Program-made: the position numbers and the translations under genes
In this document: one piece after another, positions 1 through 64,000 of the stretch
Layout: each line of letters starts with the position of its first letter
How positions within the stretch are numbered: the first letter of the stretch is position 1
Source: Gemmataceae bacterium
GTDB taxonomy: Bacteria; Planctomycetota; Planctomycetia; Gemmatales; Gemmataceae
Assembly (NCBI GenBank): GCA_028288765.1
Contig: JAQGHQ010000063.1
Location: 1 to 64,000 of the forward strand
Direction: 5' to 3'
Length of the DNA stretch: 64,000 nucleotides
The notes under the pieces: generated by a model
Told to the model about the DNA's origin: nothing
The model's database searches: none
Seen by the model: only the letters and a program-made list of their open reading frames with translations

Positions 1-276
1 GTTCGAGGTCCTCACGACCCCGGCGTCGGGGAGGTCGGTCGTTCGGCCGCCGCCGCAGCGGGCCTCGCTGAGCTCGACCAGTGCACCCGGCGGCTCGGGG
101 ACGCCGCCAGGCGAGCCGCTACTCGAAATGGCGAGTGGCAGGCCACGTCGATGGAGCGAGTCCTCCGGGGCGACGACCCCCGACAGTTGGCCCCGCCGAT
201 GCCAACCACCGTCAAAGACTACACAGCTCCAGAGAGCTGCGGCGGCGGCCGAACATTTAATTGGTTTATTGTCTGA
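1..276 (+). CDS. Possible 3' end of a gene cut by the left window edge
   Basis: Frame 1 is open from the first base to a TGA at 274-276, giving about 91 residues with no start in the window. The translation has an Ala/Arg-rich helical stretch (AAAAAGLAELDQCTRRLGDA) and then a less protein-like tail. I do not recognise a family. The bases just after it become AT-rich, as expected at a gene end. It could also be a chance open frame in GC-rich DNA. Confidence 0.25.
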   Translation, partial: VRGPHDPGVGEVGRSAAAAAGLAELDQCTRRLGDAARRAATRNGEWQATSMERVLRGDDPRQLAPPMPTTVKDYTAPESCGGGRTFNWFIV

Positions 277-1156
277 CAAACCAACACCGAACGCAATCAG
301 TCGCCCCAATATGGCGCAACTGATCCACCCGGAAAGTAGTTGCGTTTTATACTCGAACGACAGCTTTCAAATCTAACACGCTAACGGCCATTGTCGAACG
401 CACCGGTCCAACTGCCTGATCACCCCCGGACCCGCCCTGGTTCAGGACCTGGATGGCCGTCCTCAACGCGCACCCGTCCAGGTAACGACGCCAGGCCTTC
501 CCACTCTGCGACTCCGAGGCAAGTCTAACAGACGGGCAGACGCACATCCACTCCCACTCGGCTCCGCGTTCGGATACTTCCGGGCCAGGGCGTTCGGCAG
601 ATACACCCTCCCCTGCCCGGCCCTCCGACCGAGGGCGCGACGGTCCCTCACGCCTTCGAGGGGACTGTCCGATCGGGCCGCACGGCCGCCGGGAAGATGG
701 TCGCCCGAAGTCCTTCGTGGAGTTGGGTTAGAACCAACTCCCACTCACCTTTCTACTGACGATGCTGCGCAACATAATGCATTCAGTTCCCGACGAAGCC
801 CACTCGTCCCCCAACGCCCGACACCCGGAGGAGCCCCATGACCACCCCGAGCAAGGAGTACGCGGACGAGGAGCCCGGGGACGACCCGGGGCCCGGCGGC
901 CCGACCGGATGGACCCGGATCCAGCGGCCCCGCGCTGGGTATGCCGTTCCCCACCCCGCCCGCATCCTCCTGTCAGCCCAGTTCCGGGTCACCGGCCCCC
1001 ACGCCAACCGGCACGGGCGTATCCGACCAGTTCCCCCCGACCTGCAAACGAGCAGCGGACGAGCCCGCCCGCGCGCCCGATGCCCCGGCGGGCAGGGAAG
1101 AGGAGCCGCCGACAGCTGGTCGGCTACCGGAAAAGCGGCCCGGGGACTGCCAAACA

Positions 1157-1521
1157 CTGACAAACTCTGCCACGGGGCACCGGACCGCGGTCGTTCGCCC
1201 GGCCCCGGTTCCGGGCCATTCGCCACCCCCCGATCGCCCGGGGGCGGTCGAGCCTGCCTATCGGGTTCGGGAAACGGACAAGCCGAAAGGCGGGCAGATC
1301 GACCCCCGGTGGTCGTCCGCCTGCCGCTTCTATCCGCCCTGGCTCCGAGCGAGGAAATCGGCCCCCAGGGCTGCCAGATGCTGACAAACACTGCCAGCGC
1401 GACCCGCGGTCGCCGGCCAGACGAGTAGGGCCGGCTGTGCCGGCCGGGTTTGGCTCGACGGCGGCGGCCGGCATAGCCGGCCCTACAAGAACTGACAAAC
1501 ACTGCCAGCACGACCCGCGGT
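1157..1521. repeat. Three copies of a CTGACAAACACTGCCAG element
   Basis: A short element reading CTGACAAACACTGCCAG occurs at 1381-1397 and 1492-1508, both followed by C(G/A)CGACCCGCGGT. A more diverged copy (CTGACAAACTCTGCCAC) is at 1157-1173, with ACCGCGGT shortly after. The spacing is irregular (about 224 and 111 bases), so this is a dispersed intergenic repeat and not an array. A hairpin repeat lies between the last two copies. Function is unknown. Confidence 0.6.
1425..1486. repeat. Hairpin repeat of the GTAGGGC...GCCCTAC type
   Basis: The left arm GTAGGGCCGGCTGTGCCGGC pairs with the right arm GCCGGCATAGCCGGCCCTAC with one mismatch, around a loop of about 22 bases. The outer ends match the hairpin at 61541-61600, so the two appear to belong to one intergenic family. 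It could fold in RNA as a terminator or stabilising structure. Confidence 0.65.
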
Positions 1522-1686
1522 GGCCAGCCGGCCAGCTGACCAGTTAGTGAGGCAGCCCGAGGAACCCGGCCGGATGACGAGCGGCCCGTCCCGGAAAGCG
1601 GAGCGGCGGGCCGGTCAGATGCAGTGGCGTGTTAACCCTGACTACGCACGGCACACGTGCTCCCACCAAGGAAACAACAAACGTTA

Positions 1687-4626
1687 TTACTTCCCGGCAA
1701 CCTTCAAATACGCGAACAGGTCTGCCAGATCCTGCTTCGACAGCTGCTTCTCCATCCCCTCGGGCATCAGCGAGAGGTTGGTGGAACGGAGCGATTCCAG
1801 GTTCCCCCGGAGGATCGTGTCCTCGGCTCCGTCGGCCCGGCGGAGCGTGACGCTGGTCGGCGTCTCCGTCGCCACGACGCCGGTCAGGATCCGCCCGTCG
1901 GCGGTCGCCGCCTGGTAGTTCATGTACCGCGGGTCGACCTCGCGGTTCGGATCGAAAACGGCCGCGAGCAGGTCCTCGCCGGATTTGTTCGGGAGGGCGG
2001 CCAGGAGGTTCGGGCCCACGTCGTGCCCGAACCCGTCGAGCTTGTGGCAGGCGGCACAGGTATTCCGGAACACCGTTTTGCCCTTGCCCACGTCGCCCTT
2101 CAGGTCGAGCGCTGCGCCGTACTCCGCGATTACTTTTGCCCGGTCCGCGTTCACCGTCAACTTGAGCACACCCTCCGCTTTCGCGCGGATCGCGGCCGTC
2201 GGGTGCGTCTTCAACAACTTCACCCGACCCGGGTCAAGTTCGCTCGCGGTCACCCGTTTCTTTTCGATCGCCTCCAGCAGTGCCAGAACCCTTTCCGGGC
2301 GAGCCAGGAGTGCTTCCAGCGCCTCGCGGCGAACGGCGGGGCCGAAGCCGGCCCACTTCCCGAGGAGAAGCTCGCTCACCCCGGGGTCGGGGTGGTTGGC
2401 GAGGTTGCGGACCGCGGCGAGTTGCACGTCGCCGGGGGCGGATGGGGTCAGCGCGGCAGCGAGCGCGGGGCCGGCCAGCTCGAAGGGCCCCATTCCCAAC
2501 AGCTGTGCCGCGGCGACGCGATCGGCCGCCGCCGCCGCCTCGTCCGTCAGGGTGGCGGCGGCCTTCTCGAACCGCCCGCGCAGCTGTCGGATAACCGGCT
2601 CCGTTCCCGCGGGCGGATTGGCCCACCACGCCGACAGCGGACGTTTTCCGTTCCGCATCCCCTGCCCCAGACCGTCGAGGAGTGCCGCCCCGGCCTTCCC
2701 CTCCGCGATCAGGGTCAGGAGCTGGACCGTCTCGCGCTCGTCGCCCTTCGCCCCGGTCATCGCGGCGAGCTTCCCGAGCACGGCGGTGTTCGTCGCGCCC
2801 TCGCGCCGCCCGAGCGCTTCGATCAGTGCGAAGTTGCAGCCCGCCGCGGAACTCAACGATGCCGTCTGGACCCACGGGTCGGCGGCCTCCTGTTCGAGAA
2901 GCGTCGCGAGGAGCTTCCCGGCATCCTCCGGGGGCAGCGCGCCGGCACTCAGGGCGAGCTGGAAGCGGACGCGCGGGTCCGCGTCGTGAATGAGTTTCGC
3001 GGCGGCCTGCCGCAACTCCGGGGAGGTAGCGAAGAAACCCTCCGCGAGACGGAGGGCCTGTTCCCGCATTCCGGGTACGGGGTCGTCGAACACCGGAAGT
3101 ACGTCGGTCGGGTTGAGGGCCCCGAGGCCGTGCAGGGCCCAGAGCAGGTTCGCCCGGCCCGGCCGGCCGACGGCCTTGTCGAGCCTCTCGCGGAGGGCCG
3201 GGGGTGCGTCCTTCGGCTGCCGTTCGATCAGCAACCGCTGGGCGGTGAGCCGGCGGGTCTGGTTCGGGGCGAGAAGTTCGTCGGCGAGCTGGGCGGACGT
3301 GGCCTTGCTGACGTCCGGCAGGCGGGTCGGCTTGAAGCCCTCGGGGGCGACGCGCCAGATCCGCCCGCGTCCGCGGCTTTCGAGGTTCATCTTCTTCTTG
3401 ATGTCGTCGGGGAGGGAGAGCGGGGTCTCGATCGCCTCCCGGTAGAAGTCGAGGACGTACAGGGCCCCGTCCGGGCCGACGGACAGGTGGACGGGACGGA
3501 ACCAGTTGTCCGTCGAGGCAAGGAACTCAGAATCCGGGTCGACCCGCTTCGCGCTGAACACGGGCCCTTTCCCCGCCAGCACCTCGCGGTGGATCAGGTT
3601 GTTCGCCGGGTCGCACACGAAGTTGTTCCCGCGGTATGGCTCCGGGAACAGGTCGGCGGTGTAGATGAGCGGACTGCACGCGGACGTCACGAACCCGCCC
3701 GGGACGAGTTCGGTCGGCGAGAACCGTTTCGCGTCCGGCCCGCCGGCCCGGCGCGTCGTCCGCTCGACCCGCCACGGCTCGAACGGGCTGATCCGGAACA
3801 CCTTCGCCGCGGCGCCGTGTTCGGGAATGTTCACCGTCACGGCCGACACCGGAAGGAATGGGTTCCGTTTGAGATAGTGATCCGGAAGGACGATCTGCTT
3901 GAGGTGCTCGCTATTCGTAGCCGTGAACCAGCGCTGGTAGTCGTCGGCCGTGAGCCCGTACTGGCCGCCGCTGCTGGTCGGTTCGAGGCTCGCGGGGAGC
4001 CAGGGCCGGAACCGGAGCCCGCGGCCGCGCAGGTTGACCGGCGGGGCCCCCGGCCTCTCCCCCGAGGTGACCGTCCCGCCGTCGTTGCCGGCACAGCCGT
4101 ACACCCAGTTATCCAGCCCCCACTGGAGGCCGTTCACCATCTGCTGGATGTTGGCCAGGTTGAAGCCGGTGTAAAGGACCGTAGTCTTGTCCGCCTTACC
4201 GTCGCCGTCAGTGTCTTCGAGGTAGAGGATGTCGGGTGCCACCGCGACGATGAGCCCACCCTTCCACGCCTGAATCCCCATCGGGAACCGCAGGCCTTCG
4301 GCGAACGTGTGGGCCGTCTCGAACACCCCGTCGCCGTCGGTGTCGGTCAGGCACCTGATCCGGCCCCGGGTTTCCCTTCCGGTTCCCACCCCGCCGTTCG
4401 GGTAACCGCGCATCTCGCAGACGAACAGCCGGCCCTTCTCGTCAAAGCACATCGCCACGGGGTCGACCACGTCCGGCTCGGAGGCGGCGAGTGAGACCTG
4501 GAACCCCTTGGCGATTCGGATCGTGGCCAGCTCGTCCTTCGGGGAGAGCGGACCCGGGCTCGGACCGGCGGCCGGGGCGTGCGAGGACGCCAGGACGAAA
4601 ACGACAACGGCGAAACCGCGCTTCAT
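1687..4626 (-). CDS. PVC-type heme-binding dehydrogenase with HEAT-like repeats and cytochrome c domain
   Basis: A 979-residue exported protein with a signal peptide (KRGFAVVVFVLASSHAPAAG). Domain order is a membrane-bound dehydrogenase/sorbosone-type beta-propeller over roughly residues 40-440, a helical HEAT-like section, and a C-terminal cytochrome c-like domain with the heme motif CAACH near residue 860 followed by a GPNLL segment. Planctomycetes carry many paralogs, thought to oxidise sugars or related substrates in the periplasm; the substrate here cannot be read from sequence. The start overlaps the stop of the upstream ceramidase-like gene by four bases (ATGA), so the two are translationally coupled. 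Confidence 0.9.
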   Translation of the reverse strand: MKRGFAVVVFVLASSHAPAAGPSPGPLSPKDELATIRIAKGFQVSLAASEPDVVDPVAMCFDEKGRLFVCEMRGYPNGGVGTGRETRGRIRCLTDTDGDGVFETAHTFAEGLRFPMGIQAWKGGLIVAVAPDILYLEDTDGDGKADKTTVLYTGFNLANIQQMVNGLQWGLDNWVYGCAGNDGGTVTSGERPGAPPVNLRGRGLRFRPWLPASLEPTSSGGQYGLTADDYQRWFTATNSEHLKQIVLPDHYLKRNPFLPVSAVTVNIPEHGAAAKVFRISPFEPWRVERTTRRAGGPDAKRFSPTELVPGGFVTSACSPLIYTADLFPEPYRGNNFVCDPANNLIHREVLAGKGPVFSAKRVDPDSEFLASTDNWFRPVHLSVGPDGALYVLDFYREAIETPLSLPDDIKKKMNLESRGRGRIWRVAPEGFKPTRLPDVSKATSAQLADELLAPNQTRRLTAQRLLIERQPKDAPPALRERLDKAVGRPGRANLLWALHGLGALNPTDVLPVFDDPVPGMREQALRLAEGFFATSPELRQAAAKLIHDADPRVRFQLALSAGALPPEDAGKLLATLLEQEAADPWVQTASLSSAAGCNFALIEALGRREGATNTAVLGKLAAMTGAKGDERETVQLLTLIAEGKAGAALLDGLGQGMRNGKRPLSAWWANPPAGTEPVIRQLRGRFEKAAATLTDEAAAAADRVAAAQLLGMGPFELAGPALAAALTPSAPGDVQLAAVRNLANHPDPGVSELLLGKWAGFGPAVRREALEALLARPERVLALLEAIEKKRVTASELDPGRVKLLKTHPTAAIRAKAEGVLKLTVNADRAKVIAEYGAALDLKGDVGKGKTVFRNTCAACHKLDGFGHDVGPNLLAALPNKSGEDLLAAVFDPNREVDPRYMNYQAATADGRILTGVVATETPTSVTLRRADGAEDTILRGNLESLRSTNLSLMPEGMEKQLSKQDLADLFAYLKVAGK

Positions 4627-5936
4627 TTCTCCTCCCGTTTCTCCACCCGGGCCTTGAGCAGCTTCCGGATGGCCTGCAACATCAGTTCTTCCGAGTCCGG
4701 GCTGGAGAGGGCAACCGTGGGCTCGTATCCGCCTTCGAGGTACGCGCGGGCGGTCGGGATGTACCCGGGCCCGTCGTCCCCGTAAGCGGCAACATGGACC
4801 GCGGCGTCGGGCCGCATGGCCTGGGCGGCGAGTTGGTACTCGACGAAGGCCTCGGCCGGGAGGAACAAAGCAAGTACCTTGCCGCCGAAATCAAGGCAGT
4901 TCAGCTCGATCGGCGTGTCGATCCGTTTGAGCCAGGCGATCTGGAAGGCGCCGTTGTTCCGCCGGGCGGTGGGAGCCTTCGGGTCGTCGAGGGCCTTCCG
5001 GCTCATCTCCTCGCCGAAGAAGGGTTCCTTCCGCGGCAGGAACTTGACCGGCTCGACGCGCCACTCCCAGCCGTCCACCGCGGCCCGCTTCGTGTCCTTC
5101 CACGCCGCGACCATTGCCGCATAGACCCGGTCGCGGAGGACGGGCCGATTTTCCTTCGCCCCGTCGTTGTACTTCCCCGCCGTCACGTTGCCGCCGCACC
5201 CGTTGAAGTACACCTGGAACACGCCGGGGTCTTCGTCCTGGCGCTTCTGGCGGGCCAGGCCGCAGAAGTCCGCGCTCACGCGCCCGTCGCCGTAGTAGCT
5301 CATCGGGTGGCAGGCGTAGGCGTGCAGGGCGGCGAGCGGCGTGTCGCCGTCCCAGAAGCTCAGCGTTTTCACGACCGGGTCGATCAGGCCCTCGGGCTCG
5401 TCGCGGATTTCCTTCGCCTTGGTCGCGCTGGTGCGGGTGAACTTCACCTTCCCGTCCGCCACGATCCGCCTGTTCGAGGCAACCCGGTCGACCTTTGCGG
5501 CCCCGGTCCCGACGTGGGTGAACTTCCGGGCTTTGGGGAGCGCGGCCCGCAGCGCCTCGGCCGACCGCTTCACACACTCGTCGAAGTATTTCAGGTCGAG
5601 AGACGTCGCCGCGCCGGCGGCGGCGATCAGCTTCTCGGCCTCGACGTCCGCGAACGGGGCGTTGTGCGGGTGGACGCAGTGGAGCGAGACGTGTTCCGGC
5701 GTCGTGTGGGCGGCGGCCGCGAGCGCGTGCCGCCACACCCGGAACGCCTCGTTCCGGATCCCGCACCAGTCGACCACGCAGAGGACGACCGGCTTGCCCG
5801 CGCCGAGGAGGACCACCCCGAGGGCCTTGAGAGGGTCGTCGACGCCGCGGACGGGCTCGATCCACCCCCCGCAGAGTGGGTGGCCGGCGGGCGGGGTTAC
5901 GTCGCAGGCGAACGTCGCGAGATGGAGGGCCGGCAT
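4623..5936 (-). CDS. Neutral/alkaline ceramidase N-terminal-domain-like protein
   Basis: About 437 residues, starting at MPALHLATF; a GTG 39 bases upstream would also keep the frame open. Sequence typical of the ceramidase N-terminal fold is visible: FACDVTPPAGHPL near the start, a His-rich site (HCVHPHNAPF) where the family binds zinc, and a second His site followed by SADFCGLA. It is shorter than full neutral ceramidases (over 600 residues) and lacks their C-terminal domain, as is usual for the planctomycete members. No clear signal peptide is seen. It is coupled to the downstream heme-binding dehydrogenase. Activity on ceramides is not established. Confidence 0.8.
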   Translation of the reverse strand: MPALHLATFACDVTPPAGHPLCGGWIEPVRGVDDPLKALGVVLLGAGKPVVLCVVDWCGIRNEAFRVWRHALAAAAHTTPEHVSLHCVHPHNAPFADVEAEKLIAAAGAATSLDLKYFDECVKRSAEALRAALPKARKFTHVGTGAAKVDRVASNRRIVADGKVKFTRTSATKAKEIRDEPEGLIDPVVKTLSFWDGDTPLAALHAYACHPMSYYGDGRVSADFCGLARQKRQDEDPGVFQVYFNGCGGNVTAGKYNDGAKENRPVLRDRVYAAMVAAWKDTKRAAVDGWEWRVEPVKFLPRKEPFFGEEMSRKALDDPKAPTARRNNGAFQIAWLKRIDTPIELNCLDFGGKVLALFLPAEAFVEYQLAAQAMRPDAAVHVAAYGDDGPGYIPTARAYLEGGYEPTVALSSPDSEELMLQAIRKLLKARVEKREEK

Positions 5937-5978
5937 GAAGGGGTCCAAGCGGGAAGGATGGCAATAGTGAATCACATC

Positions 5979-6932
5979 TCAGGACGGGGTGCAATCACCC
6001 GCCGGAGCCGACTGCGGGACGTACCGCCAGGCAAGGGCGGCGAGGATGATCGCCCCGCCCGCGACCATCGGCCCGGTCGGCGTGTCCTTTTCCGGGGTGA
6101 CGAGGTACGCCCAGACCGGGTTCAGGAGCGGTTCGAGCAACGTGATGATCCCCGCCTCCTGGGGAGAGACGGTGCGCAAGCCGCGGGCGAACAGCCAGTA
6201 CGGGAGGGCCATCTGGACCGCCCCGAACACGACGAGGACGGCGAGCTGGCCGGGTGTCGGGGCGCTCACCCAGCGCCAAAACTCGGCCGGCCCGTCCGCG
6301 ACCAGAACGAAGAGCCCCAGCGCCGCCGCGGAGCCGGTCAGGTTCAGGGTCACCAGCCACGCCGGCGATTCCGCCCGGAGGACTCGCAAGAAGATCATCA
6401 CCCCGGCGTAGACCACCCCGCTGCCGGCGCCCATGAACAGGATCAACACCTGTGACCGGGACTCGTCCGGTCCGAGCCCGCGGGGCCAGTTCCCGGCCAC
6501 GATCACCACCGCCCCGATCCCCGCGAGGAGGACCGCTTGCCAGCCGCGGCGGTCGGCCGGTTCCCCGAGCAGGAAGACGGCGAACAGATAGACCCAGATC
6601 GGGGCCGTGTTCTGGAGAAAGATCGCGTTCGCCGCCGGGCCGAGGCCGAGGGCGGAGAGGTACAGGGCACACATCACCGCGAACGCGGCCACCATCCCGA
6701 GCATGAGCGGCCGATACCGGACCTCCGGCCGGCGGACCCACACGAGGAGGACCAGCCCGCCGAACAGGCCGCGGTAGAACGCAATCTGGAGAGGGGACAG
6801 GGGCGGGTCGTTCAGGGCGAAGGCGGTCGGTTCCCGGAGGAGCCGCATGAACAGACTGCCGAGACTCCACAGGCCGGCCGCCAGGACGAGGCAGACCCGT
6901 GCCTGGGCGACGGAGGGGGCCGCTGCGGACAT
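5979..6932 (-). CDS. EamA/DMT-family membrane transporter
   Basis: A 317-residue integral membrane protein with about ten hydrophobic segments arranged as two EamA repeats, typical of the drug/metabolite transporter superfamily. Diagnostic stretches are LVLAAGLWSLGSLFMRLL at the first helix and APIWVYLFAVFLLGEP near the end of the first repeat; the matching position in the second repeat reads EPLLNPVWAYL. Such proteins move small metabolites, often outward; the substrate is unknown. It lies just upstream of the ceramidase-like gene on the same strand and may share its transcript. Confidence 0.88.
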   Translation of the reverse strand: MSAAAPSVAQARVCLVLAAGLWSLGSLFMRLLREPTAFALNDPPLSPLQIAFYRGLFGGLVLLVWVRRPEVRYRPLMLGMVAAFAVMCALYLSALGLGPAANAIFLQNTAPIWVYLFAVFLLGEPADRRGWQAVLLAGIGAVVIVAGNWPRGLGPDESRSQVLILFMGAGSGVVYAGVMIFLRVLRAESPAWLVTLNLTGSAAALGLFVLVADGPAEFWRWVSAPTPGQLAVLVVFGAVQMALPYWLFARGLRTVSPQEAGIITLLEPLLNPVWAYLVTPEKDTPTGPMVAGGAIILAALAWRYVPQSAPAGDCTPS

Positions 6933-7004
6933 GGAAAACTCACCGCCTGCAGCGGTTCATGGCGGGTGGGACGTGGGGTAGGAGCACGGTTCGGGAAGGG
7001 GGAA

Positions 7005-8294
7005 TCACTGGCGAGCGCCGGGCGACAGGCCGCCCGGCGGCGAGTCGGGCTGGTCGCGGACCACCGTGTCGCGGTGCCCGGCGGGCGCGGACGCGGACGA
7101 CGGCCCCGACCGGGACATGAACCCGAGGAGCCCGACGAGGAGCAGAGTCCCGGTCACGATCGCCGGGACCACCCGGGGGGCGGAAGCCGGTTGATCTTCA
7201 CCGGCCACGAAGCGGTTCTCCCGCAGACCGGTCGGGAGCGGGGTCGGAGACGCCATGAACCCGATCCGGCCGGAAGGGTCGGTTCCCTGCCCGGCCTCGC
7301 GGAGCGGGAGGTCGGCCCGGGTCGGGGCCTCGGGCCCGGACGGGTTGAGGGGTGGTTGCGTGTCCGGGGCATCGCCAATGGCGAACGGAGGGATCCGGGT
7401 CGCGAGCCGGGTGGCTTCCAGCGATTCCGCCAGGTCGGCCGCCTGCTGGTACCGGGCCCGGGGGTCGCGGGACAGGGCCTTGGCGATGATGTCGGCGAGC
7501 TCGTCCGGGACGTCCGGGTTCAGGTGGCGGATCGGGACGAAGGCGTCGTGCTCCTTCTCCCGGAGGATCTCCTCGTGGGTGGCCCCGCGGAACGGCACCT
7601 GACCGGTCAGAAGGTGGTAGAGGGTCGCCCCGAGGGCGAAGATGTCGCTCCGGCCGTCGACCAGGGCCGCGTTCAGGGCCTGCTCGTACGGCATGTAGTA
7701 GGAGGTCCCGACGCCCTGGTTGACCGACGTGAGGTGCGAGTCGTCGGTCAACCGCTTCGTCAGCCCCAGGTCGGCGAGCTTGGCCACCCCGGACGGGTGG
7801 AGGAGGATGTTGTCCGGTTTGACGTCCCGGTGGACGTAGTTCCGGGTGTGTAAGAACTGGAGGGCACGGGCGATATCGATCCCGATCCGGACCCCGATCC
7901 CGACGGGAACCCGGCCGAGCCGGGTGAGCGCGGTGTGGGCGCTCGGCCCGTCGACGAACTCGAGGACGATGTAGTGCTTGTTCGTCTCCTGGTCGTACCC
8001 GACCGCGTGCCCCTGTACGATGTTCGAGTGGTGGAGAATGTGGCTGAGCCGGGCTTCCCGGTAAAACCGGTTCACGAACTCCCGTTGGCCGGCGAGGTGG
8101 TCGGCCAGGAGCTTCACCGCGACGGCCCGCCGGCCCGGCACGTCGTAGCTGAGATAGACGGTGCTCATCCCCCCTTCCCCGACCTGGCGGAGAAGCCGAT
8201 ACCCGCCGACGGCGCGTAGCTCCCCGGGGCGATCTCCCGGCTGGTCGGGCCGGTCGCTGTCTCCGATACGGAGAGCGTCTTCGGGTCCCGGCAT
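7005..8294 (-). CDS. Membrane-anchored serine/threonine protein kinase
   Basis: A 429-residue Hanks-type kinase. The start MPGPED is chosen because GGAGG sits eight bases before it; the longer ORF adds a basic, unlikely extension. Visible motifs are the glycine loop (VGEGGMSTVY), the ATP-binding lysine in VAVKLL (about K61) and the catalytic loop HRDVKPDN (about D157). The magnesium motif is DLG instead of DFG, and the usual APE reads PYE (YYMPYEQ). One hydrophobic segment (AIVTGTLLLVGLLGF) near the C-terminus suggests a tail anchor followed by a short Ser/Pro/Gly-rich end. Catalytic residues are present, so it is probably active. The target is unknown. Confidence 0.92.
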   Translation of the reverse strand: MPGPEDALRIGDSDRPDQPGDRPGELRAVGGYRLLRQVGEGGMSTVYLSYDVPGRRAVAVKLLADHLAGQREFVNRFYREARLSHILHHSNIVQGHAVGYDQETNKHYIVLEFVDGPSAHTALTRLGRVPVGIGVRIGIDIARALQFLHTRNYVHRDVKPDNILLHPSGVAKLADLGLTKRLTDDSHLTSVNQGVGTSYYMPYEQALNAALVDGRSDIFALGATLYHLLTGQVPFRGATHEEILREKEHDAFVPIRHLNPDVPDELADIIAKALSRDPRARYQQAADLAESLEATRLATRIPPFAIGDAPDTQPPLNPSGPEAPTRADLPLREAGQGTDPSGRIGFMASPTPLPTGLRENRFVAGEDQPASAPRVVPAIVTGTLLLVGLLGFMSRSGPSSASAPAGHRDTVVRDQPDSPPGGLSPGARQ

Positions 8295-8561
8295 CGACAG
8301 AACCTCCATTCGCGTGACCGGGGCGGACCGGGCGTCCTCGCGCCGGCGGGGTAACCTACCAGTTCTGGTTGAGTTATAGCGAGTCGGTGGCAAACAGTGC
8401 GTATCGTACCCGGTCCGGCCGGCACCTGCAAGCGGCTACCCTGATGAATCAGACGGCGGACAGGGCACTAAAATTCCGTTCGTCGAAGGAATTAAGGGCC
8501 GCTCCTACGCCGCTGTGGGTGACGACCGGGTAGGCAGGCCCAACGGATTGCCGGACGGGCG

Positions 8562-10043
8562 TCAAACGAGGTGGGCCGTCCGAAGGGCCTGAAGCCGAGC
8601 CAATAAAGGGTTGGGCCGGCCGGCGGCGTTGATCAACCCGCCGGCCGGGGTCAGGTGCGGGTCGAGGTCGGTCCAGTGGTCCCAGGTGACTGCCCGGACC
8701 TGGGGCTTGCACAGGGCCAGAGCGGCGAAGGACGCCCCCCACTCCGCCTGCCCTTCCGGCGTCGGCGCCCCTCGCCACCCGGGCGACCAGACACTCTCGT
8801 TGTGCTCCTGGGCCGCCGGGTCCGGCTTGCCGGAGGCCGGGTGGCCCAGCACCACTTCCAGGGGGAGGCCGAGGTGGGCGAACAGGTCGAGGACCCGCGA
8901 TGCGTCGAGTAGGTCCCGCGGGAGGCTCCCGCGGGGCTTGGTCCCAGTCCGAAGATCCAGTTCGACCGCCGACACCCGCAACCCGGTCCGGATCAGGTCG
9001 TCGGCAAAGGAGAGCGGGGAGATGGTCTGGTCGTCGTGGACGAGGTAGTCGCCCCACGGCTGGGCGATCCCCAGGACGAGGTCGAGCTCCGGGTCGAGCT
9101 GGAGGGCGGCCTCGAACAGCCGCTGGACCAGCCGGAACCGCTCGTCGTCCGCGAGCCCGAGCCCGTCGGCGTGGTTGAACCCGGCACACACCACCCACCG
9201 CCGGACCTGGGCCCGGTATCGCCCGATGAGCGTCTCCAGGTAGTCGCACATGAACGCGGCGAGGGTCGCCAGGTCCCCGGCCCACCCCGCCGCCCAGACG
9301 GGGAGCATGCCCGGCGACAAGTCGATCACCGGGCCGAAGGTCGGCGGGAGCCCGGCGGCCCGGGCGGCGGCCATCGCCTGGTCGACCGCGGACCAGTTGT
9401 ACTGGGCTTCACCCGGCTCCACGTCCCGCCACCGGAACCCGATCCGGGCGGCGTTGAACGCCCGGTGGTAGTCGCCGGCGTGGCCTCCCGCCGGCGGGGC
9501 CGCGACCCGGGCGGCGAGGCGGGTGTCGAGCTTTCCCTCTTCGTCGTGCCGGGTGGCGAACATCTGGCCGACATAGAGCCGGACTAGCTGATCCGCCAGC
9601 CGGTAGCTCCGCTCGAGGACGCGGGTCGCCGCGGCGTCTGCCTCGCCCGACGGCTGATTCAGGACGGCGGTCCCGAAGAGTCGGGTGACCTCTTCAACCT
9701 CCCGGTCGAACTCCGGCGTGGTCTGGAGTCCGATCTCCCGCCAGTCCGCCGTCTGCCCGCGGATCTGGTTCAACTTCCCCCGGGCCAGTTCGAGCAGCAG
9801 GTTGTACGGCTCGGGCCGCTCGCGGAGGGTCGAGGTGGTGGTGACCATCGCGCCGACCGGGCCGACCGGCCAGGGCAAGAACAGATACCCACTCTCGTTC
9901 GGCCCGCGGGAGACCACCAGCCGGCCGTCCACGACCGCGGCCGTGGTCGGGACCGGCGTCTGGTCGTACCCACCCGCGAAGCACGCTTGCCGGAGCAGCG
10001 CTTCCGCCGCCGGCGGGATGGGGTTCGGGAGCAGGAACGTCAT
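8562..10043 (-). CDS. GH10-like (xylanase-fold) protein lacking the usual acid/base glutamate
   Basis: About 490 residues. Starts at 10064 (GTG), 10052 and 10043 are all in frame; MTFLLPNP is chosen by family look. The central and C-terminal parts resemble a GH10 TIM barrel: WRDVEPGEAQYNWSAVDQA matches the early barrel, and VSAVELDL matches the strand carrying the GH10 nucleophile. Where GH10 enzymes have the acid/base Glu in a VNE motif, this protein reads WVVCAGFNHADG, with no Glu. Planctomycetes have a family of such relatives. No signal peptide is seen. It may be a non-classical glycosidase or a binding protein. Confidence 0.7.
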   Translation of the reverse strand: MTFLLPNPIPPAAEALLRQACFAGGYDQTPVPTTAAVVDGRLVVSRGPNESGYLFLPWPVGPVGAMVTTTSTLRERPEPYNLLLELARGKLNQIRGQTADWREIGLQTTPEFDREVEEVTRLFGTAVLNQPSGEADAAATRVLERSYRLADQLVRLYVGQMFATRHDEEGKLDTRLAARVAAPPAGGHAGDYHRAFNAARIGFRWRDVEPGEAQYNWSAVDQAMAAARAAGLPPTFGPVIDLSPGMLPVWAAGWAGDLATLAAFMCDYLETLIGRYRAQVRRWVVCAGFNHADGLGLADDERFRLVQRLFEAALQLDPELDLVLGIAQPWGDYLVHDDQTISPLSFADDLIRTGLRVSAVELDLRTGTKPRGSLPRDLLDASRVLDLFAHLGLPLEVVLGHPASGKPDPAAQEHNESVWSPGWRGAPTPEGQAEWGASFAALALCKPQVRAVTWDHWTDLDPHLTPAGGLINAAGRPNPLLARLQALRTAHLV

Positions 10044-10180
10044 CGACCCCATAACCGGGACCACCGCCGAGAGCGCATCGGGGCAGAGATGCTGGATTAT
10101 TCCGTGGCGCGAGGCCGGGGGAAAGGGGAAAACGCTCGCGGTCGCACGTCACGGGTGGATGTTCCGGCCGGGAGTTTTGA

Positions 10181-10312
10181 CCTTCGATCCGAAACCCGAA
10201 GTCCGGAACAAGCCCGAATCCCGAGATCCGAATGACGAAACAATTCCTTCGCCGGGTTGTGTTTCGGTATTCCCGGTTTGAAATCTGTTTCGGGGTTCGA
10301 GGTTCGAATTTT
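10181..10312. repeat. Imperfect inverted repeat built from CGAAACCCGAA-type units
   Basis: The gap between the GH10-like gene and lpxI carries a left half rich in short units such as GATCCGAAACCCGAAG and CCCGAATCCCGAGATCCGAA, and a right half with the complementary style (GTTTCGGGGTTCGAGGTTCG). The halves form a long, imperfect stem around the TCCTTCGCCGGG area. Repeats of this kind are common between planctomycete genes. No coding capacity is evident. Confidence 0.55.
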
Positions 10313-10334
10313 GAAGCAACGCCGTCGGCCGTGG

Positions 10335-11243
10335 TCACGCCGCGGTGGGATCGCGCCAGGCGGTGATGGCGATCCCGTACTGGTCGGCGAGAGCGACGGT
10401 CTCGGCCTCGTCGAGCAGAATCGTCCGCCCGGCCTCGATCGCCAGGACCCGGGCCCCGGCCGCCCGCATCGACTCGATCGTTTGCTTCCCCACGGTCGGC
10501 ACGTCGAACCGCATATCCTGTTCGGGCTTGGCCACCTTCACGACGACGAACCCGGCCCGGCCGCACAGCTCCCCCGCCCGGAGGATCGCCCGGTCCGTGC
10601 CCTCGATCGCCTCGACCGCGAGGATCGCCCGCTCCCGCACCATCACACTTTGCCCGACGTCGAGCCGGCCCATTTCGCGGGCGAGCCCCCAGCCGTAAGC
10701 GATGTCCTTGTCTTCCGCCGCCGTCGGGCGGCGGCGGGTGAGCACGCCTTCGCGCACGAGCAACTCCGGGCAGAGGTCCAGGGCCGAGACGCAGTCCAGG
10801 CCGTGCGCCCGGAACTCGGCGATCAGGCCGAGCAGGAGTGAGTCGTCGTTGTTGGCCGTCCGGCGGCGGAAGAAAAAGAACCGGGCCATCCGCCAGTCGG
10901 GCAGGAAATGGAGCAACCGCCACGGGCGGAAGGCGAGGTGTTTGTGGAACTTCCCGGCCATCGTCCACCGCCGGACCCCGCCGCGCCGGAACGCCCGGAT
11001 CGTAAACCCGAGGGACGCCCGGCGCAAGGGGTGAAACTCGTGGCAGATCGACCGCAGGGCCGGGTCGGCCATCCCGGCCACGCCGACGCACACGACCGGA
11101 ATCCCGCACTCCCGGGCCTTCTCGGCGAACACGATCGGGAACCGGCCGGCGCACGCGAGCAGCCCGACCGGCTCCCGGGTGTCGAAGCCCGCGGCCCCGA
11201 GGGCGGGCGTGGGCAGGACGGTCGGGGCGGGCGTCTCACTCAT
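10335..11243 (-). CDS. lpxI: UDP-2,3-diacylglucosamine diphosphatase LpxI
   Basis: A 302-residue protein matching the LpxI (DUF1009) family. It hydrolyses UDP-2,3-diacylglucosamine to lipid X and UMP in lipid A synthesis, replacing LpxH. Family sequence is clear: LLACAGRFPIVFAEKAR near the start, a central DLCPELLV segment, and the C-terminal FDVPTVGKQTIESMRAAGA followed by GRTILLD. The length is slightly above the usual ~270 because of an N-terminal extension. Its first bases overlap the 3' end of lpxD by eight bases, so both lipid A genes form one translational unit. This implies an outer membrane with LPS. Confidence 0.93.
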   Translation of the reverse strand: MSETPAPTVLPTPALGAAGFDTREPVGLLACAGRFPIVFAEKARECGIPVVCVGVAGMADPALRSICHEFHPLRRASLGFTIRAFRRGGVRRWTMAGKFHKHLAFRPWRLLHFLPDWRMARFFFFRRRTANNDDSLLLGLIAEFRAHGLDCVSALDLCPELLVREGVLTRRRPTAAEDKDIAYGWGLAREMGRLDVGQSVMVRERAILAVEAIEGTDRAILRAGELCGRAGFVVVKVAKPEQDMRFDVPTVGKQTIESMRAAGARVLAIEAGRTILLDEAETVALADQYGIAITAWRDPTAA

Positions 11244-12258
11244 CCCCGAGCCCGAGGTGCTCCTTGATCCGCAACACGTCTTTGCGCAGCTCGGGCAGCT
11301 GGTCCATGACGACGTAGAGCCGTTTCGCGGTCCCGGTCGGCCGGGCCGGGAACCCCATCAGCTTGGCATCGGCCGGCGTGTCCTTGCTCACCCCGGTCTG
11401 GGCGGCGATGACCGCCCGGTCCCCGATGTGGACGTGGTCCGCGACCCCGGCCTGCCCGCCGATTATGACGAAATCCCCGGTCGAGGAGGACCCGGCGATC
11501 CCGACCTGGGCCGCGAGCACGTTGTGCCGACCGATCCGGCAGTTATGCCCCACCATCACCATGTTGTCGATCTTGGTCCCGGCCCCGATCCGGGTCGGGC
11601 CGAACGTCCCGCGGTCGATCGTGGTCCCGGCCCCGACCTCGACGTCGTCCTCGATCTCGACCCAGCCGAGTTGGGGAACCTTGACGTGCCGGCCGTTCTG
11701 GAACCGGTACCCGAACCCGTCGGCCCCGATGACCGCGTTCGCGTGAATGACGACCCGGTCGCCGACCACGCAGTCGTCGTACAGGACGACCCGCGGGTGC
11801 AGGACGACGTCGCCGCCGATCCGGCAGCCCCGGCCGACGACCACGCCCGCGTGCAGGCTGGTGTTCGGCCCCACCTCGGCCTCCACCCCGACGACCGCGA
11901 ACGGGCCCACGCTCACGCCCGGGGCGAGCTTGGCGGTCGGGTGGACGTGGGCGTTCGGGTCGACCGAGGGGGGAGCGGCCGGGGGCCGGCCGCGGAGGGT
12001 TTCGACGATCCGGGCGAAGGCCATGAGCGGGTCGGCGACGCGGATGATCGGGCGGCCGTTCACCGGGACCGAGGTGAAGACGACGGCGGCCGATGCCTTG
12101 CTCGCGTGCCAGGCCCCGAGATGCCGGTCGCCTTCGACGAAGGTGATGTCGCCGGGCTGGGCCTCGGCGAGGGTACGGGCGTTCGAGATGGGCAGGTCGG
12201 CGTCCCCGAGGACTTCGCCCCGCACCCACTCCGCCAACTGACGGACGGTGACGGTCAC
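11236..12258 (-). CDS. lpxD: UDP-3-O-acylglucosamine N-acyltransferase LpxD
   Basis: About 340 residues from a GTG start (VTVTVRQLAEWV) preceded by AAGAAGGGG; the longer ORF start at 12348 adds a basic stretch not seen in the family. It transfers a 3-hydroxyacyl chain to UDP-3-O-acylglucosamine in lipid A synthesis. The N-terminal uridine-binding domain (DITFVEGDRHL) is followed by hexapeptide repeats of a left-handed beta-helix. MVGHNCRIG carries the expected catalytic histidine. lpxI follows with an eight-base overlap. Confidence 0.93.
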   Translation of the reverse strand: MTVTVRQLAEWVRGEVLGDADLPISNARTLAEAQPGDITFVEGDRHLGAWHASKASAAVVFTSVPVNGRPIIRVADPLMAFARIVETLRGRPPAAPPSVDPNAHVHPTAKLAPGVSVGPFAVVGVEAEVGPNTSLHAGVVVGRGCRIGGDVVLHPRVVLYDDCVVGDRVVIHANAVIGADGFGYRFQNGRHVKVPQLGWVEIEDDVEVGAGTTIDRGTFGPTRIGAGTKIDNMVMVGHNCRIGRHNVLAAQVGIAGSSSTGDFVIIGGQAGVADHVHIGDRAVIAAQTGVSKDTPADAKLMGFPARPTGTAKRLYVVMDQLPELRKDVLRIKEHLGLGDE

Positions 12259-12460
12259 GATGGGCCCCTTCTTCCGTGCGAGCCGCAGTGCCCCGGTATC
12301 TCGGGGGCGGCGGAAAGTAGCGGATCCGAGCGACGCGGGCAAGTGCAACCGGCGGGCGGGCCGGCGGGGGTTGCCCGTTTTCGAGAGTATCGGCCGGGCG
12401 GTGAGTGCGGTGACAGGGAGAACCGGGGCGGGACGAGGGAAATGGTGCCGGCCGGAGGGG

Positions 12461-12835
12461 TTATGACGGTGATATGCCGGCGGAGCGGGCGAAGGCGTCG
12501 GCCGGGAGCGGTCCGCCGGGCGTGTCGACCACGCCGCCGCCCGCCGCCGCGCAGGCCCAGCACAGTTTATCCCAGGCGGTCTTCAAATCCGTCTCGGAGT
12601 TTCCCCAGACGATGCAGGTGAGCGAATCGACACCCCGTCGGACGGTTACCATCCCGGCCGTCATCCCGACCCGCAGCTCCTTCCACACGTCATCGGGCGC
12701 TTCGTCGGGGAACGCCGGCAGGCCGTCGATCATGCGTAAGGGGGCCTCTTCCCCGACCTGTCGAAGGTGAGTGCGGACGGCCTCCCAGGTGGGCGTCTGA
12801 CCGGTCGGGAAGCGGATCGCGCGGTCGAGGCCCAT
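12461..12835 (-). CDS. Conserved hypothetical protein, 124 aa
   Basis: A small soluble protein, unrecognised. It starts MGLDRAIRFPTGQ and has mixed alpha/beta character, with a central VTVRRGVDSLTCIVWG strand region and a helix containing two cysteines (DKLCWACAAAGG). No signal peptide or membrane segment is seen. It lies upstream of lpxD on the same strand with a 200-base gap. Coding is supported by sensible composition, an intact start and the flanking terminator-like hairpin upstream of it. Confidence 0.65.
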   Translation of the reverse strand: MGLDRAIRFPTGQTPTWEAVRTHLRQVGEEAPLRMIDGLPAFPDEAPDDVWKELRVGMTAGMVTVRRGVDSLTCIVWGNSETDLKTAWDKLCWACAAAGGGVVDTPGGPLPADAFARSAGISPS

Positions 12836-12863
12836 CGTCGGTGCTCCGGGAAAGCAGGTGAGG

Positions 12864-12901
12864 GCCGCCCGCCCGGACCACGGACGGTCCGGGCGGGCGG
12901 C
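12864..12901 (-). terminator. Strong GC-rich hairpin after the Spy-like gene
   Basis: The arms GCCGCCCGCCCGGACC and GGTCCGGGCGGGCGGC form a perfect 16-bp stem with a six-base loop. It lies nine bases beyond the stop of the minus-strand gene at 12910-13293, where a terminator would be. There is no clear U-tract on that strand. Confidence 0.6.
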
Positions 12902-12909
12902 ACGGCCGG

Positions 12910-13293
12910 TTACTTGTCTTTGTCCTTCCCGATCACGATTTCTTCCAGTCGTTTCTTCTGGTCTGCCGAGAGGACCCCCCTCATCTCCTTGTCGCGAGCA
13001 CCTTTCAGTTCCTTGATCTTGGCCTCGAGCCTGTCGATGTCAGAATTGTACTTACTTTGTATCTTATAAATGTCCTGCTTCTGGTCATCTCCCAGGCCGA
13101 TTTTACCCCAATCCCGGGGGAGGGTTCCTTTCACCTTCGCGGGCGGGTCGTCCTTCTTGGCCGTCTTGGGGTCTTCCTTCTTTTCATCCTTCTTGGTCGT
13201 CTTGGGGTCGTCCTTCTTGGCCTCCTGCCCGTTCAGTCCACCTGAAAGGACGAGTAGCGCGCTCATCAGAGCGAGCGTCGGTAGACGCAGCAT
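12910..13293 (-). CDS. Small exported lysine/aspartate-rich protein, Spy/LTXXQ-like
   Basis: About 127 residues starting at MLRLPTLALMSALL, with a signal peptide probably cleaved near LNGQEA; CGAGGGG precedes the start. Mature residues begin with a low-complexity stretch repeating KKD(D/E)PKT-type units. The C-terminal half (GLGDDQKQDIYKIQSKYNSD and VLSADQKKRLEEI) is a helical hairpin with two DQK motifs, like the Spy/CpxP LTXXQ periplasmic chaperone family. The periplasmic location and family are inferred. It is divergent from nfo. Confidence 0.7.
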   Translation of the reverse strand: MLRLPTLALMSALLVLSGGLNGQEAKKDDPKTTKKDEKKEDPKTAKKDDPPAKVKGTLPRDWGKIGLGDDQKQDIYKIQSKYNSDIDRLEAKIKELKGARDKEMRGVLSADQKKRLEEIVIGKDKDK

Positions 13294-13508
13294 CAGTAGC
13301 CCTCGGGGAATGTGTGTGACAAGCCCGGTACGAACGGACCGCCGTTCACACCGGACCAACAGATTTGGCCGCGAGGCATTGCCCATTTCAAGCAAAAAAA
13401 GAGCGGAATGTGCTTCCCGGACTGTTTCGGGACCTCAACCCGACTGATGGTGTCGAAAGCACAGGTCGTTGGCAGAATAGTACCCGACCTCAGTTTTCCG
13501 GAGGCACC

Positions 13509-16237
<2,729 letters not shown>

Positions 16238-16343
16238 CGGGGTGGCCGGGGGGTGGGGTGGTGAGGTCGTGACGGGCAGGTATCCGCCGACCCACCACCC
16301 CCTTAATCTCACGCCCTCGCCACCCTGCTACCCCGAACCCCAT

Positions 16344-16919
16344 ATGCCGACCTTCCTGAGCGACCCGCCGCCGTGGCTGTACCTCGTCCTGATCGCCGTC
16401 GTGGTGGCCACCGGCACGCTCGCCGCGCGGAACCAGGACCGCCGGAGCCTGGCCCGGTTCGGGTTCGCGGCCGGCGTACTGTTCCTGGTCTTTCTGATCG
16501 ACCGGCTGTTCGAGAGCCCGCGGGAAGAAGCGACCCGGAAGGTACAGGCGATGGCGGACGCGGCCACCGCCGCTGACCCGATCCGCTTCATCGAGTCCGT
16601 GTCACCGACGTTCGAGACGAATGGGGCGAACCGGGACAGGCTCAAGGCGTCTCCGGCCTGGAGCCTGATCCGGGCACACACCGCCCGGATCGCGGTCTGG
16701 GGGTTCGGGCAGGACGCTTACGACCGGATCAGCGAGACCGAGATCGAGATCGGGTTCTACGCCAAGGCGGAAGCCGCCGGCGGCGGGATGGTGATGCGGT
16801 ACGCGAGAGCCCGCTTCGTCAAGGACCCGGACGGGCAGTACCGGGTGAAGACAATCAAGTTCTACAACCCCGCCGACCGCGGGCTGAACGCCGAAGAGCC
16901 GATCCCGGGGTTCCCATGA
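16344..16919 (+). CDS. Hypothetical protein with two membrane segments and an NTF2-like soluble domain
   Basis: A 191-residue protein starting MPTFLSDPPPWLYL. Two hydrophobic helices lie at roughly residues 9-27 and 36-54 (LYLVLIAVVVATGTLAA and FGFAAGVLFLVFLIDRLF). A soluble domain follows whose pattern (ADPIRFIESVSPTF ... MRYARARFVKDPDGQYRVK) resembles an NTF2/SnoaL-like fold. No family is named with confidence. It sits between eno and fhcC on the same strand. Confidence 0.7.
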   Translation: MPTFLSDPPPWLYLVLIAVVVATGTLAARNQDRRSLARFGFAAGVLFLVFLIDRLFESPREEATRKVQAMADAATAADPIRFIESVSPTFETNGANRDRLKASPAWSLIRAHTARIAVWGFGQDAYDRISETEIEIGFYAKAEAAGGGMVMRYARARFVKDPDGQYRVKTIKFYNPADRGLNAEEPIPGFP

Positions 16920-16992
16920 CCCGCACCCCCTCGTCTGGATCCGGCCGAGGCCACCCCGGCGTGATGAAGTACGTTCAGCCGGGACGTGCCCG

Positions 16993-17826
16993 ATGACCCT
17001 TACGCGCTCCGACCGCCTGACCCTCACGCTCCGAGACGCATCTCCGATCCCTCTCGAACTCGACGGGGTGACGCCGGACCGCGTCTCGAGTCTCACGCCC
17101 CTCGGCGTCGCGAAGTTGCCCGTTTTTCACGGCAACCGGAAAGAAGAGATCGGCCAGTTTTTCGACGTCACCGGGGACCCGTCTCAGGGCTGGATTCAGT
17201 TCGCCGGTGACACCACGAATGTCAAGTCGATCGGCGCGGGGATGACGTCGGGCACCGTGTCCGTCGAGGGCCACGCCGGTCCGCACGCCGGGGCGGGGAT
17301 GACCGGCGGGCACCTGATCGTCGACGGCGGCACCGGTGACTGGCTCGGGGCAGAGATGGGGGGCGGGTTTATCGAAGTCCGCGGTGATGCCGGGAATCAG
17401 GTCGGCGCCGCATACCGGGGGTCACGGAAAGGGATGACCGGCGGAGTCATCCTGTGCCGGGGAGCAGCTGGCGGTGAAGCCGGCTTGCTGATGCGGGGCG
17501 GGTTGATCGTCGTGGAACAGGGGTGCGGGGAGTTCGCCGGGGCGTCGATGATCGCCGGCAGTATCTTCGTGTTCGGCAAGACTGGCGACCGACTCGGGGC
17601 GGGGATGAAGCGGGGCACCATCTTCGCGGGCGGGGTCGACGAGTTACCTCCCTCGTTCCGCTATTCGTGCGAGTACCGGCCGACGTTCCTTCCTCTCTAC
17701 CTCAGGCCGTTGAAGGCGGTCATGGCCGCCGTCCCGGATCCCTCCGTCGGCGGTCCCGTCAGTTGTTACCGTGGCGACCTGCTCCACGGCGGGCGTGGCG
17801 AGATCTTGATCGGAAGAGGAAGCTGA
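16993..17826 (+). CDS. fhcC: Formylmethanofuran dehydrogenase/formyltransferase subunit C
   Basis: A 277-residue beta-helical protein built from repeated GAGMTxG/GxxGxxxGxxM units (SIGAGMTSGTVSVEG, HAGAGMTGGHLIVDG, LGAGMKRGTIFAGG), characteristic of FmdC/FhcC and related to glutamate synthase domain 3. In methylotrophs and planctomycetes FhcABCD hydrolyses formyl-H4MPT in tetrahydromethanopterin C1 metabolism. The usual fhcA, fhcB and fhcD partners are not adjacent here, so the subunit genes are dispersed in this genome or this copy is an orphan. Start MTLTRSDRL. Confidence 0.88.
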   Translation: MTLTRSDRLTLTLRDASPIPLELDGVTPDRVSSLTPLGVAKLPVFHGNRKEEIGQFFDVTGDPSQGWIQFAGDTTNVKSIGAGMTSGTVSVEGHAGPHAGAGMTGGHLIVDGGTGDWLGAEMGGGFIEVRGDAGNQVGAAYRGSRKGMTGGVILCRGAAGGEAGLLMRGGLIVVEQGCGEFAGASMIAGSIFVFGKTGDRLGAGMKRGTIFAGGVDELPPSFRYSCEYRPTFLPLYLRPLKAVMAAVPDPSVGGPVSCYRGDLLHGGRGEILIGRGS

Positions 17827-17882
17827 CGGCACAGCAGCCGGCCCAAGATCAAGGCAACTAGGGGTGTCCGGATGAGTGGCGG

Positions 17883-20624
17883 TCATCGCTTCGATCCCGA
17901 CCTCACAGGCACCACCCGCAACCATCCCTCCGAGATCACGGCCGGTCCGCCGCGTTGTAATCCCGTCGCCCGGATGACGTCCGACGGCGGGGCCCCCGAG
18001 CCGACCAGGGCGGCGAGTATGCCCCCCGCGAACCCCGCGGACACCCCGGCCCCGCCGACCTTCGCCGTGCCGAGCGCGATCGCCCCCGGTGCCGTCAGGT
18101 CGGGTTTGGTCAGCAGTTCGACCCCCGTTCCCCCGCCGGTCAGCCCATCAGTGTCCGGCGCGACGGCGATTCCCGACCGTGCGTCACCCGGGATGCCGAC
18201 CCCGGCGGCCTTCGTAACGAACGAGGCGAACACCGGCCGGCCCTTTTCCTGAGTCGTGGTCACGAACTCGGAGAACACCCGCGGGCGGACTTCGATCTGC
18301 CGCTGGAGGGCCGGCAACCGCGGGTCGTAGACGGTCTGTCCCTCGATCATCAGGCAGTACCGGCCGTCGGCCGGGACGGTGAACTCCACGATCTGTTCGT
18401 AGACCCCGTAGGTCGGTTCCACGACCACCCGGTACGGGTTGCCGACCGACCGGGCGATCTCTTTCAACTCGTCCGACGCACGCACCTTTCCCTCCGGGTC
18501 GAGTTGGTGGAAGACCCGGAGGGTGAGCGGGAAGATCGAGTCCGACCCGCCGTCGGTCGCCGGGTCGTGGGTCTCCCGCCACTGGACCGTCAGCCGGACC
18601 TTCGTGCCGGTGGGAAGAGTAGGAGTGATCGAGGCGTCCGGGCCGCGGACGGCCAGGAAGTTGAGTTCCCGGGACCACTCGCCGGCGGGAATTTGAATCG
18701 CCGGCCCGGCAAACTCCATCACCCCGTTCTGCTCCGGGTCGACGAACGGCCCGCCCCAGACCGACCCGACCGAGGGGCTCGCGGCCTGCACCCAGAGCGG
18801 CCGGGGGGCCGGCCGCGGCCGCGTCGCCGAGCGGGTCAGCGGGGCCGCGAGTGCTTCGCTCGCGAACGACGTGTCGATCACCTGACTCAACTCGCTCAGG
18901 CCGTCGAGCGGGAAGCCCGTCTCCCACACGAGCGTGTTGACCACCACGTCGGCCCCGGCGAGCGCCTGCATCGAATTCTGCAGGAGAGTCGCCCGCCCGA
19001 TCGCCGCCGCGTGCTTCGTTTCTTCGAGGATGAGGAGGTCGAGGGCCTTCTTGGCTTGCTCCCGGCGCTCCATCGGCCGCAGCTCGTCGCTCAGGTTCTG
19101 GAACGCCCGTCGGTACTCCTCGACCGCTTCGGCGTCCCGCCGCCGGAGGTCGTCGGTCCGCTGCGTCAATTCAGCGACCCGCGACTGCATCGCCTCCGAG
19201 AACGACACCCCGCCGCGCACGAACCGGGCGACCGTGTACACCTGGAAGAAAGCGGCGGGGTCCACCCGGACGAGAATGATACCGGCATCCGGGGCGGCGA
19301 GGTGGGCGGCGCGGGCCACGACCGTCCCGGAGTTGGTCGGGTTAGCGGCGGGAGGCGTCGGGAGCAGCTCGCGGGAGAGCTCGGCCGTCAGGTCGATGAA
19401 AACCACCGGGGTGCGGAGGCTCTTGTCGAGGAACCGAAACCCCATTCCCGTGGCCAGGTCCGGGAACTCGGTCGCGACCACCACGACCCGGGTCCCCTGC
19501 CCGCGGTACCCGAGCTGATGGAACGCGGCCGCGCGGGTATCGGAGAGGACCTGCGCGGGGGAGACCGGGGCTGGACCGCCAGCCGGGATCGGGGCGACCG
19601 TCTGGACCCCGGCCCGGGGTAGCCGTACGACCGCAACGCCGGGCTCGGACGCGAACCGCTCCACATCCGCCGCCTGCGGGAATTCGATCGTGACGATGTT
19701 TCCTACCCCGCCTTCGAGAGTGGCAATCGTCAGTTCCCGGTCCTGGGTGGCTGGGTTCACCATCAGTCGGGTGTAGGCCGACCGGAGGCGGTTGCGGATC
19801 AGGTCGAGTTCCGTCCCGTCGACCGGGTGGTCCATCACCGCCTCCACCCGGATCGGCCTGGAGAGCGCGGCCGCGTCGTCCAGCACGGCCCGCAGGTCGG
19901 GCGTGTATTTGATCCGGTTAGGGGGGACCGGCGGCGGGTTCAGCAGGTCCAGGTCGGCGTTGGCGAGCACTTCGACGACCCGGACCGGCAGGGTGTCCCG
20001 GAGGGGGGACGGGAGCTCGGCCGCGGGAACATCGGGGAGGAACCAGCCCGCCGGCTCGGTCCGGAGGTCCTTGAGCAACCGGAACAGGTTGAAGTAGGGG
20101 AGATCGCCGCGGACGAGGGTGTAGCGGTCCGTGTCGTACCCGATCGCCTCGCGGAACCCGAGCCTGGCGAGGCGGGCGACGACCTGCCGGTGGAGCCGCT
20201 GCTGCTCGGCGGGCAGATACCCGGTCGCGATCCGGAGCCGGACGGAAACCGGCTTCGCGGGGTCGTCCGGATATTGCAGATCGGTCGGTTTGAAGAGGAC
20301 CGTCTGGACCCGCGGGTCTTCGAGGATCGCGAAGACGTTCTTCGACGGGATCGTGCCCTCGAACCGCTCGGCGGCCGGGTCGAGGATGTCCAGGTCGTCG
20401 TCGGGTTGCCGCTTCCGCTCGAACCCGAGCTTTTTGAGATGAGCTTCCAGCCCCCGGAACTGCCGCACCCGCTCGTCGCGGTCGGCCCGGATGCGGTAGC
20501 GGATCTGGACGTCCACCTTCTCGGGGAGCGGCGGGTACTTGACTTGTGCCGGGGCGAGCGACGGGGCGGCGAACAGCGCCAGCAGGACGCACGCCCCGCG
20601 GGCAAGCGGTCGATTGGTGATCAT
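17883..20624 (-). CDS. Exported subtilase-like protein with a degenerate catalytic triad
   Basis: 913 residues with a signal peptide (LARGACVLLALFAAPSLAPAQ); AGGTGAAGG precedes the ATG. After about 350 residues of N-terminal repeats comes a subtilisin-type (S8) core. YRGQGTRVVVVATEFPDL (near 373-390) is where VxVIDTG should be, so the Asp is replaced. NSGTVVARAAHLAAPDA (431-447) is where HGTxVA should be, so the His is replaced by Ser. KPDLTAPG (840-847) and GAGVSAGFAGG (859-869) keep the Ser-site signature. A coiled-coil-like insert (about 475-545) and a beta-rich segment lie between the His and Ser sites. Probably an inactive binding or scaffold protein outside the cytoplasm. Confidence 0.75.
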   Translation of the reverse strand: MITNRPLARGACVLLALFAAPSLAPAQVKYPPLPEKVDVQIRYRIRADRDERVRQFRGLEAHLKKLGFERKRQPDDDLDILDPAAERFEGTIPSKNVFAILEDPRVQTVLFKPTDLQYPDDPAKPVSVRLRIATGYLPAEQQRLHRQVVARLARLGFREAIGYDTDRYTLVRGDLPYFNLFRLLKDLRTEPAGWFLPDVPAAELPSPLRDTLPVRVVEVLANADLDLLNPPPVPPNRIKYTPDLRAVLDDAAALSRPIRVEAVMDHPVDGTELDLIRNRLRSAYTRLMVNPATQDRELTIATLEGGVGNIVTIEFPQAADVERFASEPGVAVVRLPRAGVQTVAPIPAGGPAPVSPAQVLSDTRAAAFHQLGYRGQGTRVVVVATEFPDLATGMGFRFLDKSLRTPVVFIDLTAELSRELLPTPPAANPTNSGTVVARAAHLAAPDAGIILVRVDPAAFFQVYTVARFVRGGVSFSEAMQSRVAELTQRTDDLRRRDAEAVEEYRRAFQNLSDELRPMERREQAKKALDLLILEETKHAAAIGRATLLQNSMQALAGADVVVNTLVWETGFPLDGLSELSQVIDTSFASEALAAPLTRSATRPRPAPRPLWVQAASPSVGSVWGGPFVDPEQNGVMEFAGPAIQIPAGEWSRELNFLAVRGPDASITPTLPTGTKVRLTVQWRETHDPATDGGSDSIFPLTLRVFHQLDPEGKVRASDELKEIARSVGNPYRVVVEPTYGVYEQIVEFTVPADGRYCLMIEGQTVYDPRLPALQRQIEVRPRVFSEFVTTTQEKGRPVFASFVTKAAGVGIPGDARSGIAVAPDTDGLTGGGTGVELLTKPDLTAPGAIALGTAKVGGAGVSAGFAGGILAALVGSGAPPSDVIRATGLQRGGPAVISEGWLRVVPVRSGSKR

Positions 20625-20807
20625 GAACCTTCACCTGAGACGGGCGCGGGGGACGAACCCCTTCGTCATCGTTACGTGTCGGGAAGACCTTGCCAACCCT
20701 ACCAGGGGAAATATGCCTTCCCGGCCGGCGCGACCGGGCAGGCGGCAGACCCGGGAGTGGGGATTTCACCGCGCGGCGGGCGGGTCGTGACGGGGGGCGA
20801 ACGGCGA

Positions 20808-21584
20808 ATGACTTTCACGGGCCGAACGACTGTGATCACGGGCGCGTCGAGTGGGATCGGGCGGGCCCTGGCGGTGGCTCTGGCCGCGCGGGGGGCGCGG
20901 GTCGGGGTGACCGCCCGGCGGGCGGACCGTCTCGCCGACCTGGCCCGCGAAATCCGGGCGACCGGCGGGACCGTGGAGACCGCCCCCGCCGACGTGGCCG
21001 ACCGCCCCGCCCTGCTCGCCGCGGTGCGGACCCTCGAAGCCAGGCTCGGCCCGGCCGATCTGCTGATCGCGAACGCCGGCATGAGCTACCACACCGGGGC
21101 GGCGGAGATGAACGTCCCGCGGGTGGAGGAGATTATGCGGGTGAATTTTCTCGGGGTGGTCTACGCGGTCGAGGCCGTGCTCCCGGGAATGATCGAGCGG
21201 GGCCACGGGCACGTGGTCGGGATGTCGAGCCTGGCGGCGTTCAAGGGGTTCCCCGGGGCGGCGGCGTACTGTGCGAGCAAGGCGGCGCTGAACGCCTACC
21301 TGGAAGGGCTGCGGATCGAACTCCGCTCGAAGGGCGTGGCCGTCACGACCGTATGCCCCGGGTTCGTGAACACGCCGATTGTCGCCAACAACCCCGCCAT
21401 GCCGTTCCTCATGGAGCCGGACGAGGCGGCCCGGCGCATTCTGCGGGCACTCCGCCGGAGGCCGGGGGTGTTTTCGTTCCCGTGGCCCCTGGCGGTACTG
21501 ATGAAGCTGGCGAAGTGGGCGCCCGACTGGCTCGTCGCGAAGAAGGTGCCGACGAAGCGGGGCGAGGGCGAAAAGAAGAATTAA
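20808..21584 (+). CDS. Short-chain dehydrogenase/reductase (SDR)
   Basis: A 258-residue NAD(P)-dependent oxidoreductase of the classical SDR family. The start MTFTGRTTVITGASSGIG is chosen because the cofactor loop TGASSGIG must lie near the N-terminus; the much longer upstream ORF is antisense to the subtilase-like gene. NAG (IANAGMSYH), the active-site Ser in GMSSLAAFKG and the YxxxK motif YCASK are all intact. The C-terminal part (FPWPLAVLMKLAKWAP) could be amphipathic and membrane-associated. The substrate is unknown. Its TAA stop lies inside the inverted repeat that follows. Confidence 0.93.
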   Translation: MTFTGRTTVITGASSGIGRALAVALAARGARVGVTARRADRLADLAREIRATGGTVETAPADVADRPALLAAVRTLEARLGPADLLIANAGMSYHTGAAEMNVPRVEEIMRVNFLGVVYAVEAVLPGMIERGHGHVVGMSSLAAFKGFPGAAAYCASKAALNAYLEGLRIELRSKGVAVTTVCPGFVNTPIVANNPAMPFLMEPDEAARRILRALRRRPGVFSFPWPLAVLMKLAKWAPDWLVAKKVPTKRGEGEKKN

Positions 21585-21703
21585 CCACAGAGTCACAGAG
21601 GACACAGAGGAAAAGCCAAGAAAGTTGCAAGAATGAAGTCACTTCTTCGACCTCTTTTTTCCCCTCTCTGTGCTCTCTGTGCTCTCTGTGACTCTGTGGT
21701 TAA
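21581..21703. repeat. Inverted repeat of CACAGAG units between convergent genes
   Basis: The left arm TTAACCACAGAGTCACAGAG (continuing GACACAGAGG) pairs with a right arm ending CTCTGTGACTCTGTGGTTAA. The right arm has one extra CTCTGTG unit, so each arm is itself a short tandem array with a period of about nine bases. The element lies exactly between the convergent SDR and M20 genes, and its first bases supply the SDR stop codon. It could act as a bidirectional terminator in RNA. It resembles the element at 45539-45724. Confidence 0.8.
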
Positions 21704-21717
21704 TCCGCTTTTTCTCC

Positions 21718-23118
21718 CTACTTCACCCGGGCCGGGGTGAGTTTACCGAGGTTGTCGAACAGCCGGACCAGGGACGACATCAGCTTCTTGAAGTCGCCCT
21801 CGTGCAGGCTCTCGTTCGGGGCGTGGGCGTTGCTCGCCGGGTCCTCGATCCCCATGAGGAGGGCCGGCGCCCCGCCGAACAACTCCGACAGTGGGCCGAC
21901 GAACCCGATACTCCCGCCGCACCCGATTGCCACCGGGTCCCGGTCGAACCCCGTCCGCATACCGGCCAGAGCGGCCTCGAACGCCGGGCCGTTCGGGTCG
22001 GTCATCCACCACTTCACCGGCGGGCCGTACGGGGTTACCTTCACCTCGACCCCCCAGGGCGGGTCGGTCGTCAGGAACGCCGTCAGCTGCGCCAGGACCG
22101 CCTCCGGCTCCTGGTCCGGGACGATCCGACAGCTCACGAGGGCGGATGCTTTCGGCAGCACCTGATTCGATGCCCCCTTGATCGAGCTGGCCTCCTGGGC
22201 GATCACCGTCACCGCCGGCCGCCGCCACGTCTGCTCGTACTCGGTTAGCCCCCGCTCGGTCGCGAACCGGGCCGACGGGACCATGCCGATTTCCTGCCGG
22301 AACTTCGCCTCGTCGAACGGCAGCTTCCGGAACGCCTGCCTCTCCTTGTCGGTGAGCACCCGGACCTGGTCGTACAGGCCGGGGATCGGCAGAGGGCCGT
22401 TGTCCCAGTACAGCCGGCCGAGGATGGCGTTCAGGGCGACGGCCGCGTCCGGCAGCCCGCCCCCGCCCATCCCGCTGTGGACCGGGATCTTCGCGCTCGT
22501 GACCTCCACGTGGACCGCCACGATCCCGCGGAGGGAGTACGTGATGCTCGGGGTGCCGACCTCGATGTTCTCGGTGTCGCACACCACGATCACGTCCGAC
22601 TTGATGCGCTCGCGGTGGACTTCGAAGAACTTCAGCAGGTTCTTCGACCCGATCTCCTCCTCGCCCTCCACCAGCACCTTGATGTTCACCGGGAGCTGGT
22701 TCGTGGTCTTGCGGTAGGCGGCGACCGCCCCGAGGAGGGCGCTGATCGCCCCCTTGTCGTCGGCGGCCCCGCGGGCGAACAGGCGGCCGTCCCGGCGGGT
22801 CAGCTTCCACGGGTCGGACCGCCACTGCTCGACGAAGTTGATCGGCTGGACGTCGTGGTGGGCGTACAGGAACACCGTCGGCTTGCCCGGGGCCTCCAGC
22901 CATTCCCCGTAGGCATACGGCAGCGAGTGGCCGACCCGGAGCACGTCCACGTTGTGGAGCCCGGCGTCTCTCATCTGGGCGGCGGTGAGGGCGGCGGTGC
23001 GGTCGATTTCGGCGAGATGTTCGCCGTCGGTGCTGATACTCGGGATGGCCACCAGGTCCGCCAGCCCGTGGACGATCTGCTCGTGGTTCAGCGTCAGCCA
23101 GTTCAGAGCCTCTTGCAT
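21718..23118 (-). CDS. M20-family metallopeptidase (dipeptidase/deacylase type)
   Basis: A 466-residue zinc hydrolase of the M20/M25/M40 family, cytoplasmic (no signal peptide). Metal and catalytic motifs are visible in order: YAHHDVQP (His ligand and catalytic Asp), GAADDKGA (bridging Asp), EGEEEIGS (catalytic Glu and ligand), a CDTEN segment, and the dimerisation-domain HSGMGGGG. The final ligand region is SNAHAPNES. Length and order fit di/tripeptidases such as the carnosinase-like members. A purine-rich ribosome site (GAGGGGGAC) precedes the ATG. It converges with the SDR gene. Confidence 0.92.
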   Translation of the reverse strand: MQEALNWLTLNHEQIVHGLADLVAIPSISTDGEHLAEIDRTAALTAAQMRDAGLHNVDVLRVGHSLPYAYGEWLEAPGKPTVFLYAHHDVQPINFVEQWRSDPWKLTRRDGRLFARGAADDKGAISALLGAVAAYRKTTNQLPVNIKVLVEGEEEIGSKNLLKFFEVHRERIKSDVIVVCDTENIEVGTPSITYSLRGIVAVHVEVTSAKIPVHSGMGGGGLPDAAVALNAILGRLYWDNGPLPIPGLYDQVRVLTDKERQAFRKLPFDEAKFRQEIGMVPSARFATERGLTEYEQTWRRPAVTVIAQEASSIKGASNQVLPKASALVSCRIVPDQEPEAVLAQLTAFLTTDPPWGVEVKVTPYGPPVKWWMTDPNGPAFEAALAGMRTGFDRDPVAIGCGGSIGFVGPLSELFGGAPALLMGIEDPASNAHAPNESLHEGDFKKLMSSLVRLFDNLGKLTPARVK

Positions 23119-23189
23119 CGGTCCCCCTCCCTCGCGCCGGTGGTGACTTCACTCTAGTCGGTCAGCCCCCTGTGGGAAACCCGGTGCGG

Positions 23190-23228
23190 TATACTCGTGG
23201 GGCCGGCCGCGGACGGTCCGCGGCCGGC
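23190..23228 (+). promoter_or_regulatory. Possible -10 box and GC palindrome before the DUF4440 gene
   Basis: In the 140-base divergent gap, TATACT at 23190-23195 resembles a -10 box. It is followed by a palindrome GCCGGCCGCGGAC / GTCCGCGGCCGGC (23202-23228) centred on a single base. No good -35 box is seen. The palindrome could be an operator or simply part of the leader. Confidence 0.3.
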
Positions 23229-23257
23229 ATCCCCATGCCCTACACCCACACCCGCAC

Positions 23258-23755
23258 ATGCCATCTGACCCATTATCCCGCGGCGGCCTCCGCCGCCCCC
23301 GAGTCGCGCTCGTCGCCCTGCTCCTGCCGGGGCTGGTACTCCTGGCCGGGATGTCCCGCGGCGGGCGAGCCGCCGCCGCCCCCGGCGACGACGAGAAAGC
23401 CGTCCGGGGCGTCCTCGACGCCCAGGTCGCGGCGTGGAACAAGGGCGATCTCGACGGGTTCATGGCCGGGTACTGGAACGACGACGGGCTGTTCTACATC
23501 TCGGGGGCGAAGTCGGTCCAGGGCTGGAAGGCGCTCAAGGAGCGGTACCAGAAGGCGTACCAGGGCGAGGGCAAGGAGATGGGCAAACTGAAATTCGCCG
23601 AACTGAACGTCGAGACCCTCGGCCCGGGGGTCGCGCTCGTGCGGGGCAAGTGGGAGGTGACCATGTCGAAGGAGACCGTCGGCGGCTGGTTCACGCTCGT
23701 GGTCCGCAAGCTCGCCGATGGGTGGAAGGTCACCCACGACCACACGTCGAAGTAG
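23258..23755 (+). CDS. Exported DUF4440/SnoaL-like (SgcJ/EcaC-type) protein
   Basis: A 165-residue protein with an N-terminal hydrophobic export signal (ALVALLLPGLVLLAGM) and an NTF2-like domain: EKAVRGVLDAQVAAWNKGDL, GYWNDDGLFYISG, a WKALKERYQKAYQ helix and a C-terminal WFTLVVRKLADGWKVTHDH. This fold binds small molecules and is used in many roles; the ligand is unknown. It precedes a broken ECF sigma gene on the same strand by about 75 bases. Confidence 0.85.
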   Translation: MPSDPLSRGGLRRPRVALVALLLPGLVLLAGMSRGGRAAAAPGDDEKAVRGVLDAQVAAWNKGDLDGFMAGYWNDDGLFYISGAKSVQGWKALKERYQKAYQGEGKEMGKLKFAELNVETLGPGVALVRGKWEVTMSKETVGGWFTLVVRKLADGWKVTHDHTSK

Positions 23756-23830
23756 CCGGCGAGAAAAAATGAATCGCGCACCCGGTCCACGTCTCTGTCA
23801 GGAGTGACAATTGTCCGGGGGAGATCACGG

Positions 23831-25448
23831 ATGGGATGGAGCCTGATCGGGCGATTGCTCCGCGCTCAGCCCGCCGAACCGGGCGAATCCGTGTCGGACA
23901 CGGAGTTACTCGCCCGGTACGTGCGGACCGGGGATCAATCCGCATTCGAACTGCTCGTGTGGCGGCACGCGGTCATGGTGGCGGGCGTGTGCCGTCGGAT
24001 CATCCCCGACGAACACCTGGCCGAGGACGCCTTCCAGGCGGCGTTCCTCGTCCTCGCCCGCAAAGCCGGGTCGGTCCGGGGAGGCAACCTCGCCGGATGG
24101 CTGTACCGCGTCGCCCGTCGGGTCGCACACCGGGCCCGCTGCCAGACCATGACGTGGTCCAGACGAGAGACGCCGTTGACCGCCGAACCCGTCCAGGAAC
24201 CGGCTCGACCGCCATTCGAGAGTCGGGAACTGCTCGCCATTCTCGACTAAGAAATTCACGCCCTCCCGGAGCGGTTGCGGCTGCCGGTCTTGCTCTGCTA
24301 CCTGGGCGACCGCTCGACCACCGAGGCGGCCCGGATTCTCGGTTGCCCACGGGGGACGGTCCTGTCGCGCCTGACGACCGCCCGGGGCCGACTCGTCGCC
24401 CGGCTCACGCGCCGTGGGGTTGTCCTGCCCGCGGGCATCGGGCTGGTCGTGGGCGGCGCACAGAAGACGTCCGCAATGGCCGGGTTGGTGCCGGCGACCG
24501 TCCGGGTTGTGCACGCATTCGTCGCACTAGACGCCGGTACTGGCAGGAGTGCGGTTCCGACCTCGTTGTTACTCGCGGAAGGAGCGTTACAAGCCATGCG
24601 ACTCGGTAAAACTCTCGTGACGTCGGCGTCCGTCGTCCTTGCGGCCGGGCTGGTGTGGGGATTCGCCTGGGTCGGCGCCCAGGAGAGAGGTGATGCCCCC
24701 ACCGCGTTGGGCACGGCCGGTACCGCAGCTCAGCCGGAGAAACCCGCCGCCAGCACCCCACAGCCGAGTGCCCCACCGAACAAGAATCCCACGGCTCAGC
24801 CTCCACCACCCGAGGCTGACCCGCTGACCCAGCTTCGGCTACGCCAACTTGAAGAGGCCGCGGACCAGCTCACCAAGGAGATTCGGCAACGCGAGGAGAT
24901 GCTTCTCGACCTCCGGGAGAAGCTCATGCAGGACCTTCCCGACCTCCGTGCCAAGCTTCACATCGCGGATGAACTCTTCGCCATCGACAAGGATATTTTG
25001 AAGTCGAACATCCAGCGTCTCGCGGTTCGGATCGGGGACGTGGAAGACAACCTGTTCGACCAGAAGAGGAAAGGCGGAGAAGGGACAGAGATCAGGAAGG
25101 AAGAACTCGTTAAGGAGGCCTTGACGAGGGAACTAACCAAAGTCAAGTCAGAATACGAGCAGTTCGTGCGGAAGCATTACGCCGAGACGGCTAGACTTCA
25201 CCAACCAATCGAAAAGTTCGGGTCCGAACATCCCAGGCTCGTTGCCATCAACCACGAACTCACCCGTCTGCGGGAGACACTTGCGAAGATAAAGGACGAG
25301 GCAATCCAGCTGAAACTGGCCCTGCCGGGCCCACCGTCGGGTTCAACCACCGCACCCGCTCTCACCGGCACAGACGCGAAGCTGAATCAGGTTTTATAAG
25401 GAGTTGCAGGAGTTGCGGAAGGAAATGAGTGAAATGAAGAAGCCCTAA
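23831..25448 (+). pseudogene. ECF sigma factor gene with membrane and coiled-coil extension, broken by a stop and a frameshift
   Basis: Residues from MGWSLIGRLLRAQ form sigma region 2 (DQSAFELLVWRHAVMV, LAEDAFQAAFLVLARKAG). An in-frame TAA at 24248-24250 interrupts between regions 2 and 4. The same frame continues at once with EIHALPERLRLPVLLCYLGD and a region 4 helix-turn-helix (TTEAARILGCPRGTVLSRL). Then come a membrane segment (TLVTSASVVLAAGLVWGFAWV), a Pro-rich linker and a coiled coil. The frame ends at 25399 after LNQVL. Removing one base at GTTTTATAAG restores KELQELRKEMSEMKKP, stopping at 25446-25448. Two lesions argue for a pseudogene. Restart at TTG 24275 could still yield an anti-sigma-like fragment, and sequencing error cannot be excluded. 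Confidence 0.8.
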
Positions 25449-25676
25449 AATGGACTGTCGGGCCGGCCGGTTCGGGGACGCTGCCAACCCCTCGCCGAAC
25501 CGGCCCGACTGAGTCGCTCCCACACGAGAGGGCTGCCATCCTCTCACACACTTCGATGCGCGGGCCGGGCGGGTTATTGGTTCCGGCCCAAACTTTTTTT
25601 CCTTGCGTCCCGATCCCGAAACCCCATCATGAGTTCGGCCCGCCCCGACTTCCCAGATTTCACCGGGACCGAATCC

Positions 25677-26558
25677 ATGTCCACCCTGACGCGCCGTTCA
25701 TTCCTTGCCGCATCGGCCGCGACAATCTCCGGCGGATTCCCGTCCATCGCCTCGGCCGCCGAATCGAGCCCGAAGTTCAAGCTGGGTCTCGTCACCTACA
25801 ACGTCCCGGCGACCTGGGACCTTCCGACCATCCTCAAGGTGTGCAAAGAAGTCGGGATCGCCGCGGTCGAGTGCCGCACGACCCACAAGCACGGCGTCGA
25901 ACCGACCCTGACCGCCGATCAGCGGAAGGACGTGAAGAAGCAGTTCGTGGACTCGGGCGTCTCGTTCTGGGGTTGCGGTAGTGTCTGCGAGTTTCATTCC
26001 CCCGACCCGGTGGTCGTGAAGAAGAACGTCGAGGACTGCAAGCGGTTCGTCGACCTCGTCAAGGATATCGGCGGGAAAGGCGTGAAGGTTCGGCCGAACG
26101 GGGTCCCGAAGGGCGTCGACCCGAAGAAAATGTTCGACCAAATCGGGAAGGCGCTCGTCGACTGCGGACAGGCTGCGAAGGACGCGAACCTGGAGATCTG
26201 GGTCGAGGTTCACGGCCCGGTCACCCAGGTTCCGCAGAACATGCGGGCGATCATGGACGCCTGCGGGCACCCGTCGGTCGGGGTAACGTGGAACTCGAAC
26301 GGCACCGACCTCGACGAGAAGAAATCCGTCGCCGCGGCATTCGACCTCCTCAAGCCGTTCATCCGGTCGTGTCACATCAACGACCTGGAGAACGACAAAA
26401 AGGGCACCTACCCGTACCGCGAGCTATTCCGGCTGCTCGGAGGGATTGGGTACGACCGGTATACCCTCTGCGAGGTCGGTAAGTCCTACGACGTGGCCAC
26501 CGGCACCGAGTTTTTGAAGAAGTACAAGACGCTGTGGGAGGAACTCGTGAAGGGCTGA
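25677..26558 (+). CDS. Tat-exported sugar phosphate isomerase/epimerase-type TIM-barrel protein
   Basis: A 293-residue protein starting MSTLTRRSFLAASAAT, with a twin-arginine signal (TRRSFLAA) cleaved near AES. The rest is a xylose-isomerase-like TIM barrel (AP endonuclease 2 family): LGLVTYNVPATWDL, EVGIAAVECRTTH, KGVKVRPNG, EIWVEVHGP, HPSVGVTWNSNGTDL, IRSCHINDL and YTLCEVGKS carry the Glu/Asp/His residues that usually bind metal. Planctomycetes have many such exported paralogs. The substrate is unknown. An in-frame ATG at 25629 would put extra residues before the Tat motif and is less likely. Confidence 0.88.
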   Translation: MSTLTRRSFLAASAATISGGFPSIASAAESSPKFKLGLVTYNVPATWDLPTILKVCKEVGIAAVECRTTHKHGVEPTLTADQRKDVKKQFVDSGVSFWGCGSVCEFHSPDPVVVKKNVEDCKRFVDLVKDIGGKGVKVRPNGVPKGVDPKKMFDQIGKALVDCGQAAKDANLEIWVEVHGPVTQVPQNMRAIMDACGHPSVGVTWNSNGTDLDEKKSVAAAFDLLKPFIRSCHINDLENDKKGTYPYRELFRLLGGIGYDRYTLCEVGKSYDVATGTEFLKKYKTLWEELVKG

Positions 26559-26703
26559 TGCCCCGGGTTATATGAGCGGCGGGAGGAATGCGACCCGACC
26601 CTCCCCGCAACCGGGGAGGGAGGCGGATCTCCACCGACGCTCGGGTCTGGTCTCCCCCGGTTGGGGGGGATCAAGGGGGGTGGTCTTTTCCTGCCCCTGC
26701 GCC

Positions 26704-27447
26704 TTACCACTTCGCCTCGTCTCCGAAGCCGAGAGACGGCTTTTCCGCCGGCTTCGACTGCCGGGCCTTCAGCACCGTTTCGGCGAGTTCCAGATCGTCT
26801 TTGGTCGTGATTTTGAAGTTGGCCGGCGACCCGGGCACGACGGCGACCGGATGCCCCATCGCCTCGACCAGCTGCGCGTCGTCGGTGATGGCGGCGCTCA
26901 GCTCGCCCCGCCTGGCGTACGCCTCTACCAGCCAGTCCCGGCGGAATACCTGCGGCGTCTGGGCCTGCCACAGTCCGGCCCGCGGGATCGTCTCCGTGAT
27001 CCGGTTCGAGATCGGGTCGACCCGCTTGAGCGTATCCGCGACCGGAACGGCCGGCATTGCCGCCCCATGCCGGGCGGCCGCGGCGAATACCGTGTCGACG
27101 AGCTGGGAAGACCCGAGCGGGCGGACGGCGTCGTGAACGGCCACGAGCTCGACCGAGTCGGGAATCCGTCCCAGGGCGTTTGCCACCGAGTCGAACCGCT
27201 CCGCCCCGCCGTCCACGACCTCGACATTGTTGAACGCAATCAGGTGGCCGAACCGGCGGCGAAACTCCTCGCGGTCGTCGGGCGAGAGGACGAGATAAAC
27301 CTTGCTCACGTCGTCGCGGGTCCAGAACATCTCCGCGGCCCGTTGCCAGACCGGTCGGCCGTCGAGCGACACGAACGGCTTCTTGTCCTTCCCGCCGAAC
27401 CGGGACGACTTTCCCGCAGCCGGGATGATAACGGCGACCGTCGGCAT
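26704..27447 (-). CDS. ispD: 2-C-methyl-D-erythritol 4-phosphate cytidylyltransferase
   Basis: A 247-residue enzyme of the MEP isoprenoid pathway that couples CTP to methylerythritol phosphate. Signature motifs are intact: the nucleotide-binding loop PAAGKSSRFGG, VEVVDGGAERFDSVANAL, AVHDAVRPL, PAVPVADTLKRVD and TPQVFRRDWL followed by ITDDAQLVEAMGHPV. The length is normal, with a 20-residue C-terminal tail. It stands alone on the minus strand, convergent with the preceding TIM-barrel gene. Confidence 0.95.
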   Translation of the reverse strand: MPTVAVIIPAAGKSSRFGGKDKKPFVSLDGRPVWQRAAEMFWTRDDVSKVYLVLSPDDREEFRRRFGHLIAFNNVEVVDGGAERFDSVANALGRIPDSVELVAVHDAVRPLGSSQLVDTVFAAAARHGAAMPAVPVADTLKRVDPISNRITETIPRAGLWQAQTPQVFRRDWLVEAYARRGELSAAITDDAQLVEAMGHPVAVVPGSPANFKITTKDDLELAETVLKARQSKPAEKPSLGFGDEAKW

Positions 27448-27551
27448 AGCCCGCCCCCATTCCCCTGTGATTCCGGGAAAGCAGCCGGTTCGCCGGGCGA
27501 GTGGCCGAGTTGGGAGCCGAAGAATCGATGACTCACCGGGCGAGCGACCTA

Positions 27552-27890
27552 CTATCCCGGGGTTTCAGCCGCTACTACCCCCTGTTGTACCATTTCCCGC
27601 CAGCCGGTGAACCTCTCCTGCCACCGCCCCACCGCCGTCTCGGCCGAGGCCAGCTGATGTTCCACGGCCGCGGCCAGCTCGCCCGCGGCGGTCAGTCTGT
27701 CGTCCCATGCAGTGAGCCGGTCCTGTAGGCGGGTGAGCGGCGACTCGACCTCTTCCCCCGCCGGGGCGGGCTGCCCGAGGAGACCCTCCCACCCGGTTTG
27801 GTACCGATCGAGGCCGGCGAGAGTCGCGGCGAGGGCGGTTTCCATCCCGGCGAGCGCGGCCCGCCAGTCGGCGATCGGGAGCGGCGTCAT
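27552..27890 (-). CDS. Small helical hypothetical protein, 112 aa
   Basis: Start MTPLPIADWRAAL chosen over an in-frame ATG 84 bases upstream that adds a Pro/Arg-rich stretch. The protein is almost entirely alpha-helical and Ala/Leu/Glu-rich (ALAATLAGLDRYQTGWEGLL, LTRLQDRLTAWDDRLTAAGE), consistent with a small coiled-coil bundle. No family recognised. It lies about 100 bases upstream of ispD on the same strand. Confidence 0.55.
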   Translation of the reverse strand: MTPLPIADWRAALAGMETALAATLAGLDRYQTGWEGLLGQPAPAGEEVESPLTRLQDRLTAWDDRLTAAGELAAAVEHQLASAETAVGRWQERFTGWREMVQQGVVAAETPG

Positions 27891-28119
27891 GGACACCCCT
27901 GGTTCCGGCGGTCCCGGTAAAGTGCGCGGGCTTCTACCACCGAATCGGGGGATGGGGAAGGCGGTTTTCGTCAACTTTTTACTTGCGTCGGCGATCCCTT
28001 CCGGCTATCACCCCCCCCGACCTGGGGGAAGGTTTCGACCCGGCTCCGCTCTCACCGCGGGGCGGTCGGGACCCGTTGGGGTGCGCACGCCGCCGTGCGC
28101 GGCCGGGGGAGGCCACACC

Positions 28120-28881
28120 ATGTACGTCGCCTGCTCGACACTCTGCTTCAGCAAGTTGTCGCTGGAAGAATCGCTACGGACCATCCGGGAAATGCAATTC
28201 CCGAAGGCGGACCTCGCGATCCACGAATCCGGCCCGCACCTGACCCCGTCGGAAGTGACGGCCGACGTCGGCCGGGCGGCCCAGCGGCTGAAGGCCGCCA
28301 ACCTCCCCCTCGCCGCGTTCCACGTCGGCATCACCTGCCCGGACCCGGACGAGGCCCGGAGGCAGTTGCGTGCAGTGTGCCGTCTCGCGCGGGTATCGAC
28401 CGTCCCCCTTCTGACCGTCACCCCGGCCCCCCTCGGGGCCGACTTCGACGCCGAAGCCTCTCGCCTGCGGGAATGGGTAAAGGTCGCCGCCTCGGAAGGG
28501 GTAATGCTGACCGTCGAAACGAACTTCGAGACGATCACCGCCGACCCGCTCGGGGCGGCCGAACTGTGCCGCCGGGTACCCGGTCTGGGAGTCACACTCG
28601 ACCCGAGCCACTACCTCGCCGGCCCGCACGGGGTCGTCAACTACGACCCCCTGTTCCCCTTCGTCCGGCACGTCCGGTTACGAGACACGGGCACGCGCCC
28701 GAACGAGTTCCAGGTCCGGGTCGGGCAGGGGGAAGTGGAGTACGGGCGGATCATCACGCACCTCGGCCGCTACCGCTACGACCGGGCACTGACGGTGGAC
28801 GTCCGCGACGTCCCGGAGACCCAGATCCCCGTGGAGTCCGAAGTCCGCAAACTGAAGTACCTGCTCGAATCATTGGTGTGA
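28120..28881 (+). CDS. Sugar phosphate isomerase/epimerase-type TIM-barrel protein, cytoplasmic
   Basis: A 253-residue xylose-isomerase-like TIM barrel without a signal peptide, starting MYVACSTLCFSKLSLEESL; GGGGGAGG precedes the ATG. Strands with likely metal or substrate residues are LAIHESGPHLT, LAAFHVGITCPDP, LTVETNFETI, LGVTLDPSHYL, FVRHVRLRDTG and LTVDVRDVPE. The residue pattern DPSHY is typical of the family. The substrate is unknown. It differs from the Tat-exported paralog at 25677 in location and in detail. Confidence 0.85.
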   Translation: MYVACSTLCFSKLSLEESLRTIREMQFPKADLAIHESGPHLTPSEVTADVGRAAQRLKAANLPLAAFHVGITCPDPDEARRQLRAVCRLARVSTVPLLTVTPAPLGADFDAEASRLREWVKVAASEGVMLTVETNFETITADPLGAAELCRRVPGLGVTLDPSHYLAGPHGVVNYDPLFPFVRHVRLRDTGTRPNEFQVRVGQGEVEYGRIITHLGRYRYDRALTVDVRDVPETQIPVESEVRKLKYLLESLV

Positions 28882-29270
28882 CGTCAGAAGGTTGGCCGCC
28901 CGAATTCACTTGCGAGCCGAGGGTTCTGGTCGCCCACCACCCGACCGGAATCCCGTCCCCATCGACCATTCACCGAATTCACTTTCGGCCATAACACTCC
29001 GGCTGTTCTGATGTATAATCCGGTAGTGGCCCTGCCAGCTACCTTCCGGTAACGCCCTCTCCCGGCCGGAGCCACGCCGCTTCCGGCCGTTTCGTTTCCC
29101 GCGCGTCCCTCACGATCGTCCCTGGCGCACCAACATTCCGAACAGCACCTTGCACCGCCGCCGGGGTTCAGAGAAAGTGGAGAGCCTGTGGGAGAGCGGC
29201 CGAACCCTTTGAAAACGCGGGCCATCGTACACTAACAGCGGGTAACCGCGCGTTCGTGCCGGAGTGCCTC
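28882..29270. other. Noncoding gap with a TATAAT box upstream of the protease pair
   Basis: About 390 bases without a supported gene. TATAAT at 29014-29019 (context GATGTATAATCC) is a good -10 match on the plus strand, about 250 bases before the first HtrA-type gene. No convincing -35 is present at 17-bp spacing. The rest shows nothing I can name. Confidence 0.4.
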
Positions 29271-30296
29271 ATGACGCTGCGTCGGTTGTTGCGGTCTACC
29301 ACCCCCGTCTGGGTGGTGTCGATCATCCTCACCGGGGGCGGTCGCGGGACCGCCGCCGATCCCGTCATCGCCGTGGACCCTAAATGGGACACGGCCCGGA
29401 CGACGCCGCCCGAGAACCTGGACGAGTTAAAATCGCTTCAGTCGACCGTCAAAAAGGTGGTCGACCGGTGCAGCCCGTGTACGGTCGGCATCCTCATCGG
29501 GATGGGCGCCGGCAGCGGGGTCATTGTGAGCGACGACGGACTCGTGTTGACCGCCGCCCACGTGTCCGGTGAACCGGGTAAGGAATGCACCCTGGTCCTT
29601 CCCGACGGCAAACGGGTCAAGGGGAAGACGCTCGGCACGAACGACAAACTCGACAGCGGGATGATCCGGATCACCGACAAGGGGCCGAACGACGGCAAGT
29701 GGCCGTACCTGCCCGTCGGCAAATCCGCCGAGCTCAAGAAAGGGCAGTGGCTCGTCTCCCTCGGCCACCCGGGCGGGTGGAAGAAGGACCGGCCCCCGGT
29801 CGCCCGGCTCGGCCAGGTACAGGACACGGCCAAGGACCTGATCCGCTCGAACTGTACCCTCGTCGGGGGCGACTCCGGCGGCCCGCTGTTTGATTTGGAC
29901 GGCAATGTCGTCGGTATCCATAGCCGGATCGGGTACACCCTTGCCTCGAACATCCACGTCCCGGCCGACGTGTTCAAAACCGAATGGGACCGCCTGACCA
30001 AAGGGGAGCAGGTCGGGAAGCCCGCCAAGCCGGCCACCGCCAGCCTCGGGGTCGTGTTCGACGCCAAGGCAGAGGAAGCCGTGCTGGATGAGGTCACCGA
30101 AGACAGCCCCGCGGCGAAGGCCGGGCTCATGAAGGGTGACGTGATCACCGAGTTCGACGGGGTCGAGGTGGCCACCGCCGAAGACGTCCGCGCCAGCCTC
30201 CGAAAGCACAAGCCCGACGACGAAGTGGAGGTCGTGGTGAAACGCGGCACGAAGACGCTCACCAAGACGATCACCCTCGGCAAGCGCGGGCCCTGA
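29271..30296 (+). CDS. Exported trypsin-like (S1C) serine protease with C-terminal PDZ domain
   Basis: About 341 residues from MTLRRLLRSTTP (GGAG seven bases upstream; a GTG at 29256 is less likely). An N-terminal hydrophobic segment (VWVVSIILTGGGRGTAA) directs export. The protease domain has an intact triad: His in LTAAHVSG (about 97), Asp in NDKLDSGMI (about 128) and Ser in GGDSGGPLFDLDG (about 202). A PDZ domain follows at about 258-337 (LGVVFDAKAEEA, SPAAKAGLMKGDVITEFDG). This is the HtrA/Deg layout for periplasmic protein quality control. It is followed 100 bases later by a degenerate relative. Confidence 0.9.
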   Translation: MTLRRLLRSTTPVWVVSIILTGGGRGTAADPVIAVDPKWDTARTTPPENLDELKSLQSTVKKVVDRCSPCTVGILIGMGAGSGVIVSDDGLVLTAAHVSGEPGKECTLVLPDGKRVKGKTLGTNDKLDSGMIRITDKGPNDGKWPYLPVGKSAELKKGQWLVSLGHPGGWKKDRPPVARLGQVQDTAKDLIRSNCTLVGGDSGGPLFDLDGNVVGIHSRIGYTLASNIHVPADVFKTEWDRLTKGEQVGKPAKPATASLGVVFDAKAEEAVLDEVTEDSPAAKAGLMKGDVITEFDGVEVATAEDVRASLRKHKPDDEVEVVVKRGTKTLTKTITLGKRGP

Positions 30297-30396
30297 CGTT
30301 CGGTCCGCCCTCTCCCGCTGTTCGCCTTTCTTGCCCGGGGCCGGAAGGACCCCCATCAGTCCTCACGTGACCACCAGACCCCCGGAGTCGCGACCG

Positions 30397-31455
30397 ATGA
30401 CCGCCCGACAACTCACCGCCGCCCTGCTGCTCGCCGTCCTTGCCGCCCCGGCTTCCGCCCAGCCGCTTTCCGAGCGGAGCGGGGCCAAGCAGCTCCTCGC
30501 CCCATTCCAGGCCATTGTGGCCAAGGCGAATTCGTCCACCGTCCGCGTCCAGTGTGACGAGAAGGACGCCGCCCTGGGGACCGTTGTGTTCGCCGACGGC
30601 TTTATTCTGACGAAGGCGAGTGAACTCCGCGGGGCCCTCACCGTCAAACTCGGAGACGGGAGCGTTCAGGACGCCGACATTGTGTCCGTCCACAAGCCGA
30701 CGGACCTCGCCCTGCTCAAGATCGACATGAAGGGACTCCAGGCGGTTACCTTCTCGGACAGCAAGAAGGTGCCGATCGGCAACTGGCTGGCCGCCGCCGG
30801 GACGAGCACGACCCCGACGGCGGTCGGGATCGTCAGCGTGATGACCCGGAACCTGAGCGGGGAAGACGCCACGGTGACACTGAACAACAACCGCGGATAC
30901 CTGGGTGTCATGCTGGCCCGGGAAGACGATACGGACGGCGGGGCGATGGTCGAAGACCTCTCCCCCGACGGGGCCGCCGTGAAAGCCGGGCTCAAAAAGG
31001 GCGATGTGATCTACCAGGTCAACGGGTCGGAGGTGGTCGGCCAGGCCGCGCTGCGGGAGCTGCTCGAAAACTACCGGCCGGGCGAGAAGGTGACCGTCAA
31101 GATCCGCCGGAAGGGCGAGACGCTGGAGCTGAAGGCTACCCTCACCAGGCCGTCCATCAAGAGTCGGAGTGACATCCAGAACAACATGGGCGGCGAGCTG
31201 TCCGGCCGGCGGACCGGGTTCCCGACCGTCCTCCAGACGGACATGGTCCTCGACCCGAAGAACTGCGGCGGACCGGTGGTCGATCTCGACGGCAAGGTCC
31301 TGGGGATCAGCATCGCCCGGGCCGGCCGGGTGGAGACGTGGGTCCTCCCCAGCGAAACGATCCGTCCGCTCCTCACCGACATGAAGTCCGGGAAGTTCCC
31401 TCCCCTTTCGGTCAAGAAGGTGAAAGCGATGAAGGAAACCGACGACAAGAAATGA
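30397..31455 (+). CDS. Exported HtrA-like protein with altered triad and a PDZ domain inside the protease fold
   Basis: 352 residues with a signal peptide (TAALLLAVLAAPASA). The first barrel is HtrA-like, but the His-site motif reads ILTKASEL, so His is replaced by Ser (about 75). Asp is kept in PTDLALLKI (about 103). After GIVSVM a PDZ domain (about 166-250, RGYLGVMLA ... AGLKKGDVIYQVNGSEV) comes before the rest of the second barrel. The Ser-site motif then reads DPKNCGGPVVDLDGKVLGI, with Cys (about 290) for Ser. Classical proteolysis looks unlikely; a chaperone or decoy role for its neighbour is inference. It ends at a strong terminator hairpin. Confidence 0.82.
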   Translation: MTARQLTAALLLAVLAAPASAQPLSERSGAKQLLAPFQAIVAKANSSTVRVQCDEKDAALGTVVFADGFILTKASELRGALTVKLGDGSVQDADIVSVHKPTDLALLKIDMKGLQAVTFSDSKKVPIGNWLAAAGTSTTPTAVGIVSVMTRNLSGEDATVTLNNNRGYLGVMLAREDDTDGGAMVEDLSPDGAAVKAGLKKGDVIYQVNGSEVVGQAALRELLENYRPGEKVTVKIRRKGETLELKATLTRPSIKSRSDIQNNMGGELSGRRTGFPTVLQTDMVLDPKNCGGPVVDLDGKVLGISIARAGRVETWVLPSETIRPLLTDMKSGKFPPLSVKKVKAMKETDDKK

Positions 31456-31486
31456 CGGGCCGGAAACCGACGCGAGGTCCGGGTTG

Positions 31487-31514
31487 ACACGGGCGGGGCT
31501 TTCCCCGCCCGTGT
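31487..31514 (+). terminator. Intrinsic-type terminator after the HtrA-like pair
   Basis: ACACGGGCGGGG and CCCCGCCCGTGT form a perfect 12-bp stem with a CTTT loop, followed by TGCGTTTCG. It starts 31 bases after the stop of the HtrA-like gene, so it likely ends the two-gene transcript. Confidence 0.7.
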
Positions 31515-31786
31515 TGCGTTTCGAATTCCACAATCCCTCCCAGGACTTCCGCCCCGGTCTAAGAACGACCACCTCATCCCGAGGCGGAGAGGTCGAAAGC
31601 CGCGGGGCGGCGCCCGTTCGTAGCTCGGGCGGGCCGGTGGCACATTCCAAACGGCTTCGCCTTGACCCTCTCGGGTCACGCGGTTTACCATACCCGGCCT
31701 GCCGGGGCTCGCGGACAAGAACAGGGGACACGGGGCGATGCCCACGCCGCCCTGCCGCACCGGTACTCGCAGGGACGCGGGACACC

Positions 31787-34700
31787 ATGCCGACCATCAA
31801 CAAGCCCTTCCTCCTGAAGGTCCTCATCGTCGTGGCCGCCCTGGCCGGCCTCCTGATGGGAGGCCATACGCTCCAGGCCCGCCGCATTCCGGACGCCCTC
31901 AAACGCCAGGCCGATCGCGCGGCCGATGCCGGCAAGACCGACTCCGCCGTTCACTACCTCAGGCAGTACCTCGAGTTCGAGCCCGACGATGTGGAAGCCC
32001 TCGATCAGCTCGTCGGCCTCCTCCGCGTTCGTGACCCGTCGACCCGCGGGTACACCGAGCTCATTCTCCTTACCGACAAGATCCTTCGACTCGACCCGGA
32101 CCGCCACCCCGCCCGCCGGGAGGCGCTGACGGCGTGCCTGAGGATGGCCCGGTACTCGGACGCGGTCACGCACGCCGACGCACTCCTCGTCGCGTTCCCC
32201 GCCGAAGCCGCTCTCTGGCAGCAGCTCGGGGCCGCCCACACGGGCCTGAATCAGCTCACCGAGGCCCGGAAGTCCTACGAGAACGCGATCACCTACGCTC
32301 CCGGTGAGATGCTCGGCTACCAGCAACTCGCCCAGCTCGTCTGGAAGAACATGAACAAGCCGGCCGAGGCCAAAAAGGTCCTCGACCAGATGGTCGCGGC
32401 GATGCCCCAGGAGCCTCAGGCGTATTACGCCCGCGCCCGGTTCGATTCGTACCTCGCCGAGGAAGGGTTCTCGAAAGGTCAGACCACGAACACGGACGCG
32501 GCCGTACGCGACCTCCGCCGGGTGCTCGAACTCGACCCGGAGAACGCGGACGCCTCGCTCCTGCTGGCCGAAATCCTTCAAAAAGGCCGCGACATCCCCG
32601 CCGCCCACGCCATCCTGCGGGACGCCGCGAGCCTCTACCCGCGCGACCTCCGGCTGATTCGTAGCCTGTCGTGGCTCGAACTCGTCCGCGGGAACGTCCC
32701 CGCCGCGATGGCCGTGCTCGAGGACGGGCTGAAGCATTCCCCGGACGGGTTCGACCTCCTCGTCCCCCTCGCCGACCTGCTCGTCCAGCAGGGGGATTCG
32801 ACCCGGTCGGCCGACATCCTCAAGCAGCTCGAAGCCCGGCGGGCCCCGTCGATCCAGGTGAAGTACCTGAAGGCCCGGCTCGCGATGCGGAACGAGAAGT
32901 GGGCGGAGGCGGTCGGGCTCCTCGAAGCGCTCCGCACCGAAGCCCTGAACCTGCCCGGGCTGGAAGCCCAGCTGCACCTCCTGCTTGCGGCGTGTTTCGA
33001 GAAGACGGCGGACTCCGACCCCCAGGAGAAGGCGCTCAAACGGGTGACCGGGGCCGATCCCGGGAACGTGCCCGCCCGGGTCGGGCTCGCGACCCTCTAC
33101 CTGAACCAGGGGCGGTTCGACGACGCGGCGCGGGAGTACGAATCGGCGGCCCAGTCGCCCTACGCCCCGGGCGGGATCCTCGCCCAGTGGGTCCGGCTCC
33201 AGGCCCGCCGGCTCCGGACGCGCGGCGGGTCGGCCGACGAGTGGCGGAAGCTCGAACAGGCCGCGGCCGGCGCGGTCGCGAAGTTCGGGCTGGTGTCTTC
33301 CGAGCCGGTCATCCTGCGGGCCGACACGGCCACGGCCCAGGGGAAGTACGCCGAGGCCCTCCAGCTGCTTCGCACGGACGTCACCCGCCGGCCCGGGGAC
33401 ACCCGGCTGTGGGCGGTCATCGTCGAAACGGCCGCCCTGGCGTCCGGGACCGCCGCGGGGCTGACCGTCCTCGACGAGGCCCAGGCCGTCGCCGGGGACG
33501 GGCCGGACATCCGCCTGGCCCGGGCCGTGCTTTACGCCCGCGAGCCCGGCCGGGTGCGGCCGATCGGCCCGCTCGCCGACCGGATCGACACCTGGTCCGA
33601 CGCCGACCAGCTCCGCCTGCTGTACGGCCTGGTCGAGGTGTATGATCAGACGGGCGAGCGGGCGAAGGTGGTGCAGATGTTGAGACGGATCGCGGCCAAC
33701 CGCCCAACGGACCTCGGGGTCTGGCTGAGACTACACGAACGCGCGACTGACGCCGGGGACGCGGCGGCCGCCGCCGAGGCCCGGGCCGCGCTCGTGAAGA
33801 TCGAGGGCGAGGGCGGCCCGTCGGTCGTGCTCTGCGACGCGGGGACCAGTACCGATCCGCGGGTCACGGACCGCCTGCTAACGGCGTTCGGCACGTCCCC
33901 CAACCGCGCGGACGCCTGCCTCGTTCTCGCAAAGGTGAAGGCCGCCGGTGGGGATTCCGCCGAGGCCGTGCGGCTGACCCGGCGGGCGTTCCTGCTCGAA
34001 CCCACCCGGTACGAGACCGCGCGGGCGTGGGTCGCCCTGCTCTGCCGGACCGGGGCCGGGGACCAGGGGGCGAAAGTCGTGGCCCAGCTCGCCGCCGACC
34101 CGCGGTGGGCAGGCGAGCCGTTCCGCCGGATGATCGCCGGAGTGATCGACCGGGTTCCTCCCGCCGACGGGGCGACCGTCGCGAGCTGGTGTAAGCCGCT
34201 CGTCGAGCGCGACCCGGGAGGGCTCGGGTGGCTCGCGGGACGGTACACCGCGGTCGGGAAGCCGTCGGACGTTGAGGCCGCCCTGGTTGCCGCGACGAAG
34301 GCCCCGTCCGCGACCGGCGACGACTGGTTACGGCTCGCCCTCCACCATGCCGCGGGGGGCCGGCGAGACGCCGCGGTCGAAGTCGTCACGGCCGCGCGCC
34401 GGGCACTCCCCCCCATGCCCTTCTTCGCGCTCGCCGCCACGTTCTGCGAAACGCCCGGGGGCAAAGAGTGGACACCCGCCCTCACCGACCCCGCCGAGAA
34501 GCGGGCCTTTGCCCAGGCGCAGCTGGCGGTCAAGCTGTCGCGCCCGGACTCCGGCGAGGCGAGGAAGGTGCTCGATCAGTTCCTGGCCGGGGCCGACGTC
34601 CGCCGCGCCGACATCGCCTGGGCGCGGCGCAACCTTGCCATGCTCTGCGCGATTACGGGCTCCGCGGACGACCGCCGACAGGCGATGGAGCTGCTCGACA

Positions 34701-35998
34701 ACTCCAAGGACGGCGAGACGACCCCCGAGGACCTCCGGGCGACGGCGAGCGTCCTCAGTACCCTGGCCCGATACCTCGACGGGGACGACCGGAAGGCCGT
34801 CCTCGCCCTGGCGGCCGCCGCCCTCCAGGTCGTCCACAAGAAGAATGAGTCGCCGCGCGACCTGTACAACCTGTCGCAGCTTTACCGTGTCGCCGGGAAC
34901 CGGGTCGAGAGCCGGAAGTGCCTCCAACAGCTCCTGAATTCCGACCCGAAGAACATTTACTACCTGATCGCCGCACTCGAAGAGGTGACCGAGGCACGCG
35001 AGTTCCCGGCGGGCGAGACGTTCGCCAAGTTCCTCTGGGCGCACCACCAGGGCGAGTTCCGGGCGGTCGCGGCGGTGGCCCGGTACGAGTGCAAGACCGG
35101 CCGGGCGGACCGGGCACTCGCGCTCGCCGAAGGCTACGCGAGCGCGGCCGACGCCGGGGCCGGGGACTACCTGACCCGGTCGGCCCGGGTGGCGGAGCTG
35201 CTCGACGAACTCGCCCGCTACCCGGGCGTCCGCGGCACGGCGGTCGGGGGGCAGATGGCCGCGGCCGCGGTCGAGCGGTACGCGGCCCTGGTCCCGTCCC
35301 GCCCGGAGGCGGTGGTCGCAATCGTGGGGCTCCTGGCCGCCGAGGGGCGTGTCCCCGACGCATTCGCGAAGATCGATCAATACGCCCGATACCTTCCCGT
35401 CCGGGTGCGGGCGCTCGCCGGGCTCGCCGCCGTCCGGTCGGGCGGGGCGACCGAGCGTCAGTTCACGACCGTCGGGACCTGGATCGCCGAGGCGGTCGCA
35501 GAGGAGCCCGACGCGATCCCGGTTCGGCTGAACGAGGCCGAGCTTCTCGCCCTGCGGCAGGAGGCTTCGAAGGCCGAGGAGGTATACACCGCAATCCTCC
35601 GTCGGGACCCGCGGAACGTCGTCGCCTTGAACAATCTCTCGTGGCTTCTGGCCGCCGACCCGCGCACCGCGCAGCGGGCACACGAATTGATCGATCGTGC
35701 GATCCGGGAGGCCGGGCTGACCGGGGAACTGCTCGACACCCGGGCCCGCGTCCGGATCACGCTCAAGCAGTTCGTTAACGCCCAGCAGGATTCGGCGGAG
35801 GCCCTCAACCAGGAATCAACCGCCCTCCGGTGGTTCCATATCGCGGTGCTGCGGATGTCCCAATCGCCGCCGCAGAAGGATGACGCGGTCAAGGCATTCG
35901 GCGAGGCCCGCAAGCGCGGCCTCGACCCGCGGGGCATTCACCCCGCCGACCTGCCGGTGTACAAGATCCTCGATGCGGACATGACCCAGCACCCGTAG
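31787..35998 (+). CDS. Very large membrane-anchored tetratricopeptide-repeat protein
   Basis: A 1403-residue protein starting MPTINKPFLLKVLIVVAALA. One N-terminal membrane segment (VLIVVAALAGLLMGG) anchors it. The rest is nearly all TPR-type helical repeats, for example KTDSAVHYLRQYLEFEPDD, ARKSYENAITYAPGEMLGYQ, AVRDLRRVLELDPENADASL and the C-terminal AEEVYTAILRRDPRNVVALN. No enzymatic domain is seen. Giant TPR proteins of this kind are common in planctomycetes and are thought to scaffold envelope complexes. The in-frame ORF upstream of 31787 is not coding. It starts about 270 bases after the terminator and is probably a separate transcript. Confidence 0.9.
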   Translation: MPTINKPFLLKVLIVVAALAGLLMGGHTLQARRIPDALKRQADRAADAGKTDSAVHYLRQYLEFEPDDVEALDQLVGLLRVRDPSTRGYTELILLTDKILRLDPDRHPARREALTACLRMARYSDAVTHADALLVAFPAEAALWQQLGAAHTGLNQLTEARKSYENAITYAPGEMLGYQQLAQLVWKNMNKPAEAKKVLDQMVAAMPQEPQAYYARARFDSYLAEEGFSKGQTTNTDAAVRDLRRVLELDPENADASLLLAEILQKGRDIPAAHAILRDAASLYPRDLRLIRSLSWLELVRGNVPAAMAVLEDGLKHSPDGFDLLVPLADLLVQQGDSTRSADILKQLEARRAPSIQVKYLKARLAMRNEKWAEAVGLLEALRTEALNLPGLEAQLHLLLAACFEKTADSDPQEKALKRVTGADPGNVPARVGLATLYLNQGRFDDAAREYESAAQSPYAPGGILAQWVRLQARRLRTRGGSADEWRKLEQAAAGAVAKFGLVSSEPVILRADTATAQGKYAEALQLLRTDVTRRPGDTRLWAVIVETAALASGTAAGLTVLDEAQAVAGDGPDIRLARAVLYAREPGRVRPIGPLADRIDTWSDADQLRLLYGLVEVYDQTGERAKVVQMLRRIAANRPTDLGVWLRLHERATDAGDAAAAAEARAALVKIEGEGGPSVVLCDAGTSTDPRVTDRLLTAFGTSPNRADACLVLAKVKAAGGDSAEAVRLTRRAFLLEPTRYETARAWVALLCRTGAGDQGAKVVAQLAADPRWAGEPFRRMIAGVIDRVPPADGATVASWCKPLVERDPGGLGWLAGRYTAVGKPSDVEAALVAATKAPSATGDDWLRLALHHAAGGRRDAAVEVVTAARRALPPMPFFALAATFCETPGGKEWTPALTDPAEKRAFAQAQLAVKLSRPDSGEARKVLDQFLAGADVRRADIAWARRNLAMLCAITGSADDRRQAMELLDNSKDGETTPEDLRATASVLSTLARYLDGDDRKAVLALAAAALQVVHKKNESPRDLYNLSQLYRVAGNRVESRKCLQQLLNSDPKNIYYLIAALEEVTEAREFPAGETFAKFLWAHHQGEFRAVAAVARYECKTGRADRALALAEGYASAADAGAGDYLTRSARVAELLDELARYPGVRGTAVGGQMAAAAVERYAALVPSRPEAVVAIVGLLAAEGRVPDAFAKIDQYARYLPVRVRALAGLAAVRSGGATERQFTTVGTWIAEAVAEEPDAIPVRLNEAELLALRQEASKAEEVYTAILRRDPRNVVALNNLSWLLAADPRTAQRAHELIDRAIREAGLTGELLDTRARVRITLKQFVNAQQDSAEALNQESTALRWFHIAVLRMSQSPPQKDDAVKAFGEARKRGLDPRGIHPADLPVYKILDADMTQHP

Positions 35999-36014
35999 TA
36001 GCGCCTCATCTCCT

Positions 36015-36040
36015 CGCGGGGCCGGATTTCTGGCCCCGCG
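36015..36040 (+). terminator. GC hairpin after the TPR gene
   Basis: CGCGGGGCC and GGCCCCGCG form a perfect 9-bp stem around an eight-base loop, 17 bases after the TPR gene stop. There is no U-tract. Confidence 0.45.
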
Positions 36041-36218
36041 ATGTGAATGATCGGGACGCTGTTACGGGCGATCATTCTCGGGTTGCCAGTTCGTTGCTTC
36101 CAAATCCTGCCAATGCCTGCCACGCATCTATGCTGAAAAGACGAACCCGTGGTGGTCTGGGCTTCTTCGGCACGGTTCGGTACGATGTGGTGGTTGACTG
36201 GGCGACCCGCAGGGACCC

Positions 36219-37301
36219 ATGACCGCCAGGCACCGATCCTCCTACCTCCTGTCCGACCGCCCGGCGGTATGGTCTCTTGCCCTGACCGGGATTGTCTTCG
36301 CGATCGACCTGTCCCTTCCGCTCGGGGTGGCCGCGGCGGTCCCCTACACGTTCGCCGTTCTGCTCGCGCTCAAGGCCCGCGCCAGGTGGTTTGCACCAGC
36401 CCTGGCGGCGCTCTGCTGGGTGCTGACCGTCGCTAAAATGGGACTGGTTCCCGAACGGGGGACCACGGAGTACTGGAAAATCCTCGTCAATCGGGGCCTC
36501 GCGCTGTTCGCCATCGGGATGACTACCTTTCTCGGAGTCCGTCGGCGGCAGGCTGAGACCGAGCGGGCCGAGGCCGAGGAAAAAGCCCGGGAACACCTCG
36601 CGACCCTCGCCCGAATGGGACGGTTGCACACTGCCGGTCAGCTGGCTACCGGGCTGGCCCACGAGCTGAACCAGCCGCTTACCGCGGTCTGCCTCCAGGC
36701 CGAGACCGCCACCCGGCTCGCGGAGGGTGGTGCGCAAGTGCCAGACCTGTTGCCCACCCTCCGGGAGATTGCCGAGCAGTCTCACCGGGCCGCCGACATT
36801 GTCCGGGGGCTGCGGCGGATGCTCCGCCAGGACGAACCCGCCCCGACCCAGGTCGACGTAAACGAGGTCGTCCGTGCCGTCTGCCGCCTGATCGACACCC
36901 AGACGCGCCGGGCGGGAGTCGACGTTCGTCTCGAACTGGCTCCTGTCCCGCCGGTCCGCGGCGACCGGGTCCAGCTCGAACAGGTGGTGTTGAACCTGCT
37001 TCAGAACGCGGTCGAGGCTGTGTCAGGCATTACAACCGACCCCCGGGTCGTGACCGTCGCGACGAGCTCGGACGGACCGGACCGGGTGACAGTCCGCTTC
37101 CGTGACACAGGAGCGGGTTTGCCGCCCGGGGACGAACACCGTCTGTTCGAGCGATTCTTCACGACCAAGCCGAACGGAATGGGGATGGGCCTGGCGATCA
37201 GCCGATCGATCGTCGAAGCCCACGGCGGGCAGGTCTGGGCAAACGCGGCCCCGGACCGGGGTGCGGTATTCACCTTCACTCTGCCGGCCGGAAAGGGGTA
37301 A
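36219..37301 (+). CDS. Membrane-bound sensor histidine kinase (FixL/NtrB-like)
   Basis: 360 residues; AGGGA precedes the ATG. The N-terminal 105 residues hold about four hydrophobic helices (ALTGIVFAIDLSLPL, VPYTFAVLLALKA, FAPALAALCWVLTVA, GLALFAIGMTTFLG) with no PAS domain. A short coiled coil leads to the phosphoacceptor motif LAHELNQPLTAV (His about 148), then the N box (VVLNLLQNAVEAV), DTGAGLPP, an F box (FERFFTTK) and a G2 box (NGMGMGLAISR). The H-box sequence is of the FixL/NtrB class. The response regulator gene follows five bases later. The pair lies directly upstream of the nitrate assimilation genes, so control by nitrogen or redox state is plausible but unproven. Confidence 0.92.
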   Translation: MTARHRSSYLLSDRPAVWSLALTGIVFAIDLSLPLGVAAAVPYTFAVLLALKARARWFAPALAALCWVLTVAKMGLVPERGTTEYWKILVNRGLALFAIGMTTFLGVRRRQAETERAEAEEKAREHLATLARMGRLHTAGQLATGLAHELNQPLTAVCLQAETATRLAEGGAQVPDLLPTLREIAEQSHRAADIVRGLRRMLRQDEPAPTQVDVNEVVRAVCRLIDTQTRRAGVDVRLELAPVPPVRGDRVQLEQVVLNLLQNAVEAVSGITTDPRVVTVATSSDGPDRVTVRFRDTGAGLPPGDEHRLFERFFTTKPNGMGMGLAISRSIVEAHGGQVWANAAPDRGAVFTFTLPAGKG

Positions 37302-37306
37302 CAGAG

Positions 37307-37924
37307 GTGGAACCGGAGCCCACGGTCTTTGTCGTGGACGATGACGCGGCGGTTCTCCGGGCGATCGCCGGGGCCGGGAAGGTGCTCGGCCGTCCGGTCC
37401 GGTCGTTCGCGTCCGCCGCCGAATTCCTCACGGCCTACGACCCCGCCCAGCCCGGGTGCCTCGTCCTGGACATCAAAATGCCCGGGATGACCGGGCTGGA
37501 ACTCCAGCAGGAGCTGGCCGACAAAGGACTCACGATCCCGATCGTGGTGGTGAGCGGTCACGCGGACGTGCGGATCGCGGTGGAGGTGATGACCCGCGGG
37601 GCGGTGACCCTGCTCGAAAAACCGTTTCGGCTCGACGAGCTCCTGACACACCTCCGCGCGGCGCTCGAACTGGACGCGGCGGATCGGGCGCGGGCGGTTC
37701 GACAGGCCGAAACCGATTCCCGTCTCGCCGTTCTCACACCAAAAGAGCGTGAAGTCCTCGAAGCGGTGGCCACCGGGAAAACGAACAAGGAGATCGCGGA
37801 AGAACTCGGTCTGAGTCTTCGGGCGGTCGAAGACCGCCGGGCCCGTCTGATGAAAAAGGTCCAGTGCCGGTCGGTCGCCGAGCTGATCCAGATGCTCGCC
37901 GACCGCCAGGGCACCGGGCTATAG
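37307..37924 (+). CDS. FixJ/NarL-type response regulator
   Basis: 205 residues from a GTG start with GAAAGGGG upstream, just after the kinase stop. The receiver domain shows the acidic pocket (FVVDDDAAV), the phosphoacceptor Asp in LVLDIKMPG (about 55), the conserved SGHADV segment and LLEKPF with the switch Lys. A LuxR-type helix-turn-helix follows (LTPKEREVLEAVATGKTNKE, IAEELGLSLRAVEDRRARLM). It should bind DNA and activate sigma-70-type promoters when phosphorylated by the partner kinase. The next genes downstream are the nitrite/nitrate cluster. Confidence 0.92.
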   Translation: MEPEPTVFVVDDDAAVLRAIAGAGKVLGRPVRSFASAAEFLTAYDPAQPGCLVLDIKMPGMTGLELQQELADKGLTIPIVVVSGHADVRIAVEVMTRGAVTLLEKPFRLDELLTHLRAALELDAADRARAVRQAETDSRLAVLTPKEREVLEAVATGKTNKEIAEELGLSLRAVEDRRARLMKKVQCRSVAELIQMLADRQGTGL

Positions 37925-38073
37925 TCGAACGCATCTCCAAGCATCATTTCTGCTCACTCTCCTTGCCCGGGATGCCAACCTCTCGGGCACCCGGCTCAGG
38001 CCTGGACGCGGATCACCAAGAGCGCGCCGGGGAAAACTCAGAAAAGCACATCGCCACGAACTCCGGCAATACC

Positions 38074-38122
38074 ACGTGGTTTACCACGTATTACTCGTCT
38101 CGATGCGTGGCAAACCACGCAT
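38074..38122 (+). promoter_or_regulatory. Two matching inverted repeats CGTGG-N4-CCACG
   Basis: ACGTGGTTTACCACGT (38074-38089) and ATGCGTGGCAAACCACGCAT (38103-38122) are both perfect inverted repeats with the same CGTGG/CCACG arms and a four-base spacer. Their centres are 31 bases apart, close to three helical turns, so a dimeric regulator could bind both on the same face. They lie 12-60 bases upstream of the sigma-54-like promoter and ahead of cobA-nirB. The regulator is unknown. Confidence 0.6.
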
Positions 38123-38133
38123 GATCCGACCTC

Positions 38134-38148
38134 TGGCGCGTGACTTGC
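38134..38148 (+). promoter_or_regulatory. Sigma-54 (RpoN) promoter match upstream of cobA-nirBD
   Basis: TGGCGCGTGACTTGC fits the -24/-12 consensus TGGCRCG-N4-TTGC with correct spacing. Transcription would start near 38160, about 90 bases before cobA. A sigma-54 activator would bind upstream, where the paired dyads lie. Sigma-54 control of nitrogen genes is well known in other bacteria; its use here is inferred. Confidence 0.6.
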
Positions 38149-38250
38149 TAAGGCTCCCTTCCGTTCTCGAATCACCTTTTGCCCTGCGGCAAGAAATCCC
38201 GCACCCCGACCGCGAGACCGAAGCGCGGCCGGCCCGGAGGAAGTACGCCC

Positions 38251-39054
38251 GTGCCCGAGTTCGATCCACAGATCGGGATAGTCTCCCTCGTCGGTGCCGG
38301 CCCCGGCTCCCCGGACCTCATTACGGTCCGTGGCCTGGCCCTGCTTCGCCGGGCGGACGTGGTGGTGTACGACGCCCTCGTGCATCCCGGCCTGATCGCC
38401 GAGACACGCCCCGGGGCCGAGCACGTCTACGCCGGGAAGCGGGGTTACTGCGTCGGGTCAACGCTTCAAGAGACGATCAACGACGTGCTGGTCAGTCGCG
38501 CCCGGCAGGGACTCCGTGTGGTCCGCCTGAAGGGCGGTGACCCGTGCGTCTTCGGCCGTGGTGGTGAGGAGGCCGAGTACCTCGCCGGGCACGGCGTCCC
38601 CTTCGAGATCGTGCCGGGGATCACCACCGCGGTCGGGGCGTGTGCTGCGGCCTCGATCCCGCTGACCCACCGCGCCGCCGGCCAGTCGATCGCCCTCGTC
38701 ACGGGCCACTTCGATCCGGATTCACGAGAATGCACGCTCGACTGGGCCGCACTCGCCCGGATGAGCAGCATCGTCGTGTACATGGGCCTCCGCCACATCG
38801 AAAGACTGGCCGATCGGCTGATCGCCGCCGGTCTGTCCCCGGACACCCCGGCGGCGGTAATCGCGAACGCCACTCTGCCCAGCCAGGTCGTCGTCGACAG
38901 CCCACTGGACCGGCTCGCGGCCGCGACCCACGCGGCCGGGGTCCGGGCGCCGGCCGTGATCGTGATTGGTGAAGCGGTCGGGTACCGGCCGAAGCTTCTC
39001 GGGTCGGCTCCGTCGGCCTCCCTCCTTCCCGAATCACAAGGAGCTTTCGAGTGA
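38251..39054 (+). CDS. cobA: Uroporphyrinogen-III C-methyltransferase (SUMT)
   Basis: About 267 residues from a GTG start (VPEFDPQIGIVSLVGAG) with GGAGG ten bases upstream. It methylates uroporphyrinogen III to precorrin-2, the route to siroheme and B12. SUMT signatures are present: VGAGPGSPDLITVRG, VVRLKGGDPCVFGRGGEE, VVPGI-type PGITTAVGACAAASIPLTHR, and a SAM-site region VYMGLRHI. No CysG-type dehydrogenase/chelatase domain is fused. It is the first gene of the nitrite reductase operon and presumably supplies siroheme for NirB. Its stop overlaps the nirB start (GTGA). Confidence 0.94.
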   Translation: MPEFDPQIGIVSLVGAGPGSPDLITVRGLALLRRADVVVYDALVHPGLIAETRPGAEHVYAGKRGYCVGSTLQETINDVLVSRARQGLRVVRLKGGDPCVFGRGGEEAEYLAGHGVPFEIVPGITTAVGACAAASIPLTHRAAGQSIALVTGHFDPDSRECTLDWAALARMSSIVVYMGLRHIERLADRLIAAGLSPDTPAAVIANATLPSQVVVDSPLDRLAAATHAAGVRAPAVIVIGEAVGYRPKLLGSAPSASLLPESQGAFE

Positions 39055-41504
39055 TCATCCCCAACGACATTCGGAACGCCCCGGTTGCCCGGAAGCGACT
39101 CGTCGTGATCGGGAACGGCATGGCCGGGGCCAGATTGGTGGAAGACGTACTCGCCCTGGACCGCGACCAGTTCGAGGTCGTGATGTTCGGGGACGAACCC
39201 TACGGGAATTACAACCGCATCCTGCTGTCGAACGTGCTCAACGGGTCGCAGGAGGCGAAGGAGATCTTCCTCAACCCGCTCGCGTGGTACGAGGAGAACG
39301 GCGTCACCCTCCACGCCGGCAAGCGGGTGACGAGGATCGACCGCGACCGCCGGGTGGTGTCCGCGGACGGCGTCGAGGAGCCGTACGACGTTCTCGTGGT
39401 CGCGACCGGGTCGAAGCCGTTCGTCCCCCCGATCCCCGGGACTTCCCTGCACGGGGTGTTCGTCTTCCGGACGATCGACGACTGCCGCAACATCGCCGGG
39501 TACGCGAAGGACTGCAAGACCGCCGTGGTGATCGGCGGCGGGCTCCTGGGGCTGGAAGCGGCCAAGGGGCTGATGACCCACAACGTCGAGGTCACTGTGG
39601 TCGAGATGGCCCCGTGGCTGATGAGCGTTCAGCTCGACGAGGCCGGCGGAAAGGTCCTCCGCCAGACGATCGAGGCCATGGGCATCCGGGCCCTGACCGG
39701 GGCGAGCACGAAAGAGCTGGTCGGCCCCACCCGGGTGACCGGGGTGAAGTTCGGCGACGGGACCGAGGTCCCGGCCGACATGGTGGTGATCTCGGCCGGC
39801 ATCCGGCCGAACGTGGACCTCGCGAAGGAGTGCGGGATCGCCTGCGAGCGGGCGATCGTCGTCGACGACCAGATGCGGACCAGCGACCCGAACGTGTTCG
39901 GGGTCGGCGAGTGTGTCCAGCACCGGGGGATGGTGTACGGCCTGGTCGCTCCCCTGTGGGAACAGACGAAAGCCCTGGCCGCCGTCCTCACCGGGCACGA
40001 CACGGACCGGACCTACACCGGGTCGAAGATCGCGACCAAGCTGAAGGTGATGGGCGTCGAGCTGGCGAGTATGGGCCGGATCGGCGACCTCAAGGACACT
40101 GATGAGGTCGTCCAGTACAGCGAGCCGGCCCGCCAGATTTACTGGAAGGCGATCGTCCGCGGGGGAAAGCTGTCGGCCGCGTGCCTGCTCGGCGACCTCG
40201 GCCCGGCCGACAACCTGATGGGGCTCTTCAAGGCCGACGCCCCGGTGCCCGAGCGGCGGATGGAGATCTTCTTCACCCCGCAATCGGCGAGGAAGGACGT
40301 GTCTCTCGCCGACCTGCCGGACTCGCACCAGATCTGCGACTGCAACGGCGTCAGCAAGGGCCGGATCTGCGACGCGATCCGGGCCGGCAAGTGTACCGTC
40401 CCGGCGGTCGGCAAGGCGACCCGGGCGGGGACCGGGTGCGGCAGCTGTAAGACGCTGGTGAAGGGGCTGATCGAGGCGGTCGCCGGCGCCGTGAAGGCCG
40501 ACCCGTCCGAGTCCTGGTACGTCCCGGCCATACCGATGGACAAGCCGGCGCTCGTCGCCGAGGTCCGCCGGCGCGGGCTGAAGAGCGTGTCGGCGGTGCT
40601 CCGCGAGCTCGGCCGGGGCGAGGACGAGAAGAGCAAGATGGGCCTCGCGTCGCTGCTCAAGAGCATCTGGCACGACGAGTACGTCGACGAGCGGGACGCC
40701 CGGTTCATCAACGACCGGGTCCACGCCAACATCCAGAAGGACGGCACGTTCTCGGTCGTCCCGCGGATCTACGGCGGGGTCACCTCGGCGGACGACCTGA
40801 TCCGCATCGGCGAGGTCGCGAAGAAGTACGCCGTCCCGATGGTCAAGGTGACCGGCGGGCAGCGGATCGACCTGCTCGGGGTGAAGAAGGACGACCTGCC
40901 GAAGGTGTGGGCCGACCTCGGGATGCCGAGCGGGTATGCGTACACCAAGGCGTTCCGGACCTGCAAGACGTGCGTCGGGAGCGAGTTCTGCCGGTACGGG
41001 ACGAACGACTCGACGGCCCTCGGAATTGCGATCGAGAAGCGGTTCCAGGGGTTCGAGTTCCCGGCCAAGGTGAAGATGGCGGTGAGCGGGTGCCCGCGTA
41101 ACTGTGCCGAATCCACGGTGAAGGACGTGGGGGTGATCGCGACCGAGGGCGGCGAGTGGGAGGTCTCCGTCGGCGGGGCCGCGGGCGCGAGCGTCCGCAA
41201 ATCTGACGTGCTGTGCCGGGTGCGGACGCAGGAGGAAGCCCTCCAGGTCATCGGCCGGTTCCTCATCTACTACCGCGACACCGCGAAGTGGCTGGAGCGG
41301 ACCTACGACTTCGTCCCCCGGGTCGGGATGGACCGGCTCAAGAAGATCCTTCTCGACGACGAGCTCGGGCTGTGCGGCTACTTCGACCACGAGGTCGAGG
41401 CCACCATCGCGGCGTACGTCGACCCGTGGCTGGAACGCGAGAAGCCCGCGTATCCGGGCCAGTTCGAGGACACCCGGGCGATCCCCCTGCCGGTGCTGTC
41501 GTAG
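39051..41504 (+). CDS. nirB: Assimilatory nitrite reductase large subunit
   Basis: An 817-residue NAD(P)H-nitrite reductase from a GTG start overlapping cobA. Domains in order: FAD/NAD(P)-binding disulfide-reductase-like module (VVIGNGMAGARLVED, VVIGGGLLGLEAAKGL, VFGVGECVQHRG), a BFD-type [2Fe-2S] domain (CDCNGVSKG ... GTGCGSC), then the siroheme-[4Fe-4S] ferredoxin-like reductase with CVGSEFC (C-x5-C) and SGCPRNC (C-x3-C). It reduces nitrite to ammonium with six electrons in the cytoplasm. The length is normal. nirD follows 68 bases later. Confidence 0.96.
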   Translation: MIIPNDIRNAPVARKRLVVIGNGMAGARLVEDVLALDRDQFEVVMFGDEPYGNYNRILLSNVLNGSQEAKEIFLNPLAWYEENGVTLHAGKRVTRIDRDRRVVSADGVEEPYDVLVVATGSKPFVPPIPGTSLHGVFVFRTIDDCRNIAGYAKDCKTAVVIGGGLLGLEAAKGLMTHNVEVTVVEMAPWLMSVQLDEAGGKVLRQTIEAMGIRALTGASTKELVGPTRVTGVKFGDGTEVPADMVVISAGIRPNVDLAKECGIACERAIVVDDQMRTSDPNVFGVGECVQHRGMVYGLVAPLWEQTKALAAVLTGHDTDRTYTGSKIATKLKVMGVELASMGRIGDLKDTDEVVQYSEPARQIYWKAIVRGGKLSAACLLGDLGPADNLMGLFKADAPVPERRMEIFFTPQSARKDVSLADLPDSHQICDCNGVSKGRICDAIRAGKCTVPAVGKATRAGTGCGSCKTLVKGLIEAVAGAVKADPSESWYVPAIPMDKPALVAEVRRRGLKSVSAVLRELGRGEDEKSKMGLASLLKSIWHDEYVDERDARFINDRVHANIQKDGTFSVVPRIYGGVTSADDLIRIGEVAKKYAVPMVKVTGGQRIDLLGVKKDDLPKVWADLGMPSGYAYTKAFRTCKTCVGSEFCRYGTNDSTALGIAIEKRFQGFEFPAKVKMAVSGCPRNCAESTVKDVGVIATEGGEWEVSVGGAAGASVRKSDVLCRVRTQEEALQVIGRFLIYYRDTAKWLERTYDFVPRVGMDRLKKILLDDELGLCGYFDHEVEATIAAYVDPWLEREKPAYPGQFEDTRAIPLPVLS

Positions 41505-41572
41505 CCCCACGCGAAGTGGCCGGGTGGCATGCCCGACCCGATAGGCAGTCCGTGCTCCCCAGGAGAAAGACC

Positions 41573-41929
41573 ATGACCCCGCTCAACGTGATGCCCACGA
41601 CCCCGGCCGCCGTCGGCCAGCGCGTCGCGGTCTGTCGCCAGTGGGACATCCCACTCGGGCTCGGCCGGTCGTTCGAGGTGGCCGGCCGGCTGATCGGCGT
41701 GTTCAAGGCCCGCGACGGGTTGGTGTTCGCGGTGGCCGGCACCTGCCCTCACAAGGGCGGCCCGCTCGCCGACGGGATGGTCGTCGGGCACCAGGTCGTC
41801 TGCCCGCTCCACGCATTCCGGTTCGAAGCCCGGACCGGGACCTGCGACCAGCCGGGGGTGTGCGGGATCGCCGCCTACCCGGTCGAGGTCACCGGGGACA
41901 CCGTGTACGTCATTGTGCCCTCGGCCTGA
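41573..41929 (+). CDS. nirD: Nitrite reductase small subunit (Rieske-type)
   Basis: 118 residues from MTPLNVMPTTPAAV, with AGGAGAAAG just upstream. A Rieske [2Fe-2S] fold is shown by CPHKGGPLADG and CPLHAFRFEA, the Cys-x-His pairs. NirD partners NirB in NAD(P)H-dependent nitrite reduction; many NirD proteins lack the cluster ligands, but this one keeps them. It lies between nirB and the nitrate reductase gene, with 16 bases to the latter. Confidence 0.93.
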   Translation: MTPLNVMPTTPAAVGQRVAVCRQWDIPLGLGRSFEVAGRLIGVFKARDGLVFAVAGTCPHKGGPLADGMVVGHQVVCPLHAFRFEARTGTCDQPGVCGIAAYPVEVTGDTVYVIVPSA

Positions 41930-41945
41930 GCCCACAAGCGTGACC

Positions 41946-44069
41946 ATGACCAGCCTGCCGCTTGTACCCCCCGAAGCCCTCTCGGTCCGCACGCACTGCC
42001 CGTACTGCGCGTACCAGTGCGGGATGCTAATCGGGGACGGGACGGCCGACGCCCCCGGTACCGTCCAGGGCGACCCGCACTTCCCGGTGAATAACGGGGA
42101 GCTGTGCATCAAGGGGTGGACGTCGACCACCCTGCTCCGCCACCCGGACCGGCTGACTTCCCCGCTCGTCCGGGTACGTGGCGAGCTCCGCCCGGCGACG
42201 TGGGACGCTGCCCTCGACGCGACGGCCGAGGCGATCCGCGCGACGAAAGAGCGGTACGGGCCGGACGCGGTCGGGGTCTTCGGGTCCGGGGCGCTGACCA
42301 ACGAGAAAGCCTACCTGCTCGGGAAATTCGCCCGGGTCGCGGTGGGTACGGCGAACATCGATTACAACGGCCGCTACTGCATGTCGAGCGCCGCCGCGGC
42401 CGGGAACCGGGCGTTCGGGATCGACCGCGGCCTCCCGTTCCCGGTCTCGGACATCGAGAAGGCGGAGGTGGTCCTCCTGGTCGGGTCGAACGCGGCGGAC
42501 ACGCTGCCCCCGATCATGCAGTGGTTCGACCGGCAGCGGCGGGCCGGCGGCCGGCTGGCGGTGATCGACCCGCGGAAGACGGCGACCGCCCGGGCGGCGG
42601 ACCTATTCCTGCCGGTCACCCCCGGGTCGGACCTCGCGCTCGCGAACGGGTTACTCTACCTCGCCGTCGAGGAGAACCTGATCGCCCGGAAGTTCATCGA
42701 ATCGCGGACGACCGGGTTCGACGCCGTCCGCCGGGCCGTCCTGACTTACCACCCCGCCCACGTCGAACGGCTGACCGGGGTCGCCGAGGCGACGATGCGG
42801 AAGCTGGTCCGGTGGCTCGGTTCGGCCCGGTCGGCCATGATCCTGAGCGGCCGCGGCCCGGAGCAGCAGAGCAAGGGCGTGGACACCGCGAACGCGTTCA
42901 TCAACCTCGCCCTCGCGCTCGGGTTGCCGGGCAAACCGGCGAGCGGGTGGGGAACTCTCACCGGCCAGGGGAACGGCCAGGGCGGCCGCGAGCACGGGCA
43001 GAAGGCCGACCAGCTCCCCGGCTATCGGCTCATCGAGGTGGACCCCCACCGCGAGGCCGTGGCGAAGGTCTGGGGGGTCGACCCGGCGTCCCTCCCGCGG
43101 AAGGGGAAGAGTGCGTTCGAGCTGCTGGACGCGCTCGGCCCGGAAGGCGGGATCCGCTCGCTCCTCGTGATGGGATCGAACGTCGCGGTCGCGTCGCCGG
43201 ACCTGACCCGGATCGGATGCCGGCTCGCGGCACTCGACCACCTGACCGTGTGTGACGCCTTCCTGAACGAGACGGCCGCCCACGCCCACGTCATCCTCCC
43301 GGCGTACCAGTGGGCCGAGGAAGAGGGGACGATGACCAACCTGGAGGGCCGGGTGATCCACCGCCGGCGGGTGGCCCGGCCGCCGACCGGGGTACGGGGC
43401 GATATCGACATTCTTCGTGAGCTCGCGGACCGGCTCGGGAGCGGGGACAAGTTCGCGTTTCACTCCGCCCGCGACGTGTTCGAGGAACTCCGCCGGGCGA
43501 CGGCGGGCGGGACCGCGGATTACAGCGGGATCACCTACGAGCGGATCGACCGCGAGGACGGCGTGTGCTGGCCGTGCCCGTCCGAGGACCATCCCGGGAC
43601 CCCACGGCTGTTCGCCGACCGGTTCGCCCACCCGGACGGGAAGGCCCGCTTCTTCGCGGTCGAGCACCGCCCGGCCGGGGACGAACCGGACGCGCACTAC
43701 CCGTTCTACTTCACGACGGGCCGGTACCGGGAGCACTACAACTCGGGGGCCCAGACCCGGCTGGTCGGGGCGCTGACGAAGGCCCGCCCGCACCCACTCC
43801 TCCAGATTCACCCGGCCGCGGCGACCCGACACCGCGTCGGCGGCGGCAGCGTCGTCACCCTGGAGAGCCGCCGCGGCCGGGCCGAGTTCCGCGCGGAGGT
43901 GACGCCGGCGATCCGCCCCGATACGCTGTTCGCCCCGTTCCACTGGGGCGGGAGCGAGGCCGCGAATCAGCTCATCAACCCCGCCCTCGACCCGACCAGC
44001 TTGATGCCGGAGTTCAAGCTGGCCGCGGTCCGGATCGTCGCCGTCGGCACCCCGGTGGAGACCCCCTGA
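41946..44069 (+). CDS. nasA: Assimilatory nitrate reductase catalytic subunit (molybdopterin)
   Basis: 707 residues starting MTSLPLVPPEALS. The N-terminal [4Fe-4S] motif is CPYCAYQC with the fourth Cys in GELCIKGW. RYCMSSAAAAGNRAFG carries the expected Mo-ligand Cys of the NasA/NarB group. Further bis-MGD motifs are LLVGSNAADT, VIDPRKTATA, GRGPEQQSKG, LVMGSNVAVASP, TTGRYREHYNSG and the C-terminal binding domain. No Tat signal, so it is cytoplasmic. It reduces nitrate to nitrite, which NirBD then reduces. The stop overlaps the next start by one base (TGATG). The same protein is called NasC or NarB in other systems. Confidence 0.92.
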   Translation: MTSLPLVPPEALSVRTHCPYCAYQCGMLIGDGTADAPGTVQGDPHFPVNNGELCIKGWTSTTLLRHPDRLTSPLVRVRGELRPATWDAALDATAEAIRATKERYGPDAVGVFGSGALTNEKAYLLGKFARVAVGTANIDYNGRYCMSSAAAAGNRAFGIDRGLPFPVSDIEKAEVVLLVGSNAADTLPPIMQWFDRQRRAGGRLAVIDPRKTATARAADLFLPVTPGSDLALANGLLYLAVEENLIARKFIESRTTGFDAVRRAVLTYHPAHVERLTGVAEATMRKLVRWLGSARSAMILSGRGPEQQSKGVDTANAFINLALALGLPGKPASGWGTLTGQGNGQGGREHGQKADQLPGYRLIEVDPHREAVAKVWGVDPASLPRKGKSAFELLDALGPEGGIRSLLVMGSNVAVASPDLTRIGCRLAALDHLTVCDAFLNETAAHAHVILPAYQWAEEEGTMTNLEGRVIHRRRVARPPTGVRGDIDILRELADRLGSGDKFAFHSARDVFEELRRATAGGTADYSGITYERIDREDGVCWPCPSEDHPGTPRLFADRFAHPDGKARFFAVEHRPAGDEPDAHYPFYFTTGRYREHYNSGAQTRLVGALTKARPHPLLQIHPAAATRHRVGGGSVVTLESRRGRAEFRAEVTPAIRPDTLFAPFHWGGSEAANQLINPALDPTSLMPEFKLAAVRIVAVGTPVETP

Positions 44070-45517
44070 TGACCCGCAAACGACTCGCGATCGTGGGGAA
44101 CGGGATGGCCGCCGGCCGGTTGCTCGACGAGCTGGTCCGCCGGACCGCGACAGCCCTTTTCGACATCGCCGTGTTCGGCGAGGAAGTCCACGGGTCGTAC
44201 AACCGGATCCTCCTCGGGCGGATCATCGGCGGCGCGACGGCGGACGAAATTACTCTGAAGCCGCGGGCGTGGTACGCCGACCGGGGGGTCGTGTTCCACC
44301 CGGGGAAACTGGTCACCCGCCTCGACGCCACCGCCCGAGTCGCCCACACCCGCGACGGGGAACAACACCCGTTCGACGTCGCCGTCTTCGCGACCGGGTC
44401 GAAGCCGATCGTTCCCCCGCTCGACGGGCTCACGACCGGCGACGGAAAGCCGAAAGCCGGGGCGTTCGTTTATCGCACGGTCGAGGACTCCGAACAGATC
44501 CGCCGGGCCGCGCGGCCGGCGGGCAGCGCGGTGGTCCTCGGGGGCGGGCTGCTCGGGCTAGAAGCCGCCAAGGCGCTGTGCGACCTCGGCCTCCACGTCA
44601 CCGTCGTCCAGCGGGCCGACACGCTGATGAACGTGCAGGTCGACGCCCTCGGCGGCCGGTTCCTCCGGGCGGCCGTCGAACGGGCCGGGATCTTCGTCCG
44701 CACCGGCACCGGGGCCGTCGGGGTCCGCGGCGAGGACCGGATCACCGGCGTCGTTCTGACGACGGGCGAGATCCTCCCGGCCGACATGTTCGTACTGGCT
44801 TGCGGAATCCGCCCGCGGGTGGACGCGGCGGAAGCGTCGGGGGTGCCGGTGCGGACCGGGATCGTGGTGAACGACCTCCTGGCGACCTCCGTCCCGGGTG
44901 TATTCGCCGTCGGCGAGTGCGCCGAACACGACGGCAAGGTGTACGGGGTGGTCCCCCCGATCTGGGCCCAGTGCGAGGTGCTTGCCGACATCCTGACCGG
45001 GGCGAACCCGCAGGCCCGGTACCGGGGGTCGAAGCTGTACACGCGGCTCAAGGTGGCCGGGGTCGAGGTGGCGAGCATGGGGGTGGTCGAGCCGACCACC
45101 GACGCGGACGAGGTGATCCAGGTGATCGAGGACCGCCGGGGGATCTACCGCAAGCTGATCGTCCGCGACGGCAAGCTCGCGGGCGCCGTGCTGGTCGGCG
45201 AAACCGACTCCGCCCCCGCCCTCGCCCGGTGGTTCGACCGGGCCGACCCGCTGCCGCCGAACCGGCTCGACGTGTTCTGCTCGCCCGACGTTTTGGCCGC
45301 GGCGGCGGACCCGGAAATCTGCAACTGCCACCACGTGACACACGGCACCCTGGTCGGCGCGATCCGCGACGGCTGCACCACCCTGCCCCAGCTCTCGGCC
45401 GCGACCACGGCCGGGACCGGGTGCGGGTCGTGCCGCGGGGCGATCGCGAAGCTCATCCTCCAACACTCTCCCCGGACGGCCGACGCCGCGGTGACCGGCA
45501 CCGGGCGGTACGGCTGA
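44069..45517 (+). CDS. NirB-like flavoprotein with BFD [2Fe-2S] domain, likely nitrate reductase electron-transfer subunit
   Basis: 482 residues, ATG overlapping the nasA stop. It resembles the first half of NirB: FAD site LAIVGNGMAAGRLLDELV, NAD(P) site VVLGGGLLGLEAAKALC, VFAVGECAEHDGKVYG, and a C-terminal BFD domain (CNCHHVTHG ... GTGCGSC). The siroheme part is absent and no shadow of it follows. By comparison with NasB of Bacillus and NasC of Klebsiella it should pass electrons from NAD(P)H to the adjacent nitrate reductase. A distinct name is withheld because nas gene names conflict between species. An inverted repeat follows. Confidence 0.88.
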   Translation: MTRKRLAIVGNGMAAGRLLDELVRRTATALFDIAVFGEEVHGSYNRILLGRIIGGATADEITLKPRAWYADRGVVFHPGKLVTRLDATARVAHTRDGEQHPFDVAVFATGSKPIVPPLDGLTTGDGKPKAGAFVYRTVEDSEQIRRAARPAGSAVVLGGGLLGLEAAKALCDLGLHVTVVQRADTLMNVQVDALGGRFLRAAVERAGIFVRTGTGAVGVRGEDRITGVVLTTGEILPADMFVLACGIRPRVDAAEASGVPVRTGIVVNDLLATSVPGVFAVGECAEHDGKVYGVVPPIWAQCEVLADILTGANPQARYRGSKLYTRLKVAGVEVASMGVVEPTTDADEVIQVIEDRRGIYRKLIVRDGKLAGAVLVGETDSAPALARWFDRADPLPPNRLDVFCSPDVLAAAADPEICNCHHVTHGTLVGAIRDGCTTLPQLSAATTAGTGCGSCRGAIAKLILQHSPRTADAAVTGTGRYG

Positions 45518-45538
45518 GTCGACCCCACTGGTACCCGG

Positions 45539-45724
45539 ATGATTCACCGCAGAGGACGCCGAGATCGCAGAGGGATAGGGCCAGGACCAAGATCGGAACG
45601 CGACCGAATGGCATCCGGCGCCCGGCGCTTCCGGTCGCGGACCGGGCCTCTCGGTGACCACTCGTTCGTCCGACTTCTGACCCACTTTTCCTCCGCGGTC
45701 TCCGCGGTCTCCGCGGTGAATCAT
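45539..45724. repeat. Long inverted repeat with CGCAGAG/CTCCGCG arms between the flavoprotein gene and narK
   Basis: The left arm begins ATGATTCACCGCAGAGGACG and continues with CGAGATCGCAGAGGG; the right arm has three TCCGCGGTC-type units and ends CCGCGGTGAATCAT. The outer 14 bases pair exactly, the rest with some mismatches. The middle (about 115 bases) is not repeated. It resembles the element at 21581-21703 in layout. It may attenuate read-through into narK. Confidence 0.75.
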
Positions 45725-45754
45725 CGGGCCTGGTCACTATCAGAAAGGCACCCG

Positions 45755-47137
45755 ATGGCGCCGATGCCCCCTCACGACCCGCTCGAGTTCGAACCAGCCG
45801 GCCCGCGGCTGTGGGTGATGTGGCTGTCCGCGTGGGCGTTCACCGCCCTGTTCGCCGTCTGGCTGATGCTCGGCGTCCTCGGCCTGGAGATCAAGAAGGA
45901 CACCGCCCTGATGCTCGGCCCCGACGCCGCGACGGCGATGTCGCCGGCGCAGGTCAAGACCGCGGTCGAATCCCGGTTCGAGTGGCTCCTCGCGGTCGCC
46001 ATCCTCGCCGGCTCACTCCCCCGGCTGACCTTCGGGATCTGGGCCGACAAGTACGGCGGGCGGAAGGTGATGATCCTTCTGCTCGTGGCCTGTGCGGTCC
46101 CGACGTACGCGGTCAGCCACGTCGCCACTTACTGGGAGCTGCTCGGCTGTGCCGCCCTGTACGGGTTCGCGGGCAACGCCTTCACCATCGGCGTCTCGTG
46201 GAACTCGGCCTGGTTCCCGGACCGGTTGAAAGGGACGGCGATCGGGGTATTCGGGGCCGGCAACGTCGGGGCGTCCGGGACGAAATTGCTGGTCGTACTC
46301 GTGCCGACCGTACTCACGCTGGTCCCGGCGGCCGGGTACTACGGCGGCCTGGTGCCGGGCGGGTGGAGGTTCGTCCCGGTCGCGTACTCCGTCATGCTCC
46401 TCGCCACGGCCGCGGCGATTTACCTCGTCTGCCCGAAGGCGGATCGTACCCCCGGCCGGGGCCGGTCGCTGGGCGACATGATGGCGCCCCTCAGATACCT
46501 CCGCGTTTGGCGGTTCAGTCTGTACTACGTAGTCGTGTTCGGGGCGTACGTCGCCCTGTCGGCCTGGCTCCCGAACTATTACCGGAACACGTTCGGCGTG
46601 GACCTCCGGACGGCCGCCCTGCTCACCGCCCTGTACATCTTCCCGGCGAGCCTGCTCCGCCCCCTCGGGGGCTACCTGGCCGACCGGTTCGGCCCGCGGG
46701 TGGTGACGTACGGTGTGTTCGTCGTGATGACCCTCGCCCTCGTCCCCCTCTGCCTGCCGTCGCGCGTGCTGCACCTCGGCGTCGAGTGGTTCACGGTGCT
46801 GATGGTGGTGGTCGGGGCGGGGATGGGGATCGGGAAGGCGTCGGTGTTCAAATACGTGCCGAACTATTACCCGAAGGACGTGGGGGCGGTCGGCGGGCTG
46901 GTCGGCGCGCTCGGCGCGCTCGGCGGGTTCTTCCTCCCGCCGGTGTTCGGGGCGATCGGGCGGTGGACGGGAAGCCCGCAGTCGGCGTTCGTCGCCTTGC
47001 TCGTCCTCACCGTCGGCTCACTCGGCTGGTTGCACCTGGTCGTCCTGCGGATCAAACGGGCCGAGCGCGCGCCGGAGCTGGAAACATTCTCCCCGGGAAC
47101 GGCGGCCGTACCGGAGCCGATACCGGTCCGGTCGTAA
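45755..47137 (+). CDS. narK: NarK-family nitrate/nitrite transporter
   Basis: 460 residues, about twelve membrane helices, major facilitator superfamily. AGAAAGG precedes the chosen ATG (MAPMPPHDPLEF). NarK signatures are clear: a conserved Arg in LPRLTFGIWADKYGGRK, GNVGASGTK between helices, and the second motif GMGIGKASVFKYVPNYYP. It imports nitrate or exchanges nitrate and nitrite. It is the last gene of the assimilation cluster, separated from the flavoprotein gene by the inverted repeat. Confidence 0.95.
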   Translation: MAPMPPHDPLEFEPAGPRLWVMWLSAWAFTALFAVWLMLGVLGLEIKKDTALMLGPDAATAMSPAQVKTAVESRFEWLLAVAILAGSLPRLTFGIWADKYGGRKVMILLLVACAVPTYAVSHVATYWELLGCAALYGFAGNAFTIGVSWNSAWFPDRLKGTAIGVFGAGNVGASGTKLLVVLVPTVLTLVPAAGYYGGLVPGGWRFVPVAYSVMLLATAAAIYLVCPKADRTPGRGRSLGDMMAPLRYLRVWRFSLYYVVVFGAYVALSAWLPNYYRNTFGVDLRTAALLTALYIFPASLLRPLGGYLADRFGPRVVTYGVFVVMTLALVPLCLPSRVLHLGVEWFTVLMVVVGAGMGIGKASVFKYVPNYYPKDVGAVGGLVGALGALGGFFLPPVFGAIGRWTGSPQSAFVALLVLTVGSLGWLHLVVLRIKRAERAPELETFSPGTAAVPEPIPVRS

Positions 47138-47175
47138 GACGCCCCCGGGCGGGCCGTCACGAACGGCGGCCCGTC

Positions 47176-48378
47176 TCATTCCGCCCGCAGCTCCCCTACT
47201 ACCAGCGTCACATCGTCCGTGGGAGGGTGGGGGCCGCGGAAGTCCCGCTGGCACGCCAGGACGCCTTCGGCCAGCCGGGCCGCGGGTTCGCGCCCATGGG
47301 TCGACAGGCAGTCGCAAAGCCGGTCGGTCCCGAACGCCTCACCGATCTCGTTCCGGGCTTCGACCAGTCCGTCCGTGTAGAAGCACAGCCGGTCGCCGGG
47401 TTCGAGCTCGACCTCGCGCTCGCGGTACACCTCACCGGGCATGATGCCGAGCAGGAACCCCTGGGCGGGGAGCGGTTGAACCGTCCCGGTCCGGGGCGAA
47501 TACCTCAGCGGGTACGGGTGCCCGGCGTTGGCGTACGTCAGCCGCCGGGACCGCCGGTCCAACACCCCGTAGAACGCCGTCACGAACCGCTCGTCCGCCA
47601 GCCCCTGGAGCCGGCGGTTCATTTCGGCCAGCACTTCCCCGGGTCGGACCGTCCGGCCGGCGACCTCCGCGAACGCGATCCGCGACATGATCGCCACCAT
47701 CCCCGCCGCGATACTGTGCCCGCTCGCGTCGGCGATCAAAATGCCGAGGTGGTCGGGGCCCGGCTGGACGATGTCGTAATAGTCCCCGCCGAGGTGGTTG
47801 AGCGGGGCGTAATGAACGCCCCACCGGAGATCCAGACTCTCCGGCGGCGTGCGGGGGAGAAGGAGCTGGGTTTGCAACCGCCCGGCGGCCCGCAGGTTGT
47901 GCATCAGCTCCGCGTCCCGGGCCAACAGCTCGTCGTGCGATTGTTGGAGCTCCCTGGTCCGACGTTCGACCACCCGATTCAGGTACTCGGCCCGGCGGGT
48001 GACGAGCAGCCGGGAAGAGATCACCCCCACCACCTGCCCGGCCTCGACGACCGGTAGGTGCCGTATCTTCAGCCGGTCCATCATCGCGATCGCGTCGAAC
48101 CAGTCCGCCTCGGGCCCGATCGTGTGGGGGGCGGCGGTCATCCAGGTCGATACCGGAAGGGACTGCCACCCGGGCGGCGCGACCCCGACCCGCCGGAGCA
48201 GGTCCCGCTCGGTGAAAATCCCGGCCGCCGAGCGGTCCCCGCGGACCACGATCACCCCGCCGATCCGGTGGAGGTTCATGAGCCCGACGACCACGTCGAG
48301 CGGGCAGCCGGGGTCGACCGTGACCGGGTCGGGCTGCATCACGTCGCGGGCGGTTACGACCGGGTACGTCGGAGACAT
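47176..48378 (-). CDS. CBS-domain SpoIIE-type (PP2C) phosphatase
   Basis: 400 residues starting MSPTYPVVTARDVM; longer in-frame starts add a basic, unlikely extension. The N-terminus has a pair of CBS domains (TARDVMQPDPVTVDPG ... AAGIFTERDLLRRVG; VSTWMTAAPHTIGP ... VVGVISSRLLVTRRA) that probably sense adenine nucleotides. A coiled-coil linker (about 130-165) leads to the PPM/SpoIIE phosphatase core with metal-binding Asp residues in LGGDYYDI and LIADASGHS, and a final HPPTDDVTLVV. Such proteins dephosphorylate anti-sigma antagonists in partner-switching systems. No partner gene is adjacent. The gene is divergent from the Nudix gene. Confidence 0.9.
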   Translation of the reverse strand: MSPTYPVVTARDVMQPDPVTVDPGCPLDVVVGLMNLHRIGGVIVVRGDRSAAGIFTERDLLRRVGVAPPGWQSLPVSTWMTAAPHTIGPEADWFDAIAMMDRLKIRHLPVVEAGQVVGVISSRLLVTRRAEYLNRVVERRTRELQQSHDELLARDAELMHNLRAAGRLQTQLLLPRTPPESLDLRWGVHYAPLNHLGGDYYDIVQPGPDHLGILIADASGHSIAAGMVAIMSRIAFAEVAGRTVRPGEVLAEMNRRLQGLADERFVTAFYGVLDRRSRRLTYANAGHPYPLRYSPRTGTVQPLPAQGFLLGIMPGEVYREREVELEPGDRLCFYTDGLVEARNEIGEAFGTDRLCDCLSTHGREPAARLAEGVLACQRDFRGPHPPTDDVTLVVGELRAE

Positions 48379-48552
48379 CAGCTCGGTGGCCGGCCCGCGG
48401 CCGGACGTGTGGATCGGGTTGGTCCCGAGGGATGGTATAGAGAACCGAAGAAGGGGCCGCGTGATTTCGGTGAAGATCGGCAACCGCCTTGACCGGCGCG
48501 GCCGATCCTGAAGAACAATAGATAGGGTCGACAGTCCCACGGAGAACCCGAC

Positions 48553-48966
48553 ATGCTTCCACCGGTCCGGCAGACGGCGGTCATTCCGGTACACGACGGA
48601 CGGGTCTGGATGGTGACGTCGCGGAGCGGGCGGCGGTGGGTGTTCCCGAAGGGCCAGATCGATCCGGGGCACACCCCGGGCGAGGCGGCGCTGGTCGAAG
48701 GGTGGGAGGAGGCGGGGCTGGTCGGGGTGCTCGACCCGGAACCGGTCGGGAGCTACGTGTACGAGAAACTCGCCCGCGAGCACCACGTCCTCGTCTACCG
48801 GATGACGGTCACCGAGGCCCGCGACGATTGGCCGGAACGGTCCTTCCGCCAGCGGGCGTGGGTGACGGCCGACGAGGCCATCGACCGGGTCGAGGAGCCG
48901 GGGCTGCGGGACATCCTCCGCCGGGTCTTTCGCGTGAATCACCCGGACCACATCGCGGTGGGATGA
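48553..48966 (+). CDS. Nudix hydrolase-family protein with variant Nudix box
   Basis: 137 residues. The start MLPPVRQTAVIPVHDG and FPKGQIDPGHTPGEAAL resemble the diphosphoinositol polyphosphate/Ap4A-type Nudix group. The consensus Gx5Ex7REUxEExGU reads GQIDPGH...VEGWEEAGL, so the first Glu is His and the Arg is Val, while the metal-binding EE pair is kept. Weak or altered activity is possible. The substrate is unknown. Confidence 0.85.
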   Translation: MLPPVRQTAVIPVHDGRVWMVTSRSGRRWVFPKGQIDPGHTPGEAALVEGWEEAGLVGVLDPEPVGSYVYEKLAREHHVLVYRMTVTEARDDWPERSFRQRAWVTADEAIDRVEEPGLRDILRRVFRVNHPDHIAVG

Positions 48967-48985
48967 CCCGGGCCGCGGCCCGCCC

Positions 48986-49915
48986 TCACCCGCGATTGAT
49001 CAGGGGTAGAATCACCCGGTCCACGTCGTCCTCGGTTTCGACCGGCGGGACGTTGCCGTACAGTTCCCACGACTCGACCAGCTCCGCCGACTGACCGGGC
49101 CGGAGGGTGACCAGTTCGCCGACCGTCTCCATCTCCAGCATTTCCTGATACGAGAACGTCTGATACCGGGTGCCGCGGTCCGGGTAGACGGCCCCTTCCC
49201 GGTAGTCGAACCGCTTCACGAACAGCACCCCGGAGTTCAGGTAGCCGACCCACCCCATCCGGTGGGCGAGGCCGATCTTTGTCGGCCCCTTGTTCACGTC
49301 CTGGCGGAGGAAGATGTAGCGCCGGCCGAAGGTCCACCGGCGGTCGGCGAAGTCGAAATACGGCCAGAGGACGAGCTCCTGGTTCGGGCCGAAGTCGGCG
49401 GGCGACTTCGCGTTCTTCGGGTGACCGGGGTGCGGGGCCTTCGGCGGGAGCGGAATGATCTCGACCCCGCCCGGGGCCATCACGGTCGGGCCCCACGGGG
49501 CGAGCTCGGTCGGTCCGGTTCCCGTGTTCGTCACCGTCAGGGTCACGTCGACCCGGGTCCCCTTCCCCGCGAGCCGGAGCTCCATCGTCTTCTGAACGCC
49601 GTACTCTTCTTCGGGCGGTGCGACAATCCGCGCGGCCTCAGCCCCGATCGCCTCGTACGTCACGGGGCGGTTGTCCGGGAAGTACGTCCGGGTGAGGTCT
49701 TCCGGCGCGAGCCAGAACCGGTGACCGCCGCGGAGCTGCCACTCCGGTTCGCCGGTCCCGCCCATGTGATCGGCGTAGTTCTTCAGCACGTTGAACCCGC
49801 CCGGCAACCGGTAGGTGATCACCCGGGGGCCGACGTCGAGCGTGACGATCAGCTCGACGTCCCCGTTGCCGAGGCGAAGGTTGTTTTTCCACCCACGATA
49901 CTCGACGACATCCAC
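48986..49915 (-). CDS. DUF4380-like protein
   Basis: 309 residues, soluble, no signal peptide, starting MDVVEYRGWKNNLRLGNGDV. It is beta-rich, with LIVTLDVGPRVITYRLPGG near the start, FWLAPEDLTRTYFPDN, a VDVTLTVTNTGTGPTEL strand pair and a late QTFSYQEMLEMETVGEL; this matches the DUF4380 pattern, which is distantly like aldose epimerase/galactose mutarotase folds. Planctomycetes encode several. Biochemical role unknown. It converges with the Nudix gene. Confidence 0.7.
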   Translation of the reverse strand: MDVVEYRGWKNNLRLGNGDVELIVTLDVGPRVITYRLPGGFNVLKNYADHMGGTGEPEWQLRGGHRFWLAPEDLTRTYFPDNRPVTYEAIGAEAARIVAPPEEEYGVQKTMELRLAGKGTRVDVTLTVTNTGTGPTELAPWGPTVMAPGGVEIIPLPPKAPHPGHPKNAKSPADFGPNQELVLWPYFDFADRRWTFGRRYIFLRQDVNKGPTKIGLAHRMGWVGYLNSGVLFVKRFDYREGAVYPDRGTRYQTFSYQEMLEMETVGELVTLRPGQSAELVESWELYGNVPPVETEDDVDRVILPLINRG

Positions 49916-49941
49916 GTTCCACCCCTCCGGACGGTTCGATC

Positions 49942-50262
49942 TCAGAAATCGGCCTGACCCGCGGAGCTGGTCCCACCGGCGGCCGTCGGCGGCGGCACCC
50001 CGGGGGTGGGATCTGGGACGTGGTCCTGGGGCAGGTCCTTACTCCCGATGATGGTGAGGTTCAGCCCGACCTGAACAGTGACGACCTGGCCGGCGACCTC
50101 GACCTGGAGTTTGTCGTTGATGTTCCACCCGAGCGACCCGGTGGAAAACTCCTTCGCCGCCGCAGTCAACTCTTTCCCGTTGATGACGACGGCGATCGGC
50201 TTGGCGGCGGTCCGGAACTGCGCGCGGGTGATCGCGAGGGACGATTTGGAGGACTTGGCCAT
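49942..50262 (-). CDS. Conserved hypothetical protein, 106 aa
   Basis: Starts MAKSSKSSLAITRAQF with AAAGGA upstream. The first 75 residues are a compact beta-rich domain (PIAVVINGKELTAAAKEF, LGWNINDKLQVEVAGQVV, VQVGLNLTIIGS) followed by a Pro/Asp/Ser-rich tail (DPTPGVPPPTAAGG). No signal peptide. I do not recognise the family. It lies between the DUF4380-like and surface-protein genes, on the same strand. Confidence 0.65.
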   Translation of the reverse strand: MAKSSKSSLAITRAQFRTAAKPIAVVINGKELTAAAKEFSTGSLGWNINDKLQVEVAGQVVTVQVGLNLTIIGSKDLPQDHVPDPTPGVPPPTAAGGTSSAGQADF

Positions 50263-50306
50263 CCGACCGATCCTTTCGTTTGCGGGTGGAGGGTGTGGAG
50301 AAACGA

Positions 50307-50342
50307 GCGGGCGGCCGGCATCTTATCATGCCGGCCGCCCGC
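50307..50342 (-). terminator. Strong hairpin after the PEP-CTERM-like gene
   Basis: GCGGGCGGCCGGCAT and ATGCCGGCCGCCCGC form a perfect 15-bp stem with a CTTATC loop, 20 bases beyond the stop of the minus-strand surface-protein gene. It is therefore placed as its terminator. There is no U-tract. Confidence 0.65.
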
Positions 50343-50362
50343 GGGTAGTCCCGAGGACTGGG

Positions 50363-51592
50363 TTACTTGTCCGTAGTCGCACGGAGGAAGGCCCGGCGGC
50401 TCGCGAAAGCCCCGACCGCAATCAGGCCCAGCACAAGGCCCGCGGGCGCCGGGACCGGGGTGGTGTCGGTCGGAGGACCGTTCACCGGCGGCCGGGGGAT
50501 CGTCGGCGGCGAGTTCGGCGGCGTGTTGGTCGTGGTCGTCGGGGGAGTGGTTGTGGTACTCGGGGGGGTGCTTGTTGGGGTGGTCGTGGTGGTCGTCCCG
50601 GGAGCAGAACCTCCCCCCCCGCCGGCACCGACCCCGGCCAGGGGCGCTCCACCGAAGCCGCCCAAGCCACCAAAACCGCCACCGCCACCACCGATTCCGC
50701 CAATCCCACCGCCACCGACCCCTCCGAGCAGCGGCGCGGCCGCCCCGGGGGCACTCGCCCCACCCCGGACGTACCGGAGAGCAAACTGGGACTGCGGGAC
50801 CACGTTCGCGGCGAGCGGGCTGGCGAGACCCGTCATCCGGACGAGCTCACGTCCGGCGAGATCCGGGTTTTCGTAGAAGACGTTGTCGTTGCCGGTCAGT
50901 GATTTCAGGTAGTCCCGGGCGAGGGCGACCGAGGCCGGATCGTCCTGCTGTTCGGCCGCCTGGAAGGAACCAGCGGACAGGTTCAGCGGGGCGGGTTGGC
51001 CTTCGGGCCAGGAGGCCTCGTGAATGATCTCCCAGAGGGCGATCTGGAACGCCTTCGCGGCCTTGGCATCGCTGAGGGACGGGATGTAGTACATCCCGAA
51101 CAGTTCACGGACGTAAGCCGCCCGGCGGAACGCCTCGGCCTTGCCCGCGTCGGTGTTCGGCAGGCCGTACGCTTCCGGGATGGCCGGCGACTGGATCTCG
51201 AACCGATACGTGTTGCCGGCGGCGACGCGGACAGGAGCTTCGGCGCAGTAGGTCCGGAACGTCCGGTCCATCCCGGCGGTCCCGAACTCGCTGGGCGGGA
51301 CTTCCCAGTTGAGCATGCCGACGGCCGGCGAGTCGATGTCGTTGCCGACGATCGCCCGCCCGACCCGTTCGAGCCACTTGTTCCGGTCGGTGTACTTGTA
51401 CCTGAAGGTGTTCTTCGCGGCGGCGCCTTGTAGGTCGGTGGGCGGGAGGTTGAGACCGGTGTAGGTCGCGGTCACCTCCGACCGGCGCTCCTGACTGGCG
51501 GCAGGTGTGACGACGATGAACCCCAGGATCAGGACGGCGAGGAGCCGGCCGGCCGGGGTAGATCCGCGGGTCAAGCGAGTGAGGTGGATCAT
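50363..51592 (-). CDS. Exported surface protein: probable thioester domain, Gly-rich and Thr/Pro-rich stalk, PEP-CTERM-like anchor
   Basis: 409 residues; GGGAGGAC lies seven bases before the ATG. A signal peptide (LLAVLILGFIVVTPAASQ) is followed by a folded domain to about residue 265. That domain has a Cys in TYCAEAP and, later, FQIALWEIIHEASW; paired Cys and Gln in such motifs form an internal thioester in TIE/TQXA-type adhesins. A glycine-rich segment (GGVGGGGIGGIGGGGGGFGG) and a Thr/Pro stalk with TTTT runs follow. The C-terminus has VPAPAGLVLGLIAVGAFASRR, a PEP-CTERM-like short motif, hydrophobic helix and Arg pair. It is probably sorted to the cell surface by an exosortase. The thioester assignment is inference. 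Confidence 0.75.
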   Translation of the reverse strand: MIHLTRLTRGSTPAGRLLAVLILGFIVVTPAASQERRSEVTATYTGLNLPPTDLQGAAAKNTFRYKYTDRNKWLERVGRAIVGNDIDSPAVGMLNWEVPPSEFGTAGMDRTFRTYCAEAPVRVAAGNTYRFEIQSPAIPEAYGLPNTDAGKAEAFRRAAYVRELFGMYYIPSLSDAKAAKAFQIALWEIIHEASWPEGQPAPLNLSAGSFQAAEQQDDPASVALARDYLKSLTGNDNVFYENPDLAGRELVRMTGLASPLAANVVPQSQFALRYVRGGASAPGAAAPLLGGVGGGGIGGIGGGGGGFGGLGGFGGAPLAGVGAGGGGGSAPGTTTTTTPTSTPPSTTTTPPTTTTNTPPNSPPTIPRPPVNGPPTDTTPVPAPAGLVLGLIAVGAFASRRAFLRATTDK

Positions 51593-51916
51593 GGCCTGTC
51601 CTCCCGCTGAGGGGCGCGAGAGCTTCGCACAACGGACCCGGAGCGGGGTCGGACCCGTTTTAGTGGTAGAAGTTAGCTCTCAGCGGCGGAAAATAAAAGC
51701 CCGAAACCCTGTAGAACCTCAAATATCCTGTCGTCGTTTCCATCCCAGCTGAACTGTTGTCGCTTCTGTAAAGAGTCGGCAACATTTATCGGGGTTGGGG
51801 GTCCTGGAACTTACTCCTTCCGGCGTCCCCTCCTTGCACACGGCGGTCCGAGTCGGTCCGCTTTCCTGCTATAATGCCCAGGACTTGTGCGGACTACCAC
51901 CCGAGATCAACTCCGG
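51593..51916. other. Divergent gap with a TATAAT box before ygiQ
   Basis: A 324-base divergent control region. TATAAT at 51870-51875 (GCTATAATGCCC) is a perfect -10 box on the plus strand, 41 bases before the ygiQ start. No -35 at standard spacing; TTGCAC at 51834 is too far. Bases 51660-51800 are AT-richer than average and may hold the promoter of the minus-strand surface-protein gene. Confidence 0.45.
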
Positions 51917-54019
51917 ATGCCGTCGCCTTCATCGAACCAGCACCGCCCCCCTCAACCGGGTAGCCGTCTCTCCTTGCCGCTCTGGCACGAGCGGTTCGCG
52001 GCCCCGTTCGCGCCGACGACGGCCGCCGAGATGACCGAACGCGGCTGGGATGCGGTCGACGTCGTGTTCGTGACCGGGGACGCATACGTCGATCACCCCA
52101 GCTTCGCGATGGCGATCTTGCACCGGATCCTGGAGCAAGCCGGGTTCCGGGTTGCCATCCTGAGCCAGCCCGCCTGGCGGTCGTGTACCGCCTGGCGGCA
52201 GTTCGGTCGCCCCCGCCTGTTCTTCGCAATCAGTGCGGGGAACATGGACTCACTCATCAACCACTACACGGCGAACAAGAAGGTCCGCAACGACGACGCG
52301 TATTCGCCCGGGGGGCGGATCGGCCTGCGCCCGGACCGGGCCACGCTGGCCTATTGCCAGCGGGCGCGGGAGGCGTTCCCGGGCGTTCCCGTGATCGCCG
52401 GCGGGGTCGAGGCGTCACTCCGCCGGCTCGCCCACTACGACTACTGGAGCGATACCGTCCGCCGGTCGATCGTGCTCGACTCGAAGGCCGACGTCGTCGT
52501 GTACGGTATGGGGGAAAAGACGATTGTGGAAGTCGCCCGGCGTTTGGCGGCCGGGAAAACGGTGAAGGATTTGCGGGATTTGCGGGGTGTGACGTTTGCG
52601 CTGGGAGCTGCCGAATCCGACGAGTGGGCCGCAAGCGGCCGACCGTCCGCGTTCGAGAAGACCGAGATCATCCCGTCCTTCGAGGAGGTCAAGACGGACA
52701 AGATGGCGTTCGCGGAAGCGACCCGGCTCATCCATTCGCACACCAACCCCTTCAACGCGGCCGTCCTCGTCCAGTACCACGACCGGCAGGCGGTGGTCCA
52801 GAACCCGCCCCCGCTGCCGCTCACCGGGCCGGAGATGGATGAGGTGTACGACCTGCCCTTCACCCGCCGGCCGCATCCGTCCTACACGGAGCCGGTCCCC
52901 GCCCACGAAATGATCAAGGACTCCGTCACGATCATGCGCGGCTGCTTCGGCGGCTGTACGTTCTGCTCGATCACGGCGCACCAGGGGCGGATTATCCAGA
53001 GCCGGTCGGAGGAATCGGTGCTCAGCGAGGTCCGGAAACTGACCGCGGACCCGGAGTTCAAGGGGGTGATCAGCGACATCGGCGGGGCGACGGCGAACAT
53101 GTACCGGATGCGGTGTACGCGGCCGGAGGTGGAGGCGAAGTGCAAGCGGCTCTCGTGCGTCCACCCGGGCATTTGCAAGCTGCTCGGCACCGACCACGGC
53201 CCCCTGGTCGCGCTGATGAAAGAAGTCCGGGCACAGGACGGCGTGCGGAAGGTGGTGGTTTCGAGCGGCATCCGGATGGACCTGGCCCAGCTCTCCCCGG
53301 AGTACGTCCGCGACCTCGCCGAACACCACACCGGCGGGCGGCTGAAGGTCGCCCCGGAGCACACCAGCCCGCAAGTGTTGGAGCTGATGAAGAAGCCCCC
53401 GATCGACAACTTCGGTCGGTTCGCGACCCAGTTCCACCAGGCGTCGGCCGCCGCCGGGCGCCCGAAACAGCAGATCATCCCGTACTTCATCGCCAGCCAC
53501 CCGGGGTCCGACCTGGCCGAAATGATCGATCTCGCCCTTTACCTGAAGCGGAACGGCTACCGCCCGGACCAGGTCCAGGACTTCATCCCGGCCCCGTTCG
53601 ACATCGCGACGTGCATGTACTACACGGGGATCGACCCGTTCACGAAGAAGCCGGTCAAGGCTGCCAAGGGCATGCGGGACAGGAAGATGCAGCGCGCCTT
53701 GATGCAGTTTTTTAAGCCCGAGAACTGGTTCACCGTCCGCGAAGCACTGATCGAGGCTGGGCGGTCAGACCTGATCGGTGGGTGCGAGGGGCTCATCCCC
53801 GCTAACCCGCCGAAGGAAGCCCTGGAGGCCAAACGCAGGCAGGCGAATGAAGCCCTCAGGGGCGACCACTACCACACCGTCGCCAATCCGGCGAAGGGTG
53901 AGGAGCCCGGCGAACGGGGAGCGGAGCCACCGAAGAACAAGGGCTACCGCCCGGGGCGGAAGTCGGCGCGGCGGCAGCAGGGCAAGAAGAAAGGCGGCGG
54001 TTCAACACCGCGACCATAG
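51917..54019 (+). CDS. ygiQ: YgiQ-family (UPF0313) radical SAM protein
   Basis: 700 residues starting MPSPSSNQHRPPQP. The N-terminal domain (DVVFVTGDAYVDHPSFAMAI, AGNMDSLINHYTANKK, PVIAGGVEASLRRLAHYDYW) and the radical SAM motif RGCFGGCTFCSI (C-x3-C-x2-C) are typical of YgiQ. The C-terminal section (DIATCMYYTGIDPFTKKPVK ... GYRPGRKS) ends in a basic Lys/Arg tail. The reaction is unknown. The last 420 bases (53600-54019) exist in two further partial copies downstream, so the 3' end of this gene looks like an integration target. Confidence 0.93.
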   Translation: MPSPSSNQHRPPQPGSRLSLPLWHERFAAPFAPTTAAEMTERGWDAVDVVFVTGDAYVDHPSFAMAILHRILEQAGFRVAILSQPAWRSCTAWRQFGRPRLFFAISAGNMDSLINHYTANKKVRNDDAYSPGGRIGLRPDRATLAYCQRAREAFPGVPVIAGGVEASLRRLAHYDYWSDTVRRSIVLDSKADVVVYGMGEKTIVEVARRLAAGKTVKDLRDLRGVTFALGAAESDEWAASGRPSAFEKTEIIPSFEEVKTDKMAFAEATRLIHSHTNPFNAAVLVQYHDRQAVVQNPPPLPLTGPEMDEVYDLPFTRRPHPSYTEPVPAHEMIKDSVTIMRGCFGGCTFCSITAHQGRIIQSRSEESVLSEVRKLTADPEFKGVISDIGGATANMYRMRCTRPEVEAKCKRLSCVHPGICKLLGTDHGPLVALMKEVRAQDGVRKVVVSSGIRMDLAQLSPEYVRDLAEHHTGGRLKVAPEHTSPQVLELMKKPPIDNFGRFATQFHQASAAAGRPKQQIIPYFIASHPGSDLAEMIDLALYLKRNGYRPDQVQDFIPAPFDIATCMYYTGIDPFTKKPVKAAKGMRDRKMQRALMQFFKPENWFTVREALIEAGRSDLIGGCEGLIPANPPKEALEAKRRQANEALRGDHYHTVANPAKGEEPGERGAEPPKNKGYRPGRKSARRQQGKKKGGGSTPRP
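53600..53659 (+). repeat. Copy 1 of a 60-bp att-like block inside ygiQ
   Basis: The block starts GACATCGCGACGTGCATGTA and ends GCCGGTCAAG. It is identical over 60 bases to 58424-58483 and matches 59825-59884 with three differences. Beyond the block the copies diverge, and before it they share nothing. It contains CGGGGATCGACCCG, a short inverted repeat with a six-base spacer, as seen at some recombinase cores. Confidence 0.7.
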
Positions 54020-54422
54020 CCGGTATTCAACCGCTCCGGCATCCACGTCGGGCTTGTCCCTACCCATGAGGCTCCGCCAATACTCTACGCCAAAGTGGTC
54101 GATGTGACCGACGCACACTCAGACTGCAGTTTCTGGAACTTTCTATGTTGAGCTGCCTGCCGGGTGGGCGGGGGGGACGGGCGGGCATCTTTCGGCTTCT
54201 GACCGCCCGTACCGCCGCAGACCGTGTCCTGCTCATCTAGGACCGCCGGGCATCATCCTCGGGAGTTCACGGACCGCTACTGCTCTGATGTCATGGCCGG
54301 ACATGGCAGCGGTGCAGCCCGATCAAGGACAGACGCCGTGACTGCCGGCACTGCCCGCGCTCGCGCCAGCCGACTCCGCCCGGACCACCTCTCCGGGCGG
54401 GTTGAATCAGACCCGCACGCAG
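54020..54422. other. Noncoding start of the accessory segment
   Basis: About 400 bases with no supported gene. A short open stretch right after the ygiQ stop (…HVGLVPTHEAPPILYAKVVD…, ending TGA near 54150) reads like protein but has no start and no recognised family; it may be a remnant. The rest has lower coding quality and no repeats that I can name. Confidence 0.4.
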
Positions 54423-56678
54423 TTACGGCTTGTCGCGCGGCGTCGGCGGACCCGCGGGTGTCATGTCCCAAACGAGCGCCGTCCCGTCTTGGCTTCCGGA
54501 GATCAGTCGCCGGCCGTCGGTGGTGAACGCCAGCCCGCCGACGTACCCCCGGTGTCCGACCAGCGTGCGGGCCTGGCGGCCGGTCGCCACCTCGAACCCG
54601 ACGATCTCACCCGTGTTGTACGACACCCACAGCGTGCGGCCGTCCGGCGACACCGCCGACGCGCCGGTGTAGCGATAAGAAACGGCTCCCGGTTCTCGCG
54701 GCGTGTCGAAGCCGCGGACGACCTTGCCCGCCGCAGGGTCGAGCAGGTTCATCTGGCCCTCGAACGTCTCCCCCTCGTTCCCGTCCGGCTGGATGATCGT
54801 CCCACCCCCACCGATCAGTACGAAGCGCCCGTCCGCGGTGAACGTGCCGGAGCGGAACGTGCCCGAGGACTCGGCCAGCCGACGCACCCGCTTGCCGGTC
54901 GCGAACTCCCACACGTCCACGACGCCCTCCGCACGGTAGCCGTACCGCAGGCCGTCGCGTTCCTTGTACCAGGAGCGGTTGGCGACGGTCACCAGCCACT
55001 TGCCGTCGGGCGAGACCGCGGCGGCCTGGCAGTGGTTCTCGCCCTCCTCCGGGTTCGGTGCCGCTTTCGTGCCCGGCTTCGGCAGGTCGATGGTGCGGGC
55101 GACCTTCAGGGCGGGCCACTCCCAGATCGTCACCTTCGGCCCGGCCGCGGCGACGATGTGCTTCCCGTCCGGGGTGAAGGACAGGGTCTCGCACTTCGCG
55201 TCGGCCGGCAGGTTCGCGGGCGTCGTCTCGCGGCCGGTGGCGAAGTCCCACGTCCGCAACCCGCCGTCGTCGGTCGCCGCCAGCACGACCTTTCCGTCCG
55301 GGCTGAGCGCCATCCCGCGGACGCCGCCCGGCACCGCGACCGAGCGGCGCTCCTCGCCCGTCGCCACGTCCCACCAGCGGATGGTGTTGTCCCACCCCGA
55401 AGTGACGGCTTGCTTGCCGTCCGGGGTGAGGGCGACGTTCCCGACGATGTACTTGTGGCCGGGCAGCGGGCAGGCGTCGGCCCCGGTCGCCGCGTCCCAC
55501 AGCCGGATCTGCCCGTCCTGCCCCGCCGAGGCGACCAGCTTCCCGTCCGGCGACACGGCGAGCGCTTCCACCCAGTCGTGGGACGCGAACGTGTGGAGCA
55601 GCTTCCCGGTCGCCACGTCCCACAGCTTGGCGGTGTTGTCCCACCCGCCGGTCGCCAGCGTCTTGCCGCCGGGACCGAAGGCGACGGCGTACGTCCCGTG
55701 GCCCCCGTTCGGTTTCTTGCTGACGTGCCCGGTGGCGAGCTTCCGCTCCTTGCCGGTCGCCAGATCCCACAGGCTCGTGTCGCCGCCCTCCAGCCCGATC
55801 GCCAGGGTCGTGTCCGAGACGGCGACCGCCGGCCGCGCCCCGTTGGCCGCCGGCCGCGGGGTCTTGAACCGGACCCTCTCCCGGCTGGTCCGCACGTCCC
55901 ACACGGTCACGAGTTGCTCGCCCTCCCACTTGTCGTCGCCCAGGTACTTCGCCGGGGTGATGACGACGAGGGTCTTCGCGTCCGGGGTGAAGCGGACCTC
56001 CCCGCAGTTGCCGGGGTGGATGACGCCGCCCTTGAGCGGCTTGAGCGTGTCCGACCGGACGCCGGTCTTGAACTCCCAGAACTGCACCGGACGGTCCCCG
56101 TCCAACTGCCCCGCCCTGCCGACGGCCAGGATCTTTCCGTCCGGGCTGACGGCGAAGCACGCGTCGTACTCGTTGTCCTGTACCGGCGGGTCGGCGGGAA
56201 CGGAACCCACCTTGATGCCTTTCTGGGGTTGCGGCCGCGGCCCTTGCGGTTTCTCGGCCTTCTCGTCGGTGAACTCCCAGACGAGTGGGGCGCGGCCTTC
56301 GCCCGAACTCGTCAGCGCGATACCCCGGCCGTCGGGCAGCCACGCGAGCGGCCTGACCACCCCCGGCCGCTCGACGCGGCGCAGCGCGCGGCCGGTCTTG
56401 GTGTCCCAGACGGTGAGTTCGTCGTCGTAAGAGTCCCCGCTGTACGACGCGAGCCTCGTCCCGTCCGGCGAGAACGCCAGGCGCATCACGGACCCGGCGG
56501 TTCGCAGGCGGACGCTGCCGAGCCGGGCGACCGCGGACGGCGGCAGCGCCTCGCTCGGAGCGCCGGCGTCGGCCTTCGCGTCCGCGTCCTTCGGCTTCGG
56601 TTCGGTCTTCACCGGCGGCTCCTGTGGTTTCGCTGACGCCGCGGCGCTGGCCTGCGGGTCGTCTCCGATCCCGCCCAT
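54423..56678 (-). CDS. WD40-repeat protein, the C-terminal half of a split ECF sigma/WD40 gene
   Basis: About 751 residues if started at MGGIGDDPQ; the open frame continues upstream. A charged linker (PPVKTEPKPKDADAKADAG) precedes WD40 blades, recognisable as repeated SPDGK...LWD units (MRLAFSPDGTRLASYSGD, LATGGWDNTAKLWDVATGK, LVASAGQDGQIRLWDAATG, RRLISGSQDGTALVWD). This makes one or two beta-propellers. The upstream sigma gene ends in the same membrane segment that this frame continues (GVGAVTYRTAMGG), so the two were probably one gene, as in other Gemmata ECF-WD40 fusions. Whether it is still translated by restart or frameshift is unknown. Confidence 0.8.
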   Translation of the reverse strand: MGGIGDDPQASAAASAKPQEPPVKTEPKPKDADAKADAGAPSEALPPSAVARLGSVRLRTAGSVMRLAFSPDGTRLASYSGDSYDDELTVWDTKTGRALRRVERPGVVRPLAWLPDGRGIALTSSGEGRAPLVWEFTDEKAEKPQGPRPQPQKGIKVGSVPADPPVQDNEYDACFAVSPDGKILAVGRAGQLDGDRPVQFWEFKTGVRSDTLKPLKGGVIHPGNCGEVRFTPDAKTLVVITPAKYLGDDKWEGEQLVTVWDVRTSRERVRFKTPRPAANGARPAVAVSDTTLAIGLEGGDTSLWDLATGKERKLATGHVSKKPNGGHGTYAVAFGPGGKTLATGGWDNTAKLWDVATGKLLHTFASHDWVEALAVSPDGKLVASAGQDGQIRLWDAATGADACPLPGHKYIVGNVALTPDGKQAVTSGWDNTIRWWDVATGEERRSVAVPGGVRGMALSPDGKVVLAATDDGGLRTWDFATGRETTPANLPADAKCETLSFTPDGKHIVAAAGPKVTIWEWPALKVARTIDLPKPGTKAAPNPEEGENHCQAAAVSPDGKWLVTVANRSWYKERDGLRYGYRAEGVVDVWEFATGKRVRRLAESSGTFRSGTFTADGRFVLIGGGGTIIQPDGNEGETFEGQMNLLDPAAGKVVRGFDTPREPGAVSYRYTGASAVSPDGRTLWVSYNTGEIVGFEVATGRQARTLVGHRGYVGGLAFTTDGRRLISGSQDGTALVWDMTPAGPPTPRDKP

Positions 56679-56692
56679 CGCGGTGCGGTAAG

Positions 56693-57442
56693 TCACCGCG
56701 CCGACACCGCCGACGCCAACAGTAGAACGGCGGCGACCACCTTGAACTTCTGAATCGTCATGGCGTGGACCACTCCGTTGGAAAGGGAGAGGGCGGCCGG
56801 GGTGGCGGCCCTCCCCGCGGCAAGCAGGGCTGCCGGGGTTTGGTTCGCGACGGTGGCCGCGAGCAGAACCCCGCCGAGTTCGATCCCCCTGCGGCCCAGC
56901 CGCGATCGCAGCGTCTCGCGGGCACGCTCCAGGCACCCCTTCACCTGCCCCTCCGACCACCCCAGTTGTGCGGCGGCCTCGTCCCGCGACCGTCCTTCGA
57001 GGCAGCACACGATCAGCACCGCCCGGTATCGCTCCGGCAACCGGGCCAGTTCCTCGTCGAGCGTCGCCAGCCCCTCGCGGAGCGTCACGTCGTCCGCCGG
57101 GGTTTCGGCGGGGCGGGCGGACGATGCCTCGACCGCGGCCCGGCGACGCCCGCCGCGGCGGGCGTTGGCCGCGACACGCCGCGCGACCTCGTGCAGCCAC
57201 GCCGGGAGGGAAGCCCGAACCGACCCGGCCTTGCGGGCGAGGGTGAGGAACACGGCCTGGAACACGTCCTCGGCGTCTCGACCCGCGAGCCGCCGGCAGG
57301 CAGCCATTACCCCGCCGCCGTACCTCCGGACGATGGCCGCGAACGCCTCCTCGTCCCGGTCGCTGGCGTAGCGGTCCAGCAACTCACGATCCGGCGCTGC
57401 CTCGGAAGCAGTCGCGCGGATGTATCGCAGCAACTGGCTCAT
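56693..57442 (-). CDS. ECF sigma factor, N-terminal part of a split sigma/WD40 gene
   Basis: 249 residues from MSQLLRYIRATASEAAP. Sigma region 2 (EEAFAAIVRRYGGGVMAACRR, EDVFQAVFLTLARKAGSV) and region 4 (LPERYRAVLIVCCLEGRS, DEAAAQLGWSEGQVKGCLER) are intact. A short linker leads into a membrane segment (KFKVVAAVLLLASAV) where the frame stops at 56693-56695. Slipping back one base near 56705 would continue SAGVGAVTYRTAMGG into the WD40 frame. The sigma part is complete and could act alone. No slippery heptamer is seen, so a base loss or gain is the simplest cause. Confidence 0.85.
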   Translation of the reverse strand: MSQLLRYIRATASEAAPDRELLDRYASDRDEEAFAAIVRRYGGGVMAACRRLAGRDAEDVFQAVFLTLARKAGSVRASLPAWLHEVARRVAANARRGGRRRAAVEASSARPAETPADDVTLREGLATLDEELARLPERYRAVLIVCCLEGRSRDEAAAQLGWSEGQVKGCLERARETLRSRLGRRGIELGGVLLAATVANQTPAALLAAGRAATPAALSLSNGVVHAMTIQKFKVVAAVLLLASAVSAR

Positions 57443-57790
57443 CGGCCCTCCCCTGTGACCTCTATATGTCCGCGGCCAGCGGTTCGGCACGGCCGGATAG
57501 AAATAGAAAGGAAAAGGGTCGGGAAGACCCCGGCCCGGGCACCGCGGTTTCACCCGACGCCACTTCGGCCACTTCTCGATCCCCGCGGTGAACGCCTTGA
57601 CCATCTTCCGGTGGCCCCGGAGCTTAGGGAGGCAGTGCGGTATAATCTACCAACCGACCCCGTCCAATTTCTTGGAATTACCCGGGTGGCGACCTTTCTG
57701 CCTGGTAGTTCATCTCCCGCTGTCTGCCTTACGTCTTGAATATCGCTCGACGACATCCCGTTCGGGTAGCCATATCTACAGCGCGCGGGG
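57443..57790. other. Gap between sigma gene and Argonaute remnant
   Basis: About 350 bases, less GC-rich than the surroundings. TATAAT at 57641-57646 is on the plus strand but has no -35 box. A frame ending near 57810 reads IYSARGEGLRYARTG, which could be the part of the Argonaute just before the remnant in another frame. No intact gene. Confidence 0.4.
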
Positions 57791-57793
57791 TGA

Positions 57794-58150
57794 GGGGCTC
57801 CGGTACGCCAGGACGGGTTCCCTGTCCGCCGCGGCACCGTCGTGCAACTCGCCGGGCACTCGGCGCTCTTGTGGTCCCACGGCTCTACGCCGGCCCTGGA
57901 CGGACGGAAGACGTACTATCAGGGCAAGCGGCGGATACCGGCACCGCTCGTCGTCAGTCGGCACCTGGGCGAGACGCCGCTCGCCACTGTCGCCGACGAG
58001 ATTCTGGGGCTCACGAAGATGAACTGGAACACGTTCGACATGTACACGAAACTCCCCGCTACCGTTGCCACATCGAACGAGATCGCCCGGATCGGCTCGC
58101 TCCTCGACCGATTCACCGAGGCGTCCTACGACTACCGGCTGTTCATGTAG
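57794..58150 (+). pseudogene. C-terminal remnant of a prokaryotic Argonaute (PIWI domain end)
   Basis: About 118 codons are open after a TGA at 57791. The translation matches the end of long prokaryotic Argonautes: GFPVRRGTVVQLAGHSALLW, SHGSTPALDGRKTYYQGKRR and EILGLTKMNWNTFD. The family hallmark LTKMNWN is intact, and the protein ends in YDYRLFM. Full pAgos have 650-800 residues; the N, PAZ, MID and most of PIWI are missing, and no start with a ribosome site is present. The family call rests on recognised motifs, not a search. Argonautes use guide nucleic acids to target invading DNA; this fragment cannot do so. It lies between two copies of the ygiQ 3' end. Confidence 0.75.
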
Positions 58151-58423
58151 CGACCTACACTGGAGAATTCCGACGCCATTGTGCGTCATAACATTTCTCT
58201 GTCATTTGGACGATCAGGACTTCTTTCCGGCCCCTACGTCATGACACTCCGAGCGCCTCCGTTGCGTGCGTCGGTCCGACACGCCGAAGTATTCTCGCGC
58301 TGGGGGCGAGCGGAGAACCGCTACCTGTTGACTGACTGGGGTGTAGAATGTGTGGATGGCGTTCAGTGGCTGCCCAGGCTTCGGCTCTGACCGCGAGGTC
58401 TGCCCTTCATGCGTGCTGACCCT

Positions 58424-58483
58424 GACATCGCGACGTGCATGTACTACACGGGGATCGACCCGTTCACGAAGAAGCCGGTCAAG
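58424..58483 (+). repeat. Copy 2 of the 60-bp att-like block
   Basis: Identical over 60 bases to ygiQ 53600-53659. Upstream bases have no similarity to ygiQ; downstream bases continue as a diverged ygiQ 3' end. Confidence 0.75.
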
Positions 58484-58830
58484 ACCGCGAGGAGCTTGCG
58501 CGACCGGAAACTGCAGCGGGCGCTGATGCAGTTCTTCAAGCCGGAGAACTACTTCGAGGTGCGGGAGGCCCTGGTCCGGGCCGGCCGGGCGGACCTGATC
58601 GGGGGCTGCGACGGGCTCATCCCCGCGAACCCGCCGCGGGAGGCGATCGAGGCCCGGCGGCGGCAGGCCAACCAGACGGTCCAGGAGGACCACTACCACA
58701 CGGTGGTGAATCCGGCGAAGGGGGAGAAACCCGGTGTGCGCCGGGTCGAGCCGGCAAAGGGTTATCGTTCCGGGCGGAAGTCGGTGGGGAGGCGGCAGGG
58801 AAAAAGAAGGACGGCGGATCAGTGGCGTGA
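58424..58830 (+). pseudogene. Second partial copy of the ygiQ 3' end
   Basis: It encodes DIATCMYYTGIDPFTKKPVK followed by a diverged version of the YgiQ C-terminus (LQRALMQFFKPENYFEVREA, LIGGCDGLIPANPPREAIEA, EDHYHTVVNPAKGE). Beyond the first 60 bases it differs from the intact gene at many positions, so it comes from another lineage and is not a recent duplicate. One A is missing in GGGAAAAAGAAGG; restoring it gives KKKDGGSVA and a stop at 58828-58830, aligned with the intact gene's end. There is no N-terminal part or radical SAM motif. An ATG at 58409 could express a short fragment, but that looks accidental. Confidence 0.85.
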
Positions 58831-58875
58831 TCATGGGCGGGCCGCACCTGCCCCAGGGTGAGGAGAGCCAGTGTG

Positions 58876-59631
58876 ATGGCAGACTTCACTCCGACCCAAG
58901 GCCGATATCTGGCGTTTATCCACGCCTACATCGATCGGCATGGCTACCCACCCGCCGAATCCGAAATCGCTACGGCCATGTGCGTTTCGCCGCCGTCGGT
59001 GAATCAGATAGTGAAGATGTTGGAAAAGAAAGGACTGATTCTCCGCCATCCGGGACAGCCCCGCTCGCTCCAAATCCTGGTCCCGGAAGACGAGATTCCG
59101 GCGTGGAATCAGCGCAGGTCGGCGAAGAGTCCCGTGCGTCCCGGTAACCAACCGAGGCGCGTTGCCGCGACTCCGGCGGCACCTCCGGCGAACCTGTACG
59201 TCTTATCGGTCTTCCTGACGGCCGGGCCTGTCAGTGAGAAGTTCGCCAACAAGGAGATTCGCCGCGACATTGAAATCCGTGGCGACCAGACGCTCGAACA
59301 ACTGCACCAGGCCATCTTCGAGGCGTTCGACCGGTCTGATGAGCACCTTTATGAATTCCAGTTCGGCAAGCGTCCGTTCGATCCCGACGGACCCAACTAC
59401 GGCGTTCCCGATCTGCAGAAAAGCAAGAAGGGGCACGGAGACGCGCGCGAGACGACACTGGACGCCCTCGATCTTAAGCCGAATCGCGTCTTCGGTTACC
59501 TGTTCGACTTCGGCGACGAATGGTTTCATCAGGTCCAGGTGGAGCGGATCGGGCAAGCCATTCCGACCGTGACCTACCCGCGAGTCATCAAGCGGGTGGG
59601 CAAGTCTCCGCCGCAGTATGCCGAAGAATAG
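58876..59631 (+). CDS. LexA-type winged-helix domain fused to a pRiA4b ORF-3-like domain
   Basis: 251 residues from MADFTPTQGRYLAFIH, with AGGAGAG upstream. Residues 1-65 match the LexA DNA-binding domain (YIDRHGYPPAESEIATAMCV, PPSVNQIVKMLEKKGLI) without the LexA protease domain. From about 105 the sequence is of the plasmid pRiA4b ORF-3 family (TLEQLHQAIFEAFDRSDEHL, YEFQFGKRP, FGYLFDFGDEWFHQVQVE), whose role is unknown and which is often on mobile elements. The gene is intact and lies between ygiQ 3' copies 2 and 3. Confidence 0.85.
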   Translation: MADFTPTQGRYLAFIHAYIDRHGYPPAESEIATAMCVSPPSVNQIVKMLEKKGLILRHPGQPRSLQILVPEDEIPAWNQRRSAKSPVRPGNQPRRVAATPAAPPANLYVLSVFLTAGPVSEKFANKEIRRDIEIRGDQTLEQLHQAIFEAFDRSDEHLYEFQFGKRPFDPDGPNYGVPDLQKSKKGHGDARETTLDALDLKPNRVFGYLFDFGDEWFHQVQVERIGQAIPTVTYPRVIKRVGKSPPQYAEE

Positions 59632-59826
59632 GTGCGAACGACGTCGAACTCCCTGACGAAACGCGACCCAGACCCCTCCGTCGAGCGGCGCGACCGCGAT
59701 CGGACAAGCAACATTGCCGGCGCGACGCGTACGATCGCGGACTCGCTGGGATTGCCCGCGGACCGATTGGTAACGGCCGATGGGGATCTCGAAACGATAG
59801 AATTGCTTCATGCGGAGGGCCCGTGA
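59632..59826 (+). CDS. Possible small protein after the LexA fusion, 64 aa
   Basis: The GTG follows the previous stop directly. The translation (e.g. NIAGATRTIADSLGLPAD) looks moderately protein-like and ends in the first bases of ygiQ copy 3. No ribosome site or family is seen. It could be a remnant or a chance frame. Confidence 0.25.
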   Translation: MRTTSNSLTKRDPDPSVERRDRDRTSNIAGATRTIADSLGLPADRLVTADGDLETIELLHAEGP

Positions 59827-59884
59827 CACCGCGACGTGCGCGTACTACACGGGGATCGACCCGTTCACGAAGAAGCCGGTCAAG
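59825..59884 (+). repeat. Copy 3 of the 60-bp att-like block
   Basis: Matches copies 1 and 2 with three substitutions (GACACCGCG for GACATCGCG, and GTGCGCGTAC for GTGCATGTAC). It marks the right end of the accessory region. Confidence 0.7.
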
Positions 59885-60050
59885 ACCGCGGGCCGACCAC
59901 TACCACGCGGTCGCGAACCCGGCGGAAGGCGAATCGGCAGGTAAGCGGACGACCCCGGCGCTGACGAAGAACACGGAATACCGCCCCGGCCGAAAAACCA
60001 AGGTCCGCCGCCAGAAACCCGGCCGCGGGCCGAAGGGGCCAGTCCAGTAG
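59825..60050 (+). pseudogene. Third, internally deleted copy of the ygiQ 3' end
   Basis: The first 60 bases (59825-59884) match the att-like block with three changes. About 200 bases of the ygiQ 3' end are then missing and the copy resumes in another frame with DHYHAVANPAEGE, EYRPGRKTKVRRQ and a stop at 60048-60050. The bases just after the block (ACCGCG) are shared with copy 2, not with the intact gene. This is the most decayed copy and would be the displaced original gene end under an integration model. Confidence 0.8.
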
Positions 60051-60076
60051 TTCCGGCACTCCCGGAGGTAATCACA

Positions 60077-60553
60077 ATGGCCGACGACCGTCACCCGCAG
60101 TGCGTCCTGGTCGCCCCGGAGATGACGACCGCCCGTGCCCTTGCCGAGTGGCTCACCGACAAGGGGTTCCCGGCCGAGGTCGTGACCCCCGGGCCGGTCG
60201 CAACCCCGGGCGACTCGCTCGGGTTGTCGGAAGAAACCTTCACCGCCCTGGAAATCCGGGTGGCGGACCCGGAGCACGTCGGGCCCGCGCGGACCAAGAT
60301 CGCCGAGCAGAAGGAAGCCCTCGAAGCGCTAGTGATTCAGGTGCTGAAGCGGAAGCGGGCCGATCGGACGGGGACGGTGACGGCGGTGTGCGAGGACTGC
60401 GGGAAGCCGTCAGACTGGCCGGCCACGGAGATGGGCACCACCCAGATCTGCCCGCACTGCGACAGTTACATGGATGTGCCCGACCCCGAGGACGACTGGG
60501 GCGACATCGACTTCTCGGGGGAAGAACCCGAGACGGAATCGCAGGACAAATAG
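60077..60553 (+). CDS. DUF2007-like protein with zinc ribbon
   Basis: 158 residues from MADDRHPQCVLVAPEM; GGAGG lies nine bases upstream. The N-terminal half (EMTTARALAEWLTDKGFPAE, FTALEIRVADPEHVGPAR) looks like the DUF2007 signal-transducer fold. A zinc ribbon follows (CEDCGKPSDW and ICPHCDSYMDV, two C-x2-C pairs) with an acidic tail (DDWGDIDFSGEEPE). Function unknown. It is 17 bases upstream of the pseudouridine synthase gene and probably co-transcribed. Confidence 0.75.
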   Translation: MADDRHPQCVLVAPEMTTARALAEWLTDKGFPAEVVTPGPVATPGDSLGLSEETFTALEIRVADPEHVGPARTKIAEQKEALEALVIQVLKRKRADRTGTVTAVCEDCGKPSDWPATEMGTTQICPHCDSYMDVPDPEDDWGDIDFSGEEPETESQDK

Positions 60554-60569
60554 GTGCCGGACGAACCGC

Positions 60570-61544
60570 ATGCTGATCGAACCAATCCAGTTCGTCGTCG
60601 CCCCGGCCGAGGTCGGGCACACGCTTGCCAAGGTGCTCCGGTCCCGGCTGAACGGCCCGTCGTGGACCGACGTGCGCAAGCTGATCGCCGCCCGGCGGGT
60701 CAAGGTCGGCGATTCGGTCTGCTCCGACGACGCCCGCCGGCTCAAGGAGAACGAGGTCGTCGTCCTACTGGAGCAGCCGAAGCCGCTGCCGCGCGTCGCG
60801 CACCCGGAACGGCTCGTCGTAAGGCACCTCGACGACCACGTCGTCGTGGTCGAGAAGCCGGCGGGCGTGAACACCGTACGGCACCCGGCGGAGCTGGAGT
60901 GGTCGGAGCACCGCCGCCAGCTCGACCCGACGCTCGAAGACCTGACCCAGTGGGCAATCGCCCACCGCCTCGACCGCCCGCCGAAAGAGCTTCCCCGGCT
61001 GCGGATCGTCCACCGTCTCGACAAGGAGACGAGCGGACTGGTCGTGTTCGCCCGGTCCGCGGTCGCCGAGCGGGTGCTCGGGATGCAGTTCCGCAAACAC
61101 ACCGTCGTGCGGCGGTATCTGGCGGTCGTTCCCGGTTACTTACCCGCGCGGACGATCACGTCGAATCTCATTCCCGACCGTGGGGACGGCCGCCGTGGGA
61201 GCACGCGGTTACCCGACGTGGGGAAGGAAGCAACCACGCACATTGCCGTCGAGGAGCGGTTGCCCCGGTACACGATCCTGTCCTGCCGGCTCGAAACCGG
61301 ACGGACCCACCAGATCCGTATTCACCTGTCCGAGGCGGGTCACCCGGTGTGCGGCGACAAGGTGTACGTGAAGAAGCCGACCGGGGAGGTGTTCGAGGAC
61401 AAGAGCAACGCCCCCCGGCTCGCCCTGCACGCCACGGAACTGGGGTTCGAACACCCCGCGACCGGCGAACACCTCCACTGGTCGATGCCCCTGCCGGGAG
61501 ACTTGCAGAAGTTCGTGGAGTCCTTGCGGAAGAGTGGGTCGTAG
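60570..61544 (+). CDS. RluA-family RNA pseudouridine synthase
   Basis: 324 residues from MLIEPIQFVVAPAEVG. An S4-like RNA-binding start (GHTLAKVLRSRLNGPSWTDV, ARRVKVGDSVCSDDARRL) precedes the synthase core with catalytic Asp in RIVHRLDKETSGLVVFARS and the conserved RRYLAVVPG, RLETGRTHQIRIHL and HPVCGDKVY. It isomerises uridines in rRNA or tRNA; the exact target (RluC or RluD type) is not clear. The TAG stop is the second to fourth base of the hairpin repeat that follows. Confidence 0.93.
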   Translation: MLIEPIQFVVAPAEVGHTLAKVLRSRLNGPSWTDVRKLIAARRVKVGDSVCSDDARRLKENEVVVLLEQPKPLPRVAHPERLVVRHLDDHVVVVEKPAGVNTVRHPAELEWSEHRRQLDPTLEDLTQWAIAHRLDRPPKELPRLRIVHRLDKETSGLVVFARSAVAERVLGMQFRKHTVVRRYLAVVPGYLPARTITSNLIPDRGDGRRGSTRLPDVGKEATTHIAVEERLPRYTILSCRLETGRTHQIRIHLSEAGHPVCGDKVYVKKPTGEVFEDKSNAPRLALHATELGFEHPATGEHLHWSMPLPGDLQKFVESLRKSGS

Positions 61545-61600
61545 GGCACGCACTGCGTGCCGTCTTCTCGTGCGCCGACGGCACGCAGTGCATGCCCTAC
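61541..61600. repeat. Hairpin repeat between convergent rluA-type and activator genes
   Basis: GTAGGGCACGCACTGCGTGC (arm continues CGTC) pairs with an arm ending GCACGCAGTGCATGCCCTAC. The arms are 24 bases with one mismatch and a 12-base loop. It provides the stop codon of the upstream gene and would fold from both strands, so it could terminate both convergent genes. Confidence 0.8.
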
Positions 61601-61724
61601 AAAGCACGCGGCACCGTCTTGGCTTTTCTGATTGTTGGAGTGTACTCACTTCGTGTCGGGTGCAAGACGGGATAAGTGACCGTCCTGAATTCGTCCCCCT
61701 CGACCCGACGATACCCAACGTCCC

Positions 61725-63677
61725 CTACCTCGTCAGCCCGTACCCCTTGATCTTCCGGTCCAGGGTCGAGCGTTCGATCCCGAGGATCGCCGCCGCCTGC
61801 GATTTGTTCCAGTCGGTGTGGCGGAGCGTCTCCAGGATGTGCCGCTTTTCCACTTCTTCCAGCGACTCGGGCTTGTAGTGGAATGCGTTGCTCCCGCCGC
61901 CCGCCAGCGGGCCCAGGTCCAGCTCCGAGAGCCAGATGTCGGAGGCGTCGATCACCGGCCCCGACCCCAGGGCGACCGCCCGTTCCACCACGTTCCGCAG
62001 CTCCCGGACGTTCCCCGGCCAGCGGTACGCCTTGAGCTTCTGGATCGCCGGGTCGGTGAACCCGCGCATCTTCCGCCCGGTCTCCCGGACGAACCGCTTC
62101 AGGAAGTGGTCGGCGATCTGGGGCACGTCGTCGAGCCGGTCGCGGAGCGGGGGGACGTCGAGCTGAACCACCTGGAGGCGGAAGAACAGGTCGCGGCGGA
62201 ACGTCCCGGCTCGCACCGCCTCTTCCAGCGTCCGGTTCGTCGCGGCGACGACCCGCACGTCCACCTTGATCGGGGTGTTCCCGCCGACCCGCTCGAACGG
62301 GTGACCCTCCAATACCCGGAGGAACTTCGCCTGTGTGGACAGGGCCATCTCGCCGATTTCGTCGAGGAAGATCGTCCCGGCGTCGGCCGATTCGAACTTC
62401 CCGATCATCCGCTCGGTGGCCCCGGTGAAGGCCCCCTTCTCGTGCCCGAACAGTTCGCTCTCCAGCAGTGTTTCCGTGAGCGCGGCACAGTTCAGGCAGA
62501 CGAACGGTTGCTCCCGCCGCGGGCTCGAATCGTGGATGGCCCGGGCGACGAGTTCCTTACCCACCCCGCTCTCGCCGCGGATCAGCACGGTCGCCTTCGT
62601 CTCCGCCACCCGCCCGATCTGCGTCTCGATGTGGTTGAGGGCGGAGCTGTCACCGACCAACTGGCTTTCCAGGCGCAGCTGATCTTTCAGACTCCTCACC
62701 TCCACCGACAGCGTCGCCTGTTTGCGGAGGCGGTGCCAGACGGTACCGAGCTGCCGGGCGACGGCGAGGGTGAATTCCAGGTCGTCCGGGTTGAGTGGGG
62801 CGTGCAGACTGGTTCGGTACAGGTGCAACAGCCCGAGGATCTGGTCCTCCCAGAGAACCGGGGCGCAGATCAGGCTCGCGACGCGCAACTCGGCGATGCT
62901 GTCGCGGTCTTTGAGGTGGCGCTCCAGGGCCACGTTCTCTGCCAGTACCGCTTGCTTGCTCGACAGCACTTCGTGGCTGACGAAGTTCGACACCTTGTGG
63001 TAGGTCTGGTGTTCCGGCCCGCGGTGCCGGTAGACCACCGGCTCCAGTTCCCGCCCCTCCTTGAGGGCGAGGACGGCGCCCACCTGGGCCGGGGTCGCCC
63101 GGAATACCGCGTCGACGACCAGCTCCCCGAGTTCGGCCGGCGTCGTGGCGTCGGCCATATCGAGGGCGAGCCGGTACAGGGCCGCCAGGGCCTGAGCCGG
63201 GGCGACCCGTGTGTCCTGCCGGACCGGTTCGGCGGGCGGGGTGGCCCCGGGGGGCGGGGCGATCGGCGGCAGGTAGCGGGTGTTCCCGAGCCGCTTCTTG
63301 ATCTCAAGCCCGTCGCCCTTCTCGGTCGCCCGCGCCGATCGGGCCTGCGGCAGGTCCGGGAGCTGGGTGAGGTCTTCGATGAAGACGAGCTGGACTCGCC
63401 CGACCCGGACGTCGTCCTGCGGCGCGAGGCGGCGGTCCGTGCGGAGCTGGTCCCCGTTGACGTGGGTCCCGTTCAGGCTGCCGAGGTCGCGGATGAACCA
63501 CCCGCCCTCGGCCGGGAACACCTCGGCGTGTTCCCGGCTGCACAGGTCGTCCCGCAGAACAATCCGGTTCGTCGGCGTGCGGCCGAGGGTGTACCGCATC
63601 CCGTCCTGGAGCGGGTACACATCGCCGAACCCGTCGTCCCGACGGACAACGAGAAATGCGCTCGGATTGGTGGCCAT
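61725..63677 (-). CDS. Sigma-54-dependent transcriptional activator with FHA and GAF domains
   Basis: 650 residues. Order: FHA domain (YTLGRTPTNRIVLRDDLCSR, SLNGTHVNGD; about 10-105) that binds phosphothreonine, GAF domain (about 165-320), AAA+ domain with Walker A GESGVGKE, the sigma-54 contact motif GAFTGA, Walker B TIFLDEIGEM and the arginine-finger region, then a Fis-type HTH (LRHTDWNKSQAAAILGIERS). It should activate sigma-54 promoters, with input probably from a Ser/Thr kinase through FHA. Its targets are unknown; the sigma-54-like site at 38134 shows that such promoters exist here. Confidence 0.95.
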   Translation of the reverse strand: MATNPSAFLVVRRDDGFGDVYPLQDGMRYTLGRTPTNRIVLRDDLCSREHAEVFPAEGGWFIRDLGSLNGTHVNGDQLRTDRRLAPQDDVRVGRVQLVFIEDLTQLPDLPQARSARATEKGDGLEIKKRLGNTRYLPPIAPPPGATPPAEPVRQDTRVAPAQALAALYRLALDMADATTPAELGELVVDAVFRATPAQVGAVLALKEGRELEPVVYRHRGPEHQTYHKVSNFVSHEVLSSKQAVLAENVALERHLKDRDSIAELRVASLICAPVLWEDQILGLLHLYRTSLHAPLNPDDLEFTLAVARQLGTVWHRLRKQATLSVEVRSLKDQLRLESQLVGDSSALNHIETQIGRVAETKATVLIRGESGVGKELVARAIHDSSPRREQPFVCLNCAALTETLLESELFGHEKGAFTGATERMIGKFESADAGTIFLDEIGEMALSTQAKFLRVLEGHPFERVGGNTPIKVDVRVVAATNRTLEEAVRAGTFRRDLFFRLQVVQLDVPPLRDRLDDVPQIADHFLKRFVRETGRKMRGFTDPAIQKLKAYRWPGNVRELRNVVERAVALGSGPVIDASDIWLSELDLGPLAGGGSNAFHYKPESLEEVEKRHILETLRHTDWNKSQAAAILGIERSTLDRKIKGYGLTR

Positions 63678-63726
63678 TTATTCCACGATAGGGCGGCGAC
63701 TACGGCCGGGGAAGCCGAGTCGTCTG

Positions 63727-64000
63727 TTATCCGAAGAACAGCCAAAGCAACACACCGGCGGATCCGCCTGCAGACGCCAAGCACATCCCGCCCAGCCACC
63801 CTCGACCCGCTCCGCAGGTGTGCTTTTCGAACGCAACCCCATGCCCGGCAGGGGGAACCATCACTCCACGCCGGATGGGCGCGGCATTCGCTTCACCCGG
63901 CGGCACGAGCCGACACCGGTACGTCCACATGGCCGCGCCCACAAACAGCAACAGGTATGCCGCGAGGGCGACGACCAGGAACGGGTGCTCGGCCCCTGCC
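63727..64000 (-). CDS. Membrane protein, 5' end cut by the right window edge
   Basis: The frame is open from the edge at 64000 to a stop at 63727, at least 90 residues. Two hydrophobic segments are visible (HPFLVVALAAYLLLFVGAAM and CLASAGGSAGVLLWLFFG) flanking a polar loop with a few Cys and Pro. No family recognised. The ATG at 63951 in the ORF track lies inside the first membrane segment and is unlikely to be the start. Confidence 0.5.
   Translation of the reverse strand, partial: AGAEHPFLVVALAAYLLLFVGAAMWTYRCRLVPPGEANAAPIRRGVMVPPAGHGVAFEKHTCGAGRGWLGGMCLASAGGSAGVLLWLFFG

Follow-up and report, generated by a model that had tools for sequence, protein, structure and literature searches.

Twin CGTGG-N4-CCACG dyads upstream of a sigma-54 promoter for nitrite/nitrate assimilation in Gemmataceae: a probable operator of the adjacent FixJ/StyR-like two-component pair

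Genes and elements around the twin dyads

The window analysed here, which is the whole stretch of 64,000 nucleotides, contains a nitrite/nitrate assimilation operon preceded by a sigma-54 box, two inverted repeats and the genes of a sensor kinase and a response regulator. The features considered below are the following:

36219-37301, plus strand: sensor histidine kinase with HisKA and HATPase domains and a hydrophobic N-terminal segment (Pfam, NCBIfam)
37307-37924, plus strand: FixJ/StyR-like response regulator, receiver domain and LuxR/GerE helix-turn-helix (HTH) (PF00072, PF00196)
37972-37991: candidate distal enhancer, a block of the form RTGC-N9/10-GGGCAC located 162 bp before the sigma-54 box
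38074-38089: dyad 1, ACGTGG-TTTA-CCACGT, perfect; candidate high-conservation operator, consensus YGTGGTTWNCCACGTAT
38103-38122: dyad 2, ATGCGTGG-CAAA-CCACGCAT, perfect; candidate promoter-proximal operator
38134-38148, plus strand: sigma-54 (-24/-12) element TGGCGCGTGACTTGC, a box conserved in relatives
38251-39054, plus strand: cobA/sumT, the leading gene of the operon, for uroporphyrinogen-III C-methyltransferase (sirohaem) (TIGR01469, 278.7 bits, cut-off 185)
39051-41504, plus strand: nirB, nitrite reductase large subunit (TIGR02374, 845.6 bits, cut-off 578)
41213-41929 (ORF), plus strand: Rieske small subunit, nirD-like, with PF00355 in the C-terminal part
41913-44069, plus strand: assimilatory nitrate reductase catalytic subunit (nasA/nasC), with molybdopterin domains (NF047855, 797.6 bits, below the cut-off of 1100)
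43565-45517 (ORF), plus strand: paralogue of the N-terminal half of NirB, an FAD/BFD reductase without the sirohaem domain (Pfam)
45539-47137, plus strand: MFS transporter, probable nitrate/nitrite uptake (PF07690)

The genes that follow the box on the plus strand are thus ordered cobA-nirB-Rieske-nasA-reductase-MFS, with the GTG at 38251 as the start codon of cobA. The real start of the Rieske ORF is later, past nirB, and that of the NirB paralogue is near 44066; from 44069 to 45457, this paralogue shares 47% identity with NirB residues 12-474. A gene resembling the N-terminal half of NirB, devoid of the sirohaem domain, also follows the nitrate reductase gene in nitrate reductase clusters of Gemmataceae.

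The original prediction had proposed a sigma-54 promoter at this position, and several observations uphold it. With a simple sigma-54 matrix, TGGCGCGTGACTTGC scores 30.5 of 31.5, presenting a GG-N10-GC core with TGGCAC/TTGC-like elements, and a best box of 30 or more would arise by chance in a comparable stretch with a probability of approximately 0.0004. The source genome encodes rpoN (TIGR02395, 383 bits). In relatives, TGGCACANCAAATGCAAT or a near-consensus box is found with or without the dyads, most dyad-less genomes retain it, and few intergenic elements are as conserved as the -24/-12 box; a box such as TCTGGCACANCAAATGCAAT and the dyad YGTGGTTWNCCACGTAT are the two strongly conserved elements upstream of cobA/nirB. 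The transcription start is predicted near 38160.

The two perfect dyads with the same arms and with centres 31 bp apart, as originally described, are present, their CGTGG-N4-CCACG cores lying at 38075-38088 and 38106-38119. The stems are 6-8 bp long and perfect, with spacers of tetraloop size. The single dyad motif is not rare, as it has 44 copies in the 10-Mb genome versus 28 for the reversed control, and a third copy within the window, at 22509, is probably due to chance. The twin-dyad pattern has a single occurrence in the source genome, and only 2 of the 95 Gemmataceae genomes scanned contain it. Strict matches across the 95 genomes amount to 22, against 3 for the reversed control, which together with the conservation described below rules out a chance origin; the twin dyads are real and conserved.

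Conservation of the dyads in two planctomycete families

In aligned Gemmataceae promoters of cobA, dyad 1 is matched at 9-10/10 upstream of the sigma-54 box in 18 cases (10/10 in 14 genomes and 9/10 in 4 more). The dyad was not conserved in lineages without a neighbouring response regulator. Conservation upstream of orthologous clusters, on which the original prediction had been made to depend, therefore holds for these 18 genomes and fails for the regulator-less lineages. There is a bias beyond the selected core, with TTW in the spacer and TAT after the right arm. In most genomes the dyads lie between divergent genes at a fixed spacing to the box: the distance from the start of dyad 1 is 47-50 bp in most genera, 59-60 bp in the source genome, G088 and G006, and 61 bp in G090. 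With regard to dyad 2, the copy in relatives is degenerate or weaker and in most cases falls +30 to +33 bp away from dyad 1; in some relatives a second dyad was not recognisable. In G014 (L185), dyad 1 reads CGCGG-N4-CCGCG, both arms being altered symmetrically, as expected under two-fold recognition. A Gemmataceae-like nas cluster, with a NirB identity of 73%, was also found in a record titled Bacteroidales bacterium (L011, JAIXLE010000176.1), which is probably misnamed or contaminated.

The strict matches in the 95 genomes are nearly all at the nas locus. Thus, the suggestion that the dyad would be found at nirB, nasA, glnA and amtB stands for the nas locus, and strict motif scans of the same genomes gave no support for it at glnA or amtB. 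A wide nitrogen-gene regulon was rejected, as a loose scan for the dyad plus TGGC-N8-TGC gave approximately the control level, with mostly chance matches. The strict matches away from nas, in G006, G009, G010 and G012, are mostly within probable genes, with exceptions in G006 and G012. In the former (L116 4999), a perfect TTTGCGTGGTTTACCACGTATTT lies upstream of a ribose-phosphate pyrophosphokinase (PRPP synthetase) gene. In the latter (L120 5070-5126), two perfect dyads, 43 bp apart, are found between CheW-like and chemoreceptor-like genes, which may point to a connection of this regulator with taxis.

A class-wide search for orthologues of the regulator found them in a second planctomycete family (f4), with 63-65% identity, divergent from nrtA and with dyads clustered in between. 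An ABC transporter operon of the nitrate type, coding for an NMT1_2 binding protein, a permease and an ATPase, runs divergently from the pair in G317 and G278. Each intergenic region contains three dyads (shuffle P < 0.001), the proximal one at 50 bp and 48 bp, respectively, from a sigma-54-like box. In other members of the family with nrtA beside the pair, this distance is 48 bp (G425, G426 and G371) or 37 bp (G391, G428 and G429). Several of the boxes in this family score only 26-27 of 31.5, values that chance reaches in about 1-4% of stretches. The arrangement was not shown by distant regulator homologues of the family (G353, G405, G406, G427, G159 and others). Additionally, a 10/10 dyad is located close to the kinase gene in G278 and G425, where that strand has no sigma-54 box within range; autoregulation would predict such a site. 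Across both families, the dyad-to-box distances of 37, 47-50 and 59-61 bp correspond to successive helical turns, with P-values for the helical phase that are indicative only and overstate the case because the genomes share ancestry.

The adjacent two-component pair and other candidate binders

The regulator gene ends 150 bp upstream of the dyads and went unmentioned in the original prediction. The closest solved full-length structures to its product are StyR (PDB, E=1.2e-37) and FixJ (3.9e-35). FixL and FixJ are the best NCBIfam profiles of the two proteins, both below the curated cut-offs; the regulator reaches 181 bits where the FixJ profile has a cut-off of 255, and is not assigned as a FixJ equivalog. 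In the kinase, no PAS or periplasmic domain was recognised with Pfam and NCBIfam. The recognition helix of the regulator, RAVEDRR, is invariant in 19 orthologues and presumably differs from that of FixJ.

Orthologues of the pair are present in 19 of the 95 Gemmataceae genomes, and in 13 genomes from six genera the pair is located next to cobA(-nirB) and the dyad, with both gene orientations represented. Where the pair adjoins cobA, an intergenic dyad is present irrespective of the orientation of the pair, and this extends to G023 and G048, in which nirB lies elsewhere; most genomes of both planctomycete families have the dyad next to the pair. Among 29 nirB-bearing Gemmataceae, 14 have both regulator and dyad, none has the regulator only, 2 have the dyad only and 13 have neither (Fisher 1.8e-6, uncorrected). 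At least 6 changes of the regulator are counted on the NirB tree; three of the four independent supported pairs agree with the association and none opposes it, a number of pairs with which the tree-corrected test cannot reach significance. Loss of the regulator in G020 is accompanied by a decayed dyad at the homologous position, at 49 bp. G013 and G025, which belong to one clade, have a perfect dyad 1 and no regulator homologue at E <= 1e-22. In G013 (L114 1235-1333), a kinase gene remnant of 33 residues adjoins the intact dyad, suggesting that its two-component system was lost recently. No dyad was found beside the regulator present in G021 and G034, and G088 and G090 carry the regulator without linkage to nas.

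The binding sites of several known regulators were compared with the dyads. The original prediction had noted that the dyad is not the NtrC consensus, and indeed the best match to an NtrC site of the TGCACC-N5-GGTGCA type is 7/12 (shuffle P = 1.0). The NarL site, a heptamer 7-2-7 inverted repeat, was rejected as well (8/14, P = 0.92), and sites for NifA, FNR and NtcA matched no better than shuffles. The StyR/TodT box, ATAAAC-N4-GTTTAT (PMC5874301), was discarded on sequence (8/12, P = 0.23) and agrees in its 6-N4-6 geometry.

The closest parallels in architecture are StyS/StyR and TodS/TodT, which likewise combine a receiver with a LuxR-type HTH and 16-bp 6-N4-6 repeats, with several sites per promoter; phosphorylated StyR binds paired sites cooperatively (PMC2442086). 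In contrast to these systems, the half-site here is ACGTGG, the promoter is of the sigma-54 rather than the sigma-70 type, the target is nitrate/nitrite assimilation and the kinase has no recognised PAS or aromatic-sensing domains. FixL/FixJ resembles the present pair in being the best NCBIfam profile for both proteins and in the domain order of the regulator, and differs in that the scores here are below the curated cut-offs and that there is no haem-PAS domain and no nifA/fixK target. Known nas/nir systems are controlled either by NtrC and sigma-54 in combination with NasT antitermination or jointly by NarL/NarP and FNR (PMC12830290). The control of enterobacterial nirBD by NarX/NarL and NarQ/NarP is similar in placing a nitrite reductase operon under a two-component LuxR-HTH system, whereas here there is no NarL heptamer, no NarX-type periplasmic sensor was recognised and the promoter is of the sigma-54 type. 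NtrB/NtrC acting with sigma-54 at nas/nalA (NasR/NasT antitermination) shares the sigma-54 nitrate promoter and a second, pathway-specific input; however, the present promoter has no NtrC-consensus site and its second input appears to act at the level of DNA and not of RNA. Judging from these comparisons, the operator most likely works in a StyR/FixJ-like manner, yet on a sigma-54 promoter.

We estimate a probability of roughly 0.7 that the dyads are the operator of the adjacent FixJ/StyR-like pair, phased to the sigma-54 nitrite/nitrate promoter. The regulator is the proposed binder because of its linkage to the dyads, its co-occurrence with them in the phylogeny and the geometry of the operator. 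The same three lines favour a LuxR-HTH regulator over the RpoN-type (AAA+) activator that had originally been placed on the paired sites, and which is probably not their ligand. It is unlikely that an AAA+ activator of the NtrC class with a Fis-type HTH uses the dyads as its enhancer, the kinase and regulator genes being merely co-regulated or co-located, although three points favour it: there are about 26 AAA+ (PF00158) activator domains in the genome, G013 and G025 retain the dyad in the absence of the response regulator, and a classic layout for RpoN activators consists of two sites upstream of the promoter with roughly three helical turns between them. Nevertheless, enhancer sites are usually tolerant of distance and farther upstream, while the dyads are locked to helical turns at 37, 48-50 or 59-61 bp from the box and follow the presence of the response regulator in both families, at operons of two kinds. 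No AAA+ activator gene was seen beside the dyads and none of the approximately 26 candidates was linked to them. The contig that carries the operon also encodes, on the minus strand at 61725-63677, an AAA+ sigma-54 activator with a Fis-type C-terminus and, by eye, N-terminal FHA-like and GAF-like regions.

Moreover, the usual enhancer distance is occupied by another conserved block that does not track the regulator. Its form GTGCGCT-N6/7-GGGCACT is strong in Gemmata-like genomes, 161-165 bp upstream of the box, with motif statistics partly computed on the data that defined the block; in the source genome the sequence is weak and the distance, 162 bp, unchanged. The block is retained without the regulator at 150 bp in G020, 107 bp in G045 and 101 bp in G047. 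It was also seen in L036, L039, L046 and other cobA/nirB promoters. This block may be the true enhancer of a separate AAA+ activator.

Two further readings concern the promoter and the nature of the repeats. Were the sigma-54 box fortuitous, the dyads could serve the regulator at a sigma-70-type promoter or at the kinase and regulator genes only. FixJ/StyR-type regulators usually activate sigma-70 promoters from a site near -40 (PMC2442086), dyad 2 would lie at about -37 to -47, and some dyads near the kinase gene are boxless; the high conservation of the -24/-12 box and its maintenance in dyad-less genomes make this reading very improbable, and a role confined to the pair is at odds with the source genome and G006, in which the kinase genes are in the opposite orientation and cobA alone is thus preceded by dyads. 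RNA hairpins, as a terminator or leader, would explain the perfect 6-8 bp stems and the tetraloops, and can be almost wholly discounted given that the dyads are upstream of the predicted transcription start, mostly between divergent genes and at a fixed spacing to the box, with no T-run after them and no Rfam match.

A proposed two-input model of the nitrite/nitrate promoter

If the dyads are the operator of the adjacent pair, a dimer of the response regulator would bind each CGTGG-N4-CCACG site, dyad 1 tightly and dyad 2 more weakly. The sequence pattern suggests that this operator keeps to one side of the helix, with 37, 48-50 or 59-61 bp between it and the -24 element downstream, and that the promoters it serves are those of nitrite/nitrate assimilation and, in the related family, of nitrate ABC import. 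A LuxR-type regulator lacks the AAA+ ATPase and would therefore be unable to open an RpoN promoter alone. Opening would depend on a separate AAA+ activator, perhaps bound about 162 bp upstream, and the regulator could help or gate the use of the promoter via bending or contact near it. By analogy, it would most likely add a pathway signal, nitrate or nitrite. The simplest model thus has two inputs at one promoter, namely RpoN with its activator for general nitrogen control, and the two-component system for the pathway signal. Co-activation by the regulator appears somewhat more likely than repression.

A bolder proposal is that a non-AAA+ regulator of the FixJ/StyR type is an obligatory, face-of-helix-dependent partner of sigma-54 RNA polymerase, defining a planctomycete nas and nrt regulon; the regulator would, for instance, recruit the polymerase or an AAA+ activator without a DNA site of its own. 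We regard this as doubtful.

The idea of a new regulator, raised in the original prediction, holds with the FixJ/StyR-like protein encoded next to the dyads, and its being specific to planctomycetes is consistent with orthologues in two planctomycete families, within a search confined to the class. A literature search, with most subscription journals outside its reach, found no paper on the transcriptional control of nitrate assimilation in Gemmataceae and no described planctomycete counterpart. The analysis names the regulator pair, gives a consensus for its probable operator and puts forward a putative two-input promoter design across two planctomycete families. A LuxR-type operator in helical phase with a sigma-54 promoter would be unusual, and bears on how RpoN promoters may be tuned by regulators that are not AAA+ proteins.

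What the first reader, a model, noticed from the sequence alone, without database searches (positions are those of the whole stretch)
57770..58150. Argonaute (PIWI) C-terminal remnant in the ygiQ island
An open stretch of about 118 codons ends with motifs characteristic of long prokaryotic Argonautes (YYQGKRRIP, EILGLTKMNWNTFD, terminal RLFM). Everything upstream of the last part of PIWI is missing, though another frame just upstream (RGEGLRYARTG) may be a further piece. This suggests that a defence island with an Argonaute once occupied this spot and has decayed.
Basis: partly seen in the sequence, partly recalled or inferred. Interest (0 to 1): 0.7.

Follow-up and report, generated by a model that had tools for sequence, protein, structure and literature searches.

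The report
Broken Argonaute defence gene in ygiQ island
A planctomycete chromosome keeps only the tail end of a dead antiviral Argonaute gene (of the kind fused to an NAD-destroying enzyme), stranded where mobile elements repeatedly insert into the gene ygiQ; the dead gene is ordinary, but the insertion hotspot around it appears not to have been described.

Summary
Window 57803-58150 (+) encodes the last ~115 residues of a prokaryotic Argonaute (PADLOC pAgo E=2e-48). The out-of-frame piece just upstream (SHIYSARGEGLRY, 57768-57806) is also Argonaute: it matches residues 833-845 of a relative, so about 95 codons were deleted between the pieces (0 of 2000 shuffles score as high). The rest of the gene is missing from the assembly.

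The parent was not a long pAgo but a single-chain SPARSA (SIR2-APAZ-short pAgo, ~1050 aa): the fragment groups with five fused homologues at 100/100 support, apart from two-gene SPARSA. The locus is a dead gene.

The context is more interesting. The remnant lies between ygiQ and a displaced ygiQ 3' end. Twenty-six such tails in 15 Gemmataceae genomes begin at the same position (ygiQ codon 572): 84% identity just downstream, 29% (chance) upstream. A large serine recombinase abuts the boundary in five of these genomes. So ygiQ is a site-specific integration hotspot with tandem accretion; that the Argonaute arrived with such an element is inferred. No relative examined has an Argonaute at ygiQ, and one large element there (88 kb) is a conjugation/metal-efflux element, not a defence island.

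The parts
57768..57806 (+). Argonaute piece 1: SHIYSARGEGLRY, PIWI residues ~833-845 (G095 numbering), out of frame with piece 2
   Evidence: tblastn of full-length relatives; 0 of 2000 shuffles score as high
57803..58150 (+). Argonaute piece 2: C-terminal ~115 residues (to the stop) of a single-chain SPARSA Argonaute
   Evidence: PADLOC E=2e-48; 60-63% identity to fused Agos
57664..57733 (.). ~70-nt repeat just upstream of the remnant, 94-96% identical copies on contigs C246 and C253 of the same genome
51887..54019 (+). intact ygiQ (radical SAM + DUF3362); recombination boundary at 53600 (codon 572)
   Evidence: Pfam PF08497, PF04055, PF11842; boundary
54423..57442 (-). ECF sigma factor plus WD40 protein, cargo between ygiQ and tail 1
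   Evidence: Pfam Sigma70_r2/r4 and WD40
58424..58861 (+). displaced ygiQ 3' end (tail 1); starts exactly at codon 572
   Evidence: first 45 nt 100% identical to ygiQ, upstream 60 nt 33%
58858..59631 (+). LexA-type HTH + PRiA4_ORF3 gene, recurrent cargo next to ygiQ in other species
   Evidence: Pfam; G088 and G019 loci
59599..59769 (+). remnant of the 2OG-Fe(II) oxygenase gene that follows the PRiA4_ORF3 gene in relatives
   Evidence: tblastn E=1.5e-7; Pfam of the relative
59825..60029 (+). decayed ygiQ 3' end (tail 2), same boundary, internally deleted

Best explanation
A single-chain SPARSA gene (SIR2-APAZ-short pAgo) was carried into the ygiQ 3' region, probably as cargo of an element that inserts at ygiQ codon 572 with a large serine recombinase and replaces the gene's 3' end. 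It then decayed: everything upstream of PIWI residue ~833 was lost, ~95 codons between the two surviving pieces were deleted out of frame, and only the C-terminal ~115 codons stay open. Shown: the identity, the two pieces, the type of parent, the absence of the rest from the assembly, and the common boundary of the ygiQ tails. Inferred: that the gene arrived with a ygiQ-inserting element, and that the intact ancestor worked like GsSPARSA (guide-directed recognition of invader DNA, SIR2 depletes NAD+, the cell aborts infection). The remnant itself most likely makes no working protein.
For: Fragment to PADLOC pAgo E=2.1e-48. Full-length homologue L009 matches both GsSPARSA subunits (8in8_C E=1.5e-53, 8in8_B E=1.1e-30) and PADLOC Aga_SIR2 models. 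The tree puts the fragment among fused Agos (100/100), away from two-gene SPARSA. Upstream piece significant. A full-length query finds only the C-terminal piece in the own genome. 26 ygiQ tails in 15 genomes share one boundary, and all five copies of one serine recombinase subfamily abut it. Relatives of the gene lie in mobile contexts: TrwC relaxase and ParA beside the G137 gene, tyrosine integrase beside the G280 gene.
Against: No recombinase of this subfamily is left in the own genome and no relative carries an Argonaute at ygiQ, so the way of arrival is not shown; the gene could have come by other recombination inside the island. The genome is a draft in 615 contigs, so an assembly error at the 5' break cannot be excluded entirely.
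Confidence: 0.85

Rival explanations
1. The fragment is a remnant of a free-standing long or two-gene short pAgo rather than of a fused SIR2-APAZ-Ago.
For: Short pAgos of two-gene systems also match.
Against: 60-63% identity to fused Agos against 37% to the best same-family two-gene Ago; 100/100 grouping with fused ones.
Confidence: 0.07
2. The C-terminal stretch is kept and expressed as a small protein, for example as an inhibitor or regulator.
For: 118 codons stay open, with coding-like third-position G+C.
Against: No start codon before 57842, so the open start lies inside the PIWI fold; out-of-frame deletion directly upstream; other C-terminal remnants (L010, G072) differ in length and start.
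Confidence: 0.04
3. The ygiQ tails arise from ordinary homologous recombination or duplication, not site-specific integration.
For: No recombinase of the subfamily in the own genome or G088, nor on the G089 contig with the ygiQ tails; several units are 0.8-4 kb with no recombinase.
Against: 26 tails in 15 genomes start at one position, 84% identity below and 29% above it; serine recombinase next to the boundary in five genomes.
Confidence: 0.08

Closest known systems
Single-chain SPARSA (SIR2-APAZ fused to short pAgo; PADLOC PDLC02384 and Aga_SIR2-PNTD1-PNTD2)
   Same: C-terminal PIWI end aligns to the last residue at 60-63% identity; groups with fused members at 100/100. PMC10810196 notes that such NADase effectors are sometimes fused to the pAgo in one protein.
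   Different: Only ~130 of ~1050 residues survive, in two pieces out of frame; SIR2, APAZ, MID and most of PIWI are gone.
GsSPARSA two-gene system (8in8, 8jkz; PMC10781750, PMC10474274)
   Same: Both subunits are homologous to the fused relative L009.
   Different: Encoded as two genes; the fragment is not closest to this branch.
Serine-recombinase islands in a gene's 3' end with tandem accretion, such as SCCmec at rlmH (own knowledge, not tested)
   Same: Large serine recombinase, insertion in a conserved gene whose end is replaced, several copies in tandem.
   Different: Target is ygiQ codon 572, well inside the gene (~139 codons replaced); a recombinase subfamily known to me only from the Gemmataceae genomes searched here.

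Membership tests
Prokaryotic Argonaute (PIWI C-terminus) | Sequence match to pAgo profiles up to the C-terminal end | tested here: met
   PDLC02384 E=2.1e-48, positions 930-1030/1030
Single-chain SPARSA | Closest relatives carry SIR2, APAZ-like region and short pAgo in one chain | tested here: met
   L009 matches SIR2_2 in Pfam and both GsSPARSA chains; tree 100/100
Single-chain SPARSA | SIR2, APAZ and MID present at this locus | tested here: not met
   Only the C-terminal part is found with the full-length query; the locus is a remnant, not a working member
   Nearest relatives are fused short pAgos; long Agos match weakly (1yvu E=5.6e-4)
Site-specific integration hotspot at ygiQ | Displaced gene ends begin at one fixed position | tested here: met
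   26 tails with preserved starts, 15 genomes
Site-specific integration hotspot at ygiQ | Recombinase gene adjacent to the boundary | tested here: met
   G014, G015, G023, G091, partial in G043; 85-87% identical to the G014 copy; no other match above 40% in 95 genomes. Not met in the window's own genome
Site-specific integration hotspot at ygiQ | Recombinase catalyses attP x attB joining | not testable with these tools
   needs a bench assay

The most novel reading that the evidence does not exclude
The ygiQ tails mark a cassette system: one- or two-gene units without their own recombinase (0.8-4 kb, for example PRiA4_ORF3 plus 2OG-oxygenase) are captured in tandem at ygiQ codon 572 by a serine recombinase supplied in trans, a serine-recombinase counterpart of an integron, and the Argonaute was one captured cargo.
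Probability: 0.15. Interest if true: 0.7.

Novelty: new member of a known kind. Interest (0 to 1): 0.35.

Why it matters
The Argonaute remnant shows only that a SPARSA-type defence gene was gained and lost here, which is common. The surroundings point to a family-wide insertion site in Gemmataceae with its own large serine recombinase, useful for tracing gene gain in large planctomycete genomes and possibly as a tool for genetic work in these bacteria. No paper holding both 'ygiQ' and 'attB' was found in the library searched.

Tried and rejected
Pfam-A on the fragment: no hit. IMG/VR scan with the fragment: no relative. Idea that the ago 3' end is itself an attachment site, because C-terminal remnants recur (L010 near a tyrosine-integrase-like gene, G072): rejected, because those finds came from a C-terminal query; the full-length search also found an N-terminal remnant (G097) and a gene split by a DDE-transposase insertion sequence (G137). 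Idea of a tyrosine integrase driving the ygiQ tails: no PF00589 match within G088 7.575-7.695 Mb. Structure prediction was not used: sequence evidence was already decisive.

Full report
WHAT IS THERE. The window is G000:C277:1-64000 of a 10.06-Mb, 615-contig draft genome. Frame 1 from 57770 has a TGA at 57791-57793 and then 118 open codons to the TAG at 58148-58150. The encoded stretch matches PADLOC pAgo PDLC02384 at E=2.1e-48, ending at its last position, and short pAgos of known structure.

THE SECOND PIECE. tblastn with full-length relatives shows SHIYSARGEGLRY at 57768-57806 in another frame, equal to residues 833-845 of the G095 Argonaute (SHIYSSRGEGLQY). The score, 62, was not reached in 2000 shuffles (maximum 52). 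The main piece begins at about residue 940, so ~95 codons are missing between them. About 35 nt further upstream ends a ~70-nt repeat with two other copies in the genome. A full-length query finds nothing else of the gene in the assembly.

WHICH ARGONAUTE. The closest full-length homologue, L009 (a Gemmatimonadetes MAG, 1075 aa), carries SIR2_2 and matches both chains of GsSPARSA: pAgo 8in8_C at E=1.5e-53 and Sir2-APAZ 8in8_B at E=1.1e-30. Fused genes of ~1045-1058 aa also occur in G095, G280 and G306, with a shorter 878-aa frame in G133. A maximum-likelihood tree of the C-terminal region groups the window fragment with five fused Agos at 100/100, apart from Agos of two-gene systems. PMC10810196 reports that NADase-APAZ effectors are sometimes fused to the pAgo. 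So the parent was a single-chain SPARSA, not a long pAgo. By homology its intact form would sense invader DNA with a guide and deplete NAD+ (PMC10781750, PMC10474274); this is inference for the ancestor. The remnant is most likely dead.

DECAY IS ORDINARY. In the class-level search with the full-length query other members are broken too: G137 is split by a DDE-transposase insertion sequence at residue ~1009, next to Hachiman HamA and HamB genes, and G097 keeps only residues 28-118. Relatives sit in mobile or defence settings: a tyrosine integrase and a type I methylase/specificity gene beside the G280 gene, a TrwC relaxase and ParA beside the G137 gene.

THE ygiQ ISLAND. ygiQ (51887-54019) is followed by cargo and two partial ygiQ 3' ends, at 58424 and 59825. 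I compared 26 tails with a preserved start from 15 Gemmataceae genomes with ygiQ (of the same genome where held, otherwise of a relative). All begin at ygiQ codon 572 (GACATCGC...): mean identity to ygiQ is 84% in the first 45 nt and 29% in the 60 nt before. More decayed or truncated tails were left out of this count. In several, the element end carries a motif like TTTATGCAAAGT...CCGTTC. In G014, G015, G023 and G091 a 548-628 aa serine recombinase (Resolvase and Recombinase domains in the two tested), 85-86% identical to the G014 copy, starts next to the boundary; G043 has a partial copy cut by a contig end. The next best matches in the 95 family genomes are at 40% identity or less. This is best explained by site-specific integration with replacement of the gene's end and tandem accretion; catalysis is inferred. 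The window's own genome and G088 lack this recombinase, so their islands look old or fixed.

CARGO. The large G023 element (~88 kb between ygiQ and its tail) carries a TrwC relaxase, a replication initiator and AcrB/HlyD-type efflux genes; PADLOC hits there are scattered single proteins. A type IV coupling protein lies in the G015 element. Small units recur: a LexA-HTH/PRiA4_ORF3 gene with a 2OG-Fe(II) oxygenase, present in G088 and G019, decayed in the window. The hotspot is thus not a defence island as such. None of the other Argonaute loci of the family lies at ygiQ.

VERDICT. The Argonaute remnant is ordinary in kind; the ygiQ hotspot is the more interesting part and may be undescribed (the literature search was limited to the held library).

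Noticed in passing
window 53600, 58424, 59825; L080, L081, L085, L091-L102: ygiQ codon 572 is a family-wide site-specific integration boundary in Gemmataceae with tandem ygiQ tails.
   Followed up: yes
L100 1655-3340 (-), L101 3203-4849 (-), L099 and L085 (reversed orientation): Large serine recombinase subfamily (85-87% identical to the G014 copy) next to the ygiQ boundary in five genomes.
   Followed up: partly
window 57664-57733; G000 C246:548-616, C253:109-179: A ~70-nt repeat of unknown nature, three copies found in the own genome.
   Followed up: partly
L041 7360-16225: Single-chain SPARSA gene split by a DDE-transposase insertion sequence, next to Hachiman HamA and HamB genes, with TrwC relaxase and ParA upstream.
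   Followed up: partly
L010 9261-9413: Argonaute C-terminal remnant of ~50 codons in a Phycisphaeraceae MAG, 0.8 kb from a tyrosine-integrase-like gene.
   Followed up: partly
L081 5763-7748: Two similar small genes (MGLLTSAAQ...), each followed by a ygiQ tail in G089, units of about 0.8 kb.
   Followed up: no
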